Shown in pieces: positions 1 through 34,915 of a stretch of DNA of 34,915 nt. Both the position numbers and the translations under genes were made by a program. The notes under the pieces were generated by a model. It was not told the origin of the DNA. It searched no databases and saw only the letters and a program-made list of their open reading frames with translations. This stretch comes from Candidatus Scalindua arabica (GTDB lineage: Bacteria; Planctomycetota; Brocadiia; Brocadiales; Scalinduaceae), in contig JAANXD010000070.1 of NCBI GenBank assembly GCA_018263435.1, positions 1 through 34,915 on the forward strand. The letters run 5' to 3'. Every line of letters starts with the position of its first letter. Position 1 is the stretch's first letter.

Positions 1-204
1 TTAGAGGTAAATCTGTTATTGGCATTTATCCCATGCTGCCTGATCTTGATCGCTCGACAGCAATAGGGATTCCAAATTTTCTGCAGACATCACGTATAGC
101 AGAAACATCTTTCTCCCATCCATCATCGTCAAAATCAATTGCTAAAAAATAACAGCTTTCATCAGGCAGCATGGGATAAATGCCAATAACAGATTTACCT
201 CTAA
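1..204. repeat. Fold-back inverted repeat at the window edge (44-bp arms)
   Basis: Bases 1-44 are the exact reverse complement of bases 161-204, with a 116-bp spacer (45-160). The left arm runs to the first base of the window, so its true length is unknown. The arm lies inside a conserved primase coding sequence and replaces what should be its continuation. The sequence at the switch point (atcaggc) could have served as microhomology. This looks like a chimeric fold-back (amplification or assembly) more than a natural repeat, but a real inverted duplication cannot be excluded from one sequence. Confidence 0.85.
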
Positions 205-652
205 GATGTTCTTCAACAATATCTTCGTTTAATTGAGCATATAATTTGTGTGTACATTTGGAGCATTTGATTTTTGGTTTTTCACAGACTCCCGGTTGCC
301 ACTCATTCAAACAGACAGGTGAATATCCCGACACTCCTTTTTTATTTTGCCACCTCTTCGCATATACATTTTCTCGGCCCTTAAAGAGAGACATAAAAAG
401 AATTATTTTATTTTTTGTGTCAGAAAAACTATTAAGAGGTTTATTTTCTGTTTCTATAGATTCAATTTTAGGCTTATTTTCACAGAGTTCTATACTTGTT
501 TCCTCAACAGATAGATCTGCTGCCGAAGTTGATTCCGACTGTAAAATACCGCTATTCAACTCCAACATATTTATTTTATCTCTAAGTTTCGTGTTTTCTT
601 CAAGTAGCGCCTGATATTTTTTGTATAATTTTTTGTAGCTGATTTTTTCCAT
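26..652 (-). CDS. TOTE-type archaeo-eukaryotic primase domain protein, N-terminal fragment
   Basis: The N-terminal part of a primase-like protein of the family annotated as TOTE conflict system primase. It opens with a coiled-coil-like stretch (about residues 8-35), then an acidic linker. The conserved domain starts near residue 85 (LFKGRENVYAKRW, GYSPVCLNEW). It holds a likely zinc-binding C-x6-C-x2-C cluster (VCEKPKIKCSKC) and the acidic AEP motif (LAIDFDDDGW) that normally binds metal for nucleotide transfer. Full-length relatives usually carry on past AVERSRSG into more primase sequence and often a helicase/nuclease region. Here the frame enters an inverted arm immediately after RSG and meets a stop within four codons, so the last residues (SMG) are not native. 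Read it as a gene cut by a sequence discontinuity, not as a natural 208-residue protein. Family call fairly sure; activity not inferable. Confidence 0.75.
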   Translation of the reverse strand: MEKISYKKLYKKYQALLEENTKLRDKINMLELNSGILQSESTSAADLSVEETSIELCENKPKIESIETENKPLNSFSDTKNKIILFMSLFKGRENVYAKRWQNKKGVSGYSPVCLNEWQPGVCEKPKIKCSKCTHKLYAQLNEDIVEEHLRGKSVIGIYPMLPDESCYFLAIDFDDDGWEKDVSAIRDVCRKFGIPIAVERSRSGSMG

Positions 653-981
653 AAAACTTTATAAATTCTACTAGAGAAAAATGTAATTATTTTAGAATCA
701 AGACAAACAGAGTTTAGAGTTAACTCTCATTTCCTGTTCTTGATATTTACTAAATTATAGATTAGCAATATAATAAATATGCGGTAAAATAGTTAAGAAT
801 TCAATTTGAAGAGGGCTTTCAAGGGACTAGAAAAGGGTAAAAGAGGGATTACAAAAAAAACTATTTTTAAAGATTTTCAAGTGATAAAGTGGAATCAATT
901 CCTTGTCGACTGGATGTGCCTTATCTTTGACGGACAGGTCATCCTACTACTTTGATATATCTCTAAGATAATTTATTATTT
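653..981. other. Intergenic region with a coding-type repeat
   Basis: 329 AT-rich bases between the primase fragment and fic. No gene of normal size is visible. The only recognisable content is the 52-bp repeat at 897-948, also found at 2710-2761. On the minus strand it sits in a short frame that opens after a TAA at 973-975 and ends in TGA just past the repeat, about 30 bp downstream of the fic stop. It may be the tail of a lost gene. Confidence 0.5.
897..948 (-). repeat. 52-bp peptide-coding repeat, copy 1
   Basis: Matches 2710-2761 over 52 bp with six substitutions. All six fall in the same codon phase and all are synonymous on the minus strand. Both copies encode SRMTCPSKIRHIQSTRN followed by a stop, TGA here and TAG in copy 2. 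Here the peptide has no substantial upstream frame, so it looks like the 3' remnant of a gene or a mobile C-terminal module. I do not recognise the peptide. Confidence 0.7.
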
Positions 982-2310
982 TCATGATTTTATTTTTTTA
1001 GATAAGTTTTCTATAGGGTGAAATTCATACGTTTTCCCTTTTTTATTCTTCTCTAATAGTCCTTTTTCAACCAAATCAAATAAATCGCTTCTTGCTGTTT
1101 CGTAAGCTATTTTGTTACTGTTTTTGTGTGATTTTACGGTATAAGTAAAATCTTGGTTACGTAATGAGTGACTCAACAAAGAGACTTGTCGGTAATTCAA
1201 ATCAATAGACGATTTCTGTAATAAGGTTTCTGCATGGTTTATTGTTTTGGTTTTCCAGGAAATATAATCATGAAGTGCTTGAATTGCTCTTGTTACTATT
1301 TTTAAATGATATAAGATAAAGTATGTGAGGTCACCATCATCGCTTTCCGTGTAAAGAAAAGCTTTTCCATATTTGGATGGCCCTTCCTTTATAATTTGTG
1401 ATATTGAAATGAATTCAAGAAGCCAATACTTTTTTCGCAGCATGTACCAATAGAAAAGAGCCCTGGCACAACGTCCATTACCATCAACAAATGGATGGTC
1501 ATATGCCAGCCAAAAATGAAGTATTATTGCCCTGATAACAGGATGTATGAAATAATCAGGTATTTCTTCATTAGCAAACTTGCACATTATTTTTACTCTT
1601 TTGTTAAGTTCGCTTGCAGGCGGGGGTGAATGTAAGATTTCATTCGAAGCTGTTTCGTATACTTTAATATCTTCATCTTGCTTTCTAAACCTACCAACTG
1701 CTGTAGTATCATCCAGCGTACCTTCCGTCAAAAGTCCATGTAATTCTAAAATAAGTTCTGTCGTTAGAGGGCTGTCTGTCCTGTCTCGAATTAAACTCAT
1801 CGTATTATAGTTATTAAATATCATTCGCTCATCCCTATTAAGAGGCTTCCTCTTTAATCGAATCATTTCTTTTGCTGCTTTGCGTGTAGTCGTTGCTCCC
1901 TCAAGCTGGCTTGAGGTAATTGCCTCCTCAATTAAAGAATGTGCAATGTACCTATCACGTGTTTTTGGATTAGTTATACCATCACTCAGCATTTCAATTT
2001 GTCCACCTGCACCTTGATCAATATGATGAAGGTATTCCAGCGCAGGATCGGGTAATGAAAACTTAAAACTCTTTTTTAAAGTATCATGTAGTGGCACTTC
2101 CCTCAATTGTCCTGAGCGTGCAATCTTAAGTGCTGTCCACCACTCGTCTCGAGAAAAACCTTTTGGGGGAGATAGATATTTTGTTTTTTCCCAATGTATA
2201 TACTTTCCTTTATAAGTTGGGCTCTTTCCATGTATTAGAGCCTTGCTGACAATTTTCGGATTTTTCAATACTACTGATGACCAGGATATAGGTTTTTCAG
2301 GTTTCTTCAT
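982..2310 (-). CDS. Fic family protein (AMP-transferase type, self-inhibited class II)
   Basis: A 442-residue Fic protein. The Fic core motif HPFVDGNGR is complete at residues 272-280, including the catalytic His272 and the metal- and phosphate-binding Asp/Asn/Arg, so transfer of AMP (or another nucleotide part) to a target side chain is expected. Upstream, SSQLEG at 133-138 fits the inhibitory (S/T)xxxE(G/N) motif, placing it among class II proteins that block their own ATP site with Glu137. The C-terminal part (about 370-435) reads like a winged-helix segment, which suggests DNA binding and possible self-regulation. The palindromes at 2348-2416 are the natural candidates for such a site. 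No partner antitoxin gene is visible, as expected when the inhibitory helix is built in. Target unknown. Confidence 0.92.
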   Translation of the reverse strand: MKKPEKPISWSSVVLKNPKIVSKALIHGKSPTYKGKYIHWEKTKYLSPPKGFSRDEWWTALKIARSGQLREVPLHDTLKKSFKFSLPDPALEYLHHIDQGAGGQIEMLSDGITNPKTRDRYIAHSLIEEAITSSQLEGATTTRKAAKEMIRLKRKPLNRDERMIFNNYNTMSLIRDRTDSPLTTELILELHGLLTEGTLDDTTAVGRFRKQDEDIKVYETASNEILHSPPPASELNKRVKIMCKFANEEIPDYFIHPVIRAIILHFWLAYDHPFVDGNGRCARALFYWYMLRKKYWLLEFISISQIIKEGPSKYGKAFLYTESDDGDLTYFILYHLKIVTRAIQALHDYISWKTKTINHAETLLQKSSIDLNYRQVSLLSHSLRNQDFTYTVKSHKNSNKIAYETARSDLFDLVEKGLLEKNKKGKTYEFHPIENLSKKIKS

Positions 2311-2347
2311 ATTTTTATAAACTTTCTTTATAAAAGCAAATACTATT

Positions 2348-2416
2348 ATATACTAATATTCACCAATATTAGTATATTTATTGGTTAATTGCAAGTCTTT
2401 ATACTAATATTAGTAT
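2348..2416. promoter_or_regulatory. Palindromic operator-like sites upstream of fic
   Basis: Two related palindromes. 2348-2360 and 2365-2377 form perfect 13-bp arms around a 4-bp loop. 2401-2416 (atactaatattagtat) is a perfect 16-bp palindrome. All share the half-site tactaatatt. Two further agtac half-site-like strings follow up to about 2437. Their position, 38 to about 106 bp upstream of the fic start, and their repetition suggest a dimeric regulator's operator, possibly for the winged-helix end of Fic itself. AT-richness raises the chance of accidental palindromes, but two copies of the same core argue against that. Confidence 0.55.
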
Positions 2417-2458
2417 GTTTTAGTACATTTTAGTACTTAGAAAGTTGGAGATACGCCT

Positions 2459-2581
2459 ATGCAAACAGATATAAAGTGGGAATTTGAATGGTTCGTGCCA
2501 TTAACTCGGTTTTCCTCAAAGAGACTAGGGACAGGTCTTGAAAGAGAGTACACAAATCAACTTATTTTAATGTACGAATAA
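2459..2581 (+). CDS. Possible small protein, 40 residues
   Basis: An ATG with a GGAG eight bases upstream (2447-2450) opens a 40-codon frame divergent from fic and just beyond the palindromic sites, so it could share their control. The peptide begins MQTDIKWEFEWFVPLTRF and is rich in aromatic residues, with no membrane segment or known motif that I can see. The string tagggacagg (2526-2535) inside it also occurs at 8705-8714 next to another accessory block, so this may be part of a repeat rather than a gene. Not recognised; weak support. Confidence 0.25.
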   Translation: MQTDIKWEFEWFVPLTRFSSKRLGTGLEREYTNQLILMYE

Positions 2582-2707
2582 AGGGAAGTGTTTTTAGGTA
2601 TTCAAAACAAACATTTCGCAAAAAGAACGGAATACCGTTTGGGCATTAATAATGTATAAGATTTTTTACAGAAGAATTCATTCGAGAATATGGAAAATGA
2701 AATGACA

Positions 2708-3391
2708 CTAATTCCTTGTTGATTGGATGTGCCTTATCTTGGATGGGCAGGTCATCCTGCTGAATTGTCTTAAGTCACGCAAGCGGTCTTCCTGTGGGAG
2801 AAGGTCGATGTGTTTTGTATACATCATGCCGAATTTTCCGGCTTCCTCGTATCTTTTTCTCTCTGAAGTATCATCAATATCATATTTGCGTTTGTAAAAG
2901 AGATGGTATCTTATATATTCTTTATCAAAGTTACTCAGCTTTACTGATCTGTTCTGTAGTGCAATAAAATATTTTAGTACCAGGTACTTGGTTACGTTTG
3001 CCTGTAACTCCAGTTCGAGAAGGCTGAAAGGGCGATTCTGTTTATAATTCTGAGCTATAAACAGGAAATGGTCCAGTTCTTCAACAAAGCTTGCGCATAA
3101 ATCAATATTGTCATCATGAAGGCCAAGCCTTGGATCGTTGCTTTCCAATTCTCTTATTAATTTGTCTGGATAATAAATACTTACCTTAAGCGTGTCTCCC
3201 GCATCCCTTATCAAGACCTTTGCTCCTGAATGACTTTTAACTACGGTCCTGATTTTTTCTTTTGCATAGAATTCTTTATAACCTTTATCGCCAATAATAT
3301 ACTGTTCGATATTGGTAATTCCGGTATCCAGTGCATAGGTTTTTTCTATCTTTCTTTGTAATTCATTAATCAAAGGGTGTCTGATCTTCAT
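2708..3391 (-). CDS. Conserved-looking protein of unknown function
   Basis: A 227-residue soluble protein, no signal peptide or membrane segment, not recognised. The middle (about 90-170) is helical with an ELDHFLFIAQNYKQNRPFSLLELELQANVTKYL stretch containing E/D-x-H and several conserved-looking acidic residues. The N-terminal half (about 45-75) looks beta-rich. It lies 284 bp behind another unrecognised gene (3676-4494) on the same strand, and the two may work together although a repeat separates them. Its last 17 residues are encoded by the 52-bp repeat also present at 897-948, so the C-terminus may have been gained or replaced by that element. The coding sense is well supported by length and composition; no function is inferred. 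Confidence 0.6.
   Translation of the reverse strand: MKIRHPLINELQRKIEKTYALDTGITNIEQYIIGDKGYKEFYAKEKIRTVVKSHSGAKVLIRDAGDTLKVSIYYPDKLIRELESNDPRLGLHDDNIDLCASFVEELDHFLFIAQNYKQNRPFSLLELELQANVTKYLVLKYFIALQNRSVKLSNFDKEYIRYHLFYKRKYDIDDTSERKRYEEAGKFGMMYTKHIDLLPQEDRLRDLRQFSRMTCPSKIRHIQSTRN
2710..2761 (-). repeat. 52-bp peptide-coding repeat, copy 2
   Basis: This copy forms the C-terminal end of the 227-residue gene at 2708-3391 and encodes SRMTCPSKIRHIQSTRN and a TAG. It differs from copy 1 (897-948) only at third codon positions. Both copies lie on the same strand and end a frame at the same point. Confidence 0.7.
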
Positions 3392-3507
3392 TTTTATCCG
3401 GTGTAGAAAAAGTTAAAAGTGCCTACCCGCCTGCCAATCAGTTCGGGCAGGAAGTTTGAAGTGAGCTAAAGTTGTGGATTTTCTTTTTAACAACCCATTG
3501 AAATTAA

Positions 3508-3668
3508 ACTCGAATCTCGAAGCACTAAATTCGAAACAATATCGAAATTCAAATTCTCAAAATTCAAAACAGCTAAAACTGCAATATAATCTGGAGAAAG
3601 GCTCCCTGGTTTATAACATTTAAATTCTGGTAATTCGGATTTGTTTCGATTTTCGGATTTTGATTTTG
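3508..3668. repeat. AT-rich inverted-repeat intergenic element (divergent member)
   Basis: The left side (aattcgaaacaatatcgaaa) and right side (aattcggatttgtttcgatt) are imperfect inverted copies. The body resembles the two clearer elements at 11437-11600 and 28528-28693, which have the same AAATTC/GAATTT arms. It lies between two same-strand genes of unknown function. Just upstream, 3427-3452 holds a GC-rich cctgcc/ggcagg inverted repeat. Confidence 0.5.
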
Positions 3669-3675
3669 GTCCCGG

Positions 3676-4494
3676 CTATGCAAGTACTGCTTTTGCAGGA
3701 TAAAAATATTCCCTGTTCATAAAGCTTAAAACCTGTGCAATAACCTCAAACCCTTCTGATAATTGTGATAACGTGCCTGTGAGCCTGTTTTTCCTTGCAT
3801 TGGTATGTCCCGATGCAAGGCCATAATATGTTTTTCCGAAACCTACGTAATAATGTTTATCAACAGGTCTTCGTTTGTATTCATATCTGTACTTAATATA
3901 TTCAGGGATCATCCCTGTCAGGAAGAGTGTATAATTTCCTATATGACAGTAAATATGAAATTTTTCAATGTTATCTGAATGGAGGGAATCTGTAATCATA
4001 TCTACTATATATTGATGTGATTTTGCTTCATCCCCTTTTTCGTTATACAATCTTGAACTCTCTGTAAATTGTGCAAGCATATTCGCGATGTAGTTCGAAA
4101 CCTGCGTGTCTTCAAGCAGGCTCATAAGTCGGCTTTTATTCCATGGAATGACGGGTTCGGTTTTATTTAATGCTTCTATAGTCCTTTCAATAAATCTTGA
4201 ATCTTTTCTTTTTTCTTTAAATGCCCTTCTCAAAAGCATTGAAAACAGGAAATATGGAGAAATTTCCAGGATACGTTCCGTACAGTTCATCACGTTGTTG
4301 AATACCCTGTCACTGTCGATCATTTTAGCAATTACGTCTTCATCTCCTTTTATCAAACTTGCAATATTGTCGTAATCGTTCCGCCTGGTAACATAACTTT
4401 CGATAAGGAAAAGGAGGTCTCTATCTGATAGGCTTTGCAAACTCTCTTTTTGAAGTTCCTGAATAGTTTCTTCTTTTTCCATGGCTCTCTCCAT
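3676..4494 (-). CDS. Protein of unknown function, helical
   Basis: A 272-residue soluble, mostly helical protein, not recognised. It begins with a charged segment (EKEETIQELQKESLQSLSD) followed by DRDLLFLIESYVTRR. The C-terminal third has a tyrosine-rich patch (YRYEYKRRPVDKHYYVGFGK, about 202-221) and a GLASGHTNARKNRLTG segment that could bind nucleic acid or phosphate. There is no signal peptide or obvious catalytic motif. It precedes the 227-residue unknown gene on the same strand and is divergent from ahcY. The start at 4494 is an ATG; an internal ATG four codons on (MEKEET) is equally possible. Confidence 0.6.
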   Translation of the reverse strand: MERAMEKEETIQELQKESLQSLSDRDLLFLIESYVTRRNDYDNIASLIKGDEDVIAKMIDSDRVFNNVMNCTERILEISPYFLFSMLLRRAFKEKRKDSRFIERTIEALNKTEPVIPWNKSRLMSLLEDTQVSNYIANMLAQFTESSRLYNEKGDEAKSHQYIVDMITDSLHSDNIEKFHIYCHIGNYTLFLTGMIPEYIKYRYEYKRRPVDKHYYVGFGKTYYGLASGHTNARKNRLTGTLSQLSEGFEVIAQVLSFMNREYFYPAKAVLA

Positions 4495-4828
4495 AAAGAT
4501 TTGAGAAATTTAATTTAGGAAAACGAATCTTACCAAATACTTCAATATGCAATTTATAACTACATATACAGACAAGTTACAAGAAAAAAGCGGGAGAAAT
4601 AGAATTTAGATCTACGCTCGATCATTTGTATATTTTCATTTTTTACATTGTGTAAGATGCAACAATTATACCAAAAATATATTAATCCTCATTATCTTCA
4701 ACTCATTATAGATTAGTTGGTTATGAAATCTTGATATTTGTACTCTTTGCTTATAAGAAGATTTAGTGGGCAGTTTTTATACAAAGTGGTCATTCTTAGC
4801 AGCAATGTGGTTAAACTGAAAAAAACAG

Positions 4829-4856
4829 TTGAAAACTTACAGGCATTTACTATATT
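4829..4856 (+). promoter_or_regulatory. Candidate ahcY promoter
   Basis: TTGAAA (4829-4834), a 16-base spacer and TATATT (4851-4856) resemble a sigma-70 type promoter. Transcription would start near 4863, giving a leader of about 80 bases that contains the hairpin at 4890-4917. A weaker candidate lies near 4731. Prediction from consensus only. Confidence 0.45.
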
Positions 4857-4889
4857 GTAATAGTGTTGTAAAAAACTAGTAATTACACC

Positions 4890-4917
4890 GCCAGGCACGC
4901 CTGGCATTCTTTTTTTT
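4890..4917 (+). terminator. Terminator-like hairpin in the ahcY leader
   Basis: gccaggc (4890-4896) pairs with gcctggc (4899-4905), giving 6-7 GC-rich pairs, followed by attctttttttt. This is an intrinsic-terminator shape pointing along the plus strand. The upstream gene is divergent, so there is no plus-strand transcript here to end except the ahcY leader. It lies 25 bases before the ahcY start codon, which fits an attenuator or riboregulated leader. It could also be only a stabilising 5' hairpin. Confidence 0.55.
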
Positions 4918-4942
4918 GTAACCTTTGACAAAGGAGCAACTT

Positions 4943-6319
4943 ATGACTACTACGCTTACGCAAGATTACAAGGTGGCCGACATTGGTCTGGCCGATTGGG
5001 GGCGCTGTGAGATCACCCTTGCTGAGGCTGAAATGCCGGGATTGATGAATCTCAGAAAAAAATATGAAAAAGATCAGCCTCTTAAGGGCGCTAAGATAAT
5101 CGGTTGTATCCATATGACGATCCAGACAGCCGTTTTGATAGAGACTCTCCGTGCCCTCGGAGCAGAAGTGCGTTGGTCTTCATGTAACATCTTTTCCACA
5201 CAAGACCACGCTGCCGCCGCCATGGCTGCCGCCGGTGTTGCCGTTTATGCCTGGAAAGGGCAGACAGAAGAGGAGGCTGGATGGTGTATCGAACAGACTA
5301 TTCTCAAGGATGGAAAGCCGTGGGATGCCAATGTATTACTTGATGACGGTGGTGACCTTACTGCCATGGCTCACGAGAAGTATCCAGAGATGCTCGATAA
5401 TGTTCACGGTATTACAGAAGAGACCACTACTGGAGTTCACCGGCTGTTTGACATGATGGCAAAAGGTGAGCTTAAGGTTCCGGCCATCAATGTTAACGAT
5501 TCCGTGACTAAATCAAAGAACGATAATAAATATGGATGCCGTCACAGTTTAAACGACGCCATCAAGCGTGGCACCGATGCTCTGCTTTCCGGTAAAAAAG
5601 CACTCGTTGTTGGTTACGGTGATGTAGGCAAAGGTTCTGCCCAGAGTTTGAATCAGGAAGGGATGATCGTAAAGATCTCTGAGATTGACCCCATCTGTGG
5701 CATGCAGGTATGTATGGACGGATATGAGGTCGTTTCTCCGTACAAAGACGGAAACAACACCGGCTCTGCTGAATGCATCGATAAACAGTTGCTGGAAAAT
5801 GTAGATCTGATCGTAACAACTACAGGAAACGTAAACGTATGTGATCGTTATATGCTGGCCGCCGTTAAACGGGGAGCCATCGTGTGCAACATCGGCCACT
5901 TCGATCTTGAGATTGATACCAAATACATGCGCGACAACTGGAGATGGGAAGAGGTGAAACCTCAGGTACATAAGATCTATAGATCCGATGACGATGAAGA
6001 TTACATTATTCTACTTTCCGAAGGACGCCTTGTAAACCTTGGCAACGCAACCGGTCATCCATCCCGTGTCATGGATGGTTCATTCACAAATCAGGTACTT
6101 GCGCAGATGTATCTCTATGAAGAGTCATGGGCAAGTAAGCCTGCTTCTGAGCGTGAGCCTGTCTACGTCAAGGTTCTTCCCAAGAAACTGGACGAAGAGG
6201 TTGCTGCTGAAATGGTTAAGGGTTTTGGCGGAGTGATTACCAGGATGACGCAGCAGCAGTCTGAATACATCAGTACACCGGTAGAAGGCCCATTCAAGCC
6301 TGAAACTTATAGATACTAA
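4943..6319 (+). CDS. ahcY: Adenosylhomocysteinase (S-adenosylhomocysteine hydrolase)
   Basis: Splits S-adenosylhomocysteine into adenosine and homocysteine with bound NAD, clearing the inhibitor left by methyltransferases. The 458-residue product has the family hallmarks: KPLKGAKI-like entry ([15 protein letters not shown]), substrate-site [20 protein letters not shown], the NNKYGCRHS stretch, the Rossmann NAD motif [20 protein letters not shown] and the C-terminal FKPETYRY that completes the neighbouring subunit's NAD site. I place the start at the ATG at 4943, which has AAGGAG at 4931-4936. An in-frame TTG at 4925 would put that ribosome site inside the gene. A terminator-like hairpin precedes it and a strong terminator follows at 6367-6433, so it is probably transcribed alone. 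metK, the other methyl-cycle gene, lies about 2.5 kb downstream on the other strand. Confidence 0.97.
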
Positions 6320-6366
6320 AGCCTTCTGAAGAACTTTGTTGGAAAACAGGACGCCCTTTTTTAATT

Positions 6367-6433
6367 CTAACGTAACAATCAGGTGCGCAGCTTCTTGTAT
6401 TACCTGATTGTTACGTTAGCTTTTTCTTTTTCC
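6367..6433 (+). terminator. Strong intrinsic terminator after ahcY
   Basis: A perfect 18-bp inverted repeat (6367-6384 and 6402-6419; left arm ctaacgtaacaatcaggt) with a 17-base loop is followed by a T-rich run, ctttttctttttcc. It lies 47 bp after the ahcY stop. The right arm overlaps the stop codon of the toxin remnant on the opposite strand. Confidence 0.88.
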
Positions 6434-6660
6434 TAACTTACTTCGTATCAAGGATGGATTGCGTCTCATATCTAATATGGCAACTACTTCTACAATATCT
6501 TTATCTATTTCATAGTAAACAGCAAATGGGAATCTTTTTGTAAGCATTCGATAAAACCCAAACTTTTTACTATGAATTCCACTATAAAACTTTAAACATT
6601 CAAGATCAGAAATCAGAGAATCAAAAAAATAATCACCAACACCCCTTTATTGCAACTCAT
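6416..6660 (-). pseudogene. ParE/RelE-family toxin remnant
   Basis: On the minus strand a 76-codon frame without a start encodes RGVGDYFFDSLISDLECL, then GIHSKKFGFYRMLTKRFPFA, VYYEIDKDIVEVVAILDMRR and NPSLIRSKLGKRKS. These match the C-terminal three quarters of ParE/RelE-superfamily toxins, which poison gyrase or cleave mRNA (family knowledge). Immediately upstream, in the same frame, comes FYELQ and then a TAA. FYELQ-x-GLGDYF is the usual family wording, so the stop appears to be a nonsense change (6645-6655 region). Further upstream the frame runs into the neighbouring gene and no longer looks like ParE. The gene has therefore lost its first ~25 residues and its start, probably when the three-gene block beside it arrived. 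No antitoxin gene is visible. Not functional as read. Confidence 0.7.
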
Positions 6661-7118
6661 AAAAAAGCCTTCCCTTCCCATTTATTACTATCTGGACGTG
6701 GATCAATGTATAGTTTAGCAGCCTCTACCATTCTATCAACTTTTAATTGATATTCTGCTGGTAATTGTTCACCTTTTGTAGGAATATATCCAATTTCAAT
6801 ATCTGCATGATAAGGATTATTATTCTCTATATCAGGGGTATATACAATATCCGCATCAAAACTACGAATTATATCTGCTGTTAATAGGCCAAATCCAAAA
6901 TAGGCTCTATTATTTCTGGGAGATTGAATCTTTTTCCCATGTCGTTTGCAAAAAGTGGGGGTACAGTAACTTTGTCTCATTACAGATACTCCACCCTTTT
7001 CTGCCTGAGGTCTGTACGCATTTGGTCTGAGGCTTTGTCTATCTTTTGTTACCATCGCAGAATAAAACAAGATTCTAACAATTTTTTCTAGATCATCGAT
7101 ATCATCAGGCAAATCCAT
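6657..7118 (-). CDS. Third gene of the TIGR04255 unit, unknown function
   Basis: Last gene of a three-gene minus-strand unit; not recognised. With the start at the ATG at 7118 it is 153 residues (MDLPDDIDDLEKIVRILF...) and begins 19 bases after the previous stop. A TTG at 7193 would extend it by 25 residues but overlap the previous gene, and no clear ribosome site decides between them. The sequence has SLRPNAYRPQ, then SVMRQSY, CTPTFCKRHGK, AYFGFGLLTA and NNPYHADIEIGYIP. A conserved-looking His/Asp (YHADIE) and paired Cys-x4-Cys could suggest a metal site, but nothing firm. There is no signal peptide or membrane segment. Its stop at 6657 abuts the ParE remnant, marking the edge of the inserted block. 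Confidence 0.6.
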   Translation of the reverse strand: MDLPDDIDDLEKIVRILFYSAMVTKDRQSLRPNAYRPQAEKGGVSVMRQSYCTPTFCKRHGKKIQSPRNNRAYFGFGLLTADIIRSFDADIVYTPDIENNNPYHADIEIGYIPTKGEQLPAEYQLKVDRMVEAAKLYIDPRPDSNKWEGKAFL

Positions 7119-7137
7119 TTTGTTAGCGAAGATTTTG

Positions 7138-7815
7138 TTATATAGCTTCGATGGTATCAGAGATTGTATTAGCCTCATTAGCATTGATTTCAATATTATT
7201 AAAGAATACTGGTTCTTGAGAACTTAACTTTACATAATAAGAAAGGGTATTGTTTCCTATTTCCAAACTTAACCTCTCATTATTTTCGTTCTTCCAAACA
7301 AATGATACTGTTCCGTTAGGCGTAGGATAAACATCGTTTATTCCTTCAACAATTCTATCATTTAAGAAATATATAAACCGTATTGCATTAGCAGTGCTTT
7401 TTGCTTCAAGAGGAATTGCCCCGTATCCATCCCAGCCTTGATTTAAGAATTTAAACGATGTTAATCTATTAACCACTTCGTCCCTTGTCATGTTAACTTT
7501 GTGCGAGGTTAATTCACTTAATGTATTAATATAGTCATTAAATGGTTTTTCTATATTACGATTATAGTCTTCCAAGTTTGCTTCTGAGAAAGTTGGATTT
7601 CTAAATTTAACATGATCGCTTTCAAACATATTTACCAAATTACTCATAGCTAGTACTCCTGCAATAGTCATTGCTTTAATACCAGTATCTGTTATGAAAC
7701 TTTTGCCTATAGGTTTAGTAGGTGGAGACGAAGGAGGATTCTCTATTTTCTCCATGTACCTATTCAAATCTGCCAGATCTTTATCTTTTGTATCTACAAA
7801 TCTATATTTTTCCAT
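7138..7815 (-). CDS. 'GWDGYG' domain protein, middle gene of the TIGR04255 unit
   Basis: A 225-residue protein. The C-terminal half (about 115-215) carries LNQGWDGYGAIPL, then a helix, then VYPTPNGTVSFVWKNENNERLSLEIGNNTLSYYVKL. I have seen this pattern (GWDGYGA, then P-x-G-x-hydrophobic-W-x5-L-x-L-E-I) in small uncharacterised bacterial proteins near accessory genes; no biochemical role is known to me. The N-terminal half is charged and proline-rich (NPPSSPPTKP, about 27-36), with one weakly hydrophobic segment (about 46-64) that could touch a membrane but is not a convincing transmembrane helix. It starts one base after the TIGR04255 gene ends, with an AGGGAA ribosome site, so the genes are co-transcribed and probably act together. 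Confidence 0.65.
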   Translation of the reverse strand: MEKYRFVDTKDKDLADLNRYMEKIENPPSSPPTKPIGKSFITDTGIKAMTIAGVLAMSNLVNMFESDHVKFRNPTFSEANLEDYNRNIEKPFNDYINTLSELTSHKVNMTRDEVVNRLTSFKFLNQGWDGYGAIPLEAKSTANAIRFIYFLNDRIVEGINDVYPTPNGTVSFVWKNENNERLSLEIGNNTLSYYVKLSSQEPVFFNNIEINANEANTISDTIEAI

Positions 7816-7816
7816 T

Positions 7817-8614
7817 TTATTCCCTTAACTTTTTCCTTGCACCTTCACTAATTGCCCAATTAAAGATATTAAATATTTCACTGTTTATTTCAAAAGATAA
7901 ACTTTCTAAAGAATCAACCGAGACATTGTCAACCGTAAACAAATCTATATCTACTAAAATTTGTCCTTTTTTGATAGTAACATCAGGAACAACTAATCCA
8001 TACCTTAAGTTTAGTCTATTTTTGTCTTTACTATAATTTATTGTATGAATGTTCCGTATAACACACTCAGATTGAGGGAAATATGTTGTATTACCAATCA
8101 GGCTAGGATTGATAATCAACTCAAGAATCTGCATTGGATTAATTTGGTTTTCAATGCTATCTTCTACTTCAAATTCAATGATATTTAATTTACGGATAGC
8201 AACTCGATTAAAAGAGGTTATCTTGCATAATTTAAACACTTCAATTAAGTGAATAATATTATCTTTAATATTATCAAAACCTTTATATACATTCCCTGAA
8301 ATTGTTAATGAAATAGCATCTTCAGTAAATGAAAAGACCTTTAGGCCATCTAAAGGTTTTAGTTGAAATCCAGCACCTTTCTGGTTAACTGACTGTATAA
8401 TTGGAGTTTCATCCACTTTAAAAGATACTTCAAATTGTCCTTGTTTTAAATCATTGGCTCTAGGAAACTGATCCTTAAAGATTGAAGCTATTCCGTCCTT
8501 ATTCTTGCCTATTTCATCAGTTGCTTCAAATTTCACCTGAAAAATTACAGATTTCAGATAATGTCTTTTATGACCTTCAATATCTGATCGCTCAGCCTTT
8601 GGAAATCCAAACAT
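7817..8614 (-). CDS. TIGR04255 family protein
   Basis: A 265-residue protein with the look of the sporadically distributed TIGR04255 family: an early LKSVIFQVKFEA strand, a long middle region with SLTISGNVYKGFDNIKDNIIHLIEVF, the central VAIRKLNIIEFE, and a C-terminal DVDLFT...ISEGARKKL-like segment (ILVDIDLFT near 220, FNIFNWAISEGARKKL at the end). The family is scattered across bacteria by transfer and has no established function. This is the first gene of the unit, preceded by GGAG. The next gene starts one base after its stop. The patchy distribution, the ruined toxin at the block's far end and the small-hairpin sequence at 8703-8720 suggest a mobile accessory or defence unit (inference). 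Confidence 0.7.
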   Translation of the reverse strand: MFGFPKAERSDIEGHKRHYLKSVIFQVKFEATDEIGKNKDGIASIFKDQFPRANDLKQGQFEVSFKVDETPIIQSVNQKGAGFQLKPLDGLKVFSFTEDAISLTISGNVYKGFDNIKDNIIHLIEVFKLCKITSFNRVAIRKLNIIEFEVEDSIENQINPMQILELIINPSLIGNTTYFPQSECVIRNIHTINYSKDKNRLNLRYGLVVPDVTIKKGQILVDIDLFTVDNVSVDSLESLSFEINSEIFNIFNWAISEGARKKLRE

Positions 8615-8702
8615 ATTGTGCGTTCTCCAATAATAACTTCTAATACACGTTACTTACAAATAATAAGTAATGGTATTATGAAATTAAAGCCTCTTTAACT
8701 TT

Positions 8703-8720
8703 AATAGGGACAGGCCTATT
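8703..8720. other. Small hairpin with the tagggacagg string, possible element end
   Basis: aatagg (8703-8708) and cctatt (8715-8720) can pair around gacagg. The ten-base string tagggacagg (8705-8714) recurs at 2526-2535, in another accessory region. It lies between the TIGR04255 unit and metK, where a transposed block could end. No transposase or target duplication is visible, so this is suggestive only. Confidence 0.2.
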
Positions 8721-8779
8721 TATTGTTCTTGCGTGGCCTTCCCCACAGGATGAATGGAGTCACCTTATAAAAGCTTCTA

Positions 8780-9949
8780 TTAAAGCCCAGCCTCTTTTTT
8801 CAAGATCTCTGCCTTATCTGTCTTTTCCCATGAGAATGAATCTTCGCTTCTTCCAAAGTGGCCATGACTGGCAGTAATCTGGTAAATAGGTCTTCTCAAT
8901 TCCAGGTGATCTATAATACCCTTTGGTGTAAGGTCAAAATGCTTATCAACCAGCTCTTCAATCTTTGTTTCCGGAATCTTTGCCGTGTTCTCCGTTGAAA
9001 CCAGTACAGACATAGGCTTGGCAACACCAATAGCATAAGATAACTGAACCTCGCAGGCATCAGCTAACCCTGCAGCCACTATATTTTTGGCAACGTAACG
9101 TGCAGCATATGCGGCACTGCGGTCGACTTTCGACGGGTCCTTTCCTGAAAAGGCCCCGCCGCCATGTCTTGCCCTGCCGCCGTAGGTGTCAACAATTATC
9201 TTCCTTCCGGTCAAGCCGCAGTCACCCTGCGGACCTCCTACTACGAAGCGGCCGGTCGGATTAATATAATATTTGGTTTTGTCGTCCAGAAATTCTGCCG
9301 GAATAACATCTTTTATAACCTTTTCAAGTATGTCTTCTTTAATCTGATCATGCGAAATGTCCGGGGAGTGCTGGGATGAAACAACAATTGCATCTACCCT
9401 TACCGGCTTGCTGCCTTCGTACTCAACCGTTACCTGTGATTTACCGTCAGGCCGAAGATATGTAAGGTCTCCGATCTGTCTCTGCTCCGCAAGTCTCTTT
9501 ACTAAACGGTGAGACATGCAGATTGGAAAAGGCATAAACTCTTCTGTCTCGTGACAGGCGAAACCGAACATCATTCCCTGGTCTCCGGCGCCATGTTCAC
9601 TATGCAGGCCCTCACCTTCAGAGACTCCCTGTGAAATATCCGGAGATTGTTTATCAAGTGATGTTAAAACCGCGCAGGTTTTATAGTCAAACCCCATAGA
9701 TGAATCACTGTAGCCTATATCCTTAATGGTCTGCCTGACTATAGCCGGTGCATCTATAGTAGCAGTAGTAGTTATTTCGCCTGCGACCATTGCCATCCCG
9801 GTTGTTACCAATGTTTCGCATGCAACACGTGACATTGGGTCCTGTGCCAGGATTGCATCCAATATGGCATCGGATACCTGGTCGGCAATCTTGTCCGGGT
9901 GTCCCATGGATACTGATTCAGAAGTAAATAAGTGGTTTCCTTTTTTCAT
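8780..9949 (-). CDS. metK: S-adenosylmethionine synthetase (methionine adenosyltransferase)
   Basis: Makes S-adenosylmethionine from methionine and ATP, releasing phosphate and pyrophosphate. The 389-residue product is of normal length with the family signatures in order: [16 protein letters not shown] (residues 17-32, ATP-binding His and Asp), [12 protein letters not shown] (signature 1), the [20 protein letters not shown] methionine/ATP loop, and [19 protein letters not shown] (signature 2, phosphate-binding). The ATG start at 9949 has AGAGG a few bases upstream. waaA ends 76 bp upstream on the same strand; they may be co-transcribed. No SAM riboswitch could fit in that gap. Confidence 0.97.
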
Positions 9950-10025
9950 TTGATCCTCTTTTCCTTTCCAAGGTTTTTGTTAAAATTCAATCTCCTTTGT
10001 TGAATCACTATAGTAATACGGAAGG

Positions 10026-11342
10026 TTAAAATCTTCCACTACTTTTTTTTGCTAAAATTTCCCCTATTATTTCCATACTTTTCCCTGTAGCGCCTCTTTT
10101 TTCATTAACTACCTTTTGTGCTTTAAGCCCTATCTCTTTTGCCTCATCAGGATTCTTGATAAAGTATTCGATTGCTTTAAAGAGTTCGTTCTCGGATTCT
10201 ACCATTTTGGCGGCACTGTTTTTAAGCAGGAGGTCAGTCTCTTCTTTAAAGTTAAATGTATGCGGTCCAAAAACCACAGGTTTTCCCAACCCTGCCGGTT
10301 CCATCATATTCTGGCCTCCGGATGGAACAAGGCTTTTCCCGACAAAAACATAATTTGCCAACGAATATATCTTTCCTAAATCACCAACAGTGTCAATTAA
10401 TGTAATTTCTTTCTTTGTATTTTGCCAGTTATAATTAGAGCCGTCTAGCTGTGTTTTCAATACTGGTACAAAACCCATCTTCTCTATCAACCTGGAAACG
10501 TCTCCGGTTCTCTCGATATGTCTTGGAGCCATGATTAGTTTTAAATTCGAATATTTTTCATTTAATTTTTCAAATACCCTGATTAATATTTCTTCCTCAC
10601 CTGCATGTGTACTCCCACCTATAAGCACCAAATCATCATCATTAATATGGAATAATTCTGCCAGTCCCTTACTGATACTTTCATCAATATGGGTTGGGAT
10701 ATTGTCGTATTTCATGGTGCCGGTAACAAAGACTTGTTTGTCTGGAATTCCGAGATCACGAAAACGCTGTGCGTCAATCTCAGTCCTGGCGCAATAAGTG
10801 TTCATTTTACTGGTCAGGCTATTACGAAAAACCTTTGAAATGTAACTGATAGCTCGGTATGCCATAAGAGATCTATTGGATATCCTTCCGTTAACTATGA
10901 TAACGGGAATGTTTTTCATATAAGCTGATATTAAAAAATTTGGCCATATTTCAAGTTCGACCAGGAGAATAAAACTTGGCCTTTTTTTTAGAAGTACCTT
11001 TCTTGTTGTCCAGCTCAGGTCGGCAGGGAAATAGAAAACGGCTTTATCAGAAAAATTTTTCTCAGCCACCGAGAAACCGGTATTTGTCGTAGCGGATATA
11101 AAGGTCTCCCATTCCGGGAATTCCTTATCAATCCTCTCTATAATACTTTTCGCAGTAATAATTTCACCTACAGATGCTCCATGTACCCAGATACCCGGTT
11201 TGCTGCCTCTCCTTTCTGCTGTTATCCCGAATCTCTGATTCAAACCTGAACGATAGCGTTTGCTTGTTAATATTTTGAATAGTAAATATGGTGAGCCTAA
11301 TAAAGATGCAGTTAGATAAATTGAATCAAAGATTAATGGCAT
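10026..11342 (-). CDS. waaA: 3-deoxy-D-manno-octulosonic acid (Kdo) transferase
   Basis: Transfers Kdo from CMP-Kdo to lipid A precursor at the inner membrane, which points to a lipopolysaccharide-bearing outer membrane. It is a GT30-type GT-B glycosyltransferase of 438 residues, normal length. The first ~20 residues form a hydrophobic membrane-anchoring segment. GIWVHGASVGEI (residues 50-61) includes the catalytic glutamate region. The C-terminal domain contains VLIGGSTHAGEEEIL, LIMAPRHIERTGDV and VFVGKSLVPSGGQNMMEPAGLGKPVVFGPHTFNF, the donor-nucleotide motif. The number of Kdo units it adds cannot be judged. Upstream lies an AT-rich repeat (11437-11600) that separates it from secA. Confidence 0.95.
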   Translation of the reverse strand: MPLIFDSIYLTASLLGSPYLLFKILTSKRYRSGLNQRFGITAERRGSKPGIWVHGASVGEIITAKSIIERIDKEFPEWETFISATTNTGFSVAEKNFSDKAVFYFPADLSWTTRKVLLKKRPSFILLVELEIWPNFLISAYMKNIPVIIVNGRISNRSLMAYRAISYISKVFRNSLTSKMNTYCARTEIDAQRFRDLGIPDKQVFVTGTMKYDNIPTHIDESISKGLAELFHINDDDLVLIGGSTHAGEEEILIRVFEKLNEKYSNLKLIMAPRHIERTGDVSRLIEKMGFVPVLKTQLDGSNYNWQNTKKEITLIDTVGDLGKIYSLANYVFVGKSLVPSGGQNMMEPAGLGKPVVFGPHTFNFKEETDLLLKNSAAKMVESENELFKAIEYFIKNPDEAKEIGLKAQKVVNEKRGATGKSMEIIGEILAKKSSGRF

Positions 11343-11436
11343 CTTGTTACGGTCATTGATATTTGAATAATAATTAATGTAGAGTTATTTTTTCGGGAAC
11401 CCTAACCTGGACGTGCCAGAATAACAGGAGTTCAGT

Positions 11437-11600
11437 AAATTACAAATCTCAAATAATAAATCCCAAACAAATTTCAAATCACAATGCCCGAATGACCAAA
11501 ATCAATTTATTTAGACATTTCGAATTTTAGTAATTGGAATTTGTTTGTTATTTGATTTTTATTATTTGGTGCTTATCAGACATCTTGAAAAACTCTATTA
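11437..11600. repeat. AT-rich inverted-repeat intergenic element, copy A
   Basis: Aligns along its whole length with 28528-28693: both begin aaattacaa, share a centre with cgaat-a-cca, then tagtaatt-g-aatttgtttg, and end aaaactctatt. The left (caaataataaa, caaatttcaaat) and right (gaatttgtttgttatttg) halves are inverted, so an RNA or single strand could fold into a long hairpin. It sits between the secA stop and waaA start. Such elements are common intergenic repeats in some AT-rich environmental bacteria; function unknown. Confidence 0.75.
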
Positions 11601-11669
11601 TAAATATTTTGCCAAAAATGGTCAAAAAACTTTCATTAAGGGACTAAGGCTGGTACAGTTGCCGTTTCG

Positions 11670-14276
11670 TCAATTTTTGCCACAGCATTGTTTATGTTTT
11701 CTTCCGCTTCCACAGGGGCAAGGCTGATTCCTGCCGACCTTAACAGCGGCACGTATTGGTTCCGGCTTATGTTCAGCCTTGCCGCTATTGGTTGTTGTAG
11801 CCTCAACTCTTTCCCTTGTTGGAGTTGGAATTTCCGGCAAGGTATTAAAAGAGTCCTGATAGACAAAGTTGTCAGCGTTCCATACGTTTTTACTATCAAT
11901 TGATTCCGCCCTGACCCGCAATTTAAATATAAGATCTGTTACTTCTTCCCTGATAGACGCCATCATGGTTTCGAACATTATAAGCGCCTCACGTTTGTAT
12001 TCTATCTTTGGGTCAACCTGTGCATAACCTCTCAGTCCTATACCTGATTTCAAGTGGTCCATTGCATATAGATGGTCTTTCCATTTAGTGTCAACTTTCT
12101 CAAGTAAGAGAATTTGTTCGATCTTCCTGAGTTCTTCTTCACCGATCTCCTTCTCTTTATCTTCATAAGCTTTGCTGGCAGTATCAAGTAACAGGTCTTC
12201 AATATTGTCCTTTGTTTCTATATTGTGTTCTTTTAAGTCGACTTTTATACCGAATTTTTGTTTATACCAGTTAAGCAGGCCATCTACATCCCACTCGTCG
12301 GTGTGTAATTTTGGATCGATATAACCATCCACTGTTTCCACTATGCTTTCTTCAATCATTCTAAGCAGGTCATCACGGAGAGCTTCCTGTGCAAGAACCC
12401 TTTGCCTCCATGCGTATATGGTTTTTCTCTGTTCGTCCATCACCTCGTCATACTCAAGAAGATTCTTGCGTATTTCGAAGTTATGCTGTTCAACCTTTCT
12501 TTGTGCCCTTTCGATTGATTTGGATACCATGGAGTGTTCTATTGCCATGCCGTCCGTCATCCCAAATTTCCTTAGTATGCCGCCTACTCTCTCCGGTGCG
12601 AAGATGCGCATCAGGTCATCTTCGAGCGAGACATAGAACCGTGATGAACCGGGGTCTCCCTGGCGTCCTGTACGGCCTCGCAATTGATTATCAATCCGCC
12701 GTGCCTCATGTCTTTCCGTTCCCAGTACGTGGAGGCCTCCCAATTCTCTTACTCCCTCACCCAGGACAATGTCTGTCCCCCTTCCTGCCATATTTGTCGC
12801 GATAGTTACATTTCCCTTTTGTCCTGCCTTTGCAATTATTGCTGCCTCGCGTTCATGATTTTTTGCATTGAGTACCTCGTGGTCTATTCCACGCCTACTG
12901 AGTGCCTTGCTGAACATTTCAGATTTTTCTATTGATATGGTTCCAACCAGGACCGGCTGGCCTTTTTCATGCACTTCGGCTATCTCTTCGACTACGGCAG
13001 TATCTTTTTCTTTTGCCGTACCATAGATTCTGTCCGGATGGTTTTCGCGGATCAAAGGTTTGTTTGTTGGTATGACGTCGACTTGCAATCCGTATATACT
13101 GCCGAACTCAGCCGCCTCGGTAAAAGCCGTACCAGTCATCCCTGCAAGTTTATTATAGAGACGGAAAAAATTCTGAAGTGTAATTGTGGCAAGTGTCTGA
13201 CTCTCTTCTTTTATCTTTAAACGTTCCTTTGCCTGGATTGCCTGGTGAAGTCCGTCGCTCCACATCCTGCCTTCCATCAATCTTCCCGTAAATTCGTCGA
13301 CTATGATAACATCTTTTCCTTGGACAACATAATCTGTGTCTTTCATAAACAGCGAGTGGGCACGCAGGCTCTGTTCGATATAGTGAGGCCAGTCCATGTG
13401 AATGTCGGAATATATACTGTCGACACCAAGTTCTTTTTCTACAATACTAATTCCTTCGTCAGTTAAATTTGCACTCTTTTCCTTCTCTTTAATTTCATAA
13501 TGTTTACCCTGTTTCAACTTCCTGGCAATCTTATCAGCAACAAAGTATCTTTCCGTTGATTCATCAGATGGCCCAGAGATTATGAGGGGCGTTCGGGCTT
13601 CATCGATCAGGATACTGTCAACTTCGTCAACAATAGCATAGTTCAACGTTCCCTGTACCTGTTCTTCGAGGTGTATCCTCATGTTATCCCGCAGGTAATC
13701 AAAACCAAATTCATTATTTGTTCCGTATGTGATATCGGCTCTATAAGCCGACTGCTTGTCTTCATAGCTCTGGTTGCTCTGTATTGCACCTGCCGAGAGA
13801 CCAAGAAATTCATACATCGGCAACATCCAGTTCATATCTCTGTTGGCAAGGTAATCGTTTACGGTAACGATGTGAACTCCTTTGCCTTCCAGTGCATTGA
13901 GATATGCCGGTAACGTTGCGACAAGTGTTTTACCTTCTCCCGTTGTCATTTCTGTAATATTGCCCTGGTGTAATACTATACCCCCTATTATCTGGACATC
14001 AAAATGCCTCATCGTTTTGTCCGGGCTGTCTGCATTGGGTACTAACAACATTCTTCTGCTGGCCTCTCTAACTACGGCAAAAGCCTCCGGCAAAAGGTCA
14101 TCCAGCGTCTCTCCGGCGGCAAGTCTTTCTCTGAATGTATCTGTCTTTTGTCTGAGTTCAGCATCGGTCAAAGTCTGCAAACCACTTTCAAGTGAATTTA
14201 CATGCTCTACTATCGGCTTCAGACTTTTTAAAACCCGATCGCTGGCAGTACCAAAAATCTTTGTAAAGATACTCAT
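11670..14276 (-). CDS. secA: Preprotein translocase ATPase SecA
   Basis: The motor that drives unfolded preproteins through SecYEG using ATP. At 868 residues it is of normal length and complete. Walker A is MTTGEGKT (110-117), with [27 protein letters not shown] (Walker B), the preprotein cross-linking region, and [14 protein letters not shown] and [15 protein letters not shown] helicase motifs in the second nucleotide-binding fold. The C-terminus, [17 protein letters not shown], is the zinc-binding SecB/ribosome-contact tail. The ATG start at 14276 lies about 30 bases after a predicted promoter (14312-14340). The 207 bp between it and the carB stop upstream suggest its own transcript. Confidence 0.98.
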
Positions 14277-14311
14277 TTCTATGATTTAGGACTCAAAAAA
14301 TATAAAATTTA

Positions 14312-14340
14312 ATTAAACCAGATTAGAGAAAAAGAGTCAA
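14312..14340 (-). promoter_or_regulatory. Candidate secA promoter
   Basis: On the minus strand TTGACT (14340-14335), a 17-base spacer and TTTAAT (14317-14312) match a sigma-70 type promoter closely. Transcription would start near 14305, about 30 bases before the secA ATG. Confidence 0.55.
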
Positions 14341-14483
14341 CTCAAATTAGAAGTCTGATAAGTACAGACTATTACGAACTTAGTCCGGTTTTCTCACAAT
14401 TGAAAAAAAGAATTAGTAAAAGGAAGGTAATGTGGATTGCCCGTTCGGAGCGACAGCGAAACCGTCTCTGTTCTACTGCCTAT

Positions 14484-15956
14484 TTACACGTAGTATTCCT
14501 GGATCGACTTGACATCCAATTCGCCGTTTGACATAGACTTGATGGCGCTCTCTGCTGCAATAGCACCTTGCACTGTTGTAAAATAGGGGATGCCGGATAC
14601 TATTGCGTATCGTCGTATGTTATAAGACTCTTCTTGTGAAATCTTTCCTTCAGATGTGTTAATTACTATCTGGATGTCATTGTTCTTTAAGTGATCTATT
14701 ACGTTAGGACGTCCTTCATATTCTTTAAGGACGGTAGTAACAGGAGTATTTTCCTCTGCTATGGCCTTTGCCGTTCCTCCGGTGGCAAAAATCTTAAAAC
14801 CCAGATCGTGAAGCTTATGAGCTATATCTACTATTGGAGGCTTATCTCTATCCCTGACACTTATAAAAACCGTACCCGATAGAGGGAGTCCTCCTTCAGT
14901 AGCCATCTGCGCCTTGGCAAATGCCTTCCCAAAGTCAACGTCAACTCCCATTACTTCGCCTGTAGATTTCATTTCCGGGCCCAGGATAGTATCTGTACCA
15001 TGAAATCTTACAAACGGGAAAACAGCTTCTTTAACGGCTGTGTGTTTAATCTGTTTTTTGTCATCTATATTCAACTCCTTCAGTTTGCGTCCCGCAATAA
15101 CTTTAGATGCTATTTTTGCAAGTGGAATACCGATTGCCTTACTGACGAATGGTATTGTTCGTGAGCCGCGCGGATTTACTTCCAGCACATATACCACGTC
15201 ATCTTTCACGGCAAATTGAATATTAATAATGCCCAGGACATTTAACTCCAGGGCCAATGCCTGCGTTTGTGATCTTATATTTTCAATAACTTTCTCTTTT
15301 ATAGAGTAGGGGGGTAATGAGCATGCGCTATCACCCGAATGTACACCGGCTTCTTCTATATGCTCCATGATGCCTCCGATGAAAACATCTTCACCGTCAC
15401 ATACGGCGTCAACGTCTATCTCAATTGCGCCTTCTAAAAATTTGTCTATTAAAACCGGATGTTCAGGAGAGACGTCAACAGCATGTGTCATATACTCTTC
15501 AAGCTCACCTTCATCAAAGACCACTCTCATTGCCCTGCCGCCCAAAACGTAAGAAGGTCTTATTAAAACAGGATAACCTATTGAAGCCGCAACCTGTTCA
15601 GCTTCTGTGAATGACCGTGCATTTCCATTGTCCGGTTGTAAAAGGCTGAGTCTGGACAAAAGTGCCGCGAATCTTTTGCGGTCTTCCGCCATGTCGATGC
15701 TATCCGGTGAGGTGCCAAGAATCTTAACCCCTGCGTTGGCTAGCGGTACTGCCAGTTTGAGGGGAGTCTGGCCTCCAAACTGTACAATAACACCTTCCGG
15801 TTTTTCTTTCTCAACGATTTCCATTACATCCTCAAAAGTAAGGGGCTCGAAATATAACCTGTCAGATATATCGTAATCTGTACTTACAGTTTCCGGATTG
15901 CAATTAATCATAATTGTTTCAAATCCCATTTCTTTCAAGGCCAGTACTCCATGCAC
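14484..15956 (-). CDS. carB: Carbamoyl phosphate synthase large chain, C-terminal half (split by a stop codon)
   Basis: The second half of carB. It holds the carbamoyl-phosphate-forming ATP-grasp domain, the oligomerisation part and the MGS-like allosteric domain (from about FIS VRDRDKP, with FATGGTAKAI) that usually senses UMP, IMP or ornithine. The open frame actually begins right after the TAG at 16086-16088: YTPYLYSTYETECEANPTSK, then the Rossmann-like IIILGSGPNRIGQGIEFDY and the codon at 15956 (GTG, read as V in the intact protein). No ribosome site serves that GTG. It is therefore the continuation of the upstream half in the same frame, not an independent gene. ATP-grasp residues such as VLEVNPRGSRTIPF are intact. 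Together the halves give the usual full length (~1070 residues). Confidence 0.9.
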   Translation of the reverse strand: MHGVLALKEMGFETIMINCNPETVSTDYDISDRLYFEPLTFEDVMEIVEKEKPEGVIVQFGGQTPLKLAVPLANAGVKILGTSPDSIDMAEDRKRFAALLSRLSLLQPDNGNARSFTEAEQVAASIGYPVLIRPSYVLGGRAMRVVFDEGELEEYMTHAVDVSPEHPVLIDKFLEGAIEIDVDAVCDGEDVFIGGIMEHIEEAGVHSGDSACSLPPYSIKEKVIENIRSQTQALALELNVLGIINIQFAVKDDVVYVLEVNPRGSRTIPFVSKAIGIPLAKIASKVIAGRKLKELNIDDKKQIKHTAVKEAVFPFVRFHGTDTILGPEMKSTGEVMGVDVDFGKAFAKAQMATEGGLPLSGTVFISVRDRDKPPIVDIAHKLHDLGFKIFATGGTAKAIAEENTPVTTVLKEYEGRPNVIDHLKNNDIQIVINTSEGKISQEESYNIRRYAIVSGIPYFTTVQGAIAAESAIKSMSNGELDVKSIQEYYV

Positions 15957-16085
15957 ACAGCAATAGTCAAATTCGATACCCTGGCCGATACGGTTAGGGC
16001 CGCTCCCCAGGATAATTATTTTTTTCTTTGATGTGGGGTTAGCTTCGCATTCAGTCTCGTATGTGGAATACAGGTATGGCGTGTA

Positions 16086-17705
16086 CTATGGTATCTCAGA
16101 CGCCCGGTTAGCAACCACTTTATACACAGGACGGATATCATTTTTCTGGCGGTAATTACGAACTTCTGCTTCCGTTGTATTTAACAGGGTTGCTAACCGG
16201 GCGTCTGAGATACCATATTGTTTTGCCTTTTTTAAGAGAGACGGATCTGTCATGGGTTCAGGTTGGTTTCTAATCTCTTCTTCCAGTTCCAAAATTTGTT
16301 TCAAATTATATAGAAACCATTTATCAATCATGGTGATTTCATGGATCTCATCAATATCCATTCCCATACGCATACCATCTACAACAGACCAGAGCCGATC
16401 CCACGAAGGACTCAACAGATGTCCCTTTATGAATTCCTTTTTCTCTGAATCGTTCAGGTCGGCTTTACTATGATGTTCGTCTAATCCATGGCAGCCAATC
16501 TCCAGGGATCTTACAGCTTTGCCCAGAGACTCTTTAAAAGTACGCCCTATAGCCATTACTTCACCAACTGATTTCATGTGAGTGGTAAGGGTCTGGCCTG
16601 CATCAGGAAATTTTTCAAAGTTGAATTTAGGGATTTTAACTACACAATAATCTATAGAAGGTTCAAATGAGGCCGGTGTATAGCGCGTAATATCATTTGG
16701 TATCTCATCAAGCGTATAACCCACTGCCAGTTTTGCAGCGATCTTCGCAATCGGGAAGCCTGTGGCCTTAGAAGCCAGTGCAGAACTTCTTGATACTCTT
16801 GGATTCATTTCTATTACAATCAATTCTCCATCGGCGGGATTTACTGCGAACTGGACATTAGACCCGCCAGTTTCAACCCCTATCTCACGAATAATCTTGA
16901 TTGCCGCATCTCTCATTATCTGATATTCCTTGTCAGAGATCGGAAGAGCACAAGCCACAGTTATGCTGTCGCCAGTGTGAACTCCCATAGGGTCAAGATT
17001 TTCTATAGAACAAATTATAACGACGTTGTCCTTGAGGTCTCTCATTACCTCCAGCTCGTATTCTTTCCAGCCCAGGACAGATTTCTCAATTAATATTTCA
17101 TGAACCGGACTTGCCTCCAGGGCGAAATTTACAAATTCTTCCAGTTCTTCAATGTTGTAAGCAACATTACCTCCTATGCCTCCCAATGTGAATGATGGCC
17201 GTATTATTATGGGGAACTGTATCTCCTTCGCAATCTCCTTTGCATCTTCTACGGATTTTGCATTACCGCTTGCCGGTACCTGCATGCCTATATTTTCCAT
17301 GGCTTCTTTAAATTCTTCTCTGCTCTCTGCCTTTTTTATAGCATCCAGTTTAGCGCCTATTAATTCTACATTGAACTTATCCAGGATATCTTCTTCTGCC
17401 AGAGTAACGGATAAGTTCAGGCCGGTTTGTCCCCCTAATGTTGGAAGCAGGGCATCTGGTCTCTCCTTTTGTATGATCTTTGTTAATACGTCAGTAGTCA
17501 TCGGTTCTATGTACGTTCTGTCCGCAATATCCGGATCAGTCATTATCGTAGCAGGATTGCTGTTTACGAGGATGATTTTGTAGCCTTCTTCTCTCAGTGC
17601 ACTGCATGCCTGAGTACCGGAGTAATCGAATTCACATGCCTGTCCGATTACTATTGGGCCTGACCCGATTATGAGTATTTTTTTAATATCAGTTCTTTTC
17701 GGCAT
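16086..17705 (-). CDS. carB: Carbamoyl phosphate synthase large chain, N-terminal half (ends at an in-frame TAG)
   Basis: The first half of carB: the carboxyphosphate-forming ATP-grasp domain ([22 protein letters not shown] at the start, [20 protein letters not shown] near 295-320) and the oligomerisation domain. It uses ammonia passed from CarA to activate bicarbonate. Its start overlaps the end of carA by 17 bp, so the two are translated in tandem. After PVYKVV the nearly invariant family sequence DTCAAEFEA should follow. Instead it reads ANRASEIP then TAG, exactly the same number of codons, and family sequence resumes at YTPYLYSTYE. The odd codons lie in a 30-bp exact inverted copy of carB bases 16188-16217. 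Either a natural template-switch mutation has broken an essential gene, or the sequence is a local artefact. The second seems more likely, since frame and both flanks are otherwise intact. Confidence 0.92.
16087..16217. repeat. 30-bp perfect inverted repeat inside carB
   Basis: 16087-16116 and 16188-16217 are exact reverse complements with a 71-bp spacer. The right arm is the expected sequence, coding for [10 protein letters not shown] of the oligomerisation domain. The left arm replaces the conserved DTCAAEFEA codons and supplies two of the three bases of the TAG. Arm length, the in-register replacement and the unchanged flanks are the signature of intrastrand or fold-back template switching. 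Confidence 0.95.
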
Positions 17706-18858
17706 ATTCTTCCATCATTTCGATGAATTCATTAAAGATATAGCTTGAATCATGAGGCCCTGGTGACGCTTCAGGATGATATTGAACGGCAAATGCAGGC
17801 ACGTCAAGACACTTCAACCCCTCTACGGATTTATCATTCAGGTTTATGTGAGTTATTTCTACTTTACCAAATCTGCCGCTTTGTCCATTACTTATTGATT
17901 CTCCCTCTACGGCAAAGCAGTGATTCTGTGCTGTGATCTCTACCTTTCTTGTGCTTAAATCCATTACCGGCTGATTCCCTCCATGGTGTCCAAATTTTAA
18001 CTTATATGTTTTGTATCCGAGTGCTAAGGACATGATTTGATGTCCCAGGCATATGCCCATAACAGGTTTTTTCCCTATTATGTTGATTGCATTTTCCGTC
18101 ATATACGATACTGCAGCCGGGTCACCGGGACCGTTTGAGATGACAATACCATCCGGGTTCATCGATAGTACTTCCTCTGCACCGGTACTTGCAGGAACTA
18201 CCGTTACATCACAATTATAGTTTCTCAGCATTCTCAGAATATTATATTTAACTCCGCAATCGTAGACTACTACTTTACGTTGTTTATTATATTCCGGTTG
18301 CTCATTGGTATTACCGTTTCCGGCACAAGGGTTAATTTCGGCTTCTTCCCATGTGTAAGCTTCCTTACACGTGACCTCTTTGACCAGGTCTTTGCCTTCA
18401 AGACCGGTTGTACTTTTTGCCTTTGATACGAGGCTTTGATGGTCTGCATCAACAGTAGAAATAATACCCTGCTGTTCGCCGTGATCCCTTACATGTTTTG
18501 TCAGGGCCCTTGTATCAATGCCCTGAATACCCATTATTCCTTTGCTCTTTAAGAAATCGTCCAGACTCATTTCTGAACGCCAGTTGCTTGGACAAGGACT
18601 GAGTTCTTTAATAATAAAACCTTCTATAAAGGGCTGAATGGACTCGTGGTCTTTCTCGCAGATACCATAGTTTCCTATCAGAGGGTAGGTCATATTTACG
18701 ATCTGTCCCTTGTAAGAGGGATCTGTAAGTATCTCCTGATACCCGGTAATACTGGTGTTAAATACGATTTCACCTGATGTTTCCCCCTCTGCGCCAAATG
18801 AAACACCCTCAAATATCTTTCCGTCAGAGAGAGCAAGAACGGCTTTTTTAGTTTTCAT
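17689..18858 (-). CDS. carA: Carbamoyl phosphate synthase small chain (glutaminase)
   Basis: Releases ammonia from glutamine and channels it to CarB, the first step of pyrimidine and arginine synthesis. The 389-residue protein is complete: CPSase small-chain N-terminal domain ([34 protein letters not shown]), then a class I glutamine amidotransferase domain with ISNGPGDP, the nucleophile elbow GICLGHQ (Cys in the GxCxG motif) and [13 protein letters not shown] with the catalytic His and Glu. It overlaps carB by 17 bp and is the first gene of that operon. A close match to a sigma-70 promoter lies about 50-78 bp upstream (18908-18936), with transcription starting about 40 bases before the ATG. 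No upstream leader peptide or PyrR-type structure is evident. Confidence 0.97.
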
Positions 18859-18907
18859 AGCATCAAAATTATTTCAATATGTAAGGTCTGGAATTGCTTG
18901 TTTTTAG

Positions 18908-18936
18908 ATAGTACTTGTTAGTTACTTAACTGTCAA
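18908..18936 (-). promoter_or_regulatory. Candidate carAB promoter
   Basis: On the minus strand TTGACA (18936-18931), a 17-base spacer and TACTAT (18913-18908). The -35 box lies in the left arm of the inverted repeat 18929-18962. The predicted start site is about 40 bases before the carA ATG. Confidence 0.6.
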
Positions 18937-18962
18937 GTTGGAGTATTTTTTCGCTTGACAGT
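18929..18962. promoter_or_regulatory. Inverted repeat spanning both divergent -35 boxes
   Basis: actgtcaag (18929-18937) and cttgacagt (18954-18962) are perfect 9-bp arms, 16 bp apart. Each arm contains a TTGACA facing away from the centre, one serving carAB and one serving pgsA-ribBA. The symmetry could be just two consensus -35 boxes back to back, or an operator for a regulator that would control both at once. Confidence 0.55.
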
Positions 18963-18982
18963 AATTATGCGTCTGCTATCAT
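18955..18982 (+). promoter_or_regulatory. Candidate pgsA-ribBA promoter
   Basis: TTGACA (18955-18960), a 16-base spacer and TATCAT (18977-18982). The start site would be near 18989, leaving a leader of about 170 bases before pgsA. That leader includes a GC-rich inverted-repeat-like stretch at 19097-19128 (cgcccgt...acgggggcg). Confidence 0.5.
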
Positions 18983-19158
18983 AACTTAATACGTAGAATG
19001 GTACTTAGGAAAAGAATTAATTGTTTTGTTGTAAATATAAGTTGGAATAACGTAACTTTGTTTGAGCAAAATATTAAGTTTGCCAAATAGAATAGTCGCC
19101 CGCCCGTGCCGGGATCGGACGGGGGCGGTAATCTACGAATTACAAAAGGAATCACTCT

Positions 19159-19728
19159 ATGCACAATGAGAACAGGCCCTTTACACTGCCAAACATGATC
19201 AGCTTTGCAAGGATATGTTTCATTCCTCTTTTTGTAATCTGCGTAATGCAGGTTCAACATCATGACTTTTACAGATATATAGCACTAGGAGTATTACTTA
19301 TAATAGGCGTAAGTGATATCCTGGATGGTTATCTTGCACGCAAAATGGGAGAAACAACAAATTTTGGTAAATACCTTGATCCTATTGCGGATAAGCTGTT
19401 ATTAATAATTGCGTGTATCTTACTTTCTTCAGACAAACTATGGCCTGAGCCCAGATTCCCTGTTTGGGTATTAGTCGTAATTATCAGTAGAGAAATGTTT
19501 TTCTCGCTGGGTGTAATAGCCACTTTCACTATAGTAAAACGAAGAATTACATGGCAGCCCAATAAATTGGGTAAGCTTACAACTTTTTTGCAGATTACGG
19601 CAATAATCGCTGTATTGCTGGGAAACCACATCTCTCTGGATACACTTTTAATTTTGTGGTGTTTGGTTGCAGCCGTTACTTTTATGTCAGCCGTAAACTA
19701 TACTTACATAGGTGTTAAACAGCTTTAA
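19159..19728 (+). CDS. pgsA: CDP-diacylglycerol-glycerol-3-phosphate phosphatidyltransferase
   Basis: A membrane enzyme that makes phosphatidylglycerol phosphate from CDP-diacylglycerol and glycerol 3-phosphate. The 189-residue protein has the CDP-alcohol phosphotransferase signature, with Asp, Gly, Ala-Arg, Gly and two further Asp spaced as required (DGYLARKMGETTNFGKYLDP, then IAD; residues 57-79). Several hydrophobic helices surround it (about 12-30, 34-52, 78-95, 105-123, 140-185). Close relatives act on other alcohols, so the substrate is assigned by overall similarity to PgsA (NLPN-like start TLPNMISFARI). ribBA follows 39 bp later on the same strand, probably in one operon. Confidence 0.88.
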   Translation: MHNENRPFTLPNMISFARICFIPLFVICVMQVQHHDFYRYIALGVLLIIGVSDILDGYLARKMGETTNFGKYLDPIADKLLLIIACILLSSDKLWPEPRFPVWVLVVIISREMFFSLGVIATFTIVKRRITWQPNKLGKLTTFLQITAIIAVLLGNHISLDTLLILWCLVAAVTFMSAVNYTYIGVKQL

Positions 19729-19767
19729 ACTTATTTACAGAAGTTAAAAACAAGGAAGGTTCATATC

Positions 19768-20994
19768 ATGTTTAATACAATAACAGAGGTTATTGAAGAT
19801 TTAAAACAGGGCAGGATGGTTATCGTCGTTGACGATGCAAGTCGCGAAAACGAGGGCGACCTGACAATTTTGGCGGAGAAAATTACGCCTGATGTTATAA
19901 ACTTCATGCTATCACATGCCAGAGGTATAATTTGTTTAACAATAACCGGTGAACGTGCCGAACAAATTGGCCTGACACCGATGGTAACAGATAATACTTC
20001 CAACTATCAAACCCCATTTACAGTAACCATAGATGCAAAAGAGGGTATAACAACAGGTGTTTCTACAAAGGATAGAGTTAAGACCATATTAACTGCTATA
20101 GATGATAACTGTAAGCCTAATGACCTGGACAGGCCGGGACACGTCTTTCCTCTCATGGCTCAAAAGGGAGGTGTTCTAGTACGTGCAGGCCATACAGAAG
20201 GTGCTGTTGACCTTGCCCGTCTGGCAGGCATGAAACCTTCCGCCGTAATATGCGAGGTCATGAATGACGATGGAACTATGTCAAAGCTTCCTGAACTTAC
20301 AAGATTTGCAGATAAGCATGATCTTAAAATGTGTACTATTGCAGATATCATTAAATATCGCCATGACCAGGAACGTTTGATAGAAAAACGTGTCTCTGTA
20401 AATCTGCCTACTGTATACGGAAAATTTGTATTACATCTTTACCGTTCGTTTATTGACGAATACCTGCACCTGGCTTTATGCCTTGGAAATATTGGAAGTA
20501 TGGATAATGCATCCGCCCCGATCCAGACAGAACCGGTTTTAATACGCGTACATGACGAATGTTTAACCGGTGATATCTTTGGCTCTTTGAGATGTGATTG
20601 TGGGGAACAGCTTCACAGTGCGTTAAAGATGATTCAGGAAGAGGGAAAGGGAGTCTTGCTTTACATGCGTCAGGAAGGCAGAGGAATCGGGCTTGAAAAC
20701 AAACTGCATGCTTATGCACTGCAGGAGGGTGGCCTTGATACAGTTGAGGCAAACAAGAAACTGGGACTCGGTGCGGATAAACGTGATTACGGAATAGGGG
20801 CACAGATACTCAGGGATTTGGGAATATCGAAGATGAAACTCCTCTCAAACAATCCAAAGAAGTTTGCTGCTCTGGCCGGTTATGGTTTGGAAATTACGGA
20901 ACGCGTTCCTATAGTTATCATACCACAAGATGAGAATGAGCAATATTTGCGCACAAAGAAAGAGAAGCTGGGGCATATCCTCGAAGGCGTTTGA
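19768..20994 (+). CDS. ribBA: Bifunctional 3,4-dihydroxy-2-butanone 4-phosphate synthase / GTP cyclohydrolase II
   Basis: Supplies both precursors of riboflavin: the N-terminal RibB domain (about 1-200) makes the four-carbon unit from ribulose 5-phosphate, and the C-terminal RibA domain (about 205-400) opens GTP. Visible features are [13 protein letters not shown] (metal-binding Glu/Asp near 20-32) and [21 protein letters not shown] in RibB. In RibA they are the zinc ligands [16 protein letters not shown] and the active-site [20 protein letters not shown], followed by [17 protein letters not shown] and LLSNNPKK. All key residues are present, so both halves should be active. The ribosome site AAGGAAGG lies 9 bases before the ATG. 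It is probably co-transcribed with pgsA. Confidence 0.96.
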
Positions 20995-21038
20995 TTGGGT
21001 TTTATAAAAGGACGCCAGCCTCAATTCTTTAATTCTTT

Positions 21039-21089
21039 CCTGCCTGCCGGTAGGCAAGCGTAACCTGCAACTCGTAACTCGCAACCCGT
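21039..21089. repeat. GC-rich palindrome and heptamer repeat upstream of the aquaporin
   Basis: An imperfect palindrome (about 21039-21059, cctgcctgccggtaggcaag) is followed by four degenerate heptamers at 21062-21089: aacctgc, aactcgt, aactcgc, aacccgt. The last three are exact reverse complements of heptamer types in the tandem array at 29929-29984, so the same repeat family occurs here in the opposite orientation. The palindrome recalls GC-rich ones at 3427-3452 and 23041-23060. Confidence 0.6.
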
Positions 21090-21106
21090 CATCCCTTAAT
21101 TCACAA

Positions 21107-21793
21107 ATGAATAATTACAAAAAATACATAGCTGAATTTTTAGGAACACTTCTTCTGGTCTTTATTGGAGCCGGTGCAGTATGCGCCAATTATTCCATGA
21201 AAATGGCTGGTGTACAGGGGGCAGGTTATGCGTGGGCTATAGTAGTATTTGGTTTTGTGGTTGTTGCCGTTGTATATGCTACTAGTTATATTTCAGGCTC
21301 TCACGTAAATCCGGCAGTAACGATATCTTTTCTTGTTACCGGAAGGATGGATGCCGGCACGGCAGCCTTTTACATAATATCTCAATTGCTGGGTGCTGTG
21401 GCTGCAGGATTCTTCTTGAGGATACTCTTTCCGGATGCAGTCAGTACCGTGCATTTAGGTACATGTGCTTTAGGTAAGGGCGTTGAATTCTGGAAGGCTC
21501 TACTTATAGAAGCTGTTATGACTTTCCTCTTTGTATTTACAATATTTGCGACTGTCGTAGGCAGGAGGACGCCGGGGATCATTGCCGGTGTTGCTATCGG
21601 TATGGTGTATTTATTTGGGGCATTGGTTGCTTCTTCAATAAGCGGTGGCGCACTGAATCCTGCACGTGTCTTTGGCACCGCAGTGGCATCCGATCATTTC
21701 GACTATCACTATGTCTGGTGGCTTGGGCCTGTGTCCGGTGGAATTGGGGCTGTATTTCTTTATGATAAAATATTTTGTAAAAAAGATATTTAA
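21107..21793 (+). CDS. Aquaporin / MIP family channel
   Basis: A 228-residue membrane channel of the major intrinsic protein family, with six hydrophobic helices and two half-helices. Both NPA motifs are intact: SGSHVNPAV (68-70) and SGGALNPAR (184-186), the latter with the filter arginine at 187. By eye alignment to AqpZ, the filter His of helix 5 is an Ala and the filter Thr before the second NPA is a Gly. The constriction may therefore be wider than in a strict water channel, and small solutes such as glycerol, urea or ammonia are possible (inference). It stands alone after the repeat at 21039-21089 and converges on the lipoprotein gene. Confidence 0.9.
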   Translation: MNNYKKYIAEFLGTLLLVFIGAGAVCANYSMKMAGVQGAGYAWAIVVFGFVVVAVVYATSYISGSHVNPAVTISFLVTGRMDAGTAAFYIISQLLGAVAAGFFLRILFPDAVSTVHLGTCALGKGVEFWKALLIEAVMTFLFVFTIFATVVGRRTPGIIAGVAIGMVYLFGALVASSISGGALNPARVFGTAVASDHFDYHYVWWLGPVSGGIGAVFLYDKIFCKKDI

Positions 21794-21893
21794 CGCAGAG
21801 CTCGCAGAGAACACAGAGAAAAAAGGCAAAAATATTGAGGCAAGAAGCTAGAAAAGATTTAACCACGGAAAAACACAGAGGAAAGAAGATTGA
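21794..21893. repeat. Cgcagag/acacagag-type intergenic repeat
   Basis: Between convergent genes. Contains cgcagagctcgcagagaaca, then cagagaaaaa, and later ccacggaaaaacacagagga. These are short repeats of (c/a)(g/c)cagag and acacagag type, seen as dispersed intergenic sequence in some environmental bacteria. There is no stem-loop terminator of note. The region up to 21950 holds nothing else I can name. Confidence 0.4.
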
Positions 21894-21950
21894 GGGATTT
21901 AAGATTTCGGAATTATGATTTACGAATGACAGGTGACTAATGAATAATTA

Positions 21951-23036
21951 CTAATTTAACTTAGCAGCGGGTTGCGACTCAGATTTTTGTTCAGCTTTAT
22001 TTCCGTATCCAATATTCTGGCCATCCTCTTTTGCCAAAGGTTTCTCGTGAGAAACTGTTTCTGTTTTATCCTGAACAGAAAGAGCGGCCGTATTGCCACC
22101 CTTATCTTCGACAGGTGCCGCAGTTTCAGGAGTTGGCAGATAAGATAGTTTAGTGTTGATTTTATCTTTAATACGCTGTTCTTCCTCTTCAATAAACGAG
22201 TTAACAATAGGGATTCTTATAACTAACTCTCGGACTACCTCCTCACTCGCCCTTGCTGCATAAACGTCTCTCATGCTCATAGAATTCTGGAACGAAGCGA
22301 TTACAAAGTCAAAGGGATTGGTTGCTACACGGATATCATTATCATGCCTTACCTGCTCACCTTCAAAGATAATAGTGCCATCTTCCGTGGAAACACATTT
22401 GATATGCAGGCCAATCCGAATCTGTTTGTAAAGCATGTAATAGGAGTTTTTGTATTCTGTTACCTGGCCATAAATCAGTGCATCTGCGTCGAGTATCCTG
22501 CCCAACTCTTGAGCCGGTATCTTATATAAGTCATTGGGTGTTAAGATCTCGAGTGCCTGCAGCATCTTATCAACATACATTAGCTCTATATCTACAAATT
22601 CTCTGGCGGCAAAATGGCCGAAGAAAAACCTTCTCAATCTGTTTGCATAAGTCCAGTTCCAACCATCCTCTTCTTTCTCGCTGAACCTGGGGAGCGGAAC
22701 GGAATTCAGGATATAATTACCACCCACCAGATTATCAAATGGTAGTATTGCGATTCTCCTGGGTGGATCGGTATAAAACTTATCCGAGATCTCAAATTCT
22801 TTATTTCCCGGATCAATCTGGTAAATCCTGTCTATGGTTTTTTTCTTTCCGTGCTCTGCAAGCCCTGTTTCTTGCTGAAAGAAAGGTTCTTCTCCCGTGG
22901 TTCTTCGTACACCGTTGCTGGAACCACATCCTGCCGCAATCAGTGAGATTAAGAGTAGGATTGCGAAGCCTTTAACCATTTTCTGTGAAGAGATAGAAAT
23001 TTTCATCTGTTTGTGTTTGTAATTATTATTATTCAT
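21951..23036 (-). CDS. DUF799/GNA1162-like lipoprotein
   Basis: A probable outer-membrane-associated lipoprotein. The signal peptide's hydrophobic core (GFAILLLISLI) ends in the lipobox IAAGC, with the Cys to be lipidated at residue 37. The mature protein contains RIAILPFDNLVGGNYILNSV, then a long conserved part with DKMLQALEILTPNDLYKIPA, LGRILDADALIYGQVTEYKN and the YKQIRIGLHIKCVSTEDGTIIF strand, as in the DUF799/GNA1162 family of putative periplasmic lipoproteins. The last ~70 residues are low-complexity and charged. I chose the ATG at 23036, which has AGGGA upstream. A later ATG (23006) lacks a ribosome site but would give a more typical signal peptide, and an in-frame TTG at 23060 is unlikely. 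Precise role unknown, perhaps in envelope assembly or secretion. Confidence 0.75.
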   Translation of the reverse strand: MNNNNYKHKQMKISISSQKMVKGFAILLLISLIAAGCGSSNGVRRTTGEEPFFQQETGLAEHGKKKTIDRIYQIDPGNKEFEISDKFYTDPPRRIAILPFDNLVGGNYILNSVPLPRFSEKEEDGWNWTYANRLRRFFFGHFAAREFVDIELMYVDKMLQALEILTPNDLYKIPAQELGRILDADALIYGQVTEYKNSYYMLYKQIRIGLHIKCVSTEDGTIIFEGEQVRHDNDIRVATNPFDFVIASFQNSMSMRDVYAARASEEVVRELVIRIPIVNSFIEEEEQRIKDKINTKLSYLPTPETAAPVEDKGGNTAALSVQDKTETVSHEKPLAKEDGQNIGYGNKAEQKSESQPAAKLN

Positions 23037-23078
23037 AAATCCCTGCCTGTCGGCAGACAAGGCAATCTATATATTATA

Positions 23079-23432
23079 TCATTCAGCCTCATTTTCTGAA
23101 ACTCTTTTTCTCGACTGTTTTTTTTGAGATCTTTTCTTTTTATTCTGTAGTATCTGCTCCTTCACCCGACGGGGTTTTTTCGTAGGGATTCGTTCTTTAT
23201 CTTTGATGTTCAGCTCTATCAACTTTACCTGGAGTCTTTTAAAAGCAAGTTCTCTGTTTCTTATCTGTGAGCGTGATTCTGTTGCAATCACCCTTATACC
23301 TGTGGGGTTGTGGTATAGTCTTACACAAGACATCGTCTTATTCTTGTGCTGTCCGCCCGGCCCGGAGCTTTTATAATAATCTATCTGGGCCTCCTTTTTC
23401 AAATTTTTAAGATCAATCGAGTGTCTTTTCAT
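23079..23432 (-). CDS. Small GGQ release-factor-like protein (ArfB/PrfH type)
   Basis: A 117-residue protein consisting of a class I release factor catalytic domain alone. GPGGQHKNKT (residues 24-33) contains the GGQ loop that triggers peptidyl-tRNA hydrolysis. SCVRLYHNPTGIRVIATESRSQIRNRELAF follows, as in the RF-1 domain. The C-terminal tail is very basic (KKPRRVKEQILQNKKKRSQKKQSRKR), as in ArfB/YaeJ and mitochondrial ICT1, where such a tail enters the mRNA channel of stalled ribosomes. There is no codon-recognition domain, so it should act on stalled ribosomes without reading a stop codon (family inference). It sits just upstream of the lipoprotein gene on the same strand, with a 42-bp gap if that gene starts at 23036. 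Confidence 0.85.
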   Translation of the reverse strand: MKRHSIDLKNLKKEAQIDYYKSSGPGGQHKNKTMSCVRLYHNPTGIRVIATESRSQIRNRELAFKRLQVKLIELNIKDKERIPTKKPRRVKEQILQNKKKRSQKKQSRKRVSENEAE

Positions 23433-23762
23433 CTGACAACTCCAGAGTGATAGTTACAATTCCCTTTTACCACATTCTAATATTAATGACAAATAGTAGC
23501 CAGAACATATTCTCAAAATCTGAAAAACGTATAAATATTAGATATCTAATCAGGTTTTGATGTAGACGTTTCATGTTAATTTTGTATAATAATCAATCTT
23601 TTAATACTCATAAGATATATTATCACAAGTGTTTAAGCATAGATAGCTTTTGATTAGTATGCTAGCCGGATGTATTTAAGGCAATGGCATGAGTTTTGAC
23701 ATTAATATCAGAAAATACGCACATTTCAGTACGCAAATATTAACTAATTAACAGGTATTATT
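23433..23762. other. Intergenic region with a candidate promoter
   Basis: 330 AT-rich bases between the divergent release-factor-like gene and the GH13 gene. A TATAAT at 23585-23590 with tagacg 16 bases upstream (23563-23568) could start a plus-strand transcript, giving a leader of about 165 bases. I see no gene, no clear hairpin and no known riboswitch. The start codon's ribosome site is weak (cagg). Confidence 0.35.
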
Positions 23763-25622
23763 ATGAATGGAAGTGGAAGACGTTACGATGCCGTTAAGTT
23801 TGTCCATAATCTGGAACCTGATTATCAAAGAGTTCATTTAGAGATACCGGATGATTTTTATGAAAAGATATTAGTCAAACTCTCCCGTTTATACGGTAAA
23901 GAGACAGCAAAAGAATATATGCCCGAGCTTGAACGTATCTGCAAGGTCTATTATGCCTATAAAACCGAAGAGATGATTGAGCTTACAAAAACATTAGACC
24001 CGAAAAATCTTTTTACAGAAGAGGACGTTATCTTAATTACTTATGGAGATCTTATCCGTGAAGACGGTGTTTCTCCACTTACGACACTCTCAAAATTCTG
24101 TGGTATCTATCTCAAGCAGACGATCAACACACTCCATATACTCCCATTCTTCCCCTATTCATCAGACAGAGGTTTTGCGATTGAAGATTTTGAGGCTGTA
24201 GATCCTGAACTTGGAACATGGGAGGATATTGAAGATCTGGAGACACGTTATAAACTGATGTTTGACGGAGTGATAAACCATGTCTCATCAAAGAGCCGAT
24301 GGTTTCAGAGGTTCCTGGACGGAACCCCGCACTACAAGAACTTTTTTATCAGTTATGACTCTTATGATGACCTTACTCCCGAGGAGCGAATGGCTATCTT
24401 TCGGCCGCGTACCACTGATATCCTTACAAAATTCCATACCATCGACGGAGAAAAACATGTCTGGTCAACTTTCTCAAAAGACCAGATCGATTTAAATTAC
24501 AGGAACCCTGAAGTTTTGATAAGGGTTATTGAGATATTACTGTTATATGCGCGCAAAGGGGCTGACATTATCAGGCTTGATGCTATCACTTTTCTCTGGG
24601 CAAGTCCGGGTACGTCATGTGCCAACCTGGAAGAGACGCACCTGATCGTTAAGATCTTCCGGGATATCCTGGACCTTGTTGCACCGCATGTGTCAATAAT
24701 TACCGAAACAAACATCCCGCATGAAGACAATATTTCATACTTTGGATATGGCAATGACGAGGCACATATGGTTTACAATTTTGCACTCCCGCCTCTTGTG
24801 CTTCATACATTTTACACAAAGGATACAACCAGGCTCAACGAATGGGCGGAAAGCCTTAAATCTCCTTCTGAGACAACGGCTTTTTTTAACTTTCTCGACT
24901 CACATGACGGTGTGGGACTCATGGCAGTTAAGGATTTATTAACGCACGATGAAATCAGGTTTGTTATTCAGAGAGCCAGGGAACATGGAGGCTATATCTC
25001 TTACAAAACCGATAAGGATGGCCAGGAGGCACCTTACGAGATTAATATTACATGGTTTAATGCTCTCTGCAGGGAAGACGGTAAGGGACATACAGACCGT
25101 CAGGTCAAAAAGTTTATTGCTTCAAGAGCCATAGCCCTGGCCCTTCAGGGAGTCCCGGGAATCTATCTGCACAGCTTTTTTGGCACTCATACTGATTTAG
25201 ATGCAGTAAGCTGTCCCATCTCTAAACGTGAGATAAATCGTAGAGAACTTGATTACAATACACTCACAAAAGCTATAGATGATCCTGAAACACTGACATC
25301 AAAGATCATCCGTAAACTGAATACTATTATTAGCCTCAGGACAAAACAGAGCGCCTTTCATCCAAATGGAGCCCAGAAAATTTTAAAAGTCAAACCTGAG
25401 ATATTTACAGTCTTAAGAACATCTCCTAACGAAGACCAGCATATCCTATCCTTGATCAATATTACGGATGATGAGATTCAAATAGCAATTCCATTGAAAG
25501 AAGTTCAAGTACACAAACAGGAATGGTATGATCTCATCAGCCAGGATAAGCATACTTTTGAAGATGAAAATATCAGTCTTACATTAAAGCCTTATGATAT
25601 TGTCTGGCTGGAACCTCAATAG
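23763..25622 (+). CDS. GH13 sugar phosphorylase (sucrose/glucosylglycerate phosphorylase type)
   Basis: A 619-residue alpha-amylase-fold enzyme, probably subfamily GH13_18, which breaks a glycosidic bond with phosphate to give glucose 1-phosphate. The barrel runs from about residue 90 with LHILPFFPYSSDRGFAI and FDGVINHVS. The nucleophile is Asp273 (IIRLDAITFLW), the acid/base Glu315 (ITETNIPH) and the third acid Asp382 (FLDSHDGVG), all present. The FAIEDFEAVDPELGTWEDIE stretch is typical of sucrose phosphorylase relatives. The substrate (sucrose, glucosylglycerate, sucrose 6-phosphate, or another glucoside) cannot be read from sequence alone; a glucosylglycerate-type activity is a real alternative. 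No signal peptide, so cytoplasmic. pfk follows 69 bp on and pyk 56 bp after that, so its product probably enters glycolysis directly. Confidence 0.85.
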   Translation: MNGSGRRYDAVKFVHNLEPDYQRVHLEIPDDFYEKILVKLSRLYGKETAKEYMPELERICKVYYAYKTEEMIELTKTLDPKNLFTEEDVILITYGDLIREDGVSPLTTLSKFCGIYLKQTINTLHILPFFPYSSDRGFAIEDFEAVDPELGTWEDIEDLETRYKLMFDGVINHVSSKSRWFQRFLDGTPHYKNFFISYDSYDDLTPEERMAIFRPRTTDILTKFHTIDGEKHVWSTFSKDQIDLNYRNPEVLIRVIEILLLYARKGADIIRLDAITFLWASPGTSCANLEETHLIVKIFRDILDLVAPHVSIITETNIPHEDNISYFGYGNDEAHMVYNFALPPLVLHTFYTKDTTRLNEWAESLKSPSETTAFFNFLDSHDGVGLMAVKDLLTHDEIRFVIQRAREHGGYISYKTDKDGQEAPYEINITWFNALCREDGKGHTDRQVKKFIASRAIALALQGVPGIYLHSFFGTHTDLDAVSCPISKREINRRELDYNTLTKAIDDPETLTSKIIRKLNTIISLRTKQSAFHPNGAQKILKVKPEIFTVLRTSPNEDQHILSLINITDDEIQIAIPLKEVQVHKQEWYDLISQDKHTFEDENISLTLKPYDIVWLEPQ

Positions 25623-25691
25623 CAAATGATGATTATTGATTGGCAATTGTTGATTGACGAATGACCATTGACTTGTAATCAGGAGTGCATA

Positions 25692-27026
25692 ATGAAAGAG
25701 CCGGATTTTTCCATTTCCGTACTGGGTGAACCAACTATACAAATGTCTGTAATATCTGAAAAGCAGGATGTATGGAATACAAGCTATGTGGGTGACGACC
25801 AGTATGTACTTTACGATATTGCCGTTACCAATGGGAAATCGGAAGCAGGCATTGATCGGAGCAGTCTGATCGAAAAGGCCGGCCCGAGAGGGAAAGTTTA
25901 TTTTGAACCTGCCAAGGTGCATGCAGGAGTGGTTACTTGTGGCGGGCTGTGTCCCGGACTCAACGACGTGATACGAGCAATTGTCATGACCCTGTGGTAT
26001 CGTTACAATGCAAAACAGATATCAGGTTTCAGGTATGGGTATCGAGGCTTTCTTTCAAAATTTAACCTGCCGGTTATGGAATTAACGCCTGATGTCGTAA
26101 CCAAGATTCACCGCCTTGGGGGTACCATTCTCGGGACTTCGCGAGGTTACGGTGACTGTATTGAGGAGAAAGTTGATACCCTGGAACGTTTGAATATTAA
26201 CATGCTTTTTGCCATTGGAGGCGATGGTACACAAAAAGGCGCTCTTGATATTTCTGATGAGGCAGAGAAACGGGGCCTTAAGATTGCGGTAATAGGAATT
26301 CCCAAAACTATTGATAATGACCTGAACTTTGTACAGAAATCATTCGGATTCCAGACAGCAGTTTCCCGCGCGGTAGATGCCGTCGACAGTGCACATGTGG
26401 AGGCGCATGACGCAATAAATGGAATCGGAATTGTCAAGGTAATGGGACGCGAATCAGGTTTTATCGCAGCTCACACAGCCATGGCTATTAATGATGTTAA
26501 TTACGTGCTCATCCCGGAAGTACGTTTTGACCTGGACGGAGAAAATGGTTTACTTGCAAATCTGGAGAGGAGACTCGAACAGCGTAATCACGCTGTGATT
26601 TTAGTAGCGGAAGGTGCAGGGCAGGAATACATGGAGGATTCCAGGACCAGTGATGCATCAGGTAATATACAGTTTAATGACATAGGCGTTTACCTTAAAG
26701 AGCGAATTAGAGAATATTTCAAGAAGAAGGAGATAGAAATTAACATGAAACATATCGATCCCAGTTACATGATCCGTAGTGCGCCTGCTAATCCCAACGA
26801 TTCAACTTACTGTGCCAGACTAGGCGCTCATGCGGTGCATGCGGACATGGCAGGAAAGACCGGAATGATCATAAGCCTTATCCATTCCCAATTTGTTCAT
26901 GTACCCATTCGCCTGGCTATTTCAAGCAGAAAACGTATCGACCCGCACAAGGAACTCTGGCGTGATGTAACAGAGGCTACCGGGCAACCACTCCTTTTAC
27001 AGGAGCGCAGAAAGAAACCTTGCTAA
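25692..27026 (+). CDS. 6-phosphofructokinase
   Basis: Phosphorylates fructose 6-phosphate to the 1,6-bisphosphate. The 444-residue protein is longer than the E. coli enzyme, like the TP0108/trypanosome-type group. It has GVVTCGGLCPGLNDVIR at the N-terminal donor site, GGDGT (residues 176-180), PKTIDNDLNFVQKSFGFQTAV (from 204) with the catalytic Asp, and MGRESGFIA for the sugar. The Gly in GGDGT is usual for ATP enzymes (PPi enzymes have Asp), while the Lys in PKTIDND is shared with PPi enzymes. This mixed set occurs in ATP-dependent long forms, so ATP is favoured. The ATG at 25692 has AGGAG at 25681-25685; a TTG 24 bases earlier is unlikely. Lies between the GH13 and pyk genes in a probable operon. 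Confidence 0.92.
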   Translation: MKEPDFSISVLGEPTIQMSVISEKQDVWNTSYVGDDQYVLYDIAVTNGKSEAGIDRSSLIEKAGPRGKVYFEPAKVHAGVVTCGGLCPGLNDVIRAIVMTLWYRYNAKQISGFRYGYRGFLSKFNLPVMELTPDVVTKIHRLGGTILGTSRGYGDCIEEKVDTLERLNINMLFAIGGDGTQKGALDISDEAEKRGLKIAVIGIPKTIDNDLNFVQKSFGFQTAVSRAVDAVDSAHVEAHDAINGIGIVKVMGRESGFIAAHTAMAINDVNYVLIPEVRFDLDGENGLLANLERRLEQRNHAVILVAEGAGQEYMEDSRTSDASGNIQFNDIGVYLKERIREYFKKKEIEINMKHIDPSYMIRSAPANPNDSTYCARLGAHAVHADMAGKTGMIISLIHSQFVHVPIRLAISSRKRIDPHKELWRDVTEATGQPLLLQERRKKPC

Positions 27027-27082
27027 CGCGATGAAGGCTTAAGAATAATAAAACCAATTGATAGAAAGAGGAATTACTCAAA

Positions 27083-28507
27083 ATGATAAAGACTAAAATA
27101 ATCGCTACACTTGGCCCTTCCTGTGATAAGAAGGAAACCATCAAGCCTATGATCGATAACGGTGTAGACATCTTTCGGTTAAACTTTTCTCATGGTACGC
27201 TCGACTCACATGCACAATTATTGGAGAATCTGAATGCCGTTCGTGCAGAACATCGTCACACGACTGCAGTGATGGGTGATCTATGCGGTCCGAAGATACG
27301 TATCGGGCGTATTCAACCCGATGGCGAGTTGTTGGAAGTAGGAGATGAGGTCATCATTATTCATAGAGAAGAACAGGGTAAAGTAACGCGATTTGGTACA
27401 AATTATGAATCTTTCTCTAAAGATGTAGAGGTTGGCCACCGCGTCTTCATAGATGATGGCCAGATTGCCCTGCGCGCAATTCGTAAAGATGGAGATCAAA
27501 CAGTGTGCGAAGTCCTGGTTGGCGGGCCTTTGCACAGCCGTAAGGGAATTAATCTGCCGGACACAAACGTCAGTATACCATCTATTACAGAACGCGACTG
27601 GGAATGTGTGGATTGGGCAATCCAGCACAAAGTTGAATTTTTAGCTCTAAGCTTTGTACGGTCGGCAGATGAAATTAATCAATTAAAAGATTATCTTAAA
27701 AAAGCCGAAACAGATATAAAGGTCGTTGCCAAGATCGAAACACCTCAGGCATTGACTCATCTGGAAAGCATTATTAAAGCCAGTGATGCTGTACTTGTTG
27801 CACGAGGTGATCTCGGAGTTGAAATGGATCTGGCAGAGGTGCCTGTTATTCAGAAACGAATTACTCAAAGCTGCCGGCGCCTTGGCAAGCCTGTAATAGT
27901 CGCCACCCAGATGCTGCAGAGTATGATTGATAGTCCCGTTGCAACCAGGGCTGAGGTCTCGGATGTAGCCAATGCTATTATGGACCTTACAGATGCCGTC
28001 ATGCTTTCCGGTGAAACTTCTGTGGGTAAATATCCACTCAAGGCGGCACAAACCATCGGGCGAATTGCCAGAGTAACGGAAGAATACCTCCATCAGGACG
28101 AACATGCACGCCTTACGACCACTACGAAGGACGAACTGATCCTGACTTCAGCGATTGCACGCAGTATAGATCAGATCGTAGATGATATTTCTGCTAAGCT
28201 TGTGGCGGTATGGTCGCAAACAGGTACGACAGTGAGACTGCTAAGTAAAGAACGCCTTAATGTCCCTGTTCTTGCAGTAAGTTCTAACCAGCGTACGTGT
28301 AATCAAATGAGCCTGCTTTATGGTGTAATACCCAGATGCCAGCCAATACCGGAAGATAACAAAAAGTTCACCCAAATAGTGGATAGTTTCATTATCAATC
28401 GTAAATGGGTCCAGGATGGAGACAAGATTGTCTTGTTAACCGGCCAGCCAATCGGCACTGCTGGCGCTACCAATGCCGTCATAGTCCACACTGTCGGTGA
28501 TGTATAA
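27083..28507 (+). CDS. pyk: Pyruvate kinase
   Basis: Converts phosphoenolpyruvate and ADP to pyruvate and ATP. The 474-residue protein is complete: KTKIIATLGPSCDKKET at the start, RLNFSHG, GDLCGPKIRIG, the active-site KIETPQAL and VARGDLGVE signature (metal-binding Glu/Asp), and the C-terminal regulatory domain with AVWSQTGTTVRLLSKERLNVPVLAV. Spacing to pfk is 56 bp, with an AGAGGAA ribosome site. It is probably the last gene of the GH13-pfk-pyk operon, since a 195-bp gap with an inverted-repeat element follows before ackA. PFK and PK in one operon imply joint control of the two committed glycolytic steps. Confidence 0.97.
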   Translation: MIKTKIIATLGPSCDKKETIKPMIDNGVDIFRLNFSHGTLDSHAQLLENLNAVRAEHRHTTAVMGDLCGPKIRIGRIQPDGELLEVGDEVIIIHREEQGKVTRFGTNYESFSKDVEVGHRVFIDDGQIALRAIRKDGDQTVCEVLVGGPLHSRKGINLPDTNVSIPSITERDWECVDWAIQHKVEFLALSFVRSADEINQLKDYLKKAETDIKVVAKIETPQALTHLESIIKASDAVLVARGDLGVEMDLAEVPVIQKRITQSCRRLGKPVIVATQMLQSMIDSPVATRAEVSDVANAIMDLTDAVMLSGETSVGKYPLKAAQTIGRIARVTEEYLHQDEHARLTTTTKDELILTSAIARSIDQIVDDISAKLVAVWSQTGTTVRLLSKERLNVPVLAVSSNQRTCNQMSLLYGVIPRCQPIPEDNKKFTQIVDSFIINRKWVQDGDKIVLLTGQPIGTAGATNAVIVHTVGDV

Positions 28508-28527
28508 TTATCATAGTGCGGTAAATC

Positions 28528-28693
28528 AAAATTACAATACTCAAATAACAAATTTCAAATAAATTCTAAATTACAATGTTCGAATAACCAGACTCAGTTT
28601 GTTTGGATATTTTGAAATTTAGTAATTGTAATTTGTTTGTTATTTGGATTTTATTATTTTGGTACTTATCAGGTATTCTGGAAAACTCTATTT
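28528..28693. repeat. AT-rich inverted-repeat intergenic element, copy B
   Basis: Aligns with 11437-11600 from end to end. It has left-arm caaataacaaatttcaaat and right-arm taatttgtttgttatttg strings in inverted relation, and it ends in aaaactctattt ten bases before the ackA ATG. It therefore forms nearly all of the space between pyk and ackA, and any ackA promoter or ribosome site must lie within or beside it. ackA has no good Shine-Dalgarno sequence. Confidence 0.75.
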
Positions 28694-28702
28694 AATTAGT
28701 AT

Positions 28703-29917
28703 ATGAATAAATGCAGTGATATAAAAGTTCTGGTAATTAACAGCGGCAGTTCGTCAGTTAAATTTCAGCTTATCAATATGGCTGATGAAAAGGTCCTTGC
28801 AGGTGGAATAGTTGAAAGGATTGGACTGCCTGAATCGCTCATAAAATTTAAATTTGGCGATAAAGATCTTGTCAGGGAGTGTGACACTCTTGATCACAAC
28901 GCTGCAATTTCAGAGATTATTGACGATATCACACACGGTCAGTATGGCGTGGTTGATCACAAGGACGAAGTGTCGGCAGTTGGGCATAGAGTAGTTCACG
29001 GTGCGGAGCAGTTTACAGAATCTGTTTTGATAACTGATGATACTATTAAACAGATCGAGGCTTGCATTGAGCTTGCTCCACTTCACAACCCTCATAATCT
29101 AAAGGGAATACTTGTATGTAAAGAGCTTCTGCCCGGTGTTCCACAGGTAGCCGTATTTGATACCGCCTTTCATCAAACAATGGAAGATTATGTTTACACG
29201 TATGCACTTGCCTATAGATTTTATGAAAAGTACAGATTCAGGCGTTATGGATTCCACGGTACCAGCCATTTCTATGTAGCTAACAAGGCGGCAGAAATTG
29301 TCGGAAAGGACATAAGCAAGTTGAAGATAATTACGTGTCACCTTGGGAACGGGGCAAGTATTGCGGCAGTTAAATACGGCAAATCGATGGATACGTCTAT
29401 GGGGTTCACGCCTCTTGAAGGTCTGATAATGGGGACCAGGTGTGGAGATGTTGACCCTGCTATGGTTCTCTTTGTAATGGAAAAGGAGGGTTTGGGTCCA
29501 CACGAGTGCGACACACTGATGAACAAGGAGAGTGGTTTAATTGGAGTTTCAGGAATCAGCTCGGATATGCGCGATCTTATTAAGTCTTATGAAGAGGGAA
29601 ACGACAGAGCAAGGCTCGCTTTGCAGATGTACTCGTACCGTATCAGGAAATATATCGGTATGTATGCAGCATCAATGAACGGTGTTGATATAATAGTTTT
29701 TACCGGTGGAGTTGGCGAGAAGGGGGCACTTATCAGGAGTATGTGTTGTACGGATATGGAATATCTGGGTATTGACTTTGATGAAGAGAAGAACAAGAAG
29801 ACTATTGGAACCGAAGGTGCACTGACTTCCCAGGATTCTAAAGTCAGGGTGTTATGCGTGCCCACAAATGAGGAACTCGTAATAGCCAGAGATACAGCAC
29901 GGATAGTAGAGAATTAA
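28703..29917 (+). CDS. ackA: Acetate kinase
   Basis: Interconverts acetyl phosphate plus ADP with acetate plus ATP. The 404-residue product has both family signatures: VLVINSGSSSVKFQL near the start (phosphate-binding fold of the ASKHA superfamily) and the HLGNGASIAAV...SMDTSMGFTPLEGLIMGTRCGD block, with VFTGGVGEKG further on. HRVVHGAE, AVFDTAFHQTM and YGFHGTSHFYV, which hold catalytic residues, are present. It pairs functionally with pta 159 bp downstream. Between them lies a tandem heptamer array and a second repeat. Direction cannot be told: ATP-forming acetate release or acetate activation are both possible. Confidence 0.97.
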   Translation: MNKCSDIKVLVINSGSSSVKFQLINMADEKVLAGGIVERIGLPESLIKFKFGDKDLVRECDTLDHNAAISEIIDDITHGQYGVVDHKDEVSAVGHRVVHGAEQFTESVLITDDTIKQIEACIELAPLHNPHNLKGILVCKELLPGVPQVAVFDTAFHQTMEDYVYTYALAYRFYEKYRFRRYGFHGTSHFYVANKAAEIVGKDISKLKIITCHLGNGASIAAVKYGKSMDTSMGFTPLEGLIMGTRCGDVDPAMVLFVMEKEGLGPHECDTLMNKESGLIGVSGISSDMRDLIKSYEEGNDRARLALQMYSYRIRKYIGMYAASMNGVDIIVFTGGVGEKGALIRSMCCTDMEYLGIDFDEEKNKKTIGTEGALTSQDSKVRVLCVPTNEELVIARDTARIVEN

Positions 29918-29928
29918 GTTGACAAGTT

Positions 29929-29984
29929 ACGAGTTGCGAGTTACGGGTTGCGAGTTGCGAGTTACGGGTTGCGAGTTGCGAGTT
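29929..29984 (+). repeat. Tandem heptamer array between ackA and pta
   Basis: Eight 7-bp units in 56 bp without gaps: acgagtt, gcgagtt, acgggtt, gcgagtt, gcgagtt, acgggtt, gcgagtt, gcgagtt. From the third unit they form two identical 21-bp copies. Three of the four heptamers at 21062-21089 are reverse complements of the same types. The array follows the ackA stop by 11 bases. The array could grow and shrink by slippage. Function unknown. Confidence 0.9.
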
Positions 29985-30014
29985 AAGAAGCATCTCTCTA
30001 AATTCAAAAAAAGT

Positions 30015-30051
30015 TTTTATCTGTGCACATCTGCATAAATCTGCGTCCTAT
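30015..30051 (+). repeat. Short atctg(t/c)g direct repeats before pta
   Basis: The leader before pta contains tatctgtgcacatctgcat and aatctgcgtcc, three imperfect copies of an atctg(c/t)-type unit. This is another common intergenic repeat type in such genomes. It separates the heptamer array from the pta start. Confidence 0.4.
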
Positions 30052-30076
30052 TAATTTAAAAGAAACGGAACTAAAT

Positions 30077-32179
30077 ATGGCAAAGAATATCTATCTGGCT
30101 TCCACAAGTCCAAAGTCTGGTAAGGGAGTAATCTGCATGGGCCTGATCAGCGCACTCAGGGGCATGGTTACAAATGTCGGTTATTTTAAACCCATAGGCC
30201 GGAAATACAGGAAGGATGAAGATTGCGATAAAGTGTCAATGATGATCAAGGAGACACTCGATATTGAAGATGAGTTGAAACATATAAACCCTGTTTCAAT
30301 AAGTGAATTAAATCATTATATTGCAAATAATGACGAAGAAGTGTTCTTTCAGAAAGTTCAGAAATCTTTCAAGATAATAGAAAAGGATAAAGATATAGTT
30401 GTAATTAACGGCACTGATTATATTGGAATGAAGTCCGCTTTTGAGTTTGATATAAATGCTGACATTGCGAATAACCTGAATGCAGGCGTAATTCTTGTTG
30501 AAGACGGATATAGAAAGTCGATGGACGAGATATCCTCCGGTGTGCTGACAGGGAAAGAGTCATTTGATGAACAGTCCTGTGGTTTTCTGGGTGTTATTGT
30601 TAATAAAATAGAAACTGAAAGATTGGAAGAGATTGATCAGGGCCTGAGAAAAATACTTAAAAGACGGAAAATTGATTATCTGGGTACCGTCCCGTACGAT
30701 TCAATCCTGACAAAACCACGTTTATATGATATCTCCAGGAGTCTTGACGCTGAAGTTTTGTTTGGCAAGGACCATCTCAGGAATATAGCAGTTGAAACAG
30801 TAATTGCCTCTATGAGCTTTGAGAATGCACTGAAATATATTCATGACGGGGCGCTCATCATTACCGGGGGTGACAGAAACGAAATACTCCTCGGCTGTAT
30901 AACATCCCTGGCATCTCCCTCATATCCGAATATATCAGGTATAGTTTTAACAGGGGGCCTTTTGCCGAATGATAATATAATGAAGCTGATCGGGACTTTA
31001 ACTGATTTGCCGATTCCCATTCTCAGTGTTCAGAGCAACACAATAGAAACTGTGAATAAAATCAACTCTCTTGTTGTCCACGTATCTTCAGATGATACTC
31101 AGAAGATTGATATTGCAAAGTCTTCGATCTTCCGGCATGTTGATTGTGAAAAGATAAATGATAAACTGAAACTGGATAAGGTCAGAAAACGAACACCTGA
31201 TATATTCAAATATGAAATACTGGAGAGGACGAGATATGAGAAGAAGCGTATAGTCCTTCCGGAGGGAGAGGAAGAGAGGACTTTGAAGGCCGCTGAACGG
31301 GTAAGAGAGAGGGAGATTGCTGATCTGATACTCCTTGGTGATAGGGACCAGATTGCGAAAAAAGCCTCTGCGTTGGGTGTAAAACTGGACGATGGAATTA
31401 AAATCATAAACCCAGACAAATCACAAAAATTTGAGGATTATGTCAACACCTACTATGAGCTGAGAAAACATAAAAATTACACATTGGATGTCGCATGGGA
31501 CCGGATGCATGATGCAATCTACTACGGTACCATGATGATATACAAGGGGGATGCCGATGGGCTGGTTTCCGGCGCCGTTAACACAACACAGCACACAATA
31601 AGGCCGGCGTTTGAAATAATTAAAACAAGGCCGGGTATTAAAAACGCCTCCAGTATATTCCTCATGTGCCTGAAAGACAGGGTGCTTGTGTATGGAGATT
31701 GTGCAATCATTCCTGACCCAACTGCAGAACAGCTCTCTGATATTGCCATCACAAGCGCAGACACAGCTAAAAATTTTGGCATAGACCCGTACGTTGCCAT
31801 GCTCTCATATTCTACCGGCAAATCAGGTAAAGGGCCGGAAGTTGAGAAGGTAAGGGAGGCGACGGGAATGGCAAAGAGCAAGAGGCCAGACCTGCTTGTT
31901 GAGGGTCCGATACAGTATGATGCAGCAGTTGATCCAGGTGTGGCAAAGATCAAGCTTCCCGACAGCAAAGTAGCAGGCAGGGCCACAGTCTTTATTTTTC
32001 CTGATCTCAATACAGGCAATAATACATATAAAGCCGTGCAGAGATCTTCCGGGGCAATTGCCATAGGCCCGGTACTACAGGGACTGAAGAAACCAGTAAA
32101 CGATCTCAGCAGAGGATGCCTTGTTGAAGACATAGTATACACCATAGCCATAACGGCAATACAGGCACAGGGGGAATAG
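30077..32179 (+). CDS. pta: Phosphate acetyltransferase (long, DRTGG/BioD-domain form)
   Basis: Interconverts acetyl-CoA plus phosphate with acetyl phosphate plus CoA. The 700-residue long form has an N-terminal dethiobiotin-synthetase-like P-loop domain (YLASTSPKSGKGVICMGL, residues 5-22), a DRTGG-type middle domain (about 210-320), and the C-terminal catalytic PTA_PTB domain from about 360 (KRIVLPEGEEERTLKAA, then GDADGLVSGAVNTTQHT and ALIYGD-like VLVYGDCAIIPDPTAEQLSDIA). The middle domains usually make the enzyme allosteric. I placed the start at the ATG at 30077, where similarity to Pta begins; an in-frame ATG at 30023 would add 18 residues from the repeat-bearing leader. With ackA it completes the acetyl-CoA/acetate pathway. 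Confidence 0.95.
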   Translation: MAKNIYLASTSPKSGKGVICMGLISALRGMVTNVGYFKPIGRKYRKDEDCDKVSMMIKETLDIEDELKHINPVSISELNHYIANNDEEVFFQKVQKSFKIIEKDKDIVVINGTDYIGMKSAFEFDINADIANNLNAGVILVEDGYRKSMDEISSGVLTGKESFDEQSCGFLGVIVNKIETERLEEIDQGLRKILKRRKIDYLGTVPYDSILTKPRLYDISRSLDAEVLFGKDHLRNIAVETVIASMSFENALKYIHDGALIITGGDRNEILLGCITSLASPSYPNISGIVLTGGLLPNDNIMKLIGTLTDLPIPILSVQSNTIETVNKINSLVVHVSSDDTQKIDIAKSSIFRHVDCEKINDKLKLDKVRKRTPDIFKYEILERTRYEKKRIVLPEGEEERTLKAAERVREREIADLILLGDRDQIAKKASALGVKLDDGIKIINPDKSQKFEDYVNTYYELRKHKNYTLDVAWDRMHDAIYYGTMMIYKGDADGLVSGAVNTTQHTIRPAFEIIKTRPGIKNASSIFLMCLKDRVLVYGDCAIIPDPTAEQLSDIAITSADTAKNFGIDPYVAMLSYSTGKSGKGPEVEKVREATGMAKSKRPDLLVEGPIQYDAAVDPGVAKIKLPDSKVAGRATVFIFPDLNTGNNTYKAVQRSSGAIAIGPVLQGLKKPVNDLSRGCLVEDIVYTIAITAIQAQGE

Positions 32180-32189
32180 ACAAGATAAT

Positions 32190-32585
32190 TTATGAATTAC
32201 GATTAGGGGAGATTTTAAGAAAATTTTTGATTGCTGTTAAGAATGCTTTTCCTTCTTCAATTTTCAGGGTTGCAGTTGGTTCTACAATTTCTTCTTCAAT
32301 ATCATAATCTGCAGTTTCTCTGACCTTCCTGGCATCCATGAGCATCCTATGAAGTTTAGAATCTATTCTTCCCGGCTTGGCAAAATAATATCCAATAGCC
32401 GATTCTACTGCTGAGTGTTTTACAACATTAATACCCTCTGATTTCAAAAGAGCTTGTGCGGCGTAGAACATGGAGTAATAGATTTTACTGGCGGCATCAG
32501 AAGGATAATCACTTCTCATGAGAACCTCTGCTACTTCAAGTGCATGTTCCGCCTTTTTAATGAGTTTGTTAACCTCGTCAGTCAT
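32190..32585 (-). CDS. HEPN domain protein, toxin of a HEPN/MNT pair
   Basis: A 131-residue helical HEPN protein of the toxin-like partner in HEPN/MNT two-gene modules. Typical pieces are NKLIKKAEHALEVAEVLM, DAASKIYYSMFYAAQALL and KLHRMLMDARKVRETADYD. Canonical HEPN ribonucleases use R-x4-6-H. Here Arg89 is followed by Tyr94 (RETADY), an R-x4-Y arrangement seen in many members of this 'ADY' branch, so RNA cleavage may be weak or regulated. Its ATG overlaps the stop of the nucleotidyltransferase by 4 bp (ATGA), so translation is coupled. It lies 10 bp from the pta stop, convergent with it. Confidence 0.85.
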   Translation of the reverse strand: MTDEVNKLIKKAEHALEVAEVLMRSDYPSDAASKIYYSMFYAAQALLKSEGINVVKHSAVESAIGYYFAKPGRIDSKLHRMLMDARKVRETADYDIEEEIVEPTATLKIEEGKAFLTAIKNFLKISPNRNS

Positions 32586-32911
32586 ACAGAAACACCTTCT
32601 TTCTGTACATTTTCATAAAAAGAAAAACCTCTTTTAATAGCACTGTTAAACTGTGATTCTGCAAAAACTTTTAGGGATATAATTGGCTTAAAGTCGTGAT
32701 CCCACATGACCTGATAAGCGACATCCTCAAGCTTTCTTTCTATCTCAGAAGTTTTTTTATCCACAAGGGCAACAACATCAATGTCTGATTCCTCTTTGGC
32801 TTCACCTCTTGCCCTGGAACCAAAAACGATAATCCGTTCTAAATGTCCTTTTACATCAGAAGGGAGTCTGTTCTTAAACATCAATATTAATTCTCTATCT
32901 TTCTCATTCAT
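32582..32911 (-). CDS. MNT-type nucleotidyltransferase, antitoxin of the HEPN/MNT pair
   Basis: A small nucleotidyltransferase of 109 residues. FGSRARGEAKEESDIDVVAL carries the pol-beta-fold motif GS-x10-DxD (Gly31-Ser32, Asp43, Asp45) for metal and nucleotide binding. In characterised pairs the MNT protein adenylates a tyrosine of the HEPN toxin and silences it (family knowledge), and the Tyr94 in the partner's R-x4-Y would be an obvious site. I chose the ATG at 32911, preceded by GAGGG. A TTG two codons earlier is possible. It heads the two-gene unit. Confidence 0.87.
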   Translation of the reverse strand: MNEKDRELILMFKNRLPSDVKGHLERIIVFGSRARGEAKEESDIDVVALVDKKTSEIERKLEDVAYQVMWDHDFKPIISLKVFAESQFNSAIKRGFSFYENVQKEGVSV

Positions 32912-33048
32912 AACCAACCCTCATTCTCATAAGTATTTTAAAACCATATTTCTTTAGCTTCTTTATGTTGAAAGGCAATCGTATTATACAAATAAGAGTA
33001 TATTCTTCTATACATTTTTATTTAATTTAAATTCCTGATCACAACGCA

Positions 33049-34915
33049 TCACCTATCCATTGCGGCGAAACCGGTTATCTTCTTCTCACTTTCCTTATGC
33101 CTCGTTTCATTCATTAATGATTCAATTAATTGTTGATGTGTTACTTTTGATTGGTTAATGAATGTGCATTGCTCTTTGACAATAGCAAAATCACCCGGTG
33201 TGAGATTTCTGATTTTTTGAATCCTGTTTACATCCTTATCCGATAAAACATTATCATTAGATATCAGTGGACTCAGTATGGAGTTGTAAAACTGAACATT
33301 CCCTTCCGGTGTAAGTGGCAGATACTCTATTTTAAATTGAAATCTCCTGAATGCTGCGTGGTCTAATCCATCCACATCATTTGTCGCAAAAACCACAATC
33401 CCTGCATAACTATCCATTTGAGTGAGGATTTCATTCGTTATACTCTTTTCCCATGAGTGATTGGAGGCTTTTCGTGGATAAAGCAGACTATCGGCCTCGT
33501 CAAAGAAAAGGATACTATTGTTTTCCTGTCCCTCACGGAAAGCCTCTGCTATATTCTTTTCTGTCTCTCCTACCCACATTGATTGTATTTCACTGGATCT
33601 CTTTAAAAGAATCTCTCTGCTTAGCAAGTTACCCAGATAATAGACAAATTCAGATTTGCCTGTTCCGGGTATTCCGTAGAGCAGCATTTTAATAGAGTGG
33701 GGATTTTCGGCGTTATCGTTCTGATATTCAGTATATCGCATGAGAGCAGATATTACATTTTCCAGATTTTGCGAAGTGTTCAGACCTTTTAATGAATAGT
33801 TATTGAGCTTACCTGATTTAATATTACTATTTTTCTTTCCAATTGTAACCTTTTCGTGGTTCCCTAAAAGTGTTCTGACATTTTTCAGTGTAGTCTCTTT
33901 CTTTGTCTTTCTCTCAATTTTTATGGCATTAATAGCATCAACAATGCCACCTGCATTTACAGAATATGTCTGGCACAGATCGTGTAGCTCTTCCTCATCG
34001 AAATAACCATCTAGTCTTTGTTTTTTTAGCTCATTCTTTAAAACCCTTAAACGGTCTTTGGTATTGAACTTCTTGAATTCAACGGAAAAGGTAAACCTTC
34101 TCATAGTAGATGAATCTATTCCGTTTGAACGGTTTGTTATCCAGATTAACTTTTTTTGATGACTTTCCAGTAAATTATTAATAAAGCTTTTATTAGTTTT
34201 GCTTTTATAAAATAAAGAATTAGAAGAGTTCAGTACCTCATCAGCCTCATCAACTAATACTATCGCCTTTTTCTTTTCTGCAATACTTATTGTTGCATAG
34301 ATGTTTCGTAATCTGAGATCGTGTTCGTCATCTTCCGGTAGTTTTACTGTATAAAGATCTTTTTTGCATGTCCTTGCCAGGCATCTTGCTAAAGAACTCT
34401 TCCCTGTTCCAGGTACACCATAAAAGAGGATGTTTTGTCGTTTTTTACTTTTAATTAAGGTTTTCAGTACTATTTTCTCATTCTCAGAAACACTAAAATC
34501 AGAAATTTGCAAGGATTCTTCATTTTCTCTTGTAAAGAACTCATGAGATAACTCCTTAGCTCCATATCCAGACAGGAAATTTATACACCAGGAACGCAGT
34601 TCAATCTCTCCTCTGTATACTTTCTCCATGATATACATCTTGAAAAGTCTCGTCTTAGAAAAGATATGCAAAAAAGAGTTCCTTTCATGTCCCAGAATAA
34701 TGTGTCCTAAACATTTGAAAATTGAAAATCTTTCAAAATTAATATGTTTGTTACTGTCTAAAAAATCCTTAAAGAAATCACTTGTTGATAATAAATAGAA
34801 AAAAGAAAGTATTTCAATCTCACCATTTGTCAAATTAAAGGTTTCTTTGATGACCTTTAGACGTGCTTCTACATCACTATCTGAAGATAACAGTTGCTTA
34901 TTCCGTTTCCTATTG
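33049..34915 (-). CDS. Tandem AAA+ ATPase, 5' end beyond the window
   Basis: At least 621 residues, and the frame stays open to the last codon of the window, so the true start lies outside. The TTG at 34833 is not a credible start, because family-like sequence (RLKVIKETFNLTNGEIEIL) continues above it. Counting from that TTG, the first AAA+ module has Walker A GVPGTGKSS (139-147), Walker B IVLVDEADEV (191-200) and arginine-finger-like MRRF (244-247). The second has GIPGTGKSE (387-395), a pore-loop-like SMWVGETEKNI (418-428), ILFFDEADSL (441-450) and FRRF (495-498). Both look catalytically complete, as in proteins that thread or remodel substrates. The N-terminus seems to be a helical domain of its own. 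Client unknown. It is followed 138 bp on by the HEPN/MNT pair on the same strand, so an accessory role is possible. Confidence 0.85.
   Translation of the reverse strand, partial: NRKRNKQLLSSDSDVEARLKVIKETFNLTNGEIEILSFFYLLSTSDFFKDFLDSNKHINFERFSIFKCLGHIILGHERNSFLHIFSKTRLFKMYIMEKVYRGEIELRSWCINFLSGYGAKELSHEFFTRENEESLQISDFSVSENEKIVLKTLIKSKKRQNILFYGVPGTGKSSLARCLARTCKKDLYTVKLPEDDEHDLRLRNIYATISIAEKKKAIVLVDEADEVLNSSNSLFYKSKTNKSFINNLLESHQKKLIWITNRSNGIDSSTMRRFTFSVEFKKFNTKDRLRVLKNELKKQRLDGYFDEEELHDLCQTYSVNAGGIVDAINAIKIERKTKKETTLKNVRTLLGNHEKVTIGKKNSNIKSGKLNNYSLKGLNTSQNLENVISALMRYTEYQNDNAENPHSIKMLLYGIPGTGKSEFVYYLGNLLSREILLKRSSEIQSMWVGETEKNIAEAFREGQENNSILFFDEADSLLYPRKASNHSWEKSITNEILTQMDSYAGIVVFATNDVDGLDHAAFRRFQFKIEYLPLTPEGNVQFYNSILSPLISNDNVLSDKDVNRIQKIRNLTPGDFAIVKEQCTFINQSKVTHQQLIESLMNETRHKESEKKITGFAAMDR

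Follow-up and report, generated by a model that had tools for sequence, protein, structure and literature searches.

A mirror-image contig start in a Candidatus Scalindua draft genome, most probably a fold-back read tail kept by the assembly

The window analysed here, 34,915 nucleotides long, is an entire contig (labelled C71) of a 2.69-Mb Candidatus Scalindua-like draft in 102 contigs, which is rated 95% complete with 3.5% contamination. From its first base it carries an inverted copy of sequence lying slightly further in, and a primase gene is cut at the same place. The question raised by this locus is whether such a mirror-image start belongs to the genome of the organism or to the way in which the data were made. 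Comparison with relatives and a scan of the assembly indicate that it is almost certainly a fold-back read tail kept by the assembly, and hence a laboratory or assembly artefact and not biology, although the events at the level of the reads are deduced from assembled sequence.

The inverted copy in the primase gene

The geometry described by the first-pass annotation of this DNA was reproduced by computation: bases 161-204 are mirrored at 1-44 as a perfect inverted copy of 44 nt, which begins at base 1 and is separated from its source by a spacer of 116 nt. The chance that a terminal 44-mer has a perfect reverse complement within 1 kb is about 2e-23. The region comprises the following features:

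1-38, no strand: inverted copy of 167-204, foreign here, and probably a fold-back read tail standing as the contig end (perfect reverse complement, homology stop at 39)
39-44, no strand: junction microhomology CCTGAT (ATCAGG on the gene strand), native and common to the source arm (alignment to OFTM1 and G006)
45-160, minus strand: native spacer (hairpin loop), coding for the AEP-TOTE domain (about 90% identical to OFTM1, unbroken)
161-204, minus strand: native source arm of the fold-back (in register with the relatives' gene)
26-652, minus strand: open reading frame of a TOTE-type archaeo-eukaryotic primase, cut by the contig end (PF22548, E 3.2e-51, profile positions 2-126 of 230)

Among named relatives, Candidatus Scalindua OFTM1 is the closest for this gene, with a protein that is 85% identical. 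The match of the window to the genes of OFTM1 and of a second relative, G006, ends at base 39; as these relatives follow the window to that base and then continue as a normal gene, bases 1-38 do not belong to this locus. The inverted copy is absent from three relatives (L004, L230, and L231) whose native sequence passes the junction, and a natural repeat at 1-204 was rejected for this reason. Together with the position of the copy, flush with base 1, this absence supports the earlier proposal that the contig folds back on itself.

The switch had been placed directly after the RSG of the primase domain, and this is where it lies: the residues at the junction read SRSGSMG followed by a stop in the window, and SRSGNGSHVWFFF in the relatives. 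Codons of the primase reading frame below base 39 are artefactual. A microhomology of seven nucleotides (atcaggc) had also been proposed at the junction. The microhomology itself is present, but its length is better given as 6 to 7 nt, since the six bases at 39-44 are identical in OFTM1 (L004) and G006 (L230), whereas the next base outward, a C, differs from the relative.

The cut gene is a candidate member of a TOTE conflict system, in which helicase and nuclease domains accompany the AEP-TOTE domain; what is left of it in the window is the N-terminal half of that AEP-TOTE domain. The homologue in OFTM1 (L004) is intact, with 979 amino acids and with helicase and PLD-like domains; these two domains, seen only in that relative, are missing from the window because the contig ends. 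DNA and protein searches of the own assembly did not find the rest of the gene: the sole DNA match for the missing 3' part, 200 nt at the end of C68, is to sequence downstream of the gene, and the protein search returned a weak helicase match of 26%. Either an assembly gap or a real loss would explain the absence of the remainder.

Intact TOTE-type primase genes are present in other members of Scalindua and its family (G002, G006, G007, G015, and G016; L230-L234), and the PrimPol model of PADLOC also matches the primase protein of OFTM1. In the window, the gene adjoins one for a Fic/DOC-family protein at 982-2310 (PF02661; SoFic model of PADLOC).

Fold-backs and adapter remnants across the assembly

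The first-pass annotation had suggested a search for similar inverted repeats throughout the assembly, and this search was positive. The scan covered both ends of all 102 contigs, which corresponds to 2.27 of the 2.69 Mb; one end of C73 consists entirely of N and was left out of the count. Flush perfect inverted copies of at least 18 nt, with spacers of up to 1 kb, were found at 9 of 204 contig ends (C21, C22, C34, C47, C71, C84, C86, C89, and C98), and an end of C29 carries a flush copy of 15 nt. By comparison, arms of at least 16 nt occurred at only 6 of 20,000 random internal points, so that the rate at contig ends is about 150 times that of the control and the terminal excess has a P of about 3e-17. 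A flush inverted repeat of at least 10 nt was seen at none of about 39 contig ends from other public drafts, a small control.

The fold-back ends cut unrelated genes, including an atpG-like and an asparaginyl-tRNA-synthetase-like reading frame. At C89 and at C86, which holds the atpG-like frame, the homology of the relatives stops within a few nucleotides of the inner end of the arm. Terminal spacers mostly measure 96-171 nt, and those of C84, C34, and C98 are longer (512, 635, and 729 nt among these three). C98 also shows a longer hairpin at its start, where positions 1-350 pair with about 620-971 in ungapped arms that are 92% identical; the outer 121 nt are perfect and the mismatches lie toward the loop. 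This hairpin may be a different kind of chimera, and, in view of it and of the three long spacers, the terminal repeats need not all share one origin.

Inside the contigs, the scanned assembly holds 59 inverted repeats of at least 20 nt. Many of these are dispersed (GGGGACAGGCTAC type and terminator-like hairpins) and were set aside by copy number, a filter that left 22 with unique arms. The other event that had been reported for this window, in carB and with a spacer of 71 nt, is real, with perfect arms of 30 nt at 16087-16116 and 16188-16217. It is, however, not an insertion but a replacement that preserves length, since carB is equally long in the relatives. The features of this gene are:

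14484-17705, minus strand: carB, carbamoyl-phosphate synthase large chain, in two open reading frames (Pfam CPSase domains in both halves)
16087-16111, minus strand: fold-back scar, in which an inverted copy of 16193-16217 stands in register in place of about 25 nt and adds a TAG stop (relatives' carB intact and of the same length)
16188-16217, minus strand: native source arm of the fold-back (25 of 30 positions identical to L212, against 17 of 30 at the other arm)
16937-16952, plus strand: Illumina adapter AGATCGGAAGAGCACA, replacing 16 nt of carB in register (ten Scalindua relatives differ, with no change of length)

Apart from this one TAG, carB is open, and the assembly holds no second copy; it is one gene, split in two reading frames only by the fold-back scar. 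The conserved DTCAAEF stretch of CarB is altered at the point where the TAG appears. Two further scars of this kind, in genes whose names (rpoB and GAF-like) were read from sequence alone, also keep the length of the gene. In rpoB (C27, 4629-4655 and 4820-4846; L082), the replaced arm is 4820-4846 and the conserved IEMPDLI of RpoB has become LQFPAFI; in the GAF-like gene (C14, 11224-11246 and 11348-11370; L069), it is 11348-11370. For all three genes, one arm is 83-96% identical to the closest relative and the other 57-59%, without gaps. The replacements were copied in inverted orientation from 71-164 nt away and destroyed residues that are conserved in the relatives. Such replacements would each correspond to the tail of a chimeric read laid in register over the native sequence.

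Remnants of adapter were found in the same assembly. The sequence AGATCGGAAGAGC, the shared beginning of Illumina forked adapters, points outward at six ends of contigs: C53 has it at the start and C44 at the end, and C8, C62, C77, and C93 show its first 11-12 bases only. In carB, the ten relatives carry at 16937-16952 a mutually similar stretch of 16 nt that is distinct from AGATCGGAAGAGCACA, and the predicted CarB of the draft contains residues coded by the adapter (about ALPIS). This scar lies less than 900 bases from the fold-back scar of the same gene. The presence of adapter both at contig ends and inside carB implies that raw read tails became contig ends and part of the internal consensus, and no other evidence speaks as strongly for the same origin of the fold-back tails. 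The earlier claim that one technical process acted on the whole data set is thus supported by the terminal excess, the three internal scars, and the adapter carry-over.

Other traits of the assembly concern the way in which it was put together. Several contigs overlap without having been merged (for example, the end of C4 with the start of C74, and the end of C14 with the start of C59), with overlaps that vary from about 100 to over 800 bases, as judged by the position of shared 20-mers; this does not look like the output of a single-k graph assembler. Isolated N bases occur in about 24 contigs, and 9 of 29 N runs are at positions equal to 1 modulo 100 (such as 3201, 19201, and 22501), a spacing that points to units of 100 bases in some consensus or extension step.

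Origin of the fold-backs

The explanation that best accounts for bases 1-38 is that they are the tail of a single chimeric Illumina read, or of a few such reads. A single strand from the primase gene would have ended in ...ATCAGG(C); by folding back, its 3' end would have paired through about 6 nt with a complementary GCCTGAT that lies 116 nt upstream in that strand. Extension by a polymerase over about 38 nt would then have produced the reverse-complement copy of 167-204, and after ligation of adapters the resulting hairpin molecule would have been sequenced. With no better reads to carry it into the remaining gene, the assembler may have left the tail as the end of C71. Annealing, extension, and ligation are steps that we infer behind a junction, a microhomology, a source arm, a recurrence, and an adapter carry-over that can be seen directly in the assembly.

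Several known artefacts resemble this scheme. Star et al. (2014; PMC3946424) described hairpin reads, or interrupted palindromes, in TruSeq libraries made with forked adapters; as here, a tail of reverse complement is copied from the molecule's own strand after a short complementarity, and a forked adapter is involved. The palindromes of that study, from historic DNA, average 11 bp, whereas the arms found here measure 18-60 nt, with one of 121, and are found in contigs, not in reads. A related mechanism acts at end-repair, where single-strand ends anneal and are extended, so that the opposite strand, within about 200 bases, serves as template for the tail (PMC8674242, PMC10908179). The products of that mechanism, microhomology-induced chimeric reads or PDSM artefacts, were recognised as soft-clipped reads and false variants in tumour DNA, unlike the contig ends described here.

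Among the causes named by the first-pass annotation (amplification chimeras, hairpin reads, or assembly), a technical origin as such is backed by the adapter and the contig ends. Whether the fold-back already arose when the sample DNA was amplified by multiple displacement with phi29, before the end-repair of the library, is a separate matter; this would be a compatible variant of the read-tail origin, and it is a real possibility, though it falls somewhat short of even chances. Inverted chimeras of phi29 (Lasken and Stockwell 2007, PMC1855051; PMC4595205) also show an inverted join, a loop, a microhomology near 6 nt, and a preference for short distances. Most phi29 chimeras are inverted and use 2-21 nt of complementarity (PMC1855051), and the microhomologies seen here, of about 3-6 nt, are in line with this. 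Their overlaps peak at 6 nt and their distances, with a peak near 250-300 nt, range from 0 to over 5,000 nt (PMC4595205), which would accommodate the spacers of 512-729 nt. However, while phi29 distances reach several kb, the terminal fold-backs in this draft all remain within 1 kb and most are under 175 nt; 9 of the 12 fold-backs with arms of at least 18 nt have spacers of 71-171 nt. Among about a dozen events, the wide-range pattern that amplification chimeras would give was not seen: no contig end has an inverted copy more than 1 kb away on its own contig, bar one end-to-end repeat. The library moreover carries the AGATCGGAAGAGC adapter, and hairpin artefacts are known from forked-adapter TruSeq libraries that were not amplified (PMC3946424). 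In so small a set as this dozen events, the short distances may favour library hairpins over phi29 chimeras.

A biological origin fares far worse. Short-range template switches, in which a short tract is replaced by inverted nearby sequence, are known as mutations of just this geometry (PMC7954356, PMC8604942), and three internal cases in 2.27 Mb would not be impossible for a genome distant from its relatives. It is nevertheless improbable, at roughly the level of a rare exception, that some of the internal replacements (those of rpoB and the GAF-like gene) are real in vivo mutations of the Scalindua lineage and only the terminal ones artefacts. A template switch or quasi-palindrome mutation in vivo as the source of the whole set, in the primase, carB, rpoB, and other genes, is slightly less credible still. 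Template-switch mutations are inherited (PMC7954356), and an inherited mutation would not arrange itself so that nine cases lie flush with contig ends; here the cases coincide with such ends and with adapter scars. The internal cases change stretches that are conserved in rpoB and in carB, a single-copy gene, and in carB the adapter has entered by a similar in-register replacement.

The two weakest readings can be regarded as practically negligible. A natural hairpin end, or a terminal inverted repeat of a linear replicon or mobile element, would agree with a repeat that is perfect and exactly terminal, but this one is situated within a conserved gene, which continues in the relatives, and several unrelated contigs end alike, also inside the atpG-like and asparaginyl-tRNA-synthetase-like frames. 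Equally remote is a small inverted duplication that truly truncated the primase gene of this strain, with the contig stopping there by coincidence: the failure to find another piece of the gene would suit it, but the contig ends exactly where the inverted arm ends, as at eight other ends.

Consequences for the draft and its genes

The finding is foremost a matter of data quality, as the scars left by read tails cut the primase, split carB, put adapter residues into CarB, and change RpoB, a protein commonly used as a marker. In annotation, a split carB, a truncated defence gene, or a pseudogene could be read into them. A cheap test for errors of this kind in public drafts is to look for adapter facing outward at contig ends and for inverted repeats flush with those ends. 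For the organism itself, the terminal inverted copy is no genomic feature, and an uninterrupted primase gene should lie on the real chromosome, which is expected to run on past this point.
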